Both the position numbers and the translations under genes were made by a program. This document shows positions 1-55,546 of a stretch of 55,546 bases of DNA, one piece after another. Below the pieces are notes generated by a model, which saw only the letters and a list, made by a program, of their open reading frames with translations, was not told the DNA's origin and ran no database searches. The DNA is from Nitrososphaerota archaeon (lineage in GTDB: Archaea; Thermoproteota; Nitrososphaeria; Nitrososphaerales; Nitrosopumilaceae): assembly GCA_028867275.1 (NCBI GenBank), contig JAGWGU010000004.1, positions 1-55,546 of the forward strand, written 5' to 3'. Positions within the stretch are counted from its first letter, which is position 1; each line of letters opens with the position of its first letter.

Positions 1-4
1 TAGC

Positions 5-1444
5 GTGACAGCAGAAGAAGGTACATCCTCTGCCGGTTTTTTAAAAACTATTATCTCAAAAGCTGAAGTCTATATTCCACAAGTACCAAAGCCAAAAAAG
101 AAAATTTCACTTCAAGTTCGTTTGATGTGGTGTGGAATTGCATTATTCATTTACATGATTATGGGACAGACTCCTCTGTATGGTGCATCTACCCCATCTT
201 TTGATTTTCTTGCATTTGCCAGAGTAATTTTTGCTTCCCAACAAGGTACCCTGATTGAACTTGGAATAGGACCTATTGTCACTGCTGGACTCTTGATGCA
301 ACTTCTGAAAGGTTCTGAGATATTTCATCTTGATTTTAAGAAACCAGAGGACAGAGAGTTGTATCAAACAGCAACCAAAATTGTTACTTACATAGTAATC
401 ATTGCAGAATCTTCCTTGTATGGAATGGCAGTTTATGGACCAAGAATGCCAAACCATGAAGCTATCTTCATTCTGGTAGGACAACTAATAGGAGCATCTG
501 TGATAATCATGCTGCTAGATGAACTAGTGCAAAAGGGATGGGGACTTGGAAGTGGAATTAGTTTGTTTATTGCCGCAGGTGTAGCTCAACAAGTGATTTG
601 GAGCTTATTCAGCCCAATTCCTGCTGGAGATGGAGGTCCTGTGGGTGTATTTGCAAATATTATACACGGTGCAATGAATCATGATTTTACCAATCTCTTT
701 TTCAGGTCTAATCAACTACCTGGCATATTTGGTCTATTCATAACGGCTGGAGTTTTACTGATTCTTGTATATACACAAGGAATCAAGGTGGAGATACCCA
801 TTGTATCTACAAAGTATAGAGGATTCTCAGCAGTGTATCCAATCAAGTTGATGTATGTCTCCAACATTCCAGTAATCTTGGCTTCTGCTCTTACAGCTAA
901 TGCTGTATTTGTAGGACAAATCATGTGGGCTAACTTTAACCCCCGAAATGCAAACCCATTCTTGAATTTCTTGGGAATGTTTGATCCTACCTCCCCATCC
1001 ACTCCTACAGGAGGTATACTGTACTATGTTACTGCACCACGTGGTTTGGACATAGTTGCATTAGATCCAACTAGAGCTGTTTTGTACATCTTATTCATGG
1101 TGGGAATAGTTGTTCTGTTTGGTAGATTGTGGATTGAGCTTGGAGGCCTTTCTGCAAAGAGTGCAGCCAAAAACCTACTTGATGCAGAGGTACAAATACC
1201 TGGTTTCAGACGTTCCAACCAGCCTGTTGAAAACCTACTTCAAAAATACATTCCGTCTGTTACTATAATTGGTTCTATCATACTGGGATTGTTAGCTGGT
1301 ACTTCTGATGTACTGGGAACATTTGGATCAGGGACAGGAATGTTGTTGACAGTTGATATCTTGATTAACTATTACAATTTACTTGTTCGAGAAAGAGTCG
1401 AGGAAGTAATGCCTACCCTGGGTGCATTGCTTGGCAGAAAGTAA
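5..1444 (+). CDS. secY: Preprotein translocase subunit SecY
   Basis: SecY is the central channel of the Sec translocon (with SecE and Sec-beta) and moves or inserts unfolded proteins at the cytoplasmic membrane. The 479-residue product has the usual length and about ten hydrophobic segments. The plug region lies near residues 55-75 and the conserved GIGPIVTAGLLMQL segment near residues 85-100. The GTG start follows a TAG at positions 1-3 that probably ends the gene before it; in archaea that is usually uL15, but this is inference. The 3' end overlaps the adenylate kinase gene, as expected for the archaeal ribosomal/secretion operon. Confidence 0.97.
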   Translation: MTAEEGTSSAGFLKTIISKAEVYIPQVPKPKKKISLQVRLMWCGIALFIYMIMGQTPLYGASTPSFDFLAFARVIFASQQGTLIELGIGPIVTAGLLMQLLKGSEIFHLDFKKPEDRELYQTATKIVTYIVIIAESSLYGMAVYGPRMPNHEAIFILVGQLIGASVIIMLLDELVQKGWGLGSGISLFIAAGVAQQVIWSLFSPIPAGDGGPVGVFANIIHGAMNHDFTNLFFRSNQLPGIFGLFITAGVLLILVYTQGIKVEIPIVSTKYRGFSAVYPIKLMYVSNIPVILASALTANAVFVGQIMWANFNPRNANPFLNFLGMFDPTSPSTPTGGILYYVTAPRGLDIVALDPTRAVLYILFMVGIVVLFGRLWIELGGLSAKSAAKNLLDAEVQIPGFRRSNQPVENLLQKYIPSVTIIGSIILGLLAGTSDVLGTFGSGTGMLLTVDILINYYNLLVRERVEEVMPTLGALLGRK

Positions 1445-2021
1445 GAAAATAATAATTGTGGGAATTCCAGGTGTTGGAAAAACTACAGTTGTATCACGAG
1501 TCGTTGAACTGTTAAAAGAGAAAAATATCAAAGTAAGCGTCTCAATTTTTGGAACAGTAATGTTTGATGAAGCAAAAAAGAAAGGAGTACAAAATCGAGA
1601 TGATCTGAGAAAACTTTCTGTCAAGGAACAAAAAGAATTACAATCTATGGCTGCAAGAACCATATCTTCTATAGATGATGATGTGATAATTGTGGATACA
1701 CATGCATTCATATCAACAAAAGAGGGCTTTTATCCTGGGCTTCCACATAATGTTTTAGAAATTCTTAATCCTGATAGTTTTATCATGATAACTGCACGAC
1801 CTGAAGAGATCTATAATCGTAGAATGACTGATACTACTAGAACTAGGGATATTGTATCCATTGATGCCATAAAAAAAGAACTTGATGTTACAAGTGCAAT
1901 GCTTTCTACTTGTTCAATACTTTGTGGTTCTCCAATAAAGATGGTTCTCAATACAGAAGGTAAAGTTGATGAAGCGGCACGAGGTATTCTAAATGCAATG
2001 GGGTATAACAATGGAACATAG
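1422..2021 (+). CDS. adkA: Archaeal-type adenylate kinase
   Basis: Catalyses ATP + AMP = 2 ADP. The P-loop GIPGVGKTT sits at the N-terminus and the 199-residue length fits the archaeal AdkA family, which differs from bacterial Adk. The gene overlaps the 3' end of secY by 23 nt. GTG at 1422 is the longest start; TTG at 1431 would give a shorter lead-in to the P-loop and is equally plausible. Its place between secY and the DUF106 gene is the conserved archaeal order, so translational coupling with secY is likely. Confidence 0.95.
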   Translation: MHCLAESKKIIIVGIPGVGKTTVVSRVVELLKEKNIKVSVSIFGTVMFDEAKKKGVQNRDDLRKLSVKEQKELQSMAARTISSIDDDVIIVDTHAFISTKEGFYPGLPHNVLEILNPDSFIMITARPEEIYNRRMTDTTRTRDIVSIDAIKKELDVTSAMLSTCSILCGSPIKMVLNTEGKVDEAARGILNAMGYNNGT

Positions 2022-2643
2022 TATATTTCTTGATTTCATAAATTCAATAGCACTTCAGCTACCTGGCCTAAGCAAGGGACCGCTAGGTAGTGCAAATCCC
2101 ATAGTGAAGGGAATGATTGCTTCTGCCTTTGGCATAATGGGTATTTCTGTAGGCCTCAACCTGCTTAATGCACTAATAAAACGAAAGATGGTTGATCAAG
2201 AAAAACTGAAAAGACTTCTCAAGGAAACAAGGGCCTGGCAAAAAGAAAGAATGGCTGCATTCAAATCAAAAGATCAGGCAAAGACAGATGAGCTCAACAA
2301 AAAATCTGCGTACATGAACAAGATGAACATGGAAGTAATGCAGATGAATATGAGACCTATGATGATTACATTCCTTCCATTGATTCTAGTATTCTATTTT
2401 GTACTTCCTCCGTTGTTTTCTTATACAGTTGCCATCGCACCTATATCGTTAAACTTTATACCTGGAGGATTTTTTGAATTGACCTGTACTGCAGCTAAAG
2501 TGGCAGAATCTCAACTTCCTGGTCATCCCGATGTATGTCATCATGTAAACGAGTTGTATTTTTGGGCATGGTACTTCCTTTCTTCTGCTGCCTTTAGTGG
2601 TATCATAATGAGAGTTACAAAAACTACGATGGATACAAGCTAA
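2011..2643 (+). CDS. DUF106/EMC3-like membrane insertase (archaeal YidC-like)
   Basis: Archaeal DUF106 proteins are distant relatives of YidC/Oxa1, Get1 and EMC3 and are thought to help insert membrane proteins. The sequence shows one N-terminal membrane helix, a charged coiled hairpin rich in Lys/Glu/Gln and a Met-rich stretch (MNKMNMEVMQMNMRPMM), followed by two more hydrophobic segments. That is the family architecture. ATG at 2011 is preferred; an in-frame ATG at 1993 would add six residues. It overlaps adkA by 11 nt and sits beside secY, which fits a joint role in membrane protein biogenesis. Confidence 0.9.
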   Translation: MEHSIFLDFINSIALQLPGLSKGPLGSANPIVKGMIASAFGIMGISVGLNLLNALIKRKMVDQEKLKRLLKETRAWQKERMAAFKSKDQAKTDELNKKSAYMNKMNMEVMQMNMRPMMITFLPLILVFYFVLPPLFSYTVAIAPISLNFIPGGFFELTCTAAKVAESQLPGHPDVCHHVNELYFWAWYFLSSAAFSGIIMRVTKTTMDTS

Positions 2644-2644
2644 A

Positions 2645-3229
2645 TTGCTTCGTTCAGTAATAATTTCTGGTCCACCAGCCATTGGAAAGACTACAATAGC
2701 AAAAGGACTAGGAAATGAATTTGGCCTGAAATACTTGAGTGGAGGCGATGTGCTAAAAGCGATGGCCAAAGATCAAGGCTTTGAAACTGATAGAGATGAT
2801 TTTTGGGATACTGCAGAAGGGATGAATTTTCTAAATATTAGAAAAAAAAATCCTGAATTTGATAAGGAGGTAGATGAAAAATTAAAAAAAATATTTTTGA
2901 CTGAAAATGTAATCATAACAAGCTACACATTACCCTGGTTAGTTAAGGACGGCATAAAAATTTGGCTTGCAGGTTCGCATGAAAATAGTGCAAAAAGGAT
3001 GACAATGAGAGATGACATATCTATACAAGATGCGCTTGAAATAGTCAAAAAGAGATATGATGAAAACAAGACATTATATCACAAGCTTTATGGTTTTAAT
3101 TTTGGTGAGGATCTATCTGTGTTTAATGCTGTGATAAATACCGATAACCTTGGACCTGAACAAGTTCTTGAACAAGCAAAAAATGCGGTGAAAAATTATT
3201 ATGACTCTCAAACAATTACAAAATCTTAG
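2645..3229 (+). CDS. cmk: Cytidylate kinase
   Basis: Phosphorylates CMP/dCMP to the diphosphate. The N-terminal P-loop GPPAIGKTT and the 194-residue length match archaeal cytidylate kinase (AAA_17-type NMP kinase). The TTG start lies one base after the stop codon of the DUF106 gene, and the 3' end overlaps cbf5 by 29 nt. The cmk-cbf5 neighbourhood is conserved across archaea and supports the call over a second adenylate kinase. Confidence 0.92.
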   Translation: MLRSVIISGPPAIGKTTIAKGLGNEFGLKYLSGGDVLKAMAKDQGFETDRDDFWDTAEGMNFLNIRKKNPEFDKEVDEKLKKIFLTENVIITSYTLPWLVKDGIKIWLAGSHENSAKRMTMRDDISIQDALEIVKKRYDENKTLYHKLYGFNFGEDLSVFNAVINTDNLGPEQVLEQAKNAVKNYYDSQTITKS

Positions 3230-4199
3230 AGTGATAGACCAAGACATCACAAATGATGTCTATGGTACATATTATGACAAGAGATCAATTGAACAACTTT
3301 TGGAATATGGTTTCATTTTACTAGATAAACCAAACGGTCCAACAAGTCATGAAACTGTAGCATGGGTGAAAAAAATACTACATGTTCCAAAAGCAGGTCA
3401 TAGTGGAACACTTGATCCTCAGGTCTCTGGACTTCTACCAATAGGACTAGGAGAAGCAACCAAGGCTCTCATAGTTTTATTACTTGGACCAAAAGAGTAC
3501 CATGCTCTTGGAAGGCTACATACACTTCCGCCACAAGAAAAATTGGCTAGTGTGCTCAAACAACTAACAGGTAAAATCTTTCAAAAACCACCACAACGAT
3601 CTGCTGTATCAAGGCAAACTAGAATCAGACATGTATATGAAATTGAAGTTATAGAACAAAAGGAAAGACTATTGCTTCTCCGAATTTTGTGTGAAGCAGG
3701 AACCTATGTCAGGAAGATTTTCTATGACATGGGAGAGATTCTTGGTGAAGGTGCAACAATGATTGAACTCAGAAGAACTAGGGTGGGACACTTCAACGAG
3801 GATTCTAATCTGGTAAAAATGCATGATCTTGTTGATGCATATGCCTTGTGGAAAGAAAATGGTGATGACACAAAACTACGGCGAATAATGATGCCAATAG
3901 AAATTACTCTAAGCGAGATAAAGTCTGTTGTAATAAGAGATTCTGCAGTGGATGCGCTCTGTCACGGGGCTCAACTTGCAATACCTGGAATTCTCGAGAT
4001 CTCTCCTGGACTAAAGCGTGGAGATTTTGTTGCTATATACACGCAGAAAGGAGAGGTAGTGGCTCTAGCAGAAGCCATCTTGGACGAAGATGAGATTGTT
4101 GAAAACACCAAAGGCTTTGCCTTTAAGATAAAAAGAATCATTATGGCTCCAAATACATATCCAAAAAGTTGGAGATCAAAGGCAGTAGTTAACAATTAA
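3201..4199 (+). CDS. cbf5: tRNA/rRNA pseudouridine synthase Cbf5 (H/ACA RNP)
   Basis: Cbf5 is the catalytic subunit of H/ACA ribonucleoproteins (with Nop10, L7Ae and Gar1) and also makes tRNA pseudouridine-55. The catalytic Asp is in HSGTLDPQVSGLLP near residue 72. The TruB-type catalytic domain is followed by a C-terminal PUA domain (about residues 240-325). Its length of 332 is typical of archaeal Cbf5, not bacterial TruB. The ATG at 3201 lies inside cmk, so the two are translationally coupled. Confidence 0.95.
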   Translation: MTLKQLQNLRVIDQDITNDVYGTYYDKRSIEQLLEYGFILLDKPNGPTSHETVAWVKKILHVPKAGHSGTLDPQVSGLLPIGLGEATKALIVLLLGPKEYHALGRLHTLPPQEKLASVLKQLTGKIFQKPPQRSAVSRQTRIRHVYEIEVIEQKERLLLLRILCEAGTYVRKIFYDMGEILGEGATMIELRRTRVGHFNEDSNLVKMHDLVDAYALWKENGDDTKLRRIMMPIEITLSEIKSVVIRDSAVDALCHGAQLAIPGILEISPGLKRGDFVAIYTQKGEVVALAEAILDEDEIVENTKGFAFKIKRIIMAPNTYPKSWRSKAVVNN

Positions 4200-4226
4200 A
4201 AAGGAACCAAACTTGAATTTTTCAAG

Positions 4227-4676
4227 TTGATCCCAAAAGGTGCTGCCATATTTTTCATCGTAGGATTAATAGCTGCTGGAATGTTAGGTGTTTATCTATC
4301 ACAGGTTGCAAATCAAATTCCTGCTCTTGTTTACACTAATGGACCATCTTTGACTATTATTCTGGAAAAAATTAACTATCATCTTGGAGAACAAATTCAT
4401 ATACGGATAATAAACTCGGGAACTGTACCGCTCACATTTGCAGATACATCATATGGTTTGAAGATTGCACAACTTGATGGTACAATAATATATTCTCCAA
4501 TATCTGCACAAGTGGTTTCCAAACTAGATCCAAAAGAGGAAAAAAACTTTGTATGGGATCAGACAAAAACAGATGGAAGTAAAACATACCAGGGACGATA
4601 TAAAATAATTTCAAGCGCATCTTCAGATTCCGGAGATGTGTTGACAAAGTCTGTTACGATAAATATATTCAAATAG
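4227..4676 (+). CDS. Membrane-anchored extracytoplasmic beta-sandwich protein (BsuPI-like)
   Basis: A TTG start gives one N-terminal hydrophobic segment (residues about 4-24) followed by an exported domain of about 115 residues. The pattern YHLGEQIHIRIINSGTVPLTF, then a D-P-K-E-E-K-NFVWDQ segment and Y.GRYKI, resembles the BsuPI-like Ig-fold family. That similarity is by eye and weak. The gene is 27 nt after cbf5, so it may be read through from the same operon. Function is unknown. Confidence 0.7.
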   Translation: MIPKGAAIFFIVGLIAAGMLGVYLSQVANQIPALVYTNGPSLTIILEKINYHLGEQIHIRIINSGTVPLTFADTSYGLKIAQLDGTIIYSPISAQVVSKLDPKEEKNFVWDQTKTDGSKTYQGRYKIISSASSDSGDVLTKSVTINIFK

Positions 4677-5067
4677 AATTTAGCCGGGCCTGAATAGATT
4701 AAAATCACTAAACCTTGAGATGATTTTCAGTAAATACAAGGGTGTTGAAATTCTGGTCATGGCATTATAGATGGCAATGATCATGACTGTTATTCATAGA
4801 CGGGGTTGAATGGTTTTTGTGGCATAACAATAGGTGCATGTAGGCCTTGACATCTTTTTCGCATTTATCTCTGAACATCTGTGAATCCTAAGATCTTTGA
4901 CACCTGAAAAGTATCTAGTTGTGTTAACGATCTGTGGTTATACCTGACTGCACCTTTCATAGGCTCTACAATAGTTGTTATTGTTTACAAAAAGAAGTTT
5001 GTAAAATGATCATTTCTTACAGTAATATATGGTGGATTTGACAACGAAATTGACTTGGCGAAATGAT
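4677..5067. other. Non-coding stretch before tRNA-Ser
   Basis: About 390 bases with no convincing gene on either strand; the longest ATG-led frames are about a dozen codons. The last 50 bases contain AT-rich sequence (around 5020-5030, GTAATATATGG) that could be the TATA element for the tRNA. I see no tRNA-like fold or C/D-box pair that I would defend here. Confidence 0.5.
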
Positions 5068-5167
5068 GCCGGGGTCGCCTAGCCTGGTAGGGCGCGCGCC
5101 TGGAAATTAATATAACCATAAAGCGCGTACTCGCAAGGGTTCGAGAGTTCAAATCTCTCTCCCGGCG
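5068..5167 (+). tRNA. tRNA-Ser (anticodon GGA) with a 16-nt intron
   Basis: Acceptor arms are 5068-5074 and 5160-5166 with discriminator G5167. The D-arm stem is GCC (5077-5079) with GGC (5091-5093). The anticodon stem is CGCGC (5095-5099) with GCGCG (5123-5127) and the anticodon GGA is at 5102-5104. The variable arm is ACTC/GGGT (5129-5140) and the T-arm GAGAG/CTCTC with loop TTCAAAT (5143-5159). The long variable arm and G73 fit tRNA-Ser reading UCC/UCU. A 16-nt intron (5106-5121) sits at the canonical 37/38 position; UGG of the loop can pair with CCA of the intron, leaving an AA|A bulge on each side as a bulge-helix-bulge. CCA is not encoded. T-rich sequence follows at 5170-5178. Confidence 0.93.
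5106..5121 (+). other. tRNA intron (canonical 37/38 position)
   Basis: The segment between A37 and A38 interrupts an otherwise complete class II tRNA. Predicted cleavage falls between the second and third bases of two AAA bulges separated by three UGG:CCA pairs, a slightly relaxed substrate for the archaeal splicing endonuclease. Boundaries are inferred from folding by eye and could shift by one base. Confidence 0.85.
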
Positions 5168-5287
5168 CCTTAATTTTTACTATTTAAATTCTGAACCCAA
5201 TTTTTTAAAATTTGAAAAGATTTGAACTAAGAACAAAAAGCCGTTAGTATGTCTTACAAGATAAGTCTCCGGGTTCAGAACAGTAAC

Positions 5288-5303
5288 CTGTCTCAACAGA
5301 CAG
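5288..5303. other. Hairpin CTGTCT-CAAC-AGACAG
   Basis: A perfect 6-bp inverted repeat with a 4-nt loop lies 120 nt after the tRNA and just before the 3' end of the convergent gene at 5355. It could be a processing or termination element, or part of an unrecognised small RNA. Nothing else in 5170-5354 looks coding. Confidence 0.35.
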
Positions 5304-5354
5304 CGGACCAAAACTCCCTGTACGCCATCTACGAAGAATGAAAAAGAAAAGTAA

Positions 5355-5723
5355 TCATTGCGCAAGTTTTGCACATATTGCATATATTGTAAAAGATGGG
5401 GCTGCTCCATAATAATGAGGGGCAACGTACATCATATCGACTAGCCATTTTTTGCCATCCTCCGAAGGCTCATTTCTGTAAACTGATAACATTTCATGCC
5501 ATCCTGCAGAGTAATATCCTCCACCTGTTAGTGTTTCATCATTGTTGCAAGAAACTTGAGCTAATCCATAATAGCCTATCATATGGGAAGAGTTAGTTCT
5601 TACAATCGTTGTTATTCCTGGAGTTTCAGATGCAAGTGATATGTTTGGTTTTATTTGAACAAGAAAAATGACACTAATGCCTATTACAAGCATTGTCAGG
5701 GCAAGAAAATGACTTTTCTTCAT
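5355..5723 (-). CDS. Small secreted protein of unknown function
   Basis: About 122 residues. A signal peptide or membrane anchor (residues 1-25: MKKS then a hydrophobic run) is followed by an exported domain with two Cys that could form a disulfide (C in VSCNN and C in YAICAKL). Gly/Tyr-rich motifs include TGGGYYSAGWHEM and VAPHYYGAAPSF. ATG at 5723 is preferred over TTG at 5729 because a TATA-like TTTATTTTAG lies about 25 nt upstream on the minus strand. I do not recognise the family. Confidence 0.65.
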   Translation of the reverse strand: MKKSHFLALTMLVIGISVIFLVQIKPNISLASETPGITTIVRTNSSHMIGYYGLAQVSCNNDETLTGGGYYSAGWHEMLSVYRNEPSEDGKKWLVDMMYVAPHYYGAAPSFTIYAICAKLAQ

Positions 5724-5804
5724 CAGCAAATATAATGTCTTCTAAAATAAATATGCCAATTCTGGGTATCACTTTTGATAATCATTATACTTTTGTGTCA
5801 GACT

Positions 5805-5825
5805 TGTAAGAATTCGAATCTTACA
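5805..5825. other. Hairpin with T-arm-like loop (TGTAAGA / TCTTACA)
   Basis: A 7-bp perfect stem with loop ATTCGAA lies upstream of the secreted-protein gene (start 5723) and 70 nt beyond the 3' end of the gene at 5897. The loop resembles a tRNA T-loop, but no other tRNA arms are present. It may be a regulatory dyad, a terminator-like fold for the gene at 5897, or a tRNA remnant. Confidence 0.3.
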
Positions 5826-5896
5826 GTTTTTGAACTAACAGATAGTCCAAATCCCAGAGATTTTGTTTGAAAATTAAAGGAGATTGGCTTTTAGAA

Positions 5897-6217
5897 CTAT
5901 TGTCCTGAAAGCACTTTTGCAATATGCCCATCCTGTTCCAATGCAGATTTGAGTGATTGTAGAGGGGTAACTTTCCATTTTACCATTCCCCAAAAGGGAA
6001 TGGACCTCAATATTTTTCCTAGATCTTCAGAAGAGGAGGCTTCCATCACAAATGCTCCTGCTCTCTGTCCTGCCAAGAGTCCTCCTTTGATCTTGTTTTC
6101 TGATTCCAACTTTATCAGTTGTTCGTAGCTTGGAATCACGATGTGATTGATGTAATCTGGTACATCTTTCATTGGAATTAGGCCATCTATGTTCTCAGCT
6201 TCTACTAGATATTGCAT
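5897..6217 (-). CDS. Muconolactone isomerase-like dimeric alpha/beta-barrel protein
   Basis: The 106-residue product has the pattern of small ferredoxin-like-fold dimers annotated as muconolactone delta-isomerase-like: N-terminal MQYLVEAE strand, a helix around YINHIVIPSYEQLIKLE, a central GGLLAGQRAGAFVMEASS strand, and WGMVKWKVTPLQS at the C-terminal half. No aromatic degradation genes are nearby, so a real isomerase role is unsupported. An imperfect inverted repeat (6244-6277) lies just upstream of its start. Confidence 0.7.
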   Translation of the reverse strand: MQYLVEAENIDGLIPMKDVPDYINHIVIPSYEQLIKLESENKIKGGLLAGQRAGAFVMEASSSEDLGKILRSIPFWGMVKWKVTPLQSLKSALEQDGHIAKVLSGQ

Positions 6218-6552
6218 GCATAATCATGGTGTTAAGATTAGATAAGATTTACTTGTGATTATCCAAGTACAAATCTTAGAAATTATTTTAACAAAAAATT
6301 AAAGAAAGGAGTCTTGTAGTGAGTCTTATAGGTCAAGAACCCATAATTCTATTGTTATGACTTCCGTCAAATAATGCCCTACCTAAAAAAAGATTCCATC
6401 TATCTAGAATGTTGATCCTTTTGCAATAACAAATATCTCACAAACCTGATCAAGTATGTGGGTAAATATGATGATACTCATATAACCACATGTTGAGCAT
6501 TACCAAAAACGTCATTCTATAAAATGGAATCTTCATGATTTATCGCCCTGGC
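6218..6552. other. Non-coding stretch with an imperfect inverted repeat
   Basis: About 335 bases between two minus-strand genes. Arms AAGATTTACTTG (6244-6255) and CAAGTACAAATCTT (6264-6277) are nearly complementary, with a 2-nt insertion. They sit 27-60 nt upstream of the start of the gene ending at 5897, overlapping where its promoter should be. I see no protein-coding frame. Confidence 0.4.
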
Positions 6553-6777
6553 TCATATTTTTGAAGATATCACATGGGCTGCAGTGTTCTCTATGTTGTG
6601 GATCTGAGTAGTTGCTTCGCTTATTATCACACTTGTTGCCTTGCTTTGAAGTTGCTGAACTACAGGGTTTGATGCCACCGAATGATAACCGGTAAGTGCG
6701 GCATTAAGAGTTCCACTTGAACCCAAACCGATGAATACTAGAGCCACAAACACGAACGCCAGTAATTTCAATAACAT
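6553..6777 (-). CDS. Small exported or membrane protein
   Basis: 74 residues with an N-terminal hydrophobic segment (MLLKLLAFVFVALVFIGLG) and a Ser/Ala/Thr-rich remainder without Cys. A TATA-like ATAGTATAATA lies about 25 nt upstream of the ATG on the minus strand, the spacing seen for leaderless archaeal mRNAs, and this is the main reason to accept so short a gene. No family recognised. Confidence 0.55.
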   Translation of the reverse strand: MLLKLLAFVFVALVFIGLGSSGTLNAALTGYHSVASNPVVQQLQSKATSVIISEATTQIHNIENTAAHVISSKI

Positions 6778-7206
6778 ACCATGATCACCATTTGCATATT
6801 ATACTATAAAGTTCGATTTATACTTCAAGTATCTTTGTTCTTTATCTCATGGGGAGATACGGTTTGTATGATTACAAACAAAAATCTTCAAAACGATTCT
6901 GAGTATAAAAAAATTCCCCAGGACGAACTATGACTAGAACAATATGGTACATAATCCCATCTGATACCTCCTTTAGTGAGTTTCGAACTAAAATTGTAAT
7001 GCCGATCAAAGGTTTAGGACAGATGTTGTTTAAAACAAATTTTATATGTTTAAAATAAAATTTTCAACAATTCCTTACATGTCTCTCAGTAACTTAATAT
7101 TAACTTCAACTAACGAGAAAAACATTCAATGAAACTTAGAATCATCTTAGATAACATACAGTTCAACTGTAACAGTGTAAATTTTTCGCGCTAGGGTGAT
7201 TTTTCA
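6778..7206. other. Divergent intergenic region upstream of sbtA
   Basis: This 429-nt region between divergent genes holds a degenerate copy of a dispersed motif (6985-7010), two tandem 20-nt repeats starting TGTTTAAAA (7027-7046 and 7047-7066) and a palindrome (7157-7171). No ORF of note. Its density of ordered elements suggests regulated expression of sbtAB. Confidence 0.5.
7157..7171. promoter_or_regulatory. Palindrome upstream of sbtAB (TACAGTT-C-AACTGTA)
   Basis: A perfect 7-1-7 inverted repeat ends 35 nt before the sbtA ATG and immediately upstream of a TATA-like GTAAATTT (about 7177-7184). This placement next to the BRE/TATA fits a transcription-factor operator. The binding protein is unknown. 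Confidence 0.55.
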
Positions 7207-8310
7207 ATGGACATTATTGAGATAGTACAAGCTAATCTTTTGACTCCTATTGTTCTGTTTTTTGTATTGGGAGTGGTTGCTGCCCATATAAAGTCAGATC
7301 TTCGAATACCTGATCAGCTTTCATCCTTTCTGCCAATTTACCTGCTTGCTGCAATAGGTCTGCATGGGGGAATAGAAATGAGAAAGGGTGGTCTTGAACA
7401 GATTGCCAATCCGATGGCAATAGCTGTGGTTCTGGCACTTGTCATGACTTTGAACCATTATCAAATTTTAAGAAGACTTGGCAAGTTCAACATATTTGAT
7501 TCGTACGCGCTTGCATCTACGTACGGTTCTGTCGGTGCTGTGACATTTTCAGTAGGATTGTCATTTCTTAGAGATCAAAACATAACATCCGAAGGTTACA
7601 TCACCGCAATACTTGCAGTACTGGAACCTATGAGCCTTGTATTTTCAATATTTCTTGTCAATATGACAGTTGAAAAGGAATTGAAAAAGAGAAAAGAATC
7701 ATTTACAAAAATCAAGGAACAGGGAACCAAATCAGAGATTTCTCACAACACCAATGATGGAACAAATATTGAAGTAGATACAAAAAGCAATACTGGAAAC
7801 CTAAAAGAAATTCTACGTGAGACCATAACTGGAAAAGCTATTGTCATCCTTCTAGGTTGCATTGTAATTGGATATATCATAAGTGATCATGGATTTGCAT
7901 CCATAAAACCAGTCTTTGAGGATCTGTTTTTTGGTGCACTTGTAATATTCATCCTTGAAATGGGAATACTTGCAGGACAGAGATTAAATGACATCAAAAA
8001 AGTAGGACCCTTTTTAATTGCGTTTGCAATTTTGATTCCTACATTAAATGGTACAATAGGAGTGATCATTGCAAATTACCTTGGCCTTAGTATTGGTGGA
8101 GCAGTAATGTTTGGAGTGCTTTTTGCAAGTGCGTCTTTTATTGCGGCTCCGGCAGTACTTAGGACTGGCATACCGCGAGCAAACCCCAGTTTGTATATCA
8201 CATCTGCATTAGGAATTACATTTCCATATATCATAATAGCATTATTGCCTATGCTCTTGATCATTTCTACTACTTTTCATAACTTGGGTTCGATAAGTTT
8301 ATTCGGTTAG
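7207..8310 (+). CDS. sbtA: SbtA-family sodium-dependent bicarbonate transporter
   Basis: SbtA (PF05982) imports HCO3- with Na+ at the cytoplasmic membrane; it is best known from cyanobacteria. The 367-residue protein has about ten hydrophobic segments in two halves split by a hydrophilic loop (about residues 155-200, Lys/Glu/Asn-rich). Family-like motifs include PIYLLAAIGLHGG, TYGSVGAVTF and LASASFIAAPAVLR-type text. An SbtB-like PII protein follows after 5 nt, which strongly supports the assignment. In this organism it could feed the bicarbonate-fixing 3-hydroxypropionate/4-hydroxybutyrate cycle (inference from lineage, not shown here). Confidence 0.9.
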   Translation: MDIIEIVQANLLTPIVLFFVLGVVAAHIKSDLRIPDQLSSFLPIYLLAAIGLHGGIEMRKGGLEQIANPMAIAVVLALVMTLNHYQILRRLGKFNIFDSYALASTYGSVGAVTFSVGLSFLRDQNITSEGYITAILAVLEPMSLVFSIFLVNMTVEKELKKRKESFTKIKEQGTKSEISHNTNDGTNIEVDTKSNTGNLKEILRETITGKAIVILLGCIVIGYIISDHGFASIKPVFEDLFFGALVIFILEMGILAGQRLNDIKKVGPFLIAFAILIPTLNGTIGVIIANYLGLSIGGAVMFGVLFASASFIAAPAVLRTGIPRANPSLYITSALGITFPYIIIALLPMLLIISTTFHNLGSISLFG

Positions 8311-8315
8311 GTAAA

Positions 8316-8633
8316 GTGATAACCAAAATGAAGCTATACAATATCAAATTATTAACAATTACCTGCGAGATACTTGCACAGAGCAAAGTAAAAGAGATAT
8401 TGAAAAAACACAGGATAACTGGATACACATCTTATGAGGTTGGCGGAATGGGTGATGAGGGACTACGAGGACAGGGACTACCGGAAGAAAAAAATGTGAA
8501 AATAGAGGTGGTACTAACTGAACAGAGTGCTGAAAAGATCATCGAAGAAATATTGAGGACATTGATGCCTGATTATGCTATCATTCTATACACTAGTGAT
8601 GTTCAAGTTGCTAGGATGGAAAAATTCGTCTGA
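8316..8633 (+). CDS. sbtB: SbtB-like PII-family regulator
   Basis: SbtB proteins are trimeric PII-like sensors of adenine nucleotides (AMP/cAMP/ATP) that bind and control SbtA. The 105-residue product has the ferredoxin-like fold pattern, with a Gly-rich T-loop region (YEVGGMGDEGLRGQGLP) and the C-terminal strand AIILYTSDVQVAR. It starts 5 nt after sbtA, so the two are co-transcribed. GTG at 8316 gives MITKMKLY; ATG at 8328 is an alternative start. Confidence 0.85.
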   Translation: MITKMKLYNIKLLTITCEILAQSKVKEILKKHRITGYTSYEVGGMGDEGLRGQGLPEEKNVKIEVVLTEQSAEKIIEEILRTLMPDYAIILYTSDVQVARMEKFV

Positions 8634-8792
8634 TCCTGGATTTTATTTTACTACAAGTACGCGTGGCAATTAGCTTGATTGTATATTTATCTTGGCATTT
8701 CATAAGAAAAATTTTTCAAAAGAGGTTCTTGTTTTCCTAACTTCAAAAATAAATTACAAGTACGGTCCAAAATCATGACAGAATCATTCTCC

Positions 8793-8819
8793 ATTTACAA
8801 GTCAATGTGATTTGTAAAT
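8793..8819. other. Inverted repeat ATTTACAA...TTGTAAAT
   Basis: Perfect 8-bp arms (8793-8800 and 8812-8819) separated by 11 nt lie between the convergent ends of sbtB and the HxlR-type gene. They may act as a bidirectional termination or processing hairpin. The arms share the TTTAC/GTAAA core with the ars operator at 9262-9278, so a regulator site is also possible. Confidence 0.4.
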
Positions 8820-8839
8820 TATTTGACCGCAATGCAAGC

Positions 8840-9220
8840 CTATCTAGTTTTAGACCATTTCTTCATCCACTGTAAAAGATCTATCATTGATTCTACAAGT
8901 TCCTGTCCTTTACTGGTTAGTTTGTATTCTACACGTGGAGGGATTTCATTATAAGACAGCCTGTCCAAGACTCCACTTTTTTCTAGTTCTTTTAATCGGA
9001 TTGACAAAGTCCTACTGCTTATTCCTTTCATAGCTTGCTTGAATTGTTTGTATCTGACTGGTTTAGTAGTACAGCATAATGGAATTAGGATTTCAAGAGT
9101 ACCTCTTTTAGTAATTATCTTTCTGAGTTTGGATGTATCTGTCATCAAGGAGGATGCATCATACCCTTCAAAACCGCAACTGTCTTTGACCATTGGAAGT
9201 GTTTTTCTTTTAGTTTCCAT
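8840..9220 (-). CDS. HxlR-family winged-helix regulator (candidate arsenic sensor)
   Basis: A 126-residue winged-helix protein with clear HxlR signatures: RYKQFKQAMKGISSRTLSIRLKELEKSGVL and PPRVEYKLTSKGQ. Cys15 and the adjacent pair Cys49-Cys50 (PLCCTTKP, at the start of the DNA-binding domain) could bind As(III) or another thiophilic ligand, which would make it a non-homologous stand-in for ArsR. It is divergent from arsM across 64 nt that contain a strong inverted repeat. The ligand role is inference; HxlR proteins elsewhere sense aldehydes or redox. Confidence 0.85.
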   Translation of the reverse strand: METKRKTLPMVKDSCGFEGYDASSLMTDTSKLRKIITKRGTLEILIPLCCTTKPVRYKQFKQAMKGISSRTLSIRLKELEKSGVLDRLSYNEIPPRVEYKLTSKGQELVESMIDLLQWMKKWSKTR

Positions 9221-9261
9221 TTTTACACTAACTGTAGTTGTTTATCCTTGATAACTTAAAT

Positions 9262-9278
9262 GGTTTACTTTGTAAACC
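9262..9278. promoter_or_regulatory. Operator-like inverted repeat GGTTTAC-TTT-GTAAACC at the ars promoter
   Basis: A perfect 7-3-7 inverted repeat ends 6 nt before the arsM ATG (9285). With a TATA-like CTTAAATGG about 25 nt upstream of that ATG, the repeat covers the expected transcription start, the classic place for a repressor. The divergent HxlR-type regulator is the obvious candidate binder. Confidence 0.65.
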
Positions 9279-9284
9279 TATGAC

Positions 9285-10043
9285 ATGAATGATATCATCA
9301 AAGAAAAGGTAAAGGAAAGGTATGGCAAGATTGCATTAACTGGAAATTCAGACTGTTGTTGTATGCCTGGAGAATGCAGTACAAATGATTCCCCTGTCGA
9401 CGCCACCAAAATAATTGGATATGATAAAGAAGAATTAAAATCAATTCCAAATGCCGCAATCTTGGGTGTTGGGTGTGGTGCACCAATAAAATTTGCCAAC
9501 CTAATGGATGGAGAGACAGTTGTGGATCTTGGGTCAGGTGCTGGAATAGACGTATTTCTGTCTGCAAACAAGGTCTCAAAATCAGGTAAAGTGATTGGCA
9601 TTGACATGACAGATGAGATGCTAGACAAGGCAAGGAGAAATGCAAAAGAAGGAAATTACGCTAACGTAGAATTTCGAAAAGGAGACATTGAAAACAACAT
9701 TCCTGTTGATGACAATACTGTTGACGCAGTTATCAGTAACTGTGTGATTAATCTTACCACTGATAAGACAAATGCGTTTAGGGAAGTTCATAGAATATTG
9801 AAGAAGGGCGGCAGGATGGTAATCTCCGACCTTGTGACTGATAAAGAGATTGATCAAGATCAGGTCAATGCAGAGCAATGGTGTAGTTGTATTGATGGTG
9901 CACTGACAAAGGAGAATTATATTCAAAGTATCAAAAAAGCTGGCTTTGAGAATGTGGATATTCTGGAAGAAAGAACATACATGGAAGGAGAGAAGGTAAA
10001 CGGTAGAAAAATATCAAGTCTAGTCATCAAGGCAATAAAGTGA
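9285..10043 (+). CDS. arsM: Arsenite S-adenosylmethionine methyltransferase ArsM
   Basis: Methylates As(III) using SAM. The SAM-binding motif DLGSGAG is at residues 81-87. Cys64 (GCGAP), Cys153 (SNCVINL) and Cys202 (SCIDGAL) match the arsenite-binding cysteines of characterised ArsM proteins, and an N-terminal CCC cluster (24-26) plus Cys31 adds more thiols. The 252-residue length is on the short side. It heads arsM-arsC-aquaporin, with 7 nt before arsC, and is probably leaderless. Confidence 0.93.
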   Translation: MNDIIKEKVKERYGKIALTGNSDCCCMPGECSTNDSPVDATKIIGYDKEELKSIPNAAILGVGCGAPIKFANLMDGETVVDLGSGAGIDVFLSANKVSKSGKVIGIDMTDEMLDKARRNAKEGNYANVEFRKGDIENNIPVDDNTVDAVISNCVINLTTDKTNAFREVHRILKKGGRMVISDLVTDKEIDQDQVNAEQWCSCIDGALTKENYIQSIKKAGFENVDILEERTYMEGEKVNGRKISSLVIKAIK

Positions 10044-10050
10044 GTATGTC

Positions 10051-10479
10051 GTGAAGTTCTTTGGAAAACACAAGGAAGGAAAAAAAATTCTCTTTGTATG
10101 TGTAGAAAACGCTGGAAGAAGTCAGATGGCAGAAGGGTTCTTTAGAAAGTATGCCCCTGAAGCATGGATTCCAGTCAGTGCAGGATCAAGACCAACACCA
10201 GAGATCAATCCAGTTGCAGTAGAAGCAATGAAAGAAGTTGGAATCGACATTAGCAAACAGAAACCGAAAGAATTGTCTGAGGAATTGGTTCAGTCTTCAT
10301 TCCTAAAGGTGAGTATGGGATGTATTGATAAAACAGAATGCCCTGCAATATTTCTTGGAAATCATCAAGACTGGGGTATTGAGGATCCAAAGGGAAAACC
10401 AATCGAGAAGGTACGAGAGATCAGAAACGAAATAGAAAAAAAGGTAAAAGAACTTGTCACAACTCTTGAATCTAACTAG
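10051..10479 (+). CDS. arsC: Thioredoxin-type arsenate reductase (LMW-PTP fold)
   Basis: Reduces arsenate to arsenite. The P-loop C-x5-R is Cys17 to Arg23 (CVENAGRS), and the second redox pair is Cys91/Cys97 (GCIDKTECP), the three-cysteine layout of the thioredoxin-coupled ArsC of the staphylococcal pI258 type. The Asp-Pro general-acid motif is in GIEDPKGKP. The 142-residue length is normal. GTG start; the ATG at 10046 is out of frame. Its product arsenite would be the substrate of ArsM or of efflux through the following channel. Confidence 0.93.
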   Translation: MKFFGKHKEGKKILFVCVENAGRSQMAEGFFRKYAPEAWIPVSAGSRPTPEINPVAVEAMKEVGIDISKQKPKELSEELVQSSFLKVSMGCIDKTECPAIFLGNHQDWGIEDPKGKPIEKVREIRNEIEKKVKELVTTLESN

Positions 10480-11143
10480 TAAACTAACTCCTAATCAAAG
10501 GATATTTTTTGCTGAAATCCTTGGTACGTTTGTTGTAGTAGTTTGTGCTACAGGATCTGTGGTATTGAATGCAAAGTCCAATGGAACCATAGGGTCATGG
10601 TTTGAGGCCTTTGCTCCTTTTGTGGGGGTCTGTTTGATGGTTTATGCGTTTGGCAAGGTTTCACGTGCTCATTTCAATCCCGCAGTTACTGTGTCATATT
10701 TTATCACAAGACACATTACAAAAACACAACTACCGATCTATTTTGCGGCAGAATCTATTGGAGCATTTTCAGGAATAATTTTTGTCAAGAACTTTATTGG
10801 AACAGAAGCCCATCTTGGGGTAAATGTCCCCAACTACTCCTTTCCACTGTGGACAATTTTTGGAATGGAGGTCTTGGCAACAGCACTCTTGATGGCAGTG
10901 ATTATGTGTGTTGTTCATACAAACGGACTGAGGGGTTTTAGTGGAATTGTAATAGGTGGAATAATAGGACTTGATATTTTCTTTTTGGCGTTTATTTCCG
11001 GGGCATCCATGAATCCAATTCGTTCCCTTGCACCTGCTGTTTTTTCAGGAATTTTTGATAACCTATGGCTGTATTGGACTGCAACTTTTCTAGGCTCATC
11101 AATTATTGGATTTATGTATCGAAGAAAATTTGTGGCAAAATGA
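10454..11143 (+). CDS. Aquaporin/aquaglyceroporin in ars operon (AqpS-like)
   Basis: A major intrinsic protein of 229 residues with six hydrophobic segments. The first NPA is at residues 75-77 (HFNPAVT); the second is NPI (187-189, in GASMNPIRSLAPA). Position after arsC suggests passive As(OH)3 exit, as described for AqpS in Sinorhizobium, where arsC makes arsenite and the channel lets it leave. The TTG start lies inside arsC (26-nt overlap), so the two are translationally coupled. No ArsB or Acr3 pump is present nearby. Confidence 0.85.
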   Translation: MSQLLNLTSKLTPNQRIFFAEILGTFVVVVCATGSVVLNAKSNGTIGSWFEAFAPFVGVCLMVYAFGKVSRAHFNPAVTVSYFITRHITKTQLPIYFAAESIGAFSGIIFVKNFIGTEAHLGVNVPNYSFPLWTIFGMEVLATALLMAVIMCVVHTNGLRGFSGIVIGGIIGLDIFFLAFISGASMNPIRSLAPAVFSGIFDNLWLYWTATFLGSSIIGFMYRRKFVAK

Positions 11144-11224
11144 GATAGTATTAAACTAATTTAGTTAAAATCTCATCATAATGCGAATCATAGAATAAAT
11201 CCCTAATGGAGTTAAATTCTAGCT

Positions 11225-11260
11225 AGTACACACTGCAATCTATGTTATTGAAATACAATG
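11225..11260. repeat. 36-nt dispersed element, copy 1 (AGTACACACTGCAA...)
   Basis: Matches 15364-15399 at 31 of 36 positions. Both copies lie directly upstream of a small gene, near the predicted transcription start, and both keep a dyad ATTG-N5-CAAT although the N5 bases differ. It may be a shared regulatory site or 5'-UTR element. Confidence 0.6.
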
Positions 11261-11261
11261 G

Positions 11262-11504
11262 TTGCAGAAACAACACGTGAGAGAAACGTATGTTCTCATA
11301 AACTGTGATCTTGGAAAAGAACAACAAATTGTCAAATTTCTTCAAAAACTGCAAAGTGTCAAAGAAGTGCAAGCTACGCATGGAGTATACGATATAGTGG
11401 CAAAAATTGAAACAAAGACGGAAGGGGAATTAGATGATACGATACGATTGAAGATTCTAGGCTTGAGACAGGTTAACAGTGTACTAACACTACAGGCAGA
11501 ATAA
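11262..11504 (+). CDS. Stand-alone Lrp/AsnC ligand-binding (RAM) domain protein
   Basis: The 80-residue product is the alpha/beta RAM domain alone (YVLINCDLGKEQQIVKFL, GVYDIVAKIETKTEGEL, LGLRQVNSVLTL), with no helix-turn-helix. Such proteins bind amino acids and can form mixed oligomers with full-length Lrp regulators. A TTG start at 11262 and a GTG at 11277 both work. It directly follows the 36-nt dispersed element. Confidence 0.85.
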   Translation: MQKQHVRETYVLINCDLGKEQQIVKFLQKLQSVKEVQATHGVYDIVAKIETKTEGELDDTIRLKILGLRQVNSVLTLQAE

Positions 11505-11655
11505 TCGAGATTATCACAGGCATGTTTTATCTAGGAAAGAGATTACATCAGGGAAGTGTTGAACTCTCTGTTCTAATTTAGTAGGTAGTACAGTATTCAT
11601 GGCTTGATAAAATGGATTTTAAAGATTTGACATTGTTAAAAGATCTTTGATTTGG

Positions 11656-12054
11656 TCAACTGATAATCTGTGTTATCTTCTTTAATATCTCGTTTTCTAC
11701 ATGTCTTGTCCAGAGCATCTCTGGAATATCCACGGCTAGAAATAAGGCCGATAAGAGTAATACCTCTGCTGCCGCAACAGCAATGTTTTGTATCAATTTT
11801 CCAATTCCTATGTGTATGGCAAAATCATTTGAATCCCCGCTGATCAGTATGGTAAATGCCCTGTCTGCAGTAATGATATCTCTGAGAATCCCTGCTTTCG
11901 TTGCCTGAATGACTATTCCTACTGGTGAATTGGAAGTCATCTGTGTTTTGTATCCGTCTCCTTCCAGCATTGTGGTTATTTGTTGTGCTAGCTGGTTCAA
12001 ATCCTTGTTCTTGTTTTGAAATCTAACCATTTTTTCAGAGACCATGATGTGCAT
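11656..12054 (-). CDS. Conserved-looking protein with hydrophobic segment, unknown function
   Basis: About 132 residues with an N-terminal alpha/beta-looking part (VRFQNKNKDLNQLAQQITTMLEGDGYKTQM) and a hydrophobic helix (about residues 88-107, IAVAAAEVLLLSALFLAV), then a short amphipathic tail. Start could also be the ATG of MVSEKMVRF. I do not recognise it; codon use and AT content look like the neighbours, so it is probably real. Confidence 0.6.
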   Translation of the reverse strand: MHIMVSEKMVRFQNKNKDLNQLAQQITTMLEGDGYKTQMTSNSPVGIVIQATKAGILRDIITADRAFTILISGDSNDFAIHIGIGKLIQNIAVAAAEVLLLSALFLAVDIPEMLWTRHVENEILKKITQIIS

Positions 12055-12125
12055 TAAAGATCAGTTTACTCTGATAATTAAATCATCTTTTAATTCCCAT
12101 CCTGTTGCAACCTGGTTTTTGTCAT

Positions 12126-12737
12126 TTACACTTTCTGAGTCTTTTTTCTCTTCATGGAAAATCCAACCCATGCCAAGATTATTGCAAATGCAGCCACTGC
12201 AGCAACTATAATGTATTGGAAAATGGGACCGAATTTTGTTGATACTGGAACATTGAAAATATACGTCACAACATTGTGGTCCTTGTCAAAATTGTACAGG
12301 TCTACTTTTAATACGTGATTTCCTGACTGTGTAAAGGTATAATCAGTACTCCATGAACTCCCATCGTGATATTGTGGAAGAAATTCATGTACTAATACAT
12401 CATTATGGTATATTCTTACTCCCATTGTAAAGTGATTGACACCCATCTCGGCATAGTTTAATTTATCTCCGTAGGAGCCTTGGTTATAATTGAAGACTTT
12501 GAACTGTATGTGAGTAACTTGGTCCATTGCTGGACTGATTGGATCTGTTGTGATGATTACCTCATAATTTCCTATGGCCTCAGAATCTGAATTTAATGCA
12601 TCAGGCTGCCAATTCAATGATCCAAAAATACCATCAACAGATGTATTGAGAATTGGCAACTCTGCACTTGCATCATGAGACACAAAAATAACCAAAATGC
12701 AAAAGCATACGGGTAAAATTATCTTTATTTTTCTCAC
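12126..12737 (-). CDS. Exported protein with C-terminal membrane anchor
   Basis: 203 residues: signal peptide (1-26, ending near SHDASAE), an extracytoplasmic beta-rich domain (about 27-165) with YEVIITTDPISPAMDQVTHI-type strands, and a C-terminal membrane helix (about 172-192) followed by a short basic tail (MKRKKTQK). The domain resembles Ig-like/CopC-type sandwiches. It is divergent from the gene at 12851, which has the same architecture, so the two may be distant paralogues sharing a promoter region. Confidence 0.75.
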   Translation of the reverse strand: MRKIKIILPVCFCILVIFVSHDASAELPILNTSVDGIFGSLNWQPDALNSDSEAIGNYEVIITTDPISPAMDQVTHIQFKVFNYNQGSYGDKLNYAEMGVNHFTMGVRIYHNDVLVHEFLPQYHDGSSWSTDYTFTQSGNHVLKVDLYNFDKDHNVVTYIFNVPVSTKFGPIFQYIIVAAVAAFAIILAWVGFSMKRKKTQKV

Positions 12738-12850
12738 TTGTTACGTCATGCGTGGATCACATAAAAATTATACATATGTTTCTTAATTCTGTGTAAGAAT
12801 AGAAAATCATTATAATGTATTATAAGTCAAGATGATGCTTCAATTCTTAA

Positions 12851-13426
12851 ATGAAGCCAAATTCAAATTTTGAATTTTTAAAAGTAATGAAAATGATACT
12901 TCTTTGCTGTATTGCCTTTGTTCCTAGTTTTCCGTCATATGGTCATCTTTATGGATTTAATTATCAAGATTGGAAAAACCCAAGCGATAACATCCACATT
13001 CAATTTGATACTATTCCATCTACCCCCACTGTGGATAAGAACTCCACTATGATCTTTAGTGTTCAAAATCTAAATACGGGTGAACATCTCAAGGATTTCA
13101 AAGAAACTATTACGGTGGTAAGTCCTGAAGCTAGTTCAACTTCAAATGGCATCGTACATAAATTTGCAACTACTACAATAAATGGAACGGATTTTTCACA
13201 GGACTATGTCTTTCCAAGTGGAGGGACTTATTACATATGGCTACGAATTGACACTCCAAGCGCCATAAATATTGCAAAATTTACAGTTTTTGTTTCATCA
13301 CCACAATTTCAATTTCTTAACATGAGTTTCATTTTATTTCCTGTGATGATTGTAATTGTAATATTTGCTGTAATATTGATAGCTACAGCATATTATATTT
13401 ATAAAAAAAAGTCAGTGAAAACTTGA
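12851..13426 (+). CDS. Exported protein with C-terminal membrane anchor (companion of 12126)
   Basis: 191 residues: N-terminal hydrophobic signal, an extracytoplasmic beta-rich domain (about 35-155) with Ser/Thr-rich strands (TVDKNSTMIFSVQNLNTGEHL, SQDYVFPSGGTYYIWLRI), a C-terminal membrane helix and a YKKKSVK tail. ATG at 12887 (MKMILLCC) is an alternative start that makes a cleaner signal peptide. Same layout as the divergent gene ending at 12126, with weak similarity around the F..SG.HVL/F.SGGTYYI segment. Function unknown. Confidence 0.75.
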   Translation: MKPNSNFEFLKVMKMILLCCIAFVPSFPSYGHLYGFNYQDWKNPSDNIHIQFDTIPSTPTVDKNSTMIFSVQNLNTGEHLKDFKETITVVSPEASSTSNGIVHKFATTTINGTDFSQDYVFPSGGTYYIWLRIDTPSAINIAKFTVFVSSPQFQFLNMSFILFPVMIVIVIFAVILIATAYYIYKKKSVKT

Positions 13427-13545
13427 CTTTTCAATAGACAATTACGTATAGCGAAACTAACTGATGCACTATACAATCGCATACCACGTCCATTTAAAAA
13501 ATCTATGACGCACAAGCATGAAATTTTATTTTCTTACCGACTAGA

Positions 13546-14574
13546 TTATTTCACAATTATCTTTCCATACATTCCTTCTTCTGCATGGCCTGGATAAGTG
13601 CATACATACCAATAAGTTCCTGATTGGTCCAGCGTTATAGAGTCAGTATACTCGTAAGCATATCCTTGTTGTTTTTCTTCATTTGGCAATATGGGCATTT
13701 TGTTTAGAAATGAACCATTACTCATCATGGGCATGGTGGAATATGGAGGACTTGATGTGGTGATTACAAAATTGTGTGCCATATCTTCATCCATATTCAC
13801 TAGAGTGATGTGCAATTGAGTTCCTGACTTTACAACAAGTGTAGGATTTATCAGACCACCCATTACAAAGACATCCCCACCAATATGAGAACTTGGTGGA
13901 TTGTATCCTGTTGCATTAATTGCATCTTGTCCCATCATGGCAAATGCGGTAAGTGATATGTTTGAGAAACTAAAAGTTATGGTATTGTTATCTTTACTGG
14001 TTTGTGCATCATTTGGCTGAGACTTAATTTCACTGGCGGTATCTTTTATTGATGTGGTCTTATATGAAATGCCTCCTGCTGGAGAATTGCCCATCATACC
14101 TGGTCCCATGCCAGAATTGCCCATCATGCCAGGTCCAAGATTGTTGAATTGGTTAGAAATTCCTTGTTTTGTTAACTGTTGCTGAAAACTTGGATTTTGC
14201 ATCATCCATGGCCCCATGTATTGATTCTGAAAAGTTTGATTACTCATAATAGAGTACATGAAATCTTTGTTTTGAAACATGTAATTGTACATCTGCTGTC
14301 TTAGTTGAGGATCCTGTATCATGGACCCCATCCACTGACCCATATACTGTGGATTCTGTGACATCCATTGATTCATGTATTGTGGATTTTGCATCATGTA
14401 TTCCATATACTGTCCCGAAAACTGTGGATTTTTACTCGTTATCTGATTGAACATGGCAGGGTTTCCCATCATTGCATACGGGTTGTAGCTGTTGATGAAA
14501 ATAGTATATCCTATACCTAGTCCAGCAAAGAATAATCCTATTGCCAATCCAATCCATACATATTGACTAGTCAT
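13546..14574 (-). CDS. Membrane-anchored blue-copper (cupredoxin) protein with Met/Gln/Asn-rich repeat region
   Basis: 342 residues: N-terminal membrane anchor (1-27), then about 130 residues of repeats built on NPQYM..WM / QNP.F.. (Met, Gln, Asn and Trp rich) ending in GMMGNSGMGPGMMGN, then a cupredoxin domain (about 205-342). Type 1 copper ligands are visible: His in DMAHNFVI, then Cys325, His330 and Met335 (CTYPGHAEEGM). The Met-rich region could scavenge copper on the cell surface. Copper proteins are abundant in ammonia-oxidising archaea. A TATA-like TATTTTAATCC sits about 25 nt upstream of the ATG. Confidence 0.88.
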   Translation of the reverse strand: MTSQYVWIGLAIGLFFAGLGIGYTIFINSYNPYAMMGNPAMFNQITSKNPQFSGQYMEYMMQNPQYMNQWMSQNPQYMGQWMGSMIQDPQLRQQMYNYMFQNKDFMYSIMSNQTFQNQYMGPWMMQNPSFQQQLTKQGISNQFNNLGPGMMGNSGMGPGMMGNSPAGGISYKTTSIKDTASEIKSQPNDAQTSKDNNTITFSFSNISLTAFAMMGQDAINATGYNPPSSHIGGDVFVMGGLINPTLVVKSGTQLHITLVNMDEDMAHNFVITTSSPPYSTMPMMSNGSFLNKMPILPNEEKQQGYAYEYTDSITLDQSGTYWYVCTYPGHAEEGMYGKIIVK

Positions 14575-14945
14575 GTTATCTGTTCTTATTTTTAGGTATT
14601 TTAATCCTCAGTGAAAATATCGTGATTGATAATATCAAAGGTATTACAACTTTATCTTGATATCTACACATTGGACATTTTGATGATTTTACGAACAAAT
14701 GGAACGCAAAAATGCACTGTACTGTGGTGTGTTCGGCCAATCTATCCTTTTTTAACTAAATCTGAAATCTTTTTTTAAAATACACTTTCTATATCTTGAA
14801 TGATAATCTCAAATAAGGACTCCACTTTTAATTCAAATCCGTAGTTGGGATTTTAACTAATATTGTAATACTAATCAAATGTACTACCGCTCTCATAGGT
14901 AGAAATAGTAACTAGACATTATAATGCGTAAAAGAAAAAGGTACT
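14575..14945. other. Divergent intergenic region with dispersed repeat
   Basis: 370 bases between divergent genes. It contains a TATA-like box for each gene (14597-14608 on minus; ATTATAATG near 14918-14926 on plus) and a 25-nt repeat (14855-14879) also found at 20011-20035. No ORF seen. Confidence 0.5.
14855..14879. repeat. 25-nt dispersed repeat, copy 1 (ACTAATATTGTAATACTAAT core)
   Basis: Identical over 25 nt to 20011-20035, with weaker similarity extending on both sides (GGATTTT before; TGTACT and a CTCA stretch after). A degenerate third copy lies at 6985-7010. It includes a direct repeat ACTAAT with 14-bp period. Here it is about 40-65 nt upstream of the TATA-like box of the gene at 14946. 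Confidence 0.6.
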
Positions 14946-15173
14946 ATGAATAAAAAAATTCTAGTTGGCATTACTATTACTACAATTGCAATTGCTGTTG
15001 CAATGGTAGGTGCCAAGACCATTTTGGGAGACAAGGCACTAGCATTACCTGGTGAGGAAAATACGGAAAAGGCTTTGAATCTTCAAGAGAATGACAAGAC
15101 CATAGTCACTTCAACAGGGTTGGTACAATACAGTTCTTCACCATCAGGGGAATCTGGAGAATCTGGACTATAG
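14946..15173 (+). CDS. Small exported protein
   Basis: 75 residues: basic start MNKK, a hydrophobic signal or anchor (5-25), then a short polar tail ending GESGESG. A TATA-like ATTATAATG about 25 nt upstream supports expression from this ATG as a leaderless mRNA. No family recognised. Confidence 0.55.
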   Translation: MNKKILVGITITTIAIAVAMVGAKTILGDKALALPGEENTEKALNLQENDKTIVTSTGLVQYSSSPSGESGESGL

Positions 15174-15363
15174 TTTAATTAAACTATCTTCAGTATTTTT
15201 TCTAAAAACCCCAATATTATGAAAACTATTTTTAACATATCCATCTCTTATCATTGATTTCAGTTACAACTTTCAAAACTTCATTAGAGTTTACATTTAT
15301 CATTATTTTTGTACTGATTTCAATCACAATTTGACTTTGTGGCATTTAGAATACTTGTTAGGC

Positions 15364-15399
15364 AGTACACACTGCAAACTATGGCATTGATATGCAATG
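15364..15399. repeat. 36-nt dispersed element, copy 2 (AGTACACACTGCAA...)
   Basis: Matches 11225-11260 at 31 of 36 bases. It ends 20 nt before the preferred start of the gene at 15420 and lies 15-20 nt downstream of an AT-rich TTTAGAATAC that could be the TATA box, so it overlaps the expected 5' end of the mRNA. Confidence 0.6.
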
Positions 15400-15419
15400 A
15401 TGACACGTTATATGCTGTA

Positions 15420-15644
15420 ATGAAAACTTTAACAGACAAAACCAAACAAATGAATGTACTATTTGGTGTTTTGGCTCTAATTGTTGTCGTTACCATAGCC
15501 CCACATGCATTTGCAATAACGTTCACAGCTGCAGATGATCCTCATGGACCAATGCAGGCCAATGCATGGTCAGCCGCACTGGTGGTAGTTGGTATCATGA
15601 GTGGTGTAGGTGTTTGGACAACAATTAAGAGAGGCACACACTAA
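15420..15644 (+). CDS. Small two-helix membrane protein
   Basis: 74 residues from ATG 15420: a first hydrophobic segment with signal-peptide character (NVLFGVLALIVVVTIAPHAFA), a short polar loop (FTAADDPHGPMQAN) and a second hydrophobic segment (AWSAALVVVGIMSGVGVW). A longer frame opens at GTG 15339, but its first 27 residues cover the dispersed 36-nt element and are probably not translated. Function unknown. Confidence 0.65.
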   Translation: MKTLTDKTKQMNVLFGVLALIVVVTIAPHAFAITFTAADDPHGPMQANAWSAALVVVGIMSGVGVWTTIKRGTH

Positions 15645-15945
15645 AAATGAATTCAAAAATTCATTTCCACATTTTTAATTTTTGTTATTTGATGAGAAAT
15701 CTCAAAACATGTAGTTTGTATTCTTCTTGATGTCATTTTTATATTCTCATATCTGAAAATTCAGGCACAAACGGACTCGAATTAGACCACAAATTGGGTC
15801 GTTTCCGGCCCGACTCACCACTTTTAGCATGGTTATCATGGTTCCATTAGACATATTGATTTTGCTTATCCTGCTGTAAAACTAGATCATGTCATAATGA
15901 ATTGAAGATAGGATATAATACAAATCAAGTTAAGATAAAACATCT
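15645..15945. other. Non-coding stretch with GC-rich hairpin
   Basis: About 300 bases without a gene. A GC-rich patch at 15770-15820 stands out from the AT-rich surroundings and contains stem GGGTCG (15796-15801) with CGACTC (15811-15816; one G-U) around a 9-nt loop. It could be part of a small RNA or a terminator. Confidence 0.4.
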
Positions 15946-17448
15946 TTGAAAAAGAAAATAACTTTTGCAATACTTGTGGTAGTCATATCTATTTTTATAA
16001 TATATGGTAACCAAATTTTTCAGATAAATTCAGCGGAAAGAAATGCCAATAAGAACAATACAGAGACAAGTAGCTTCACATCTGCATCAAATTCAAACGA
16101 TGTAATGCCTAGCAAACAAACAAGCAGTACATTTGTAACACTCTATTCCATGCCAGGCGGTACTGCTCCAAACAGTATTTTAGTTGGCAAGGATGGAATG
16201 GTATGGACTACGAGTTCTAAACAAAATATGTTGTATCGCTTGGATCCAAAAAACAATCTTATAAAAAAGTATGAAATTCCAGAAGAGAATGCCGGACACA
16301 TGTCATGGTCCATGATACAAGACAATGAAGGGTCCATATGGTTTTCACAGTTTGGAGAGAACCCCTTGATACGTTTTGATCCAACAAATGAAAGTTTTAT
16401 GAAACTTTATCCAAAAGATCATCCGTTTCAGATGAAACATGATGCCAAGACAGACAACATATGGTATACAACTCTGGGAGAAAAAGTAGGTGTAGTTCAG
16501 AATACTGGTGGAGGAAAAAGCCAAAACTCATACAAAATCTCAGAATTCTCAATAGGTAATGAAACACAAACCAGCGGGTTGAGCGTAGAAGGAGATTCTA
16601 TATGGATAACCGAACTTGAAAAAGGAAGGATCCTCAAATTTAACCCAATATACTCAAACAATGGTACAATAGTTGACATGGAAAAAATATTGGAGGTTCC
16701 ATCAAACAATACCCAGTCATTTTCAATTCCAACTGATATTCTAGTCACGAAAAATAACACATTGTGGATAACTGAGCACGGTCCAAGTACAATCACAAAA
16801 TTTGACTTGGAGTCTCAAAAATCTGTCAGATTGCCCACGGCAAAAAGTGAATATGATGTTGCAACTCTTCCATTCTGGTTAAGACAGAGTTTAGACGGAG
16901 AAGGGATATGGTCTAACGAACATGAGGGTGGAAGCGTGATTTTTCTTACAAATAATATGACATTTACAGAATTCCACATTCCAAACAACGATCCAAATTC
17001 TATTTCATTCATGCTTAATCTGGCAGAAGATCCAAACAACCCAAACAAACTCTGGTTTTCACTATGGTCACTTGACAAGATAGGTGTAATTGACAAATCG
17101 GTCTTGATTCCATTTGATATTTATTCTGAAGATAAAAAAATTACATTCTCAGAGGGCGTACACCAAAGTTTGATACATCTCAAGATTGTAAAAATACCTG
17201 GTCATGACTTGAATAATGGTATGCTATACCTTAATGCATCAAGCTCGATGGATCCTGGCGGTGATCTTAAAAATATGACTGCCTCATTTTCACAGAATTT
17301 GATAGATACAACCAATATGACACAGCCAATCAATGTGCAACTGTCATTAAATGACCAATCACTCCGAAAAGGTAATTATACAATCGGAATCAGTATTGGA
17401 AATAATTTGGTTACCAAAACTATCTTCGAATATGTAACAGTAAAATAG
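15946..17448 (+). CDS. Membrane-anchored Vgb-like beta-propeller protein
   Basis: 500 residues: N-terminal anchor (5-25), a Ser/Asn-rich linker, then repeated blades with the pattern G..W.T......L.R.DP...I..Y.IP (for example DGMVWTTSSKQNMLYRLDP, EGSIWFSQFGENPLIRFDP, NTLWITEHGPSTITKFDL). This is the virginiamycin B lyase/NHL-like propeller fold, about residues 60-380, followed by a beta-rich C-terminal domain. Extracellular streptogramin cleavage is not implied; these domains are common surface proteins in this lineage. The start is TTG. Confidence 0.8.
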   Translation: MKKKITFAILVVVISIFIIYGNQIFQINSAERNANKNNTETSSFTSASNSNDVMPSKQTSSTFVTLYSMPGGTAPNSILVGKDGMVWTTSSKQNMLYRLDPKNNLIKKYEIPEENAGHMSWSMIQDNEGSIWFSQFGENPLIRFDPTNESFMKLYPKDHPFQMKHDAKTDNIWYTTLGEKVGVVQNTGGGKSQNSYKISEFSIGNETQTSGLSVEGDSIWITELEKGRILKFNPIYSNNGTIVDMEKILEVPSNNTQSFSIPTDILVTKNNTLWITEHGPSTITKFDLESQKSVRLPTAKSEYDVATLPFWLRQSLDGEGIWSNEHEGGSVIFLTNNMTFTEFHIPNNDPNSISFMLNLAEDPNNPNKLWFSLWSLDKIGVIDKSVLIPFDIYSEDKKITFSEGVHQSLIHLKIVKIPGHDLNNGMLYLNASSSMDPGGDLKNMTASFSQNLIDTTNMTQPINVQLSLNDQSLRKGNYTIGISIGNNLVTKTIFEYVTVK

Positions 17449-17546
17449 CAAAATTTTCAACAATTGCTAAATTGGGAAGATCAAGGAAGTGACAACTTGT
17501 TCAAACAATACAAAATTTTAATAATTTTGACATAACATTAGATTCC

Positions 17547-18623
17547 ATGCCTGTAGATGTAGTTAGAACAATTAACAGAGTTGGAAAATGGTCTCTTAAC
17601 AGAGTAGTGGGGAAAAGAAGACCGATAATAGGGGTGTTTAGTCTGACTCATTATTGTAATTATTTTTGTCCAATGTGTCCCTTTGGAGATTCAGATAAAC
17701 AGGGCCAAATGAAGATTGCAAACAAAAATGACTTGACAACAGATCAGTGGAAGCAGATATTTGATAAAGTCTCAGAATATTGTATTTGGTGCATAGTTGA
17801 GGGTGGAGAACCAACGAGCCGTCCTGATTTCATGGAACTAATACGTCACCTTTACACCTTGAAAATGCCGATAACTTTGATTACAAATTGTTCGCTCTTA
17901 CATACTGTTGATATTGATGAATTGAAAAAATACATACAATTCATAACATGCAGTATAGATTCCGTTTTTGAAGAGTCATATTGCAAGGTTCGTGGTGTAA
18001 CACCTCAAACTTACCAGCGTGTAATGCAAAATCTTGAAATGCTAACAAAACACCAAGTACCTCATTATTTCAATTCTGTAATTACGAAATTTAACACAAA
18101 GGAATTTCTTGATGGTTCCTACTTTCAAAGAGCAATGGAGATGGGAGTAAATGCTGTGTCTCTCACATTTGTAGAAGACCGATCTGATGTGGATTATTCA
18201 TTACTCCCAGACCGAAATACCATAAATGACATCTGCAGAGCTGTAATTGAACACATCAAATCAAAAAAGGATCCTCAGATCATGCTTCCTCCACAATATT
18301 TTGAACAAATATTGGAGCATGGAAGGGGAATTTTCGACGAGTGTGGAGTTTGGAAAAGTATCTTTGTCAATGGAAATGGTACTGTCATGGTGCCTTGCTG
18401 GAAATACAATGATCCAAAGAATGTCTACAACTTGCTTGAAAAAAGCGTATCTGAGATATGGGATGCTCCACAATGGGAAATTGCAAAAACTTGCCATGAT
18501 TGCCAAGTTCTTGGTTGCATATGGTATTCATCACAACCCACTACTACCTTTGCCCAGAATTATATGCGCGGACTCTCGAAAATGATTAGCAGACATTCTC
18601 CTGAAATGCCTGAAAATATCTAG
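17547..18623 (+). CDS. Radical SAM protein with C-terminal Cys-rich (SPASM-like) region
   Basis: 358 residues. The 4Fe-4S/SAM motif C-x3-C-x2-C is CNYFCPMC near residues 38-45, with a GGEP-type motif (EGGEPTSRPD) following. The C-terminal part has further cysteines (CGVW, PCWKYNDP, CHDCQVLGC) consistent with an auxiliary-cluster SPASM/twitch domain. The target is unknown; relatives include HpnH-like and peptide-modifying enzymes. It stands alone, and the next gene on this strand is the patatin. Confidence 0.85.
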   Translation: MPVDVVRTINRVGKWSLNRVVGKRRPIIGVFSLTHYCNYFCPMCPFGDSDKQGQMKIANKNDLTTDQWKQIFDKVSEYCIWCIVEGGEPTSRPDFMELIRHLYTLKMPITLITNCSLLHTVDIDELKKYIQFITCSIDSVFEESYCKVRGVTPQTYQRVMQNLEMLTKHQVPHYFNSVITKFNTKEFLDGSYFQRAMEMGVNAVSLTFVEDRSDVDYSLLPDRNTINDICRAVIEHIKSKKDPQIMLPPQYFEQILEHGRGIFDECGVWKSIFVNGNGTVMVPCWKYNDPKNVYNLLEKSVSEIWDAPQWEIAKTCHDCQVLGCIWYSSQPTTTFAQNYMRGLSKMISRHSPEMPENI

Positions 18624-18780
18624 TACTTGACCCAATTCAAACTAATATCAATTCATTCGTATTGTAAAGAAAAGTCTAGAAAAATCGGCAAAAATTCCAA
18701 TCAAATTGCAAAAAGGAGAAGTCAAATATATTAAAAATCTCTCTAACAAGTAGGCGAAATGAGACAATCGTGATTATACT

Positions 18781-19854
18781 ATGGTAGAAAAAATTGAAAC
18801 TGTTCTTACATTGCAAGGTGGAGGTGCTCTAGGAGCATACGAGTGTGGCGTATACAAAGCAATGTCTAAACACAAAGTAAAACTCGACATAATTGCCGCC
18901 ACATCAATTGGTAGTGTTAACGCTGCAATAATCACAGGTTCCAAGAATGATGAGCCAGCAAAAGCATTGGAAGATTTTTGGTTAAGTCTGGCAGACACTA
19001 TTACTTCATCATACTTGCCTGACAAGGCGCGTGCCGTTGCTTCGGTGACGCACGCATCTGTTTGGGGAAACAAAGCATTTACACCAAGATGGATCAGTCC
19101 AAATGTATCTGATTCAAATAATTCTCCATATCTCTATGATAATACACGGCTTCGAAACAAAATAAATGAATATGTTGATTTTGAAAAGATACGAAGGTCA
19201 ACCAGTCCTAGAATAATTATTACTTGCACTGATATACAGAATGGAAAACCAACAATTTTTGATAGCAAATATGATGCCATTACCACAGATCACATACTTG
19301 CTAGCGCAGGGTATCCTTACTATGGAATACAATGGACAAAGGTGAGCGGAAAATATTTGTGGGATGGTACTCTGCTAAGTAACACGCCGCTAATTGACGC
19401 CATAAACGCCTCACCTGATTCAGACAAAACCGTATACCTTGTGGATCTTTTCCCGCACGTGCAAGAGAAACTTCCAAAAAACATGGAGGAAGTCTGGCAT
19501 AGAGCAAGAGACATCATGTTCTTTGATAAAATCGAGCACACACTCAGAGTTTCAAATATGCTAAAACGATACCTTGGGCTCTTAGGCGATATGCATGAAA
19601 TAACGATGAACTATTTGGATTCTGGAAAAGCAGATGATAACATGAAACAGAAAATATTTGAAGTAGAGAAAACATACCACAAATTGACAGTTGAGAGGGG
19701 CGGAATAATAAGAGACATAGTACGTGTCGAAAGGAAAGAAGATACACCATATCTGTTTGAAGATTCTGATTTTTCTCTTGCTACCATAAAAAAACTGATA
19801 CGAAGTGGAGAAGATGATACTAACAAAGCAATTAATTCACATTTAAAGAAGTAA
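18781..19854 (+). CDS. Patatin-like phospholipase
   Basis: 357 residues with an N-terminal patatin domain: oxyanion motif GGGALG (13-18), nucleophile Ser42 in ATSIG (the usual G-x-S-x-G with the first Gly replaced by Ala) and the Asp-Gly of the Ser/Asp dyad at 195-196 (WDGTLL). It would hydrolyse acyl esters. It faces the PHA operon tail-to-tail, and patatin-like proteins occur near PHA genes elsewhere, so a granule-linked esterase or depolymerase is possible but unproven. An AT-rich promoter (ATATATTAAAAA, 18725-18737) precedes it. Confidence 0.88.
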   Translation: MVEKIETVLTLQGGGALGAYECGVYKAMSKHKVKLDIIAATSIGSVNAAIITGSKNDEPAKALEDFWLSLADTITSSYLPDKARAVASVTHASVWGNKAFTPRWISPNVSDSNNSPYLYDNTRLRNKINEYVDFEKIRRSTSPRIIITCTDIQNGKPTIFDSKYDAITTDHILASAGYPYYGIQWTKVSGKYLWDGTLLSNTPLIDAINASPDSDKTVYLVDLFPHVQEKLPKNMEEVWHRARDIMFFDKIEHTLRVSNMLKRYLGLLGDMHEITMNYLDSGKADDNMKQKIFEVEKTYHKLTVERGGIIRDIVRVERKEDTPYLFEDSDFSLATIKKLIRSGEDDTNKAINSHLKK

Positions 19855-19956
19855 TATCGAATTTTTGTGACAATGTCTGAATCTTAACCCGAATCGAGAT
19901 AAAATGAGGGCACAAGACAAATCATTGAATGTCTTGGTGCATACTTGACAAAAGTA

Positions 19957-19998
19957 TCTATTTTAAATGCAGGGTGTTAAACCAGTTCACAAATTCTC
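19957..19998. repeat. About 42-nt dispersed element, copy 1 (TCTA-TTTTAAA-GTGTT core)
   Basis: Aligns with 26005-26045 at roughly 80% identity with small gaps, sharing TTTTAAA, GTGTT, TTCACA and TTCTC blocks. It lies just before the 25-nt repeat at 20011-20035, in the gap between two convergent genes. Confidence 0.45.
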
Positions 19999-20010
19999 AA
20001 GTGGATTTTC

Positions 20011-20035
20011 AACTAATATTGTAATACTAATCAAA
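20011..20035. repeat. 25-nt dispersed repeat, copy 2
   Basis: Identical to 14855-14879. Here it lies between the convergent ends of the patatin gene and the PHA operon, so it is not obviously a promoter element in this copy. Confidence 0.6.
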
Positions 20036-20124
20036 GTTTTGTACTTGTGTTCTCAGCTGCAATAATTGTCATTCTCAATAAAGTCCATGACGATAGAGTT
20101 ACACAATATGTCTTTCTCGCTAGA

Positions 20125-20433
20125 TCAGGAGAGATGAAGAAACTGATGAATTACACTAGTGGTATATTTTGTAAATCTTGATTCATCCTCTACAAAAGTA
20201 CCACATAGTCTTTCAGAAGTGTGTTTGTCCCACTTGTCATACATGAAACGAAATTCTTTTTTTGGTACCTTCAAAACTCCTCCATTTTCAACAATACAAA
20301 ATACATAACTTCCTCCCTTGTATTGGGCTTGAAAGCGATCACCCTTCTTTCCATCTGCTTTCCAGTGATTAATTGTCTGTGCACGGATAAGTGAAAAAGC
20401 AAGCTTTTCCCAGAAATTTTCGAATGGGATCAT
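20125..20433 (-). CDS. Uncharacterised protein of the PHA operon
   Basis: 102 residues from ATG 20433 (MIPFENFWEKLAF); a GTG at 20442 would add three. It has a basic middle part (HWKADGKKGDRFQAQYKGGSYVF) and mixed alpha/beta character, with no membrane segment. It is last in a tightly packed minus-strand operon phaE-phaC-zinc-ribbon-this gene and lies just downstream of, or overlaps by a few bases, the zinc-ribbon gene. A role in PHA granules or their control is inferred from position only. Confidence 0.65.
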   Translation of the reverse strand: MIPFENFWEKLAFSLIRAQTINHWKADGKKGDRFQAQYKGGSYVFCIVENGGVLKVPKKEFRFMYDKWDKHTSERLCGTFVEDESRFTKYTTSVIHQFLHLS

Positions 20434-20660
20434 GAGGACCACATAGACATACTTTCACTATGAGATGACTTCAAATTATTGATTACAGTCCTTTCTATCT
20501 CAACTAATTCTATGTGATTGGGAGACAATTGGTAAAATCCAAGATCACAAAAGTGGCAATATTCTAAAACTCCATCAAAGACTCCCTCAGGTCCTTCTAT
20601 TGTAGCAGTGAATTTTTCCGTAGTTCTATCGCATTCCATACAGGTGAATCTTGAATTCAT
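20430..20660 (-). CDS. Small zinc-ribbon-like protein of the PHA operon
   Basis: 76 residues with two CxxC knuckles (CMEC near residue 7 and CHFC near residue 35) that should form one zinc site. The remainder is acidic (IELVEIERTVINNL). It starts 2 nt from the phaC stop codon, so it is certainly co-transcribed. It may be a DNA- or protein-binding accessory such as a regulator of phaC, but no family is recognised. Confidence 0.7.
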   Translation of the reverse strand: MNSRFTCMECDRTTEKFTATIEGPEGVFDGVLEYCHFCDLGFYQLSPNHIELVEIERTVINNLKSSHSESMSMWSS

Positions 20661-20661
20661 T

Positions 20662-21729
20662 TTACGACCTCTCTCCCAACCAATGAATTATCTTTGGCCA
20701 TACCTCTCTTTTAGCAAAAGTACTTGCACACAGCCCTACATGGCCTGTAGGGAATGACATGGGAGTATTATCACTACTTGAAACTAGGCAATTCAGAGCA
20801 AGACTTGATTCTGGAGTCACAAGGTGGTCGTGTTCTGCCACTATGTTAAGAAGAGGAATATCTATTCTTCGAAGATCAATTACATTTGGTCCTATTTGTA
20901 ACATGTTTTGTGCAAATAGATTCTTTTGATAAAAATCCTTGATCCATTGCCTGAAGACTTCGCCAGGAAGTGGAGCTGTATCCCACAGCCACTTTTCGAC
21001 TCTCAGAAAATCCTTTACATCGTTGTTATTAGAGATCTTTTGAGATATTTCATGGTATTTTCCAAGGAAGTGTTTGAATGGCTTTAACATCATAAAGAAT
21101 TGGTACTGGAAGGCAGGAGGTATGTTTCCTAGTGTATCAACAATGGTGTCAATATCCAGAAATTTAGAGATGGATCCAAAAACAGTAGTATCTTTACTAC
21201 AATCAACCGGAGGAGCTAACGTTATGAGATTCTTTACTTTTTCTTTGTGCAATACAGTGTAGATTGAAGAAAATGTACCGCCCATACAATATCCAAATAG
21301 TGTTACCTTTTCAGATTTTGACATATTTCTTACTGTGTCAACACATCTGTCCAGATATCGTTTAAGATAGTCATCTATGGTAAGAGTACTTTCTTCAACA
21401 TCTGGTGTACTCCAGTCAAGTAGGTAGACATCAAATCCCGCATTGAGCAGACTCTTTATCATACTCTTGTTTTGCAGATCCAAAATGTAGGGATGATTGA
21501 TTAATGCATATACTACAAGTATTGGAACCTTGTACTTCGATTGATTATCTGATCTGTATCTGAGCAGCCTTGTTTTATCAATTTGTAAAACTACATCATG
21601 TGGTGTTACTTCGTTTGTTATCTCTTCAAGAGATGACAGGACAGGAATCATCTTGGAAAGGCTTGCGTAGAAATCCATCATTTTGATTTGAATGTCAACT
21701 GGGCTTGTTTCTTCCAATATTGCAGTCAT
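20662..21729 (-). CDS. phaC: Class III poly(3-hydroxyalkanoate) synthase catalytic subunit PhaC
   Basis: Polymerises hydroxyacyl-CoA into PHA storage granules. The 355-residue length is that of class III/IV enzymes. The alpha/beta-hydrolase triad is visible: Cys148 in the lipase-box-like GYCMGG, Asp301 (AEHDHLV) and His330 (PTGHVGL). Its ATG overlaps the end of phaE by 4 nt (ATGA). The PhaE partner next door supports class III. Confidence 0.95.
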   Translation of the reverse strand: MTAILEETSPVDIQIKMMDFYASLSKMIPVLSSLEEITNEVTPHDVVLQIDKTRLLRYRSDNQSKYKVPILVVYALINHPYILDLQNKSMIKSLLNAGFDVYLLDWSTPDVEESTLTIDDYLKRYLDRCVDTVRNMSKSEKVTLFGYCMGGTFSSIYTVLHKEKVKNLITLAPPVDCSKDTTVFGSISKFLDIDTIVDTLGNIPPAFQYQFFMMLKPFKHFLGKYHEISQKISNNNDVKDFLRVEKWLWDTAPLPGEVFRQWIKDFYQKNLFAQNMLQIGPNVIDLRRIDIPLLNIVAEHDHLVTPESSLALNCLVSSSDNTPMSFPTGHVGLCASTFAKREVWPKIIHWLGERS

Positions 21730-22166
21730 ATTTTCATCACTTTTTTGTTCAAACAGTCATTATCTCTCGAGTCTGAGATGTTCTGGGCAAGAGTCTTCCA
21801 ATTTTTCATCATGATCATAGATGCATTTATCATCCGGCCCAAGTTTGAGGCATATTCTGAAGATTTGAAAAGATTGGTAAAGACCTCTTCATGAACGTCT
21901 ACATACGCCGATGATATCTCTAAATTTTCTTTCTCTGCCCGTACTTTCTTTGTGAGTTTATCTGATGCTTCAAGCCACGATTTACAAAGTAATGTCTGGC
22001 AATAGGCAAAACTCCTAAAAAATTCCATGCTGCTTGCGATCACTTTCACAGAGTTTTGTTTTTGTACATCCTCTACTGATTCCATGTCAACTTTATTGTG
22101 AGCCTCATCAAATGAATAATCATTCTTATTTTCCAATTTTGGAAAATCCAATGTTTGTTCTCTCAT
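21726..22166 (-). CDS. phaE: PHA synthase subunit PhaE
   Basis: PhaE is the non-catalytic partner required by class III PhaC. The product is mostly helical and polar, with YCQTLLCKSWLEASDKLTKK and EEVFTNLFKSSEYASNLGRM segments, and it ends in a 4-nt overlap with phaC. A longer frame opens at 22250, but ATG 22166 (MREQTLDFPK) has a TATA-like CTTAAATAC at 22188-22196, the right distance for a leaderless mRNA, and is preferred. The sequence is divergent, so the call leans on position. Confidence 0.8.
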   Translation of the reverse strand: MREQTLDFPKLENKNDYSFDEAHNKVDMESVEDVQKQNSVKVIASSMEFFRSFAYCQTLLCKSWLEASDKLTKKVRAEKENLEISSAYVDVHEEVFTNLFKSSEYASNLGRMINASMIMMKNWKTLAQNISDSRDNDCLNKKVMKI

Positions 22167-22289
22167 GACGATGCAAGAAAGTTTTTTTGTATTTAAGAAA
22201 GATGCTTGCCTAGTGTTGCTATAAGCTGCATTGTATTGCAAAAAACTCACAAGATTAATTAATATTCAGAAACATTGTTGATGGTGCAA

Positions 22290-22670
22290 ATGCGTGTTCT
22301 AATATCTGAAGATGTGCGTCATACTGCTATGCAATACAAGATTTCATTAGAAGAAAGAAATCATCATGTTATTACTACAGTGAATGGTGAGGAATGCTTG
22401 AGGATCTATCAGGAAGAAATACGAGCAAAAAAGGACAAGGAAAATCCCTTTGATGTAGTTATACTGGATTACAGAATGCCACACAAGGACGGAATGACTG
22501 TTGCAAAAGAGATTCGTACAATGAATCCTACTCAGAGAATCATATTTGCTTCCGCCTACTTGAAAGATGCCCTTATTGATTCGATGAGGGATTTGCATGG
22601 GGTAGAATACCTAGAAAAGCCCTTCGAATTGGATGAGTTAGTGGAAACAGTTGAAAGGGTAAGAAAATAA
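22290..22670 (+). CDS. Stand-alone response-regulator receiver domain (CheY-like), copy 1
   Basis: About 126 residues, receiver domain only. Acidic pair Glu-Asp in LISEDV, phospho-acceptor Asp in VVILDYRMP, Ser in FASAY and Lys in EKPF are all present. Upstream in-frame starts exist at 22275 and 22281. It is tail-to-tail with the histidine kinase (stops 4 nt apart). The segment H-TAMQY and the EKPFELDE tail are shared with the receiver at 25514, so the two are paralogues. Output must be by protein contact because no DNA-binding domain is present. Confidence 0.92.
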   Translation: MRVLISEDVRHTAMQYKISLEERNHHVITTVNGEECLRIYQEEIRAKKDKENPFDVVILDYRMPHKDGMTVAKEIRTMNPTQRIIFASAYLKDALIDSMRDLHGVEYLEKPFELDELVETVERVRK

Positions 22671-22674
22671 TATT

Positions 22675-24588
22675 CTAGGATTTCTGGTTGGCATAGTTAT
22701 TAATTGGTAGTGTAACAGTAAAAGTTGCTCCTCCAACTTTGTTATTGTAGGCTGTTATCTGCCCTTTATGTGCAGTAATAATCTCCTTCGTTATGAATAA
22801 TCCCAAACCAGTTCCATGTTCCATTCCGTCCTTGACACTCTGTGTAACAAACTTGCCAAACAAATTGGGAAGTATATCCTGTGGTATTCCACCACCAGTG
22901 TCAGTGATGACAATGTCCACTTTATCAGGATGACTCTGGCTTTGTATTTTTATTGAACCTTGCTTGGTAAATTTTATTGCGTTCTCTATGATATTTTCTA
23001 GCACCTGCGTTATACGTTCAATATCTGCATAAATTTCCGGATCTTTTTGATCAAGGTAAACTTCCATATTCACTCCCGGAGAAAGATTTACCCTCAAGGA
23101 TTCTGCCACATTACGAATCACTTGATTCAAGTGCACTTTGGTAAACTTGTAATCTAGTGTACCGCTTTCAATTTTACTGACATCAAGAATATCTATTGCC
23201 AATCTTTTCAATCTTCTTGCATGTTGAAGAACTCCATCCCATGCCTCATCATGAGGAATTTTTCCTTTCTTGGCTAAGTATGCAAAACCAAGAATCGGCT
23301 GGACGGGATTTTTGAGTTCGTGGGACGCTATGCTGATAAATTCATCCTTTAGCTTGTCTTTAAGTCTGAGTTTCTCATTGACAATTTTTAATTCACTATT
23401 TAGCTTTTGAATTTGTTCTATCGACTGGCGTAAACTGGATATCATTATTCTAAATGAATGATGCAATCTACCGATTTCATCTTTTGAGGTAGGCTCTTTG
23501 ATATCCATAGTAAAATCTCCCTGACTTATTTTTTCGACAGCATGTGTCAGATTGATAAGGGGTCTTGAAATAGTTCTTACTACAAAAAATGATAGAATCC
23601 CTACCCCCAATGAAATGAGTGAACCAATGATTAGATATTGATTTTGAAGTTCTAAAAGTGGAGAGTATAATTCAGATGCGTCTATCTCTGCCAATAGAAC
23701 AAAGCCCAAGTCTCTGTCACAATAGGATGCACCAAAAACTGGAATTCCTCTATAATCGTTGTAGACTATACCGGCCTTGCCCATGGTATACTGACCTAGG
23801 TTGCCCGGTGTTTTCAAATAAGTTGAGTAAATCCCGGACAAATTACGTCCGTTTTCAAAGCATTCTTTGACGGGCAGCGTGTCAACTTTTTGCGTGAACA
23901 CAGCATTGGGGATAAATCTCGATTCGGTAATCATCAACTCATCTCTATTGACAAGATATGTCTCTCCTGTTTTTCCTAAATTGGTTCTATCTGTAGTTAT
24001 TTTATTTACAAGATTAATTTCTCTTGTAGCTTGAATTGCACCAATTTCTTGAGAATTGCCGACGTCATCAAATACAGGTGCGGTCACAATCATGACAGCT
24101 TTTCTTGTTTTTTCATCTTTCTCAATAGAATACGATGCTTCTCTTATACCTCTAAGAAAATTTGGATTCTGGGAAAGATCTTTTCCAATTAACGAACTAT
24201 TTGTAGCTGATATTACTTTTCCGTCTTTATTGATAATCTTAAGATCATAAAAGTTAGAATCTTCTATGCTGGGAGGAATAGTTTTTTCCAGTTCTTGTGT
24301 GTTGATAACTCCCTGTACAATTTTTTTATATGATTCTTTTAAAATATTTTTTACCTGTTGACTTGAAGCCAAAAGTTGTACTTGTTCAACTCTCAAACTC
24401 CAAATGTTTTCGATGAGACTGGCTCTGTACTTGGCTTCATTTTGCAATTGAGCATCTATTCTTTCTCGTAAAGCATCTTCAGCAGCCTTTAAGCTTAAGA
24501 TTCCAGTAGCTGCTATTGATACAACGGAAATAATGATAAATAATGTTATCAGTTTTGTATTAAGACTTTTTGTAAAGGGTCCTATCAT
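22675..24588 (-). CDS. Membrane sensor histidine kinase (dCache-HAMP-HisKA-HATPase)
   Basis: 637 residues: first membrane helix (about 12-32), a large extracytoplasmic sensor of dCache type (about 35-325), second membrane helix (about 330-350), HAMP, a short coiled segment, the phospho-acceptor His in ASHELKNPVQPI and an ATPase domain with N-box (NIIENAIKF), G1 (ITDTGGGIP) and G2 (GTGLGLF). It should autophosphorylate in response to an external ligand. The small protein at 24603 is 14 nt upstream in the same direction, and two receivers flank the pair. The ligand is unknown. Confidence 0.93.
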   Translation of the reverse strand: MIGPFTKSLNTKLITLFIIISVVSIAATGILSLKAAEDALRERIDAQLQNEAKYRASLIENIWSLRVEQVQLLASSQQVKNILKESYKKIVQGVINTQELEKTIPPSIEDSNFYDLKIINKDGKVISATNSSLIGKDLSQNPNFLRGIREASYSIEKDEKTRKAVMIVTAPVFDDVGNSQEIGAIQATREINLVNKITTDRTNLGKTGETYLVNRDELMITESRFIPNAVFTQKVDTLPVKECFENGRNLSGIYSTYLKTPGNLGQYTMGKAGIVYNDYRGIPVFGASYCDRDLGFVLLAEIDASELYSPLLELQNQYLIIGSLISLGVGILSFFVVRTISRPLINLTHAVEKISQGDFTMDIKEPTSKDEIGRLHHSFRIMISSLRQSIEQIQKLNSELKIVNEKLRLKDKLKDEFISIASHELKNPVQPILGFAYLAKKGKIPHDEAWDGVLQHARRLKRLAIDILDVSKIESGTLDYKFTKVHLNQVIRNVAESLRVNLSPGVNMEVYLDQKDPEIYADIERITQVLENIIENAIKFTKQGSIKIQSQSHPDKVDIVITDTGGGIPQDILPNLFGKFVTQSVKDGMEHGTGLGLFITKEIITAHKGQITAYNNKVGGATFTVTLPINNYANQKS

Positions 24589-24602
24589 ACCGAATCTCTT
24601 TT

Positions 24603-25154
24603 TTAGATAGAAAATTGCGAGTAAATGATATCTGGAAGTTTGACAGTCACAACTACCGTAGAATCAGTCATTTCAAAAACAGGTCTTTCGATTAGGAATT
24701 TTTCAAATACTGCACTAAGAAGCTCTTTTACAAAAACTGAGGTCCTGGGTCCCATGTCGTGTTGTACAACTATGATGTCCTTACCATCTTTTTTTAGGTG
24801 GTCGCATGCAATGCCGCCAACTTTGACATATTCTTTTAACAACGCCAAAGTAGCCCCTAGATCTTGGTTTTGTTGCGTTAGGATGACTGCTTCTAGTAAA
24901 AACTTGAAGGCTCTAGATGCTAAAGCCTCTAGATACTTATCGTCTCCTGTGTTGATTATCTCCATGAGCATCTCTTTTGGAAAGGGAATTGTTCCAAGAC
25001 GATGTTGATATCTGTCAAATTCTACAAATCTGCGTAGAATCTGGTTTACAAGTAGATTTGGTGAGGTATCTCTCATATTTGCCTCTCTTATCACTTCGTC
25101 AAGTACCTTACTATCTACTCTATAACTTACCGTACGAGTCTTTCTAATTGGCAT
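24603..25154 (-). CDS. Putative ribbon-helix-helix-type protein upstream of the histidine kinase
   Basis: From ATG 25154 (MPIRKTRTVSYRV) the product is about 183 residues. The N-terminal stretch RTVSYRVDSKVLDEVIREA..R..SPNLLVNQILRRF has the strand-helix-helix pattern of RHH DNA-binding proteins. The C-terminal part (VQHDMGPRTSVFVKELLSAVFEKF) looks like a ligand or signalling domain I cannot name. Longer starts at 25211 and 25265 exist. It is 14 nt from the kinase gene, so it is probably co-transcribed and may be its transcriptional output. Confidence 0.7.
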   Translation of the reverse strand: MPIRKTRTVSYRVDSKVLDEVIREANMRDTSPNLLVNQILRRFVEFDRYQHRLGTIPFPKEMLMEIINTGDDKYLEALASRAFKFLLEAVILTQQNQDLGATLALLKEYVKVGGIACDHLKKDGKDIIVVQHDMGPRTSVFVKELLSAVFEKFLIERPVFEMTDSTVVVTVKLPDIIYSQFSI

Positions 25155-25513
25155 ACGGTAATTTTCCAAACGGTTTTCAACGCAGGTACGGGACGGACGT
25201 AATTTATTCATTGATGATATTTTCAAAAATGTTTCCAAATCCACTACACATAAGAACAAAATCAATCACAAATGTAACCTACTTGATGTAAAAGATTGGA
25301 TTTGCGATAATGATTGAAAACCTGAAAGTAGAATTGAATAATAGATCTATTGATATTTCGAAAAAATCTTTTTTTGGTATAAAGAGGTCATGTAATTTTT
25401 ATAATTATTGCATAATGAAGATATTTTTCTTGTGATAGGAAATGAAATTGTGCCAGAGTTTGAAAAAATTGGATGCAAATACATTAAATTAGGAATATTG
25501 CAATACGCTGGCG

Positions 25514-25906
25514 ATGAAGATACTGATAGTTGAAGACGATGCCCAAACAGCAATGCAGTATCAGCTTGCCTTGGAAGAGAAGAATCACAATGTGGTGGTT
25601 ACTAAAGACGGCAAGGAAGCATGTGATTCATACAGTAACGCCCTTGAGCAGGTAGAACTAAAAACTCCAGTTGTTTCTCCTTTTGATGTCGTCATACTGG
25701 ACTATAGATTGCCAGTCAAAAATGGCATTCAAGTTGCAAAAAAGATTATGGCTAAAAATCCAAAACAGAAAATGATATTTGCTACAGGTCACATGAAGGA
25801 AATTCTTACAAGGGAAGCAAAAGAGGACATTCCTGTGCAAGTGATTGAAAAACCATTTGAACTAGATGAATTTGTAAACAAGGTTGAAAGGCTGGCCATA
25901 GCCTAA
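25514..25906 (+). CDS. Stand-alone response-regulator receiver domain (CheY-like), copy 2
   Basis: 130 residues, receiver only: acidic Glu-Asp-Asp (IVEDDA), phospho-acceptor Asp (VVILDYRLP), Thr (FATGH) and Lys (IEKPF). It is a paralogue of the receiver at 22290. It is separated by about 360 nt from the divergent RHH-type gene. Together with the kinase it forms a bacterial-style phosphorelay without a classical DNA-binding output. Confidence 0.92.
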   Translation: MKILIVEDDAQTAMQYQLALEEKNHNVVVTKDGKEACDSYSNALEQVELKTPVVSPFDVVILDYRLPVKNGIQVAKKIMAKNPKQKMIFATGHMKEILTREAKEDIPVQVIEKPFELDEFVNKVERLAIA

Positions 25907-26004
25907 TAAATCAACATCAGATTAATCGAATACTTCAAAATCTTTGCATTTATTCAAACAAAATGAGAAGGTATTACACTAATTTGACCAAACCTACCTC
26001 CACG

Positions 26005-26045
26005 TCTAGTTTTAAAGGCGGAGTGTTGAACTAATTCACATTCTC
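26005..26045. repeat. About 42-nt dispersed element, copy 2
   Basis: Roughly 80% identical to 19957-19998. It lies about 100 nt upstream of the small gene at 26144 and downstream of the receiver gene, in a 237-nt gap with no ORF. Confidence 0.45.
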
Positions 26046-26143
26046 TCTTCCATGTCTTAATTTAGTCAAACGCTACTCATTCTATTGACGTCTATCTTGA
26101 AGCATCTCATAGATTAATATTCTAAAATAAAAAAGATAGATCC

Positions 26144-26404
26144 ATGTTTCCAGAACGTTGCTCTATTAGAAAAAAAGGACTAGATTGTCCAATGCCGCCA
26201 GAATTTGTAATTTCTGTAAAATCAAATGATGGTGAATATATGGTTGGAGTAACATGCGATGTACACAAAACTGCATTTATGGAAAAGTTAGAGTCATTAC
26301 AAAAGGAAGGCAAAATTCCACAAGGGACAATTAATTTTACTGGCCTAAAACCTGTGGGTACTAGTTGTATCAAAGTTGATCCCAACGACTTGATCGAGCT
26401 TTGA
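26144..26404 (+). CDS. Small Cys-containing protein of unknown function
   Basis: 86 residues with Cys in PERCSI, LDCPMPPEF, VTCDVHK and TSCIKV. The Cys and His residues could bind a metal, but they are spread out and no CxxC exists. Compact alpha/beta pattern (FVISVKSNDGEYMVGVTCD; helix AFMEKLESLQKEGK). An AT-rich ATATTCTAAAATAAAA lies upstream. Unrecognised. Confidence 0.65.
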   Translation: MFPERCSIRKKGLDCPMPPEFVISVKSNDGEYMVGVTCDVHKTAFMEKLESLQKEGKIPQGTINFTGLKPVGTSCIKVDPNDLIEL

Positions 26405-26425
26405 TTTGTAAATTATTTGATAATT

Positions 26426-27388
26426 TCACATTTTGACTTGGTAAATCATTTTTTTACCTGCAAGTCCCAACACTAGATTCTTGATTGTAATCTCTGCCAT
26501 TTTTTTTCTTGTTTCAACGGTTGCGCTTCCGCTATGAGGCATTACTATTACATTATTCAGTTTTGCAATTGGACTATTGGAATCCATTGGTTCCTTTTGA
26601 AATACATCAAGACCCGCTCCTGCAATAATTCTTCTTTTTAGTGCAATGACAAGATCCTTTTCATTTATTATCTTACCACGGGCTGTATTAATCAAAAATG
26701 CAGTCTTTTTCATTTTCTTGAATAATTTCAAATTTACAATTTCATGAGTCTGTGATGTATGTGGAGAATGTATACTTACTACATCACTAGTCCTAAACAG
26801 ATTGTCTAATGATACATATCTGACTCCTAGTTTTCTTTCTTCTTTTTTTGGTAGCCTAGTTCTGTTGTGATATATTACATTCATCTCAAAACCAGATGCT
26901 CTTTGTGCTACAGCTTTACCTATTCTTCCCATCCCGAATATGCCTAGAGTTTTCTGGTACAAGTCTGTTCCAAGAAACTCGTATGGACCAAACACTGTTC
27001 TCCATTTGTTATCTCGAATCAGTTTGTCACCTTCTGGTATTCTTCTAAAAAGCGATAACATCAAAGCCATGGTTAGATCTGCGGTGGCTCTGGTCAATAC
27101 TTCTGGTGTATATCCTATAACTATGCCTCTTTTCGAGGAGGTCTTGATATCTATATGATCATAGCCCACACTGTATGTGGAAATTGCTTTGAGTTTGGTT
27201 CCTGCATTAATCACCTCAGAGTCTATGGAATCATAAGGGTAACAGATCAGACCATCCTTGTCCTTAATTTTTGATATCAACAATTTCTTTGGCATTGGAA
27301 TGCTTCCTGTGTGGACTTCGACATCATATCTTTTTTTGAGCTCTTTTAATGCAAAATCATGAATCTTCCGCGTAAGTAGAATTTTCAA
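26426..27388 (-). CDS. D-2-hydroxyacid dehydrogenase (glyoxylate/hydroxypyruvate reductase-like)
   Basis: 320 residues. The NAD(P)-binding motif GMGRIG is in GIFGMGRIGKAVA. Catalytic Arg (NTARGKI), Glu (FQKEPM) and His (MPHSGSA) are in the expected order for the D-isomer-specific family. Substrate cannot be read from sequence; glyoxylate, hydroxypyruvate or phosphoglycerate relatives are possible, though the length lacks the regulatory domain of long SerA. Confidence 0.9.
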   Translation of the reverse strand: MKILLTRKIHDFALKELKKRYDVEVHTGSIPMPKKLLISKIKDKDGLICYPYDSIDSEVINAGTKLKAISTYSVGYDHIDIKTSSKRGIVIGYTPEVLTRATADLTMALMLSLFRRIPEGDKLIRDNKWRTVFGPYEFLGTDLYQKTLGIFGMGRIGKAVAQRASGFEMNVIYHNRTRLPKKEERKLGVRYVSLDNLFRTSDVVSIHSPHTSQTHEIVNLKLFKKMKKTAFLINTARGKIINEKDLVIALKRRIIAGAGLDVFQKEPMDSNSPIAKLNNVIVMPHSGSATVETRKKMAEITIKNLVLGLAGKKMIYQVKM

Positions 27389-27520
27389 CTATCTTGCTAA
27401 AGGTAAATGGCAATTTTAAGCGTATTATGATAAAAGTTATCTAACTACGAATGAAATTCTGTAAATGGACTTTTTCATCACAACAACTCATTTATAATTA
27501 ATCCTGGTAATCATATGTAA

Positions 27521-27655
27521 TTGAAACACAAAGAAGAGTTTGCTATTTGTGTACAGTGTAGGAATCCTATAGAAAAATGTGTGTGTGTTTGTCCGTTTTG
27601 TGGCGAACGCGATAAATGCGAATGTGCATTGTTTGATGCAGCTACTGGCGGATAA
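27521..27655 (+). CDS. 44-residue Cys-rich zinc-binding-type protein
   Basis: A short frame with TTG start encodes a protein with eight Cys: C-x2-C (CVQC), then CVCVC, PFCG and KCEC. The spacing suggests a compact zinc-ribbon. A TATA-like TTTATAATTAA lies about 25-30 nt upstream of the TTG, the position for a leaderless mRNA, and the in-frame ATG nearby (27515) is followed at once by a stop. It lies just upstream of korA on the same strand. Confidence 0.65.
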   Translation: MKHKEEFAICVQCRNPIEKCVCVCPFCGERDKCECALFDAATGG

Positions 27656-27710
27656 CTTTCCATTTGGCATTTATAGTATTATTAATATTCAATGAGCGTC
27701 TAGGTTCAAC

Positions 27711-29624
27711 ATGTCCTCTATTGATTTAACTTGGGTTATTGGTGGTCCTCAAGGTGGTGGTGTTGAAACCGCTGCAAACATTTTTGCTGGTGCCTGTGCT
27801 GGTTGTGGACTGAAAATATTTGGGAAAAGAGAATACTATTCCAATATAAAAGGTGAACATAGCTACTTTGGAGTCCGAGTTTCTGACAAGACAATCCGGT
27901 CAAATGTAAGTGGAATTACAATGCTTGTAGGCTTTGATGCTGAGACATTATTTAGACATGTAGCTGATGTATTTGATGATGGCGCAATTGTGTATGAATC
28001 TGACTTGGCTGCAATGAAAATGGATGAGGTCCCTACACTTGATGCGCAATTCAAGGAACGTCTCAAAAAATATCTTGCATCAAAAAATAAGCCATTTACC
28101 ATTCAGGGATTACTTGATGAAGCTAAGGAAAGAGGAATCACCATGTACCCTGTATCTTTCAGAGAAATCTTGGCTAATTTATCAGATGAAACTAAAAATC
28201 CAAAGATACGTGGTATGTTTCGCATGCAAAATGTCCTTGCTGTTTCTGTATCGCTTGGATTATTGGGGCTGCCTCCGGACACATTGCTCAAATCTGTCGG
28301 ATCCATATTTTCAAGAAAAGCCGAGATTGCAGAGATGAATAAAGTAGCAGCAAACTATGCATATAATCTTGCTACAGTAAAATATTCTAAATTCAAGTAT
28401 CAGTTATCACAAATTCCAAAAGAGGAACACACTATGCTGGTTCAAGGATTTCAATCTACAGGTCTTGGAAAAATAGCATGTGGTTGTAGGTTTCAATCGT
28501 ATTATCCAATTACACCTGCATCCGATGAAAGTGTATTTTTGGAATCAAATGAAATTTTTGAGGTAGAAAACAACCGACCAGGATCTACATTAGTTGTACA
28601 GACAGAAGATGAAATATCTGCAATTGGCATGATTATTGGTGCGTCCTTGACAGGAACTAGATCTGCTACAAGTACATCAGGTCCCGGCTTTTCCCTCATG
28701 GCAGAAGCTCTTGGTTGGGCCGGGATAAATGAAGTTCCAATTGTTGTAACTTTATATCAGCGAAGTGGTCCTTCAACTGGTCTTCCTACAAGACATGGAC
28801 AAGATGATCTACAGTTTGCAATACATGCTGGACATGGTGATTTTCCAAGAATTGTATATGCATCAGGGGATACTGAAGAGGGATTTTATGATACTGCAAA
28901 ATGTTTCAACTTTGCAGATGTTTATCAAATTCCTGTAATTCACATGATGGACAAATTCATTGCAAGCACAGTTTCCACAGTGAAGAGATTTGATTCAACC
29001 AAAATAACGATAGAACGTGGAAAACTATTAGAAAAAATTGAAGAGGCTGGATATCAAAGATTTACACCATCGCCAGATGGAATATCTCCAAGATCAAGGC
29101 TAGGGCTTGAAAATGGAATATTCTGGAATACTGGAGATGAAAGTGATCAAGCAGGACATATATCTGAAGATCCTGAAAATCGTGTACACATGATGGACAA
29201 ACGTGCCCACAAACTAGAAGTTGCGCTGGAAAAAATACCTAAAGAAGACCAGGCTACAAACCATGGAATATCTGATTTTTGCATTCTCAGCTGGGGGTCT
29301 ACAAAGGGTCCTATTCTAGATGCCATTGACATGCTCAAAAAAGAGGGATACAAGGTTGGATTTATTCAAATCAAACTGTTACATCCATTTCCTACTCAAT
29401 ATGTCCAATCATTACTTTCAGGAGTCAAGACAATAATTGATATCGAAGCAAACCAATCTGGGCAAATGGGTTCACTACTTAATGAACACTTGGACAGAAA
29501 GGTTGACTATTACATATTAAAATACACTGGAAGACCAATGACTTGTAATGAAGTTTTTGATTCTGTCAAGAAGATCATCGACAACAAGGCAGAAAAAAAG
29601 CAGGTGCTAACATATGGTGTCTAA
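27711..29624 (+). CDS. korA: 2-oxoacid:ferredoxin oxidoreductase, fused gamma-alpha subunit
   Basis: Oxidatively decarboxylates a 2-oxoacid (2-oxoglutarate or pyruvate) to acyl-CoA with ferredoxin as acceptor; it can also run reductively. The N-terminal gamma domain (GGPQGGGVETAANIFA; GKREYYSNIKGEHSYFGVR) is fused to the alpha domain (GCRFQSYYPITPASDES; TSGPGFSLMAEALGWAG). The 637-residue fused form is typical of archaeal two-subunit enzymes. It overlaps the beta gene by 11 nt. Substrate cannot be settled by eye. Confidence 0.93.
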   Translation: MSSIDLTWVIGGPQGGGVETAANIFAGACAGCGLKIFGKREYYSNIKGEHSYFGVRVSDKTIRSNVSGITMLVGFDAETLFRHVADVFDDGAIVYESDLAAMKMDEVPTLDAQFKERLKKYLASKNKPFTIQGLLDEAKERGITMYPVSFREILANLSDETKNPKIRGMFRMQNVLAVSVSLGLLGLPPDTLLKSVGSIFSRKAEIAEMNKVAANYAYNLATVKYSKFKYQLSQIPKEEHTMLVQGFQSTGLGKIACGCRFQSYYPITPASDESVFLESNEIFEVENNRPGSTLVVQTEDEISAIGMIIGASLTGTRSATSTSGPGFSLMAEALGWAGINEVPIVVTLYQRSGPSTGLPTRHGQDDLQFAIHAGHGDFPRIVYASGDTEEGFYDTAKCFNFADVYQIPVIHMMDKFIASTVSTVKRFDSTKITIERGKLLEKIEEAGYQRFTPSPDGISPRSRLGLENGIFWNTGDESDQAGHISEDPENRVHMMDKRAHKLEVALEKIPKEDQATNHGISDFCILSWGSTKGPILDAIDMLKKEGYKVGFIQIKLLHPFPTQYVQSLLSGVKTIIDIEANQSGQMGSLLNEHLDRKVDYYILKYTGRPMTCNEVFDSVKKIIDNKAEKKQVLTYGV

Positions 29625-30579
29625 TGTAGCAGATTACAAAACCGAAGTCCATAATGACTGGTGTCCGGGCTGTGGAGATTTTGGGATAGTAAGTGCAATT
29701 CAAATGGCTCTTGCAGAAATGGAAATCCCACGACACAAAGCTGCAATATTTTCTGGTGTGGGATGTTCTGGTAAGACATCTCATTACATCAATACTTATG
29801 GTGTTCATACTTTGCATGGTAGGGTACTCACATTTTCCCAGGGGGCAAAGCTTGCAAATCCTGAGATGACAGTAGTTGCAGTAGGCGGAGATGGTGATGG
29901 ATTGGGAATTGGAGCAGGACATTTTGTTGCTGCTGGTAGAAGAAACGTAGACATGACATACATCATATTCAACAATGGGGTTTATGGCTTAACTAAAGGA
30001 CAGGCATCACCTACGCTCAAGCTTGGACTGAAGACAAAATCTCTCCCAGAACCAAATGTAAACCAGTCTGTAAATCCAATCGCACTGGCAATTGCAAGTG
30101 GATATACATTTGTCGCAAGAGGATATGCATATGATGTAAGACAACTAAAGGATCTGATAATTGCAGCAGTAAAACATAGGGGTCTATCATTTCTTGACGT
30201 ACTACAACCATGTCCAACTTACAATGATATCAATACCAGGGATTGGTTTTCAGGAATGGATAATATTGATGAAATGACAAACAAACCCAGGCCAAGAATC
30301 TACAAGCTCGAAGATACTGGGTATGATGCATTTGTTCACATTGACTCCCCTGACGAAGAAAATGAAAAACTAACCCAGGCCTTGATAAAGTCAAATGAAT
30401 GGGATTCCAAGATTCCAACTGGAATATTCTACAAAAACGAAATAATTGCACCTTATGACGAGCGAATGTCAGAAAGGATTCCAAACTATCTTGAAAACCC
30501 TCCTGCATACCAAGAAATCTCGTCTGCTGGCAAGCCAATAACGAATATCTCTAAAATGCTAGATGCTCTAGAAATCTGA
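29614..30579 (+). CDS. korB: 2-oxoacid:ferredoxin oxidoreductase, beta subunit
   Basis: The thiamine-diphosphate-binding subunit. Cluster and cofactor motifs are visible: CPGCGDFG near residue 17, GVGCSGKTSHY, and the ThDP motif GDGDGLGIGAGHF with NNGVYGLTKGQ. 321 residues is usual. Co-translated with korA. The cysteines in WCPGC and GVGC serve the single 4Fe-4S cluster of the two-subunit form. Confidence 0.93.
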   Translation: MVSNVADYKTEVHNDWCPGCGDFGIVSAIQMALAEMEIPRHKAAIFSGVGCSGKTSHYINTYGVHTLHGRVLTFSQGAKLANPEMTVVAVGGDGDGLGIGAGHFVAAGRRNVDMTYIIFNNGVYGLTKGQASPTLKLGLKTKSLPEPNVNQSVNPIALAIASGYTFVARGYAYDVRQLKDLIIAAVKHRGLSFLDVLQPCPTYNDINTRDWFSGMDNIDEMTNKPRPRIYKLEDTGYDAFVHIDSPDEENEKLTQALIKSNEWDSKIPTGIFYKNEIIAPYDERMSERIPNYLENPPAYQEISSAGKPITNISKMLDALEI

Positions 30580-30670
30580 TTTGTTAGGCATCCAAACCTA
30601 ATCTGTTGGATTTTTCGTTTCCAATAATGATATAAGTTATTAGCATGTTCTAAAAAAGAGTAGTTCTAGT

Positions 30671-31105
30671 TTGAATCTGGAAGAAGTAAACAAGATATTT
30701 CGAAAATCTATCATCGATGGGTATTTCGAACCAAATCTTGTAAAACTAGACTTTAAAAAATCGAATGTAAAACATCCTACAATTAGAGATGATGGATTAA
30801 TGCAAACAAATCTATTGCATCTCTTTTTTGACATCGACACAGGCTCTGATTACCCTGATGGTGATGAATGGTTTATGGCGGAATTTCTTTTTCCTTACAA
30901 CATCAAGATCCCTGATAGCCTAAAGGGCCCTGATTACTTTAGTACGTTATCTGTTGGAGAGGGTAAAAACTTTTGGAGACATAGGGAGCTTATCAGATAC
31001 AAGTATGGCAAATCCAAAAAATTAGATGAATCTCTAGATTTTATTGAAAAAAAATACCGTGAATTACATTCTATGCTAGAACCGCTAGAAAAAGAAATCA
31101 AATAG
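30671..31105 (+). CDS. Uncharacterised cytoplasmic protein (144 aa)
   Basis: Starts with TTG and is rich in charged residues. It has a central aromatic part (LHLFFDIDTGSDYPDGDEWFMAEFLFPY) and a C-terminal helix ending in EPLEKEIK. No membrane segment, Cys pair or P-loop. It is convergent with the gene ending at 31098, overlapping by 8 nt. I do not recognise it. Confidence 0.65.
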   Translation: MNLEEVNKIFRKSIIDGYFEPNLVKLDFKKSNVKHPTIRDDGLMQTNLLHLFFDIDTGSDYPDGDEWFMAEFLFPYNIKIPDSLKGPDYFSTLSVGEGKNFWRHRELIRYKYGKSKKLDESLDFIEKKYRELHSMLEPLEKEIK

Positions 31106-31628
31106 TCTTCCATTCGTTTTCTACAAAGTGGTATGTCTGATTTTCTACATCTGCACTAATGTTCCATCTTCCAATGATATCATCGAATTGATATGACACC
31201 TCTGTGATCTCTTTTGGCATTTTTTTTGGATCAAGATGATATGGCAACAATTCTACAACAAAATCAATCTTATCAACAGCTGTATCAAATGAATGTCTAT
31301 CATCAAGATCTATTGTAAATACAATGCTTGGCTTTCCAATGAATTTGATATGGACACGTAAACTCTTTCCTCCACCTCTCCGTCTCTTCATCTCTTTTAT
31401 GATGCCCTTTATTTTGTCCCATCGCGAGACTCCAAATTGTTTGAAAAAAATCTCATTGAATTCAAGGGGGAATGTCACACCCATCATAGTTGTAAAGTCT
31501 TCTTCTTGTTCTGCATTGGGATATTCTTGTACGTTGAATAAATTGTGTAGTAAGCTATAGAAAACCTCCAATTCCCATGGTGAGATGCCATAAAATTTTA
31601 AGGAAAGTGGAAGTTTTGGTGTACTCAT
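31098..31628 (-). CDS. Uncharacterised protein (176 aa)
   Basis: A soluble protein with an N-terminal helical part and a basic segment (EMKRRRGGGKSLRVHIKFIGKPSIVFTIDLDDR) leading into beta-strands. The run KRRRGGGK could touch nucleic acid. It is 35 nt downstream of the gene at 31664 in the same direction and ends tail-to-tail with the gene at 30671. Family not recognised. Confidence 0.65.
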   Translation of the reverse strand: MSTPKLPLSLKFYGISPWELEVFYSLLHNLFNVQEYPNAEQEEDFTTMMGVTFPLEFNEIFFKQFGVSRWDKIKGIIKEMKRRRGGGKSLRVHIKFIGKPSIVFTIDLDDRHSFDTAVDKIDFVVELLPYHLDPKKMPKEITEVSYQFDDIIGRWNISADVENQTYHFVENEWKTI

Positions 31629-31663
31629 TTACAGATAATGATAAAAATTTCTAATTAAAGGTT

Positions 31664-32215
31664 CTAGACCGTCATGAGGTACTTGAACAAGTACAATCCG
31701 CCTATTGTTGCAATTACATATACCATTGGTTTCCATGCTAATACTGGAAAACTGGGAGTTGCAAGTTTAACTTTGTAATTGTCAAGAACTGTATTGACAT
31801 ATTTTCTTATTCGCTCATTCCAAATCTTGTATTCAATCTGGTGTTTCTTTAGAAGTGTCTCTATCTCATAAAACACTGGAGTTCTCTGACAAAAAAGATG
31901 TTGCAGGTAGTCACGTGATACCTCAACCTCTGCTTGGATTGCAACAAGGCCCTTTTTCATTTCTAATAGTCTAACATGCATTTCCCAGGGTTTCTTTAGC
32001 TTGAGAGAAAGACCGCTGCCAATTTGCGTTTCTTGCTTGTGTTCAAATTTTACATGAGTAAAACCCTCTTTAGAAAAGATCTTTAGTAATTCTTCTACAC
32101 TTTTCTTTACAACTATGGTAAGCTGCTCTACGCCTTTTGTATCTACCTTGACTTTGTCTCTTTTACCGTCTGGGAAAGACATAGTCTTGGGATATTTGGT
32201 GAGAAACTCTACCAT
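31664..32215 (-). CDS. Tail-anchored protein of unknown function
   Basis: 183 residues. A soluble alpha/beta part with charged strands (KQETQIGSGLSLKLKKPWEMHVRLLEMKKGLV) is followed by a helical region and one C-terminal hydrophobic segment (about 163-182), consistent with a tail-anchored membrane protein. It follows cofE by about 40 nt and may share its transcript. Unrecognised. Confidence 0.65.
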   Translation of the reverse strand: MVEFLTKYPKTMSFPDGKRDKVKVDTKGVEQLTIVVKKSVEELLKIFSKEGFTHVKFEHKQETQIGSGLSLKLKKPWEMHVRLLEMKKGLVAIQAEVEVSRDYLQHLFCQRTPVFYEIETLLKKHQIEYKIWNERIRKYVNTVLDNYKVKLATPSFPVLAWKPMVYVIATIGGLYLFKYLMTV

Positions 32216-32256
32216 AGCTTGGCGTCCATTTCGGCTCTATTAAAACTATAGTTGCC

Positions 32257-33027
32257 TTAAATTCTCATTCCTAGTCCACGCACATAGACACATTGTTCGT
32301 AGGAGATGGCCATCTCATTCTCTCCTATCTTCCTATCTGTAAGTCTTACATTGGAATTTCTAATCAACACACATGGGGTTGCATCTGCACCTTCACCCAT
32401 CTTCAAGTTTGCAATGGATGCAAGATCATCTGCAACTGCTTGAAAAGTCACTTTTAGAACGTTGCCGTACAAGTCTCTCTCACCTCGTAGATCCGATATG
32501 GGTTCAATGCCCGAACAAGATATTGCGACCCCAACAGTTCCAACTCTTCCAGGCATTAGTCTGCTATCTGCAATGATTATGCCTATATGCACATTATATT
32601 TTAACAGAAATTTTCTTCTAAGATGTTCTGCTCCGTGATATGGTTCATTTGGGTACAAAACTATTGTCCCATTTTTTGTGTTAGATTTGTCTATTCCTGC
32701 ATTTGGAGCCATGATGTTGTCTGATGATGTAATTACAAATCCTGGAATTCCACCAAATATGGTATCTGATTCTCTCAAAATTATTTCTGCTATGTTAGGT
32801 TTTATGTGAAATTTTTTACCAATGTCTTCTGCGTCAGGAGAAGGCACGACTTTGTTGTATTCTATGATTCTACCTTGTGAGTTTGCAACGTATTTGCTTG
32901 AAATGACTATTACGTCTCCATTTAGAGGAATAATGCTTGCATTCTCTAAATCTGTTACAATGCTTTCAAACAAATCAAACGGTTCTTTCTTTAATGTAGA
33001 TTTTACAGGCAAGACTGTAAGCGACAT
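32257..33027 (-). CDS. cofE: Coenzyme F420-0:L-glutamate ligase CofE
   Basis: Adds gamma-linked glutamates to F420-0 using GTP. 256 residues is the normal archaeal length. Family signatures include GDVIVISSKYVANSQGR near the N-terminus, MAPNAGIDKSN, and GIIIADSRLMPGRVGTVGVAI. F420 biosynthesis is known in ammonia-oxidising archaea. No other cof gene is in the window. Confidence 0.94.
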   Translation of the reverse strand: MSLTVLPVKSTLKKEPFDLFESIVTDLENASIIPLNGDVIVISSKYVANSQGRIIEYNKVVPSPDAEDIGKKFHIKPNIAEIILRESDTIFGGIPGFVITSSDNIMAPNAGIDKSNTKNGTIVLYPNEPYHGAEHLRRKFLLKYNVHIGIIIADSRLMPGRVGTVGVAISCSGIEPISDLRGERDLYGNVLKVTFQAVADDLASIANLKMGEGADATPCVLIRNSNVRLTDRKIGENEMAISYEQCVYVRGLGMRI

Positions 33028-33097
33028 GTCTATTTTTAAATGATGATTACTATTTAGGGTTCTGCAAACATTTTAATTTCTTGAAAGTTGATTTTTA

Positions 33098-34372
33098 ATG
33101 TTGAACATTACTGAAAAAATCTTAGCTCGTGCTTCTGGAAAGAAAGAAGTTTCACCAGGGGATGTAGTTTTTGTTAATGTGGACAAGGTGATGGTTCACG
33201 ATGTATCAGGACCCGGAGTATTGGCAGTATTTGAAAAACTAAGAAAGAAAGGCATGACGATTGATAAAGTATGGGATCCAGAAAGAGTGTGGGTTGCAGA
33301 AGATCACTTTGTACCTGCAGCAGACAAGATATCTGCACAAAATATTGTATTACTAACAAATTTCACAAAGCAATTTGGAATCAAAAAGCATTTCAAATAT
33401 GGAATGGGTCAATATGGTATATGTCATACACTATCTCATGAGGAGGCAATGGTGCTTCCGGGGGAAGTATATGTTGGAGGAGATTCTCACACAAATACCA
33501 CTGGTGCCCTAGGTGCATTTGCAGCAGGTCTTGGACATACTGATGTTGCATATGTTTTGTTGAATGGAAAAATATGGTTCAAGGTGCCTGAGACATTATT
33601 CTTTAAGCTTAATGGAAAACTTCCAGATCATGTGATGGCAAAAGATTTGATACTAAAAATAATTGGTGACATTGGAACTGATGGTGCTGCATACAAGACT
33701 ATGCAATTTGGAGGTACAGGTGTATCAGAAATGTCTGTTGAAAGCAGATTGACATTGACAAACATGACAACAGAGGCTGGTGCCAAAAGTGGGATAGTGG
33801 AACCCGATCAAAAAATACGGGAATATCTTGCAGCTAGAGGTATCACTAGATATGATGAAGTTCATGGTGATGCTGATGCACAATATGAAAAAGTTTACGA
33901 GTATGAGGGTTCAGAAATGGAACCTATTGTAGCAAAACCGTTTTCGCCTGAAAACACTGTTGTTGCACGTGATTTATCTTCCGTTGAACTTGATAAAGCA
34001 TACATTGGTTCGTGCACTGGTGCAAAGCTAGAAGACTTGGAAGCTGCCGCAAAAATTCTCAAAGGAAGAACAGTGAAGATACGAACTGAGGTATTGCCTG
34101 CAGCAATGTCGATATTTAGAAAAGCAATGGATGGAGGATTATTGAAAATTTTCCTGGATGCTGGAGTGGTTGTAGGACCTCCTACATGTGGTGCATGTTG
34201 TGGTGCTCACATGGGCGTACTAGCAAAAGATGAAATTTGTATAAGTACAACAAATAGAAACTTTCCAGGAAGAATGGGACATATTGAATCGCAAACATAT
34301 CTTGCATCGCCACTTGTTGCAGCAGCATCTGCTGTGACGGGGAAAATTACTGACCCGAGGGATCTAAAATGA
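33098..34372 (+). CDS. Aconitase-family dehydratase large subunit, archaeal type (LeuC/homoaconitase-like)
   Basis: 424 residues, the short archaeal large-subunit type. Cluster cysteines are in SCTGAKLEDLEAA and CGACCGAHMG, and the substrate region GGDSHTNTTGALGAFAAG is present. It pairs with the small subunit at 34369 (4-nt overlap). It could be isopropylmalate isomerase, citramalate-pathway dehydratase or homoaconitase for lysine; the bacterial-type LeuCD pair lies directly downstream, so a division of labour is likely (inference). Confidence 0.9.
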   Translation: MLNITEKILARASGKKEVSPGDVVFVNVDKVMVHDVSGPGVLAVFEKLRKKGMTIDKVWDPERVWVAEDHFVPAADKISAQNIVLLTNFTKQFGIKKHFKYGMGQYGICHTLSHEEAMVLPGEVYVGGDSHTNTTGALGAFAAGLGHTDVAYVLLNGKIWFKVPETLFFKLNGKLPDHVMAKDLILKIIGDIGTDGAAYKTMQFGGTGVSEMSVESRLTLTNMTTEAGAKSGIVEPDQKIREYLAARGITRYDEVHGDADAQYEKVYEYEGSEMEPIVAKPFSPENTVVARDLSSVELDKAYIGSCTGAKLEDLEAAAKILKGRTVKIRTEVLPAAMSIFRKAMDGGLLKIFLDAGVVVGPPTCGACCGAHMGVLAKDEICISTTNRNFPGRMGHIESQTYLASPLVAAASAVTGKITDPRDLK

Positions 34373-34851
34373 AAGGCTCTGTAATAAAATACGAACGTGA
34401 TAACATAGACACTGATGTAATACTGCCTGGCCCATATCTTAAGATTCATGATTATGCAGAGTTGGCAACGCATGCAATGGAGGGACTAGACAAGGACTTT
34501 CATAAGAGAGTCAAACCAGGTGATTTTATAGTTGCGGGAAAAAACTTTGGATGTGGCTCTTCTAGGGAACATGCACCAATTGCATTGTCTTATTCAGGAA
34601 TAAAGGCAGTGTTGGCCCTGTCTTTTGCAAGAATATTTTATAGAAACGCAGTAGATGGCGCCTTTTTACTTCCAATTGAAATCGATGAAAGCGCATACAA
34701 GGACATTTCTGATAGTGACTCGCTTGAAGTAAACATATCTGCAAACGAGATCAGGAACTTGACCAAGAACAAGGTCTACAAAATGAAGCCTTTTCCAGAC
34801 CTAATTGGCAAAATAGTAGAAGCTGGCGGATTGTTCAATTACAAACCCTAG
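34369..34851 (+). CDS. Aconitase-family dehydratase small subunit, archaeal type
   Basis: 160 residues. The swivel-domain motif GKNFGCGSSREHAPIAL is present with the N-terminal NIDTDVILPGPYL. The substrate-specificity loop after IDTDVILPGPYLKIHD is the part that differs between leucine and lysine enzymes and could be tested. Overlaps the large subunit by ATGA. Confidence 0.9.
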   Translation: MKGSVIKYERDNIDTDVILPGPYLKIHDYAELATHAMEGLDKDFHKRVKPGDFIVAGKNFGCGSSREHAPIALSYSGIKAVLALSFARIFYRNAVDGAFLLPIEIDESAYKDISDSDSLEVNISANEIRNLTKNKVYKMKPFPDLIGKIVEAGGLFNYKP

Positions 34852-34899
34852 TTTGAGTCTTATACTATTATATCTCCGATTTTGATTATACTGATCTAA

Positions 34900-36312
34900 A
34901 TGTCAAAGACTTTGTTTGAGAAAATTTGGGATTCTCATATTGTGGTGGAAGAAAATGGTAGATCACTACTCTATGTTGACAGACATCTTATTCATGAAGT
35001 TACATCTCCGCAAGCCTTTGATGGTTTACGTCTCAATGGGAGAAAAGTGAGACGTACTGATCTTACATTTGCAACAATGGACCATAACGTACCAACAAGT
35101 GATAGATCGTTGCCCATCATAGATCAAACATCGTCAACACAAATCAAAACACTTGAAAGAAACTGTAAAGAATTTGGAATCACCCTATTTGATATTAACA
35201 GTCCAAATCAAGGTATAGTACATGTGATAGGCCCTGAATTGGGAATAACACTTCCAGGAACAACTATTGTTTGTGGTGATAGTCATACTTCTACACATGG
35301 TGCTTTTGGCTCACTTGCCTTTGGAATAGGCACAAGTGATGTAGAACATGTCTTGGCAACTCAATGCATAATGATGGAGAAACCAAAAACTTTTGAAATC
35401 AATATTCAAGGAAAAAGGAAAAATCCTCATGCAGTAACTGCAAAGGATATCATTCTATCACTTATTAAAAAAATTGGTACTGCTGGAGGAACAGGAACCG
35501 TAATTGAATATCGTGGAGACACCATATCTGAATTGACAATGGAACAGAGAATGACTATATGCAACATGTCCATTGAGGCAGGAGCACGAGCTGGATTGAT
35601 TGCCCCTGATGAAAAAACATACCAATATCTTCGCGGAAGAAAATACACGCCAAAAAATTATGATGAATATGTAAATCTCTGGCGTGAAAATCTAAAAACA
35701 GATAGCGGGGCAAAATTTGATAAATCTTTTACATTTAGTGCAGAAAACATTGCACCACAAGTGAGCTGGGGGACTAATCCTGCCATGACAACTGACGTCA
35801 CTGGGAATGTTCCATTTCCAGATGAATATGGAAAAGGAAATCCTGAGGAAGAAAAAGGCGCTACAAAAGCATTACAATACATGGATCTCAAGCCTGGCAT
35901 GGCAATTACAGATATTGTGATTGATAGGGTGTTCATTGGATCATGTACAAATTCTAGATTGGAAGATTTGATGGAAGCGGCAAGAGTTGTAAAAGGGAAA
36001 AAGGTCTCAGCCCGAGTGAGAGCAATGGTGGTTCCTGGTTCACAACTTGTAAAGAAAAATGCAGAAGAACTAGGTCTTGATAAAATATTCAAAGATGCTG
36101 GATTTGAATGGAGAGAATCTGGATGTAGTATGTGTCTTGGCATGAATCCTGATATCTTGGCAGCAGGAGAAAGATGTGCAAGTACTTCAAACAGAAATTT
36201 TGAGGGAAGACAAGGTACTGGAGGACGGACCCATCTTGTAAGCCCTGTCATGGCTGCCGCTGCTGCAATACATGGACATTTTGTAGATGTAAGGGAATTG
36301 GATTTGAACTAG
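34900..36312 (+). CDS. leuC: 3-isopropylmalate dehydratase large subunit, bacterial type
   Basis: Isomerises 2-isopropylmalate to 3-isopropylmalate in leucine synthesis. 470 residues with N-terminal [12 protein letters not shown] and SPQAFDGLR, and the cluster motifs [10 protein letters not shown] and [12 protein letters not shown]. This is the long bacterial form, distinct from the 424-residue archaeal form just upstream. It has its own AT-rich leader and is followed by leuD after one base. Confidence 0.95.
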
Positions 36313-36313
36313 A

Positions 36314-36886
36314 ATGGAGCCATTCAAAAAAATAAAAAGCATAGCTACGCCACTTGACAAGGTAAATGTTGATACTGATCAGATAGTGCCAAAACAATTT
36401 CTAAAACTAATCCAAAGAACTGGCTTTGGCCAATACTTGTTTTATGACTGGAGATATGAAAAAGGAGGTCTCCCAAGAAAAGATTTTGTCTTAAATGATC
36501 CTGCATACGGACATTCTAGGATTTTGCTTGCCAGAGATAACTTTGGGTGTGGCTCTAGTCGAGAACATGCAGTGTGGGCACTTGATGACTATGGTTTTAA
36601 GGTGATAATCTCCACCTCTTTTGCAGACATATTCTACAATAACTGTTTCAAAAATGGGATATTGCCAATACGCGTTTCAGATGAAATACTAGAAAAATTA
36701 TTTTCAACAAAATCTGAAATTGAGGTAGATCTTGAAACTCAATCCATCAAGGCAGACAATGTTTCTATTTCATTTCAAATAGAACCGCATTGGAAGAAGA
36801 TCTTGCTTGAGGGCTTGGATGATATTGCAATGACTTTACTACATGAAGAGCAGATTGCAAGTTATGAAAAGTCTCATAAAATCTAG
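36314..36886 (+). CDS. leuD: 3-isopropylmalate dehydratase small subunit, bacterial type
   Basis: 190 residues with the motif DNFGCGSSREHAVWALDDYGFKVII and N-terminal VNVDTDQIVPKQFLK, the bacterial LeuD form. It follows leuC after one base. Its 3' end overlaps the convergent nucleotidyltransferase gene by 4 nt. Confidence 0.95.
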   Translation: MEPFKKIKSIATPLDKVNVDTDQIVPKQFLKLIQRTGFGQYLFYDWRYEKGGLPRKDFVLNDPAYGHSRILLARDNFGCGSSREHAVWALDDYGFKVIISTSFADIFYNNCFKNGILPIRVSDEILEKLFSTKSEIEVDLETQSIKADNVSISFQIEPHWKKILLEGLDDIAMTLLHEEQIASYEKSHKI

Positions 36887-37614
36887 CCAAATTTCTTTAT
36901 TATTGAATTAACCAACTCTTTGTTTCTCTCAATGCGTGTAGGTGAATCAATGTCTAACCATTGAGTTTTTCCTATGTCATATGCTGCAATACTTCCTTTC
37001 TTGGATAAGGGTTGTAAAATATCATAAGAAAGATTCAGATTCTTTTTTCTTTGTCTTTCGGTTTTGATTGTACTAATTATTTTGGAATCTATGATGTATA
37101 TTCCAAGACATTCTGCCATCTGTAGTTCAATTGTAGGCTTTTCCTTGAATTCATGAATGATTCCATTCTTTACTATCGCAAATCCTGTTTCTTCTTTTCT
37201 ATATCTTCTTACAGCTATAGTAGCATATGTCTTGGAATCCTTGTGAAATTGATACATCTTGTTTATGTCAACTGGGCACAAGTTGTCTACAAACCATAGA
37301 AGGAATTCTTTGCTTTTTCCAAGAGATGACTTTAAATGAACAAGATCTCCTCCAGTTCCACTCTGTGAATCCTGTATGAATTTTATTGGTTTTTTAAAAG
37401 AAACGTGGTTCTCAAAATATTTCTCTATTTGTTTTCCAATGCCTGCAAAATTACCTAGTATGATTATTTCATCAATGATGTCAAACTTGGCAAGGTATTT
37501 GACAATGTAATAAACAAGTGGTCGCCCCTGGACTGGAATCATTGCTTTTGGAATATAATCTGTAAATGGCCTCCCGCGCGTCCCACGGCCTCCTGCCAAG
37601 ATTACAGCTTTCAA
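36883..37614 (-). CDS. Sugar-phosphate nucleotidyltransferase
   Basis: 243 residues with the N-terminal signature ILAGGRGTRGRPFTDYIPKAMIPVQGRP of NTP-transferase enzymes (glucose-1-phosphate thymidylyl- or uridylyl- or mannose-1-phosphate guanylyltransferase). The fold is complete with FVDNLCPVD (metal site) and FKEKPTIELQ. It lacks the C-terminal hexapeptide repeats of longer relatives. It begins 2 nt after the uS9 stop and so is in the ribosomal-protein operon, an unusual partner. The sugar is not readable. Confidence 0.88.
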   Translation of the reverse strand: MKAVILAGGRGTRGRPFTDYIPKAMIPVQGRPLVYYIVKYLAKFDIIDEIIILGNFAGIGKQIEKYFENHVSFKKPIKFIQDSQSGTGGDLVHLKSSLGKSKEFLLWFVDNLCPVDINKMYQFHKDSKTYATIAVRRYRKEETGFAIVKNGIIHEFKEKPTIELQMAECLGIYIIDSKIISTIKTERQRKKNLNLSYDILQPLSKKGSIAAYDIGKTQWLDIDSPTRIERNKELVNSIIKKFG

Positions 37615-37616
37615 TG

Positions 37617-38060
37617 CTATCTATATGATTTCTGTTTTCTTCTTCTAGCACCAGGACCGCCAAATTTCTTGGGTTCCTTTCTTCTGTCATCGCCACTTAG
37701 CAAGTGCTTGTCATATTCGCTTAATCGTTTTCTTAGGTCTTCTCTTATCGTTCTTGTGAGTGGATGATCTTTTGGTTCTTTTCTGGATTTGGTCCAGCCT
37801 GTCATTGCTCTTGACATTGCAATTGCACTAGCATACGACTGTCCTACAAAACCTCCTCCTCTGACCTTGACTGAGAGATCTATCTTATTTCTGAGATCTC
37901 CTGCAATTTCTAGAGGACCTAACATGATTTCTCGTGCTACCTCTTGCTGCACCATTTCTACTGGAATATTGTTAATTCTTACACGACCTACTCCTTTTGT
38001 AATGAATGCATGTGCACGTGCAGTCTTTCTGGATGCATAATAGCTTTCTAACTTTACCAT
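37617..38060 (-). CDS. rps9: Ribosomal protein uS9
   Basis: Small-subunit protein whose C-terminal tail touches P-site tRNA; it ends in the family's hallmark basic tail with KSYR. Signatures include YYASRKTARAHAFI and RGGGFVGQSYASAIAMSRA. ATG 38060, overlapping the uL13 stop as TAATG, is preferred over GTG 38072. Part of the eL18-uL13-uS9 operon. Confidence 0.96.
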   Translation of the reverse strand: MVKLESYYASRKTARAHAFITKGVGRVRINNIPVEMVQQEVAREIMLGPLEIAGDLRNKIDLSVKVRGGGFVGQSYASAIAMSRAMTGWTKSRKEPKDHPLTRTIREDLRKRLSEYDKHLLSGDDRRKEPKKFGGPGARRRKQKSYR

Positions 38061-38539
38061 TATTCGTGCCACCCAACCATTTTGCCTAATTCTCCCAAAG
38101 TTGTATAATATGGAGAAGGTCTTCTAATTTTAGCATCATCAAATTGTGTTGTTTTCTTTGATCTTAATTCATTTGGTACTCCGAGATACGCTCTTAATCT
38201 TTTCAAAGATGTTTTGCCTGATGGTTTGTTCTTTGGTAACATTCCTCGTACCATTCTACTTATCATGGTGTCTGGTCTACGGGGGTGGAATGGACCAAAT
38301 TTAGGATTGTTGATACTTGCAATCTCCAAGAATTTTCTATATTCTTCAATGATTAATTTTCTGTCTCCTGAAAGCATGATGTTCTCAGCATTGACAATTG
38401 ATACTCTATTTCCTTTTATGAGTAATTTTGCGACATGAGAGCAAAGTCTACCAGCTATCATGTTTGTTCCATCTACTATGATTGTCTGTGGTGCCGCATT
38501 CTTCTCTGATGGTTTTACTTCAGTAACTTGTTTAACCAA
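38060..38539 (-). CDS. rpl13: Ribosomal protein uL13
   Basis: Large-subunit protein of about 159 residues with an N-terminal extension (TEVKPSEKNAAPQ) before the core IIVDGTNMIAGRL..VAKLL. FHPRRPDTMISRMVRGMLP is characteristic. Its start overlaps eL18 by 8 nt, and its end overlaps uS9. Confidence 0.96.
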   Translation of the reverse strand: MVKQVTEVKPSEKNAAPQTIIVDGTNMIAGRLCSHVAKLLIKGNRVSIVNAENIMLSGDRKLIIEEYRKFLEIASINNPKFGPFHPRRPDTMISRMVRGMLPKNKPSGKTSLKRLRAYLGVPNELRSKKTTQFDDAKIRRPSPYYTTLGELGKMVGWHE

Positions 38540-38879
38540 TTATTTTCACTCCTTTTCCAGTTGGATGGTTCTTGATAATCTGAGATATGTCTAATAATTT
38601 TCCACCTGACTCGGTTATTTTTTTTGCTCCAGTGGTTGATATTGAAAATGAACATAGTGTTATTTTATGTGAAAGATTTCCAGTTCCTAAAACTTTGCCT
38701 GGTACAATTACGACATCATTATCTGCAACAAATTTGTCCAACTGACCCAAATTTATTGTTCTTTTTGCTCTGGTTGGTTTTAAAGCTAGATCTGCTAATC
38801 TTTCCCATATTGGGGCATTGTTCTTCTTTGAAGCACCACGTAAGGCCTTCACCATTTGAATAACAATCTGATTAGTCAT
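38532..38879 (-). CDS. rpl18e: Ribosomal protein eL18
   Basis: 115 residues of the archaeal/eukaryotic L18e family: core NLGQLDKFVADNDVVIVPGKVLGTGNL and a C-terminal G-K-G-V-K motif. It precedes uL13 and follows rpoD in the conserved archaeal order. Confidence 0.96.
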   Translation of the reverse strand: MTNQIVIQMVKALRGASKKNNAPIWERLADLALKPTRAKRTINLGQLDKFVADNDVVIVPGKVLGTGNLSHKITLCSFSISTTGAKKITESGGKLLDISQIIKNHPTGKGVKIIG

Positions 38880-38919
38880 GTGTAATAATGCCCAATTTTA
38901 CCCAAATATAATATATGCT

Positions 38920-39555
38920 TCAACCGAGCGTGGCTACATTCTTTTGGAATTCGCCTAATCTTTTTTCAAGTTCTTCAATGGATGCACGCAGAACTTCTTT
39001 TGGCGTGAGGCTACCTGTAGTTTCTATGGTCAAAACGTGTTCGTCAGGGTTGTTTGTAGATGTAAGAGCTGAAACTGTGGCAGAATTCCACTTGGCATGA
39101 TCGCTACCTCTGCCTAGTCTAGCATAAGCCTCCACTTTTAATTTCTGATTTGGAGCTAGTGCAACAATTGGAATGTTAGGGCTAACTGGTTTTACGACTT
39201 CATCCTCTGAACTAATCTCTGATGAAGTGATAGTACGAGTTGTATCTGAATTACCTGAATCTAGCATGAGTAATACTCTGCATCGACTACAGCCAAGTTC
39301 ACTGTGGCAATCACACGCAGATGGCTCCACAAATCTTTCAAGATCTGTTCTAAGTGGCATCATGGCAAGTCTATGGGCTACTCCCTCATCAGGCAAAACT
39401 GAGGAATTTTCAATAATTATGACATCATCAACTGCAAATGTGGGAATTCCTGCCAAGCAAATTCGTCTTAGTGCGTTGGCATATTGTACAGGTATGCCCT
39501 TTAATTTAACAACCATACTGTTACCACTTTCCTGAACAATCTCTAAAGAAGTCAA
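38920..39555 (-). CDS. rpoD: RNA polymerase subunit D (Rpo3)
   Basis: Homologue of bacterial alpha and eukaryotic Rpb3, needed to assemble RNA polymerase with subunit L. 211 residues. The N-terminal part (VKLKGIPVQYANALRRICLAGIPTFA) is typical. The middle carries four cysteines (SACDCHSELGCSRC), the ferredoxin-like cluster site kept in some archaeal Rpo3. Whether a cluster forms is uncertain. It is divergent from SBDS. Confidence 0.95.
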   Translation of the reverse strand: MTSLEIVQESGNSMVVKLKGIPVQYANALRRICLAGIPTFAVDDVIIIENSSVLPDEGVAHRLAMMPLRTDLERFVEPSACDCHSELGCSRCRVLLMLDSGNSDTTRTITSSEISSEDEVVKPVSPNIPIVALAPNQKLKVEAYARLGRGSDHAKWNSATVSALTSTNNPDEHVLTIETTGSLTPKEVLRASIEELEKRLGEFQKNVATLG

Positions 39556-39625
39556 ATCTTACGAAAAAGGACTGAAATTCCAAATAAAAATCTAGCGAGT
39601 TTTTCTTTATAGATAAATACTGAGC

Positions 39626-40330
39626 ATGGTTACCTCAATTATGGATACTAAAGTGACAATTGTAAGATTCTCAGTAGAAGGCGAAAAATTTGAGATATTA
39701 GTAAAGCCAGATCCTGCATTGGAGTTCAAGTTGGGTAAGCGTAAAGACATATCGGGTGTCTTGATTTCAGAGGAGATTTACTCTGATTCCAATAAAGGTA
39801 CTAGGGCATCTACAGAGAAACTCATGAAGGCATTCAAAACCACTGATGCTAACGCAGTTGCTACTATAATGCTTCAGAAAGGAGATCTAAATCTTACAAC
39901 AGATCAGAGAAGAAAAATGGTATCTGAGAAACGTAAGCAGATAGTAGACTTTATCTCCAAAACATATGTTGATCCAAGATCACATCTTCCACATCCTCCG
40001 CTTAGAATAGAACAAGCCATGGATGATGCAAGAGTGTCAGTTGATCCTTTCAGAAATACTGATGAACAGATCAAAGAAATAATTGAACAGCTTCGTTCTA
40101 TAATTCCGTTAAAGTCTGAAAACATGCTTCTTGAAATTGTGGTACCAGCACAATTTGCGGCTCAATCTTATTCTGTCTTAAAGTCATTTGGAACTTTGAA
40201 AAAAGAAGAATGGCAAGCAAATGGCGCACTCAAAGTAATACTAGATATACCGGCGGCGGCAAGGGCAAATGTAATGGATAGGTTAGGTTCTGTAACTAAA
40301 GGTACTGCTTCTATTGAGGTTGCAAAATGA
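39626..40330 (+). CDS. sdo1: SBDS-family ribosome maturation protein (Sdo1)
   Basis: 234 residues with the SBDS three-domain layout: N-terminal FEILVKPDPALEFKLG, central helices (TTDQRRKMVSEKRKQIVDFI, SHLPHPPLRIEQAMDDA) and a C-terminal alpha/beta domain. It helps release anti-association factors from the large subunit. It heads the exosome operon with a 4-nt overlap to rrp4, the usual archaeal arrangement. ATG 39626 or the in-frame ATG at 39641 may be used. Confidence 0.95.
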   Translation: MVTSIMDTKVTIVRFSVEGEKFEILVKPDPALEFKLGKRKDISGVLISEEIYSDSNKGTRASTEKLMKAFKTTDANAVATIMLQKGDLNLTTDQRRKMVSEKRKQIVDFISKTYVDPRSHLPHPPLRIEQAMDDARVSVDPFRNTDEQIKEIIEQLRSIIPLKSENMLLEIVVPAQFAAQSYSVLKSFGTLKKEEWQANGALKVILDIPAAARANVMDRLGSVTKGTASIEVAK

Positions 40331-41031
40331 TGGATGTAAAAAGAAGATACGTTATTCCAGGCGATGTAATCGCAACTGGACCTTTGAGACCTGAGCAAAA
40401 TGTGTATCAAGATGGTGATAGGATGATTTCAACATGTGTTGGAATATCAGAGATTTTTGAAAATTCGGTTAAAGTAATTCCTCTCACTGGGGGGTATATG
40501 CCAAAGACAAATGATTTGGTCATTGGCAAAGTGATTGGAACTTCGCCGCTCTCTTGGGAGTTTGATATTAATTCGTGTTTTGTTGGATTCTTGCCTGCAC
40601 AAGATGTTTTTGGCAGAGACTATTCTCCTACAAAAGATGAACTAAGACAGAGATTGGATATTGGCGATTTGGTTGCAACTAGAATTGCTAATTTTGATAG
40701 ATCAAGAGATCCTCTTCTGACAGTACAAGATAGAGATCTTGGTAAAATTGAAGCAGGTGAGCTGGTAGAGATATCTCCAAGCAAAGTGCCTAGATTGATA
40801 GGTAAACGTGGTTCTATGATCCAAACAATAGAGATGGCTACTAAAGCAATTATAACAATAGGTCAAAATGGGTGGATAGTAATATCGTGTGAGGATTCCG
40901 AGGGATTATTAAAGGCAGTAGAAGCAGTGAAAATGATTGATGCCCTTGCGCATACGCCAAATTTGACTGAAAGAGTCAAATCTATGCTTGGGGTACCAGA
41001 TGGTGAAAACAATGACACAATTAATGACTGA
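40327..41031 (+). CDS. rrp4: Exosome subunit Rrp4
   Basis: RNA-binding cap of the archaeal exosome: an N-terminal domain (VIPGDVIATGPLRPE), an S1 domain (around residues 60-130, GDLVATRIANFDRSRDPLLTVQ) and a KH domain with the GKRG loop (PRLIGKRGSMIQTIE). 234 residues is standard. Overlaps SBDS and rrp41. Confidence 0.95.
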   Translation: MMDVKRRYVIPGDVIATGPLRPEQNVYQDGDRMISTCVGISEIFENSVKVIPLTGGYMPKTNDLVIGKVIGTSPLSWEFDINSCFVGFLPAQDVFGRDYSPTKDELRQRLDIGDLVATRIANFDRSRDPLLTVQDRDLGKIEAGELVEISPSKVPRLIGKRGSMIQTIEMATKAIITIGQNGWIVISCEDSEGLLKAVEAVKMIDALAHTPNLTERVKSMLGVPDGENNDTIND

Positions 41032-41728
41032 AGATGGAATTAGATGTGATGGAAGGAGATTAGACGAGCTTAGAAACATCTCTATTAAAGTTGGAGTACT
41101 AAAAAATGCAGACGGTTCTGCATATATTGAATTTGGAAAGAACAAGATTTTAGCAGGTGTTTTTGGTCCTAGGGATGTTCACCCAAAACACATGGCAAAT
41201 CCAGATTCTGGAATTCTTCGCTGTAGATATCACATGTCTCCTTTCTCTGTAACTGAAAGAAAAAATCCTGCCCCATCAAGAAGAGAGATTGAGATTTCCA
41301 AAGTTATCAAGGAGGCGTTGCAACCTGCTGTAATACTAAAAGACTATCCACGTACTGTAATTGATGTATTCATTGAAGTTCTTCAAGCCGATGGTGGTTC
41401 ACGATGTGCTGCACTTGATGCCGCCGCCGTTGCTCTTGCAGATGCAGGTATTCCAATGCGCGACTTGGTATCTGCTTGTGCCGCCGGTAAAGTGGCAGAC
41501 AGGATAGTGCTTGATGTCAATAATGAAGAAGATCAAGAGGGACAAGCAGACATGCCAGTGGCATTGATGCCAAATATGGGAAAAGTTACACTTTTGCAGC
41601 TTGATGGTATCCTAAAACCAGAAGAATTCAAAACATGTATGCAAACTGCGTTAGTAGGTTGTAAACGAGTTTATGAAATTCAAAGAAAGGCATTGATGGA
41701 AAAATACTTCCAAAATGGTGAGCAATAA
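41012..41728 (+). CDS. rrp41: Exosome catalytic subunit Rrp41
   Basis: RNase PH-type 3'-5' phosphorolytic subunit. The core has DGIRCDGRRLDELR, RCRYHMSPFS, and DGGSRCAALDAAAVALADAG. ATG 41012 and 41024 are alternatives; an extended frame opens at 40988. About 239 residues. Overlaps the end of rrp4 by 20 nt and is followed by rrp42 after 2 nt. Confidence 0.95.
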   Translation: MTQLMTEDGIRCDGRRLDELRNISIKVGVLKNADGSAYIEFGKNKILAGVFGPRDVHPKHMANPDSGILRCRYHMSPFSVTERKNPAPSRREIEISKVIKEALQPAVILKDYPRTVIDVFIEVLQADGGSRCAALDAAAVALADAGIPMRDLVSACAAGKVADRIVLDVNNEEDQEGQADMPVALMPNMGKVTLLQLDGILKPEEFKTCMQTALVGCKRVYEIQRKALMEKYFQNGEQ

Positions 41729-41730
41729 AA

Positions 41731-42534
41731 TTGAATTCTCAAATACTAGATCAACTAAAACGAGATAAAATTCTTGATCTCCTCAAAACAGGAAAAAGAA
41801 TTGATGGGAGAGCACTTGATGAACAAAGACCGCTAATTATTGAAACAGGAGTTATCCCAAAGGCTAATGGTTCTGCCAGAGTAAAATTAGGAAATACTGA
41901 AGTTATAACCGGTGTGAAGATACAACCAGACAAACCATTTCCAGATCTTGGAGATAAGGGAATTCTTATCTGTACAGCAGAGATTCTGCCCTTGGCAGAT
42001 CCAAATGCAGAGCCGGGACCACCAAATGAAGAGGTCATAGAACTTGCAAGAGTTGTTGATAGGGGAATAAGAGAGACTGAAATGATTGATTTACATCAAC
42101 TTGTTCTAATTGAGGACAAGTCTGTCATTGGAATGTTCATTGATAGCAGTGTGATAGATTCTGGTGGAAATCTGTTTGATGCATGTTCTTATGCATCTGT
42201 AGCTGGAATACTCTCCTGTACCGTTCCAAAATATGAGATAAAAGATGAAGCACCTGTTCTTGTAGAAGGAGTAACATCCAAGCCTCCGATAAAGACACTA
42301 CCTGTGTCTGTTACCATGGCAAGGATTGGTGACTATGTCATAGTTGATCCAAGCAAAGATGAAGAATCCTGTATGGATGCAAGAATTACAATTACGACAA
42401 ATTCTGATGGTAACATTTGTGCTGTACAAAAGGGTGGAAGTGATGGATTTACTGCTGAACAACTTTTACAATGCACTGAACTGGCACTTGTTGTAGGAAG
42501 AAAAATAAGGAAGCAATTTGAGCAGTTGATGTAA
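41731..42534 (+). CDS. rrp42: Exosome subunit Rrp42
   Basis: Non-catalytic RNase PH-like partner that alternates with Rrp41 in the hexameric ring. 267 residues with GKRIDGRALDEQRPL and DLGDKGILICTAEILPL. TTG start. The next gene (eL43) starts after one base. Confidence 0.95.
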   Translation: MNSQILDQLKRDKILDLLKTGKRIDGRALDEQRPLIIETGVIPKANGSARVKLGNTEVITGVKIQPDKPFPDLGDKGILICTAEILPLADPNAEPGPPNEEVIELARVVDRGIRETEMIDLHQLVLIEDKSVIGMFIDSSVIDSGGNLFDACSYASVAGILSCTVPKYEIKDEAPVLVEGVTSKPPIKTLPVSVTMARIGDYVIVDPSKDEESCMDARITITTNSDGNICAVQKGGSDGFTAEQLLQCTELALVVGRKIRKQFEQLM

Positions 42535-42535
42535 G

Positions 42536-42751
42536 ATGGTAAAAGGTAAAACAGCATCACTCAAAGGACTAGGTCAGAAATATGGCCTCAAACCAAGAAA
42601 AAAATACACTTCAGTCCACAGACAACTAAAGGCACAGAGAAAATGCCCAGAATGTGGTTCTGAGAGATTTGGAAGGGAAGCCGTAGGAATTTGGGCTTGT
42701 AAGAAATGTAACTTTAAGGTTGCAGGCTTGGCATACGATGTCAAACTATAA
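42536..42751 (+). CDS. rpl37ae: Ribosomal protein eL43 (L37Ae)
   Basis: 71 residues with one zinc knuckle pair (CPEC and CKKC). The N-terminal stretch GLGQKYGLKPRKKYTSVHRQL is typical of L37Ae. It overlaps pcc1 by 14 nt. The usual archaeal RNA polymerase subunit P that often follows eL43 is not seen here. Confidence 0.94.
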   Translation: MVKGKTASLKGLGQKYGLKPRKKYTSVHRQLKAQRKCPECGSERFGREAVGIWACKKCNFKVAGLAYDVKL

Positions 42752-42980
42752 TGCCAAGATAGAAATCTCTGCAGGCAAAAAAACAAAATCAATTTTTCAC
42801 TCTATTGAAACCGATAACAAATTTTATGACGAAAACCCGACAAAAACAAATTTTTCTCTTGATGAAAAAATTACAATCATGATTGATGCACAAGAAATCT
42901 CGCACCTACGTGCTAATCTGAATTCTACATTGAGACTTGTTCAGGCAAGTAATGATTCCATCGAATCGGTAAAGATATAA
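42738..42980 (+). CDS. pcc1: KEOPS complex subunit Pcc1
   Basis: About 80 residues from ATG 42738. The signature LRANLNSTLRLVQASNDSIE at the C-terminus marks Pcc1, the dimerising subunit of the KEOPS complex for tRNA t6A synthesis. The upstream frame start at 42720 would add six residues. The order eL43-pcc1-prefoldin is common in archaea. Confidence 0.88.
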   Translation: MSNYNAKIEISAGKKTKSIFHSIETDNKFYDENPTKTNFSLDEKITIMIDAQEISHLRANLNSTLRLVQASNDSIESVKI

Positions 42981-43003
42981 ACAAAATAACAAGTCAGACA
43001 GTC

Positions 43004-43402
43004 ATGTCTGCAGGCGAACAACAACTTCCTCCATGGTTACAAGAACAGGTAGGTAGATTGCAACAATTACAACAAAACTTACAGTCTATCATGCTTCAGA
43101 AACAACATCTTGAATCAGAACATCTAGAAACTGAAAGAGCACTTGAAGTCCTGCAAAAGGCAAATGATGATGATACTGTTTACAAAACTGCAGGATCAAT
43201 CCTTGTCAAATCTACTAAATCTACGTTGGTTTCAGAATTACAAGAAAAAAAAGAACTTGCAAATACAAGACTTACAGTGTTAACCAAACAAGAAACTAGA
43301 ATAAAGGAAAACCTGAAAGAAGCTGAAACTAAAATCAGAGAGATGCTACGAGGGCCTGCTACTGCTCCGCCAGGACAACAAAAGACAGATACTCCTAAAT
43401 AA
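43004..43402 (+). CDS. pfdB: Prefoldin subunit beta
   Basis: 132-residue coiled-coil chaperone subunit: two long helices (LQQLQQNLQSIMLQKQHLE; LQEKKELANTRLTVLTKQ) around a short beta hairpin with VYKTAGSILVK. The C-terminal tail is short and Pro-rich. The partner alpha subunit is not in the window. Confidence 0.93.
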   Translation: MSAGEQQLPPWLQEQVGRLQQLQQNLQSIMLQKQHLESEHLETERALEVLQKANDDDTVYKTAGSILVKSTKSTLVSELQEKKELANTRLTVLTKQETRIKENLKEAETKIREMLRGPATAPPGQQKTDTPK

Positions 43403-43428
43403 AATATTTACAGAAACATAACTGTTTG

Positions 43429-44115
43429 ATGAAAATTGACGATCTCCGAATGGTAATTGACGAAAGGGAAAGAAAGAGTGGAATCCCTGATCTGTTAAAA
43501 CAAATTGGAGTGAAAGTGGAGATGATGAATTTGCCTGTAGGGGATTACATTGTTGCACCTGAAACCATAGTGGAAAGAAAAAGCGTTAATGATTTCATAT
43601 CATCAGTTTTTGATGGGAGGTTATTTGATCAATGCAATCGGCTAAAAGAACACTTTGAGCATCCCTCTATCATAATAGAAGGAAATGTTGACGAGATTGA
43701 CAAAATTACAGAAAACCCTCTTATATTCTATGGAGCCATGTCTTCTGTTGTGTTGGATTTCAAAATCCCTGTAATCCCAACTCCTAATGCCTCTCATACT
43801 GCTAAATTGTTGATATCCATGTGTGCAAGACAGGGGACAGTAAAAGGACCCTTTCTTAAAAAAATCAGAAAATCTGGTGATTTAAAACAACAACAATTAT
43901 CCATTTTGTGTAGTTTACCAGGTGTTGGAGAAAAACTTGCGTCACGAATGCTGGAAAAATTTGGCTCTACAAGTAATTCATTGAATGCATCATCTATTGA
44001 ATTGTCAAAAATAAATGGAATGGGAGAAGCTCGTGCCCAAAAGATACGCAAAATACTTGATGCTGAAAACAAGACTGGAAAAAAAACTGATCAAAAGACG
44101 CTGCACGATGTATGA
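43429..44115 (+). CDS. xpf: XPF/ERCC4-family structure-specific nuclease
   Basis: 228 residues. The nuclease signature GDxnERKx3D is present (GDYIVAPETIVERKSVNDF), preceded by IDERERKSGIPDLL, and the C-terminal half has tandem helix-hairpin-helix motifs (LPGVGEKLASRMLEKF; INGMGEARAQKIRKIL). No helicase domain is attached, so it resembles the short archaeal XPF that acts with PCNA. A TATA-like AAATAAAATATTTA lies about 25 nt upstream of the ATG. Confidence 0.93.
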   Translation: MKIDDLRMVIDERERKSGIPDLLKQIGVKVEMMNLPVGDYIVAPETIVERKSVNDFISSVFDGRLFDQCNRLKEHFEHPSIIIEGNVDEIDKITENPLIFYGAMSSVVLDFKIPVIPTPNASHTAKLLISMCARQGTVKGPFLKKIRKSGDLKQQQLSILCSLPGVGEKLASRMLEKFGSTSNSLNASSIELSKINGMGEARAQKIRKILDAENKTGKKTDQKTLHDV

Positions 44116-44155
44116 CACATTATTCAAATATCTCATCTTAATTCTAATCAAATAA

Positions 44156-44914
44156 TTGATATCTTCACATCAGTGGTTAGCAGAGCATTACAATGATCCA
44201 GATCTTGTAATATTAGATTCTCGTGGAAATGTTGCATATTCTTATGCTCATATTCCAAACTCTCAGCCTTTGGGAGTTGAAAAAGTTGTAAAAACTAATC
44301 AATATGGGGCAAATCTTGTAATTGAAAGTGATCAGGCCGCTATCTTGTTTGGCTCACTTGGAATAGATGATTCAAAAACTGTCATCATATATGGCGATTA
44401 TCTTGATCCATCTGCTGCAAGAATAGCTTGGACATTTTTATATTTTGGACATGAAAAGACAAAAATTCTTGATATTGGAATAAGGGCGTGGCACAAAAAA
44501 GGTCTTCCAATTACTAGGGATGTTACAAAACCGGTAACTAGAACCTTTATTCCAAAAATAAATACCTCGATAAGAATTGAGGCAGAAGAACTCCACAAAA
44601 AAATAGACACTGCCACAATTATTGATGCCAGATCTCCTCAAGAATTTATGGCAGGAAGGATACAGAATGCAATACTGTTTCCTTTTACTGAGGGTGTCGG
44701 GGAAAGCGGTTCTCTCTTTAAAGAAAAAGATGAACTTTTGAGAATTTTCAATGAGCAGCAAATACCAAAAGACAAAGAATTGGTATGCTACTGCGCACTT
44801 GGTCACAGGGCCGCAAATGTTTTTACTCAATTACGACTAGCTGGATATGAAAACGTAAAGCTATATGATGGCTCTTTTGCGGACTGGGTTGGAAGACGAC
44901 TTCCTTTGGGATGA
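44156..44914 (+). CDS. Two-domain rhodanese-type sulfurtransferase, copy 1
   Basis: 252 residues: an inactive N-terminal rhodanese domain and a C-terminal catalytic domain with active-site loop CYCALGHRAANV. It is related to thiosulfate or mercaptopyruvate sulfurtransferase. TTG start. Its last 54 bases overlap the convergent nob1 gene. A second rhodanese of the same type lies at 46274. Confidence 0.9.
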   Translation: MISSHQWLAEHYNDPDLVILDSRGNVAYSYAHIPNSQPLGVEKVVKTNQYGANLVIESDQAAILFGSLGIDDSKTVIIYGDYLDPSAARIAWTFLYFGHEKTKILDIGIRAWHKKGLPITRDVTKPVTRTFIPKINTSIRIEAEELHKKIDTATIIDARSPQEFMAGRIQNAILFPFTEGVGESGSLFKEKDELLRIFNEQQIPKDKELVCYCALGHRAANVFTQLRLAGYENVKLYDGSFADWVGRRLPLG

Positions 44915-45379
44915 TTTTTTCTTTAATTTACTTCCACAAATAGGACAGTCGGACATTTTCTTGAAATTCTTATTGCATGCGGGACAGGAATAAACGCTGT
45001 CTAACACCTTGGATATTCCCTTGGTCATTATTGGAATAACTTTTAGGTTCAAATGTCTTGCAACATTTGATACTGTATAATCATCTGTTACCAGTTCGCC
45101 ATTTAGCTGGACACACAATGCAAGTACTGACATGTCTTCTTTTGATAACTCGGAAAGATCTCCTGTATGTTTTGACTCTTCCAAAATGAATTTGATAAAT
45201 TTTTCTTCCGGCTCTACAATCTTTAATCTGCCTAAATCAATGAGAGTTTGTACGGCATTATGACTTTTTTTAATATGTTTGATTTCTTCAAAAACTAGTG
45301 GAGTCGTAAAACTCTGTTCTTGTGAAGAAAACGGTACTCCTGCATAAAATGATGTGGCATCTAAGACTCTAGAAACCAA
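44861..45379 (-). CDS. nob1: Endoribonuclease Nob1 (PIN domain plus zinc ribbon)
   Basis: Nob1 cleaves the 3' end of pre-16S rRNA. 172 residues: PIN acidic residues (LDATSF, EDMSVLAL, TDDYTVSN), then a zinc ribbon CPAC...CPIC and a basic tail (KKKSSQRKSSSNPVRKRA). The start (TTG at 45379) lies within the NAD kinase frame, overlapping its 3' end by 11 nt, so the two are co-transcribed. Confidence 0.92.
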   Translation of the reverse strand: MVSRVLDATSFYAGVPFSSQEQSFTTPLVFEEIKHIKKSHNAVQTLIDLGRLKIVEPEEKFIKFILEESKHTGDLSELSKEDMSVLALCVQLNGELVTDDYTVSNVARHLNLKVIPIMTKGISKVLDSVYSCPACNKNFKKMSDCPICGSKLKKKSSQRKSSSNPVRKRAII

Positions 45380-46184
45380 GCTTACTCATCTGTCTCAAAC
45401 CTTGTTTTTTCAGTCTTACAAACACAGCTTGTTTTTTGTATTTTCTTATAGTTATCACTTCATCAAATCTGGCGGTTTTGATCACTTGAGCATCCATGAT
45501 TATGTTTGAATCGTGATTACTTATGATCTCAATTTTTTCATCAGGAACCACAATTGATGGTAACTTGTTGACTGGGGCAACCGGTGTTATGATGAGAACA
45601 TCTAGACTTTCATGAAGAATTGGACCTCCTAAAGAATAGGAATGGCCTGTGGAACCACTTGGAGTTGCAACAATAACTCCATCCATTTTTTGTGTTACAG
45701 TATCACTTTGAAATTTGATCTCAAACAATGATGTCTTTGTTAAATTTTGTCTATTGATGTAGATTTCATTTAACGCTGGGGGAAAATCTTGTCCTCCACA
45801 AGAAGCAACCACTCTAGTTCGCTTGTCCAAAAAAATCTTGTCTGAAATAATTTGTTCAATGGCAGTATCAATCTGGGGCAGTGTTATCTCTGATAATATG
45901 CCTCTGTTTCCACCTACGTTTATTGCAAGATTTGGAACCTCGTTTTCTAGATACCTAAAAGTTCGTAAAGTTGTTCCATCTCCTCCAAGTGTAATTGTCA
46001 AATCTAGTTTTGTGGTCCTGAGATCTTCAAGATCATTGATTTTCTTGGCTCCGTCTACATCTACGCCTGAAACCGTGTACACTTTGATTTTTTTTGCAAG
46101 CAACTTTTTGGCAACTTTTTTTACTGCATCCTCTGATTCCTTTGAACCAACTTTGCTTATCAACGCAACATTGTGAAGATCCAA
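45369..46184 (-). CDS. nadK: NAD kinase
   Basis: Phosphorylates NAD to NADP. 271 residues with the GGDGTTLRTF motif and NxxG (NVGGNRGILSE). TTG start at 46184. It leads the nadK-nob1 unit. Confidence 0.94.
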   Translation of the reverse strand: MDLHNVALISKVGSKESEDAVKKVAKKLLAKKIKVYTVSGVDVDGAKKINDLEDLRTTKLDLTITLGGDGTTLRTFRYLENEVPNLAINVGGNRGILSEITLPQIDTAIEQIISDKIFLDKRTRVVASCGGQDFPPALNEIYINRQNLTKTSLFEIKFQSDTVTQKMDGVIVATPSGSTGHSYSLGGPILHESLDVLIITPVAPVNKLPSIVVPDEKIEIISNHDSNIIMDAQVIKTARFDEVITIRKYKKQAVFVRLKKQGLRQMSKLGF

Positions 46185-46273
46185 CCAAAATTACTAATTT
46201 TAATTTCACTTAAAAAGCATCTGATGAGTATAAAATATTAAGAACCCTTTGAGTCTTGTATGGTAGAGACAAA

Positions 46274-47116
46274 ATGAATTATGCACAACCAGTTTTAGTA
46301 GATACAGAAACAGTCTCAAAGAATTTGAGCAATAAATCGTTGAAAATTGTAGAAGTTGACTATGACCCTGAAAATGCCTACAGGCAAGGCCATATCCCTG
46401 GAGCAAGTTTAATCTGGTGGAAGCGAGACATTAATGATCCTATTACTAGAGATATAATCAGTAAATCTCAGTTTGAAGATTTACTGTCAAGAAATGGAAT
46501 AACTACACAATCTGAAGTTATTTTGTATGGTGACTTTAACAACTGGTTTGCTGCTTTTGTATTTTGGATATTCAAGTATTATGGACACGAAAATGTAAAG
46601 ATCATGAATGGTGGGAGGAAAAAATGGGAAATGGAAAACAAATCTTACACAAAGGATGAACCACAAATACCAAAAACAAACTATGTTGCACAACCACCAA
46701 ATGAAGGACTCCGTGCATATCTCTTTGATGTGAGAAGGGCACTTGACAAAAATGATACTGTTCTAGTTGATGTACGTTCACCAAAAGAGTTCACTGGTGA
46801 AGTAACCGCCCCAGCTGAATATCCTATGGAACATGCTCAGAGAGGAGGACACATTCCAAATGCAAACAATATTCCTTGGGCAAGTGCAGTAAATGATATT
46901 GATGGTACCTTCAAATCAGTAGAGGATCTCAAGAAAATTTACGAAACAAAAGGCGTTACACCTGATAAGGATGTCATATGTTACTGTAGAATAGGAGAAA
47001 GATCTTCACATACGTGGTTTGTTCTAAAGTATCTTCTTGGATATCCTCAAGTTAGAAACTATGATGGATCGTGGACTGAATGGGGTAATATGATTGGAAA
47101 CCCAATCGAAAAATAA
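46274..47116 (+). CDS. Two-domain rhodanese-type sulfurtransferase, copy 2
   Basis: About 280 residues from ATG 46274. N-terminal domain with YGDFNNWFAAFVFWIF and C-terminal catalytic domain with active-site loop CYCRIGERSSHTWFVL. The loop (CRIGERS) is of the thiosulfate sulfurtransferase type. An AT-rich AAAATATTAAG lies upstream. It flanks nadK-nob1 on the other side from copy 1. Confidence 0.9.
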   Translation: MNYAQPVLVDTETVSKNLSNKSLKIVEVDYDPENAYRQGHIPGASLIWWKRDINDPITRDIISKSQFEDLLSRNGITTQSEVILYGDFNNWFAAFVFWIFKYYGHENVKIMNGGRKKWEMENKSYTKDEPQIPKTNYVAQPPNEGLRAYLFDVRRALDKNDTVLVDVRSPKEFTGEVTAPAEYPMEHAQRGGHIPNANNIPWASAVNDIDGTFKSVEDLKKIYETKGVTPDKDVICYCRIGERSSHTWFVLKYLLGYPQVRNYDGSWTEWGNMIGNPIEK

Positions 47117-47426
47117 CGAAACAGGTCAAGAACTGCCAATTCTAAAAAAAGGTATATTCTATACCATACTTGATGATCCTGTTTACATCATAATGGAAGA
47201 CAAGACAAAGCGTGGTCTTACAGTACAAGAAAGATCGATTGATGAGAAATATGGTGTATCTTCCGATAAAGGGATGATCTATGATATGGATGGGATAGGA
47301 CACAAGGTGGGAATACGATGGTACTTTCCTAAGGACAAGTATGGATTTGATAAGGTCCTTGAGCATGCAACTGAGATGGAGCAGAGATATCGAAAGATCC
47401 GAGAAGAGACTTGTCCTGATTATTAA
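47094..47426 (+). CDS. Small uncharacterised protein following the rhodanese
   Basis: 110 residues starting with TTG inside the rhodanese 3' end (23-nt overlap). Mixed alpha/beta with ILKKGIFYTILDDPVYIIMEDK, GVSSDKGMIYDMDGIGHKVGIRWYFPK and a C-terminal helix. No Cys pair apart from the single Cys in ETCPDY. The tight coupling suggests a role with the sulfurtransferase. Unrecognised. Confidence 0.7.
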   Translation: METQSKNNETGQELPILKKGIFYTILDDPVYIIMEDKTKRGLTVQERSIDEKYGVSSDKGMIYDMDGIGHKVGIRWYFPKDKYGFDKVLEHATEMEQRYRKIREETCPDY

Positions 47427-47464
47427 GAAGCATTTTTAAACTCTTTTTTCATTATACAAATCGG

Positions 47465-48418
47465 ATGTCACTCCTGCTAAAGGATAAAGTGTATACAGTT
47501 CAATCAGCCACATCGAAAAGGGGAGTCTATCCTTTACACAGTTACAAACTTGGTCTTTATCGTCTTCCTGTAAAACTTGAAGATACTTATGAAATCGATT
47601 CTATTGTTAGTGGGTTCAAGAAAGTCTTTGAAATGGATAAATTCGCTGACAGAATTTATGCTACATATCGCTGGAAAGAAGAAAATCTACCGGACCCAGA
47701 TGACAGTGGATACAAATCCATAGATCTTGAAGTTCAAGTTGAGATTGTAACTGGCGAGGTGGTAGACATGATCTATCAAGTATACCCAGTTGAAAAATAT
47801 GGAGACGGTCTCTGGGTTAAAGATTATAGAAAGAAAGCAGATACAAATGCAAAGATGATCATTGATACAATTTTACGAAATAGTGTACTTGCCGACAAAA
47901 TGATAGAGCATGACGTTAAAACAAAACAACTGACGCAAGAACAAGCCCTTAAAGGATTGGAAGAGATGACACCATTAGCTCAGATAGTTCCTAATGCAAA
48001 ACCAAAACCAAAACCAGCAGCTCCTCAACCAGGTCAACAGGTGACACAAGAAGCAGAACCAGAAACACCTTCTGGAGCAAAGCCAGGTCCAATAGATGTT
48101 GACTTTAAATCAAAACTCAAAGTTGTCGAGACTTTTACTGCCCCCTCTAGTCACAAGATAAAGGTATTTGGTCACCGAAAAGGTAATGAAATACTTGGAA
48201 TCTGGGGAGAATTTGTATCAGTTGATTATGATATCTGTATAGGTGATGGCGCATGCATAGATGCATGTCCTGTCAAAGTTTACGAATGGGCAGAGTTTGC
48301 GGGACATCCAGCTTCTGATAAAAAACCATTGATGGCACGAGAACCTGATTGTATATTTTGTCTGGCATGCGAAAACGTATGCCCAGTTCAGGCAATAAAA
48401 ATATCAAAGAAAGGATAA
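47465..48418 (+). CDS. Ferredoxin of Sulfolobus 7Fe type with a 250-residue N-terminal extension
   Basis: 317 residues. The C-terminal ferredoxin domain has C258-x2-D261-x2-C264-x3-C268-P (CIGDGACIDACP) and C296-x2-C299-x2-C302-x3-C306-P (CIFCLACENVCP), the layout of the archaeal 7Fe Sulfolobus ferredoxin, with an Asp replacing one Cys of the first cluster. In that protein three His in the N-terminal part hold zinc; here the aligned positions read APSSHK and LGIWG, so at least two His are lost (His230 remains). The extension (1-220) is of unknown function with a Pro/Lys-rich linker (178-205). Electron acceptor or donor use is inferred. Confidence 0.88.
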   Translation: MSLLLKDKVYTVQSATSKRGVYPLHSYKLGLYRLPVKLEDTYEIDSIVSGFKKVFEMDKFADRIYATYRWKEENLPDPDDSGYKSIDLEVQVEIVTGEVVDMIYQVYPVEKYGDGLWVKDYRKKADTNAKMIIDTILRNSVLADKMIEHDVKTKQLTQEQALKGLEEMTPLAQIVPNAKPKPKPAAPQPGQQVTQEAEPETPSGAKPGPIDVDFKSKLKVVETFTAPSSHKIKVFGHRKGNEILGIWGEFVSVDYDICIGDGACIDACPVKVYEWAEFAGHPASDKKPLMAREPDCIFCLACENVCPVQAIKISKKG

Positions 48419-48468
48419 CGAAATTTTAGCGGTACGGCTATAAAGACTCTAGAGTTGAAAAACTCCAA

Positions 48469-50487
48469 ATGCTAACACATGTTCTTCCTAATACTCTGAC
48501 ACTGTTTCTCTGGAATGTTTTCATTAGTATTGCAATGATAATTACTCTCTATACCTGCAACTTTTACTATCTTGTAGTAATTGCAAGGCGTCAGAAAAAA
48601 AATAATTCTATAGAATTAAAAGAAAATCCAACTGTTACACTTCAACTTCCAATATACAACGAAAAATATGTTGCTTCAAGATTGGTAAATGCAGTATGTG
48701 CATTAGATTATCCCAAAGAAAAACTATGCATCCAAGTACTTGATGATTCAACTGATGAGACGTCTGATCTGCTTGAGAATCTAGTTTCAGATTACAAAAA
48801 AAAGGGATTTGACATACATCATATACGAAGGTCAAACAGGAAGGGATACAAGGCAGGTGCACTTCGAAATGCAATGAAGTTTGCAAAGGGTGACTTTGTT
48901 GCAATTTTTGATGCTGATTTTATACCTCCAACATGGTTCCTGAAAAAAGCATTGTCTTATTTCTGTACTCCAGATATAGGATTAGTTCAGTGCAAGTGGG
49001 GACACGTAAACGAAAAATATTCTCCTCTTACAAAGGCACAAGCCCTTAGTCTTGACTTTCATTTCCTAGTGGAACAAAAAGCAAAAAGCAATTCTCATCT
49101 CTTTATGAGTTTTAATGGTACTGCTGGTATTTGGAGAAAACAATGTATTGAAGATTCTGGAGGATGGCACACTGCTACTCTGGTTGAAGATCTAGACCTA
49201 AGTTATAGGGCACAAATGAAAGGCTGGAAATGTATCTTCATTCCTGATATTGTAGTAGACGCAGAACTTCCAGTACAAATGAATTCGGCAAAAAGGCAAC
49301 AATTTCGATGGGCAAAAGGTTCGATACAGTGTGCCATAAAATTACTTGGATCTGTTACAATAAAGAAATTGCCAGTTGATACCAAGATTCAGGCATTTGT
49401 TCAGCTCACAAGGCACATTGTGCATCCGTTAGTTCTGGCACAATTTCTAATTTTACCAATACTTTTGGCTTCAAAAATAAATCTCTATATAGTAAGTGGG
49501 TTGCCTGCACTGACCATAATTGCTTACTTGGCAATGGGACCTGTCGCATACATCTTGGTTATCCAACAAATGTATACGAAAAAATGGAGATCAAAGACAA
49601 TTTCCTATTTGTATTTGATAGTCTATTCTGCTGGCATGTCTGTTAATAATACTGTGGCAGTCTTTGATGCACTTTTTGGAAAAAAAAATGAGTTTTTACG
49701 TACGCCAAAATTTGGAATAATAAAAAATGATGATGATTGGAGAGACAAGGCATATGCTCTTCCATTTACAAAAACTACTCTTCTTGAGATATTTTTTGGT
49801 GTATATGGAATAGTTGGCATATTTGTTGCAATATTTTCTAATAATCCTGTATTTGTGCCAATAATAGGAATTCAAGTAGCTGGATTTCTTTACATTGCAT
49901 ATCTTAGCATATCTCATTCAACATTTAAAAAAGGCAAATCAAGAGGTAGAGTCGAATCAAAGGCAGAAAAAATGGCAAATAATTACTATAAGATTGCATT
50001 AGCAGGAATAATTGGGTTGATCGTAGTAGGTGTGGTCATGGCATTCGAAGAGTATGGCAGTACAATTTATCCATTAGATCAATCACGTGGAATTTTAATC
50101 AGAATTCAAGCTACTTCTGATCCTCAAGCCATTGCTGATGATATAAAAACAGTCCAACAACTTCTTCCAAAATCTGGAAACCCTGTTTGGATATTTCCTA
50201 CACAAGACACAGACTTTGGAATGATGCAAAAAGATCTTAATACGATGTCGTCTACACTTGATAGGATTGCAACTACTTCACCAGACACTGCTGCATTTCA
50301 CACTGGCATGCTTAACATTCACTCTCAAGCTACGACCATAGTATTCAATTTGCTTGATGCAACACCGTACATGTACGTAAGTATCTCAAACATGTTGTTT
50401 GGAAGTATATGGGTTGCGGTAATTATTGGAATCTTTGCTCTTTTGAAGAAGAAAAAACAGTCTCTTGACAAAGAAGATGAAGACTAG
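48469..50487 (+). CDS. Membrane glycosyltransferase, family 2 (cellulose-synthase-like)
   Basis: 672 residues: N-terminal membrane helix, a GT-A domain with D,D (LDDST; DADF) and the D..QxxRW set (LVEDLDLSY; RQQFRW), then a block of membrane helices (about residues 310-500), a further extracytoplasmic domain (about 540-635; Gln/Thr-rich) and a final membrane helix. It should transfer a sugar to a lipid or polysaccharide and extrude it. The last soluble domain is not part of the usual GT2 module. The C-terminus is a Lys/Asp/Glu tail. Confidence 0.88.
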   Translation: MLTHVLPNTLTLFLWNVFISIAMIITLYTCNFYYLVVIARRQKKNNSIELKENPTVTLQLPIYNEKYVASRLVNAVCALDYPKEKLCIQVLDDSTDETSDLLENLVSDYKKKGFDIHHIRRSNRKGYKAGALRNAMKFAKGDFVAIFDADFIPPTWFLKKALSYFCTPDIGLVQCKWGHVNEKYSPLTKAQALSLDFHFLVEQKAKSNSHLFMSFNGTAGIWRKQCIEDSGGWHTATLVEDLDLSYRAQMKGWKCIFIPDIVVDAELPVQMNSAKRQQFRWAKGSIQCAIKLLGSVTIKKLPVDTKIQAFVQLTRHIVHPLVLAQFLILPILLASKINLYIVSGLPALTIIAYLAMGPVAYILVIQQMYTKKWRSKTISYLYLIVYSAGMSVNNTVAVFDALFGKKNEFLRTPKFGIIKNDDDWRDKAYALPFTKTTLLEIFFGVYGIVGIFVAIFSNNPVFVPIIGIQVAGFLYIAYLSISHSTFKKGKSRGRVESKAEKMANNYYKIALAGIIGLIVVGVVMAFEEYGSTIYPLDQSRGILIRIQATSDPQAIADDIKTVQQLLPKSGNPVWIFPTQDTDFGMMQKDLNTMSSTLDRIATTSPDTAAFHTGMLNIHSQATTIVFNLLDATPYMYVSISNMLFGSIWVAVIIGIFALLKKKKQSLDKEDED

Positions 50488-51881
50488 GTAATATTTAATT
50501 CGCGTCTTATCTCGTCTACTGCTCGTATTCCAAAAAGATCGCGAACTTGTTCTATTCTGATTGCTTCCTTTACAATATCGGAGCCAAGTTCTGTGATCAA
50601 AAGTCTGAATACATCTGTAAACCTTATCTCCCATTTATCTGCACAATCTAAAATCTTTGAAATGCTCCATTGCTTTACCTCAAAAGGCAGTGGCATCTTT
50701 GTTTCTACCTCTATGGAAATTCGATCAAATAGATTTATCATGTCTTTGGTCTGTCCTGTCATCTTCTCAATATCTTCTAACGTACCATATTTTGATTCAG
50801 AACGCATTCTGATGTTTGACTGAAATTCCGACAAACGCAGCAATCCCATGACTTCGTGTGAGGTATTCTGAGATGTCTTGTGAGTAACACTACGAATATC
50901 TTGTAGCTGTTGAGAAATTTCGTATGTTTTCTTGTTGAACTCTGAGATTGACGCCGCGTTTTTGTTCAACAGTTCTGCAAAATCTGATATTTTTTCGTCA
51001 AGATTATTGCTCTTGCCAATAATGTTTTCTTTGAAATTGGTAAACTCTGAGTTGATATTTCTAATATCATCTCCAAGCGCAGATAAGGAATCTGTTTTCT
51101 TTATCAATGAATCAATTTCTGAGCCTACATTTCTTATCTGAGAATTCAAGCCTGGTATGGAATCTGTCTTTGAGATTATAGTTCCTATTTCGCCTTTCAG
51201 ATTGGATATGCTCTCCTCTAATCCTGACATTTTTTCAGTTTTTGAGGATATTTCTTTTGTACTCTGTTTTACTTCTTCAATTTCTTGATGTAAGTTAGAA
51301 AGCGATTCTGTTTTGGTTGATATGTCACTTGTACTTTTTCGTAACTCTTCAATTTCATTACTGAGGCTAGGTATTGATTCTGTACGGCTCATGACATTTT
51401 TGATCTCTTCACGTACCTTCTCAGTTTTTTCTGATACGTGCATTATCATTTTGGTGTTGTTTCTAGTGGAATCTATGCTGTCAGCAATGCTCTGCATGAT
51501 TTTGTTGGTATCTGGCATGGACTCTTGCTTGTCACGAATTTTCTCTACGTGGTCTTGAAGCTTGTTTATTTGATTATTTATCTTGTCTATCAAATTAGAA
51601 TGTGCTTTGACTTGGCTCATCCCGGAAAACAAGCGCTGCGTATCTTCTTCAATTATGTTTATTTGTCTTGAATTTTTCTGAATCTGATCTAATGATGAAT
51701 TTACTGATGATATCATGTCTTTAAGAGAAATCAATATTTTCTGGTTTTCTGCAAATATCTTTGACATTGTTTTTACCTCAGAAGCCAGAGTCTTGGTAGC
51801 ATCTGAAATTGATGACATTTTTTTGACAACATCATGCGTAGACTCTTTTGGTTTTGATTCTACACGTTTTGATTTAGCCAC
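50484..51881 (-). CDS. Long repetitive coiled-coil protein of unknown function
   Basis: 465 residues. A Ser/Lys-rich start is followed by about 300 residues of repeating coiled coil in which a unit of about 28 residues (T-x-x-I-S-x-K-T-E-S-x-x-x-L-x-x-E-I) recurs several times between about residues 155 and 280. It ends with an ordered globular segment (about 355-465, rich in helical text such as LFDRISIEVETKMPLPFEVKQWS). GTG start. It looks like a filament, scaffold or SMC-like adaptor. It is convergent with the glycosyltransferase (4-nt overlap). Confidence 0.8.
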   Translation of the reverse strand: MAKSKRVESKPKESTHDVVKKMSSISDATKTLASEVKTMSKIFAENQKILISLKDMISSVNSSLDQIQKNSRQINIIEEDTQRLFSGMSQVKAHSNLIDKINNQINKLQDHVEKIRDKQESMPDTNKIMQSIADSIDSTRNNTKMIMHVSEKTEKVREEIKNVMSRTESIPSLSNEIEELRKSTSDISTKTESLSNLHQEIEEVKQSTKEISSKTEKMSGLEESISNLKGEIGTIISKTDSIPGLNSQIRNVGSEIDSLIKKTDSLSALGDDIRNINSEFTNFKENIIGKSNNLDEKISDFAELLNKNAASISEFNKKTYEISQQLQDIRSVTHKTSQNTSHEVMGLLRLSEFQSNIRMRSESKYGTLEDIEKMTGQTKDMINLFDRISIEVETKMPLPFEVKQWSISKILDCADKWEIRFTDVFRLLITELGSDIVKEAIRIEQVRDLFGIRAVDEIRRELNIT

Positions 51882-51954
51882 TTTAAATTAGAATGAAAGC
51901 AACCGATAAAAAAGTTAGGTTTTGATTTTGTATGGTACAAAAAAAGAACCAGAT

Positions 51955-52062
51955 TTAGTTATTTACTAATTCTGGATCGTGTAGACTCTCATGAAATGTC
52001 TTTGCTACCAAGCCGTTTGCAGTTTCAAAGAACTGTTTTGGACAAAACTCGCAATTTAACAT
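51955..52062 (-). CDS. 35-residue C2H2 zinc-finger-type protein
   Basis: A very short ATG frame with C-x2-C (NCEFC), then H-x3-H (FHESLH), spaced as C-x2-C-x16-H-x3-H, fits a small C2H2 zinc finger. Upstream on the minus strand are two direct repeats TACCGTA (10-bp period) and a TATA-like ATTAATAG about 25 nt from the ATG, which is why I accept it. Coding status still needs expression or conservation evidence. Confidence 0.55.
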   Translation of the reverse strand: MLNCEFCPKQFFETANGLVAKTFHESLHDPELVNN

Positions 52063-52066
52063 ACAT

Positions 52067-52083
52067 TACGGTATCATACGGTA
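52067..52083. promoter_or_regulatory. Tandem direct repeat TACGGTA-TCA-TACGGTA
   Basis: Two copies of a 7-mer with a 10-bp period (one helical turn) lie between the TATA-like box and the start codon of the 35-residue zinc-finger gene. This is a typical layout for a dimeric or paired DNA-binding protein and may be autoregulatory. Confidence 0.45.
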
Positions 52084-52125
52084 CTATTAATGACAAGGTA
52101 ACTTTGCTATTACCAGTTGTCTGAT

Positions 52126-52503
52126 TTATTTATCAAGCTTTAGTGAAATGGAGTTTATGCAGTATCGTAAACCTGTGGGTCTTGGACCGTCACCAAATAC
52201 GTGGCCAAGATGAGCACCACACTTCTTGCATGATACCTCTACTCTCAGCATGCCATGACTCGTATCTTTGTCTTCTTTTACATTGTCTGCAATTGGTTCC
52301 CAAAAGCTTGGCCATCCTGTTCCAGAATCAAACTTTGTCTCTGAGCTGAACAATTCGGTTCCACAACATAGGCATTTGTAAACACCCTTCTCCTTTGAAT
52401 CGTGATATATTCCAGTAAAGGGCGGTTCTGTACCCTTCATTCTACACACAAAATATTGGTCCGAAGTCAGTTTGTCTTTCCACGGATCGTTCTGTGGTTT
52501 CAA
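52126..52503 (-). CDS. msrB: Peptide-methionine (R)-S-oxide reductase MsrB
   Basis: Repairs R-methionine sulfoxide in proteins. 125 residues with zinc knuckles CLCC and CKKC, the substrate motif [10 protein letters not shown] and the catalytic Cys in [10 protein letters not shown]. Start is TTG at 52503; ATG frames just upstream end at once. A short palindrome AGGATT-T-AATCCT (52526-52538) overlaps the expected TATA position. Confidence 0.95.
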
Positions 52504-52790
52504 TGACTCATTTATTGGGCCTTTTAGGATTTAATCCTTGAGTCTACGCGTCTGGTCTGTATTTTTCAAGCAGTCAGATACCCCAGGTATAATTCATCAT
52601 ATGTTCAGTATACCCAATCATCATTCTGCAAACACCTTATCTTGTTATGCCTTATATTATGACTGATCTCTCTTTTTCAAGACCCTCTCACACGTTCCTA
52701 TCTGCCTTGGTGTTAGAGGTAACAAATCTTCACCAAATTGTTATCCTGTATCACCTTGGATATTAAATAAAATTTTGTAGAACCCTATCT
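52504..52790. other. Divergent promoter region, msrB and ATPase cassette
   Basis: 287 bases with no ORF. It holds the msrB palindrome (52526-52538) and an AT-rich ATTAAATAAAA (52757-52770) about 25 nt before the GTG of the next gene, which would be its TATA element. Confidence 0.5.
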
Positions 52791-53363
52791 GTGAAAGGCG
52801 AGATACTTAAAAAAATCGAGTCTTCTGGAGTGAATGGGGTAAAGAAGATTGACCTGAAAAAAGCATTTGGGAAGGACTGTGAGAGTGTGCTGGAGGAATT
52901 AAAGGCAAATGAGCAAATCTTTATTGAAAAAAAAGGTGTGGCATATTTTGTTTGGACTAGCGAGAACTATGTTCAGCATGCAACACAAAATGACCCAAAA
53001 TTCAAACTGATGCTTAACATGCTGGCAGGCGTGAACCAATCCATTGCAAAAGTGAAAGCACATGCAGACGTTCTGCAAGAAGAATTGGAACGATCTTCAC
53101 TAAAAGAAGCCAGCTCCAAAAATGATGATTTTGAAGGAGTCTTTAACAGTTCATTAAATGAATCATCCACATCCATAGGCTGGGTTCCATTTGATAAAGT
53201 CCGAGAGAAAGTTTGTGAAAATCAAAATCTGTCCAAGGAAAAGTTTTATCAAATGGCAACAAATTTGATTGAAAATCACCAAGATAGATATGAAATCTCA
53301 TCGGGAGGCCAGGAAGGCATTGTAATGCGTGGGCTTGTTCATGGCTATGTGAGGAATATCTGA
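52791..53363 (+). CDS. Winged-helix-type protein coupled to a P-loop ATPase
   Basis: 190 residues. The N-terminal 55 residues (MKGEILKKIESSGVNGVKKIDLKKAFGK, VLEELKANEQIFIEKKGVAYFVW) have the helix-turn-helix plus wing pattern; the C-terminal part (SWIPF-like WVPFDKVREKV; ISSGGQEGIVMRGLVHGYV) may be a second winged-helix. A central acidic/coiled stretch links them. GTG start, TATA-like element upstream. Its stop codon overlaps the ATG of the ATPase, so it is almost certainly the partner. Confidence 0.7.
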   Translation: MKGEILKKIESSGVNGVKKIDLKKAFGKDCESVLEELKANEQIFIEKKGVAYFVWTSENYVQHATQNDPKFKLMLNMLAGVNQSIAKVKAHADVLQEELERSSLKEASSKNDDFEGVFNSSLNESSTSIGWVPFDKVREKVCENQNLSKEKFYQMATNLIENHQDRYEISSGGQEGIVMRGLVHGYVRNI

Positions 53364-54961
53364 TGTATCCATATAATTTAGAACTAAATCCATATCCAAG
53401 TAGTCCAACCCCCACGGAAAAAGATGCAAAGATACTTGGAGGAAAAAGGCACAAGGAAGCAAAAGCTGCCATACTAGAGTGCATAAAGGAGCTAAATAGA
53501 AAAGTAGAGGGCAAGACTGCTGAAAATAATGACTTTCGCGTAATCACAGTTGTGCAAGACGTAGGCTCTGGGAAAACTCATCTATCTTTACATGTCAAGA
53601 GCCTCAAAGGGCGATACAATGCCGAGTGTTCTTATATTGACTTGTCTACAATTTCACCAAAGACTGTTTCTGGAATATATGATGCAATACTCAAGGGCTT
53701 TGACAATGAATTCTTTGTACAATTGAGAGAAAAATTCTTGAATTATATAAAAGAAAATGCAGAACAAGGTGACAATTCTGCAAAAAAGGCGCTTGACTAT
53801 ACCTTTGTAAATAAACTAACTGGTATGACAATAAAAGAAAAGACCGAGGACATCATCAAGGGAAAACAGTCTGTATCTATGGAAAACCTTACTGCCTTTC
53901 TGATTCACAAATTTGATTATCATGAATCCATATTGATTAAAAATGTAATTTCCAACTCATTTGACGAAGTCAAAAATCTGGAAACGCTGATTGGAATGTT
54001 GTCATCTATATCTAAATTGACCCATAGGTTTTTGGGAAAAGTTCTTGTCTTTGAAATGGATGAGCTTGATGGGAACAAAGATTCTATTGAATTTATCAAG
54101 GGAGTCATAAACGCACATCTTCCTGCCTGTGTGCTGTTGTTGATATCTACACCCTCAGGTTACTTGGAGATTCAGAACACTAATCCATCTGTATTTGACA
54201 GACTAGAAAAGGCAAATTACAAAATAGATCTGGCAGGATCAAACTCTAAAGATGAACTTGCAGAGATTGTTACAGAGTACATAAAACACAGTGATAGAGG
54301 CAGCAAATTTGGATCTGAAGAACAGCAAGAGCTAAATGAGAAAATTCAGGTTTTATACGATGAATTTACAGAGTTTAGAAACGTACGTTCTGTCATTAAC
54401 ATCTTGTACCAAGCAATGGAAAAAGCAATGCAATCAAATTCCAAAAAAATTGATGAAACAGTAATTGACGAGGCCATAAGACAATCATATCCAGGACTTA
54501 GAGTAAGAGGAAGCATCATGAATATTCCAATATCTGACTTTTTGGCAATACGAAGAAATGGCGGAAATACTGAAAAGGAGATAAAAAATGCGGTCAAAAG
54601 TCTAACCGTTTTCGCTCAGGAGATGGGTACGATACAAAAACTAGAAAAGCAAAATCTACTTCTTGATGCAGTTTACCAAGACAACTTTGGATCAAAAATA
54701 GGATTAGCTGTGATTGCTGATGAATTGGGCATTCCAGACCTGGAGCAAATCTCAGATATATCAAAATCTGCTGTAGTGGACAAGCTAGTTATACTGACAA
54801 ACAAAAAAATTCAGACACCATATAATGCCACGGTTGTAAACATGGACAAGTCCAAGGTGGTGGACTTGATTTACTTCAATAACAAGTATAATGACAAAAA
54901 ACTCACAGAAGAAGATAATGAAAGAATAGAACTCTTGGCAAAAACTTTGAGTATTGTCTAG
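53363..54961 (+). CDS. P-loop ATPase with ORC/STAND-like architecture, unknown system
   Basis: 532 residues. Walker A is QDVGSGKTHLS (the first Gly of the usual G-x4-GKT is replaced by Gln), Walker B is VLVFEMDEL, followed by LISTPSG (sensor-like) and a helical lid. The C-terminal 180 residues look like winged-helix or other DNA-binding repeats (SDFLAIRRNGGNTEKEIKNAV). It resembles the BrxD/DUF2791 and ORC/Cdc6 class by eye only. It starts in overlap with the winged-helix gene and is followed by the gene at 55007. Confidence 0.75.
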   Translation: MYPYNLELNPYPSSPTPTEKDAKILGGKRHKEAKAAILECIKELNRKVEGKTAENNDFRVITVVQDVGSGKTHLSLHVKSLKGRYNAECSYIDLSTISPKTVSGIYDAILKGFDNEFFVQLREKFLNYIKENAEQGDNSAKKALDYTFVNKLTGMTIKEKTEDIIKGKQSVSMENLTAFLIHKFDYHESILIKNVISNSFDEVKNLETLIGMLSSISKLTHRFLGKVLVFEMDELDGNKDSIEFIKGVINAHLPACVLLLISTPSGYLEIQNTNPSVFDRLEKANYKIDLAGSNSKDELAEIVTEYIKHSDRGSKFGSEEQQELNEKIQVLYDEFTEFRNVRSVINILYQAMEKAMQSNSKKIDETVIDEAIRQSYPGLRVRGSIMNIPISDFLAIRRNGGNTEKEIKNAVKSLTVFAQEMGTIQKLEKQNLLLDAVYQDNFGSKIGLAVIADELGIPDLEQISDISKSAVVDKLVILTNKKIQTPYNATVVNMDKSKVVDLIYFNNKYNDKKLTEEDNERIELLAKTLSIV

Positions 54962-55006
54962 TCTTTACAGATCATCTTTTTAAAAAAGTCAATATGCATT
55001 TACTTT

Positions 55007-55429
55007 ATGGCTAGCGAAGAACTTGAGAAATTTCTCTCCCAAAGGCACAAAGACGTCACACTCTTTGATTTTGAGGGAAAAAAAGTACCTTGCATTATTG
55101 TAGATGGAAAAAAGTTTGATGATATAATGAAAAATATTGCAGGAAAACCAGTTTCTGTTGAGACGAACCTGAACATACTACAAGATGGACTAGGCCATGT
55201 TTTTGTCAGAGTTACCTTGCAATTCTCTCAGGGCAATATTGAAGAAAAATTTCTCATATATGCAAATGAGGCTGTGGATTTCTTTGAAGCATTAGCAGAA
55301 ACTACAATGCTTGCCTTGTCTTCTCCTAATTCACAATATGGAAGCTCTAATGTGTTTATGATACAGCTGCCAAAACCTGAAAGGGCTCAGAATGCATTAG
55401 ATATAATCAGAAAGGGATTGCATAAGTAA
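55007..55429 (+). CDS. Uncharacterised protein of the ATPase cassette
   Basis: 140 residues with no membrane segment, Cys or known motif. Pattern is alpha/beta (FDFEGKKVPCIIVDGKKFDDIMKNI; VFVRVTLQFSQGNIEEKFLIYANEAVDFFEAL). It is 45 nt after the ATPase gene and has its own TATA-like TTTTTAAAAAA (54979-54990), so it may be expressed with or apart from it. Function unknown. Confidence 0.65.
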   Translation: MASEELEKFLSQRHKDVTLFDFEGKKVPCIIVDGKKFDDIMKNIAGKPVSVETNLNILQDGLGHVFVRVTLQFSQGNIEEKFLIYANEAVDFFEALAETTMLALSSPNSQYGSSNVFMIQLPKPERAQNALDIIRKGLHK

Positions 55430-55431
55430 AT

Positions 55432-55475
55432 GCGGTTGCCGGTTTGCAGTTCCGAACGGGTCCAAGTCCATGCCA
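55432..55475. ncRNA. Possible structured RNA (GC-rich, cut by window edge region)
   Basis: A GC-rich patch (GCGGTTGCCGGTTTGC..., about 60% GC) lies right after the last gene in an otherwise AT-rich region. GC-rich islands in this genome otherwise mark structured RNA such as the tRNA. On the minus strand a TATA-like TTATAAAATT sits about 30-40 nt upstream. I cannot assign it to a family. Confidence 0.25.
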
Positions 55476-55546
55476 AAAATCAAGTTTTTAGTGGATGTTT
55501 CCAATTTTATAATTCAAAATAGTAATTCGAAATGATAAACCTTTTG

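Follow-up and report, generated by a model that had tools for sequence, protein, structure and literature searches.

A conserved arsM-arsC-aqp operon of ammonia-oxidising archaea with a probable HxlR-family arsenic regulator

An arsenic gene cluster in a Nitrososphaerota archaeon raises two questions: which protein senses arsenic where the regulator beside the cluster is of the HxlR family, and how arsenite leaves the cell where no known pump is encoded. The cluster lies in a stretch of 55,546 nucleotides (contig JAGWGU010000004.1), called the window here. An earlier note on this DNA had described an arsM-arsC-aquaporin operon divergent from an HxlR-type regulator, and Pfam and NCBIfam searches recovered all four genes:

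8840..9220, minus strand: hxlR, HxlR-family regulator of 126 amino acids with Cys15, Cys49 and Cys50 (PF01638)
9285..10043, plus strand: arsM, arsenite S-adenosylmethionine methyltransferase of 252 amino acids (NCBIfam PRK11873)
10051..10479, plus strand: arsC, LMWP/thioredoxin-type arsenate reductase of 142 amino acids (PF01451)
10454..11143, plus strand: aqp, MIP-family channel of 229 amino acids with a TTG start (PF00230)

The start of aqp overlaps the end of arsC by 26 bp. We consider this to be probably, though with real room for doubt, an arsenic-detoxification operon in which ArsC reduces, ArsM methylates, the channel leaks and an HxlR-family repressor responds to As(III).

The divergent layout is common to dozens of ammonia-oxidising archaea of two families, with the genes in the same order. 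Of 400 sampled genomes of the class, 111 had an arsM match (E<=1e-40), and hxlR adjoined arsM in 48 of the 61 loci examined, a count on which a chance presence of HxlR beside arsM was rejected. About 37 of the 61 loci, from two families of the order, keep the full arrangement <hxlR >arsM >arsC >aqp. Judged by gene order, the set is a standard operon of ammonia-oxidising archaea more than a one-off island. Within a 398-genome sample of the phylum, ars-type HxlR proteins (E<=1e-35) occurred in 27 genomes, all from the same two families, and a scan of genome contigs with the HxlR alignment gave at least two ars-type loci among the matches listed, the others being ordinary HxlR proteins. Because HxlR, the operator and the genes are co-inherited in these two families, the orthologue and operator counts given here represent non-independent events. 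The set also varies: some genomes carry arsM without hxlR or operator (the L062 and L066 group), some ars clusters lack a linked aqp, and hxlR, operator, arsC and aqp are kept without arsM at six loci (L121, L122, L123, L126, L282 and L285). Several genomes of the same genus have a second arsC-like gene between hxlR and arsM (L053, L054, L057, L058, L011). Elsewhere a lone arsM, approximately 71-76% identical, occurs without hxlR, operator or arsC (L062, L066, L067, L070-L073, L076), in most cases with a 257-aa gene upstream.

The intergenic region between hxlR and arsM contains three elements that would make up a promoter and its operator:

9247..9254, plus strand: CTTGA(C/T)AA element directly 5' of the TATA-like box, a near-invariant CTTGACAA block in 42 aligned promoters
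9255..9261, unstranded: near-symmetric TATA-like box CTTAAAT, with CTT(A/T)AAT invariant in 42 promoters
9262..9278, unstranded: palindromic operator GGTTTAC-TTT-GTAAACC (GGTTTACTTTGTAAACC), a perfect inverted repeat

The palindrome is the only match in the window with up to 2 mismatches, where 0.19 would be expected, and a single perfect copy exists in the whole 1.7 Mb genome. A chance origin was rejected on the 0.19 matches expected in the window and the 94 sites found across the 400 genomes of the class. The repeat had been described as overlapping the arsM transcription start; it is indeed perfect, but it only abuts the expected start, lying between CTTAAAT (9255-9261) and a position near 9280-9285. 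Since this expected start all but coincides with the first base of arsM (9285), the arsM transcript probably has little or no leader. The CTTGA(C/T)AA element is a possible BRE, and the near-symmetry of the TATA-like box may allow it to serve both directions. Gap-free alignment of the 42 promoters gives approximately the consensus CTTGACAACTTWAATRGTTTMYNNNGTAAASY, and the block of TATA-like box and operator keeps a constant spacing of about 35 bp to the start of hxlR. The alignments of relatives also show good conservation of TTTACACTAACTG (9221-9240), located between the start of hxlR and the operator.

Looking for the operator in other genomes had been proposed as a check, and it proved both conserved and nearly exclusive to the hxlR/arsM/arsC/aqp set. 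In the form RGTTTMY-N3-GTAAASY (CTTNAATRGTTTMYNNNNTAAAS), the 94 sites fall in 72 of the 400 genomes; lengthening the spacer by one base, as a spacing control, left 1 match, and reversing the pattern left 6. An arsM start is no more than 700 bp away at 67 sites, and at a further 18 the neighbour is hxlR, arsC, aqp or an arsM fragment, for a total of 85 of 94. At one locus (L280, genome G189), a separate copy of the operator stands before aqp and lies opposite that of arsM-arsC.

The protein encoded by hxlR belongs clearly to its family (PF01638, 76.8 bits against a cut-off of 20.8, E 1.2e-21), and the Pfam search gave no match to PF01022 (HTH_5), the ArsR/SmtB domain. Foldseek matched its winged-helix fold to the HxlR-family structures HxlR, YodB, HypR and QsrR (E 1.8e-7 to 5e-5). 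Orthologues beside ars genes are 61-91% identical. The earlier note had made conservation of the cysteines next to arsM a point on which its proposal could fail, and Cys15, Cys49 and Cys50 are all invariant in 46 orthologues. Their specificity differs. We compared 30 HxlR loci from 12 related genomes, of which 22 are paralogues: an N-terminal Cys aligned with Cys15 is kept in 22 of 22, the Cys49-Cys50 pair is present in 0 of 22, and an N-terminal insert of roughly 12 residues is missing from most. An N-terminal Cys is a general feature of HxlR proteins and serves redox sensing in relatives. Therefore only Cys49-Cys50 is specific to the ars type. In the AlphaFold monomer (mean pLDDT 82), this pair sits at the end of helix 41-48, and Cys15 lies in a low-confidence N-terminal stretch (pLDDT 51-59) before helix 22-36.

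A protein of this kind could instead be a redox or electrophile sensor that responds to thiol oxidation, quinones or other thiophilic metals, with the ars genes induced as part of a thiol-stress response. The nearest folds and sequences, which include YodB, HypR and QsrR, favour such a role, as do the N-terminal Cys common to all HxlR paralogues and a weak NCBIfam link to the redox regulators RrpA/RrpB, which is below cut-off. However, ars-type genes or the regulator lie next to 85 of the 94 operator sites, the remaining sites showed no recognisable redox gene, the paralogues lack the Cys49-Cys50 pair, and in two relatives ArsR-family proteins occupy the place of HxlR. We regard the redox role as unlikely. 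The best reading of these sequences is that the HxlR-family protein would be a dedicated repressor, with As(III) bound at its cysteines relieving repression. In the open-licence literature, whose coverage is incomplete, we found no link between HxlR and arsenic or arsenic sensing; a Halobacterium genome study does not connect the two either.

The enzymes that such a repressor would control match their expected families to different degrees. ArsM exceeds its curated cut-off (PRK11873, 286.4 bits against 263), has a Cys-rich N-terminus, and has the three cysteines that had been expected of it: Cys64, Cys153 and Cys202 are invariant in 35 sequences and aligned with solved ArsM structures. ArsC scores below the NCBIfam cut-offs (90.6 bits against 215, 83 against 158 and 80 against 174). 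Its best solved relatives are arsenate reductases, and its assignment as a three-Cys thioredoxin-type enzyme is borne out by Cys17 (in a CX5R P-loop, C17-R23), Cys91 and Cys97, invariant in 40 sequences. The position of arsM as the first gene of the operon could be taken to mean that the module chiefly makes or handles methylated arsenicals, with methylarsenite as a competitive toxin and detoxification secondary, and methylarsenite has been discussed as antibiotic-like in sediments (PMC8938466). Against this stand the six loci noted above, where hxlR, operator, arsC and aqp persist without arsM, and the failure to find the methylarsenical exporter ArsP in this genome; we consider such a primary role very improbable.

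With detoxification as the preferred function, the route by which arsenite leaves becomes central. No Acr3 or ArsB pump had been seen nearby, and this holds genome-wide: no ACR3, ArsB or ArsP turned up in the genome, which is 96% complete, and unlinked copies of any of the three were rejected on these searches. Among 42 genomes with arsM, ACR3 was not found in 41, and a MIP gene is present in all 39 high-quality genomes. The linked channel matches PF00230 (E 5e-36), with NPA as the first and NPI as the second of its NPA-type motifs. Among solved structures its best relative is plant NIP2-1, a channel for silicon and arsenite. At the positions that we take, from general knowledge, to form the selectivity filter, the alignment gives Pro-Ile-Ala-Arg in most members, with Ile replacing the His of the AqpZ type. 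The channel falls far below the cut-off of the NCBIfam aquaglyceroporin model, and a second MIP gene elsewhere in this genome scores better.

Next to hxlR lies a pair of genes that the earlier note missed and that could be involved in ars function:

7207..8310, plus strand: SbtA-family transporter, a possible associate only (PF05982)
8316..8633, plus strand: PII-like (SbtB-like) protein, a possible associate only (PF00543)

This pair (7207-8633) is either a bicarbonate system drawn to the ars neighbourhood or a missed arsenic transporter. An SbtA-PII pair stands beside ars clusters in 14 genomes. It may be found upstream of hxlR, after aqp, on the same strand as hxlR, or next to an aqp that has the operator (the last in G189, L280). 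Such recurrence in several arrangements is one ground for supposing that the aquaporin is not the exit route and that an unlinked or unrecognised transporter, for example the SbtA-like protein, exports arsenite. Two others are that a passive channel is unable to export against a gradient, and that the SbtA family shares a Pfam clan with ACR3. Yet the operator precedes SbtA in none of the loci seen, many ars clusters have no SbtA, the pair is well explained by bicarbonate uptake in carbon-fixing archaea, and aqp at L280 has an operator copy of its own. Export by another transporter thus seems rather improbable to us, and we retain the channel as the likelier exit.

Natural exchanges among relatives bear on both the regulator and the channel. 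In G257, arsM-acr3-arsC is accompanied by a divergent ArsR, and neither an operator match nor a MIP gene was found in this genome (87% complete). In G048, HxlR accompanies an arsM-arsC unit, and at a separate locus an ArsR-family gene takes the place of HxlR in an otherwise syntenic SbtA-PII-arsC-aqp cluster. ArsR occupies the HxlR slot only in these two genomes, which are relatives. Of the comparative arguments that HxlR would stand in for ArsR, and the channel for the pump, these exchanges are the strongest.

At operator sites with no arsM behind them, the first open reading frame is often tiny and Cys-rich (28-50 residues, in several relatives). Three of these lie between operator and arsC:

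L126:3402-3506: Cys-rich ORF MAKDQKEKQPDTSFAGKHSDCCPDGACKCCCCCC
L282:2439-2525: Cys-rich ORF MEEKQPEIKCCSKDDSWPDGTCKCCCCC
L285:2380-2469: Cys-rich ORF MEEKQSEAKCCSSKDDCCPDGTCKCCCCC

All three have 28-34 residues, end in runs of Cys (CKCCCCC) and belong to operons without arsM. Directly downstream of the operator at L130, L131, L132, L135 and L284 are ORFs of 42-50 residues that resemble the N-terminus of ArsM, contain CCDDSCC and finish in CC. Two family f3 genomes (L128 and L129, at about 4000) have, after the operator, a CC-rich ORF of 30-31 residues and then an ABC-2 type permease gene; an ABC ATPase is encoded on the opposite strand. Cys-rich ORFs follow the operator 10 times at 73 sites, compared to 0.1 in shuffles, and no Pfam or NCBIfam family matches them. 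Two close copies of the same length differ by 6 non-synonymous and 2 synonymous codons, and hence there is no sign of purifying selection. The predicted microproteins, MEEKQSEAKCCSSKDDCCPDGTCKCCCCC for example, would resemble a tiny metallothionein. Tentatively, and with somewhat more doubt than belief, we suggest that this HxlR clade may have become an As(III) sensor convergently, through Cys15 and Cys49-Cys50, and that its regulon may add arsenite-trapping Cys-rich microproteins of 28-50 residues.

Taken as a detoxification operon, the locus would work as follows. Arsenate would enter via phosphate uptake and be reduced by ArsC. Part of the arsenite would be methylated by ArsM, and part would exit down its gradient through the MIP channel, standing in the usual place of ACR3 or ArsB. 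From the promoter layout we infer that an HxlR dimer would bind the palindrome that separates the TATA box of arsM from the transcription start, where it would block initiation at arsM and so repress arsM-arsC-aqp. HxlR would probably repress itself too, since in the hxlR direction the repeat borders the box on its upstream side. As(III) on Cys15, Cys49 and Cys50 would then release HxlR from the operator.

The operon is real and conserved, with an unusual and apparently dedicated regulator, and the comparisons point to a known arsenic pathway with a new sensor family. Reviews treat arsenic operons as ArsR-controlled, and annotation would miss a different sensor in an abundant archaeal group. 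If the reading is correct, it would show a further way of arranging cysteines to sense As(III), here on an HxlR fold, and would provide a case in which regulator and exporter are exchanged within a homologous operon. The operator motif would recognise archaeal arsenic genes genome-wide, unannotated Cys-rich microproteins included, and the operon would explain how ammonia-oxidising archaea handle arsenate without a known pump.

Known systems share parts of this design. The HxlR/DUF24 redox regulators YodB, HypR and QsrR have the same fold (TM-score about 0.65, normalised by query) and the N-terminal cysteine, whereas the clade-specific Cys49-Cys50, the N-terminal insert and the arsenic gene neighbourhood set the ars-type HxlR apart. 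Corynebacterium glutamicum ArsR binds through an S3 site formed by a Cys pair and a distant Cys, a similar logic to the one lone and two adjacent cysteines of HxlR; unlike that ArsR, the HxlR protein is outside PF01022, and its S3 site would be convergent. Pump-less AqpS-ArsC pathways are known in Sinorhizobium and Salinispora, and Sinorhizobium meliloti AqpS has been reported to confer resistance to internally generated arsenite (PMC6205960, PMC4435449). In the Sinorhizobium meliloti arsR-aqpS-arsC-arsH operon, ArsC and a MIP channel replace ArsB/ACR3, as here, but the archaeal operon has HxlR and not ArsR, contains ArsM, has no ArsH among its four genes, and encodes a channel closest, among solved structures, to plant NIP2-1. 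In the AqpS-ArsC fusion of Salinispora tropica, channel and reductase are functionally coupled (PMC6205960). The 26-bp overlap of archaeal arsC and aqp recalls this fusion, whereas the archaeal operon makes the two as separate proteins, under another regulator and with ArsM added.
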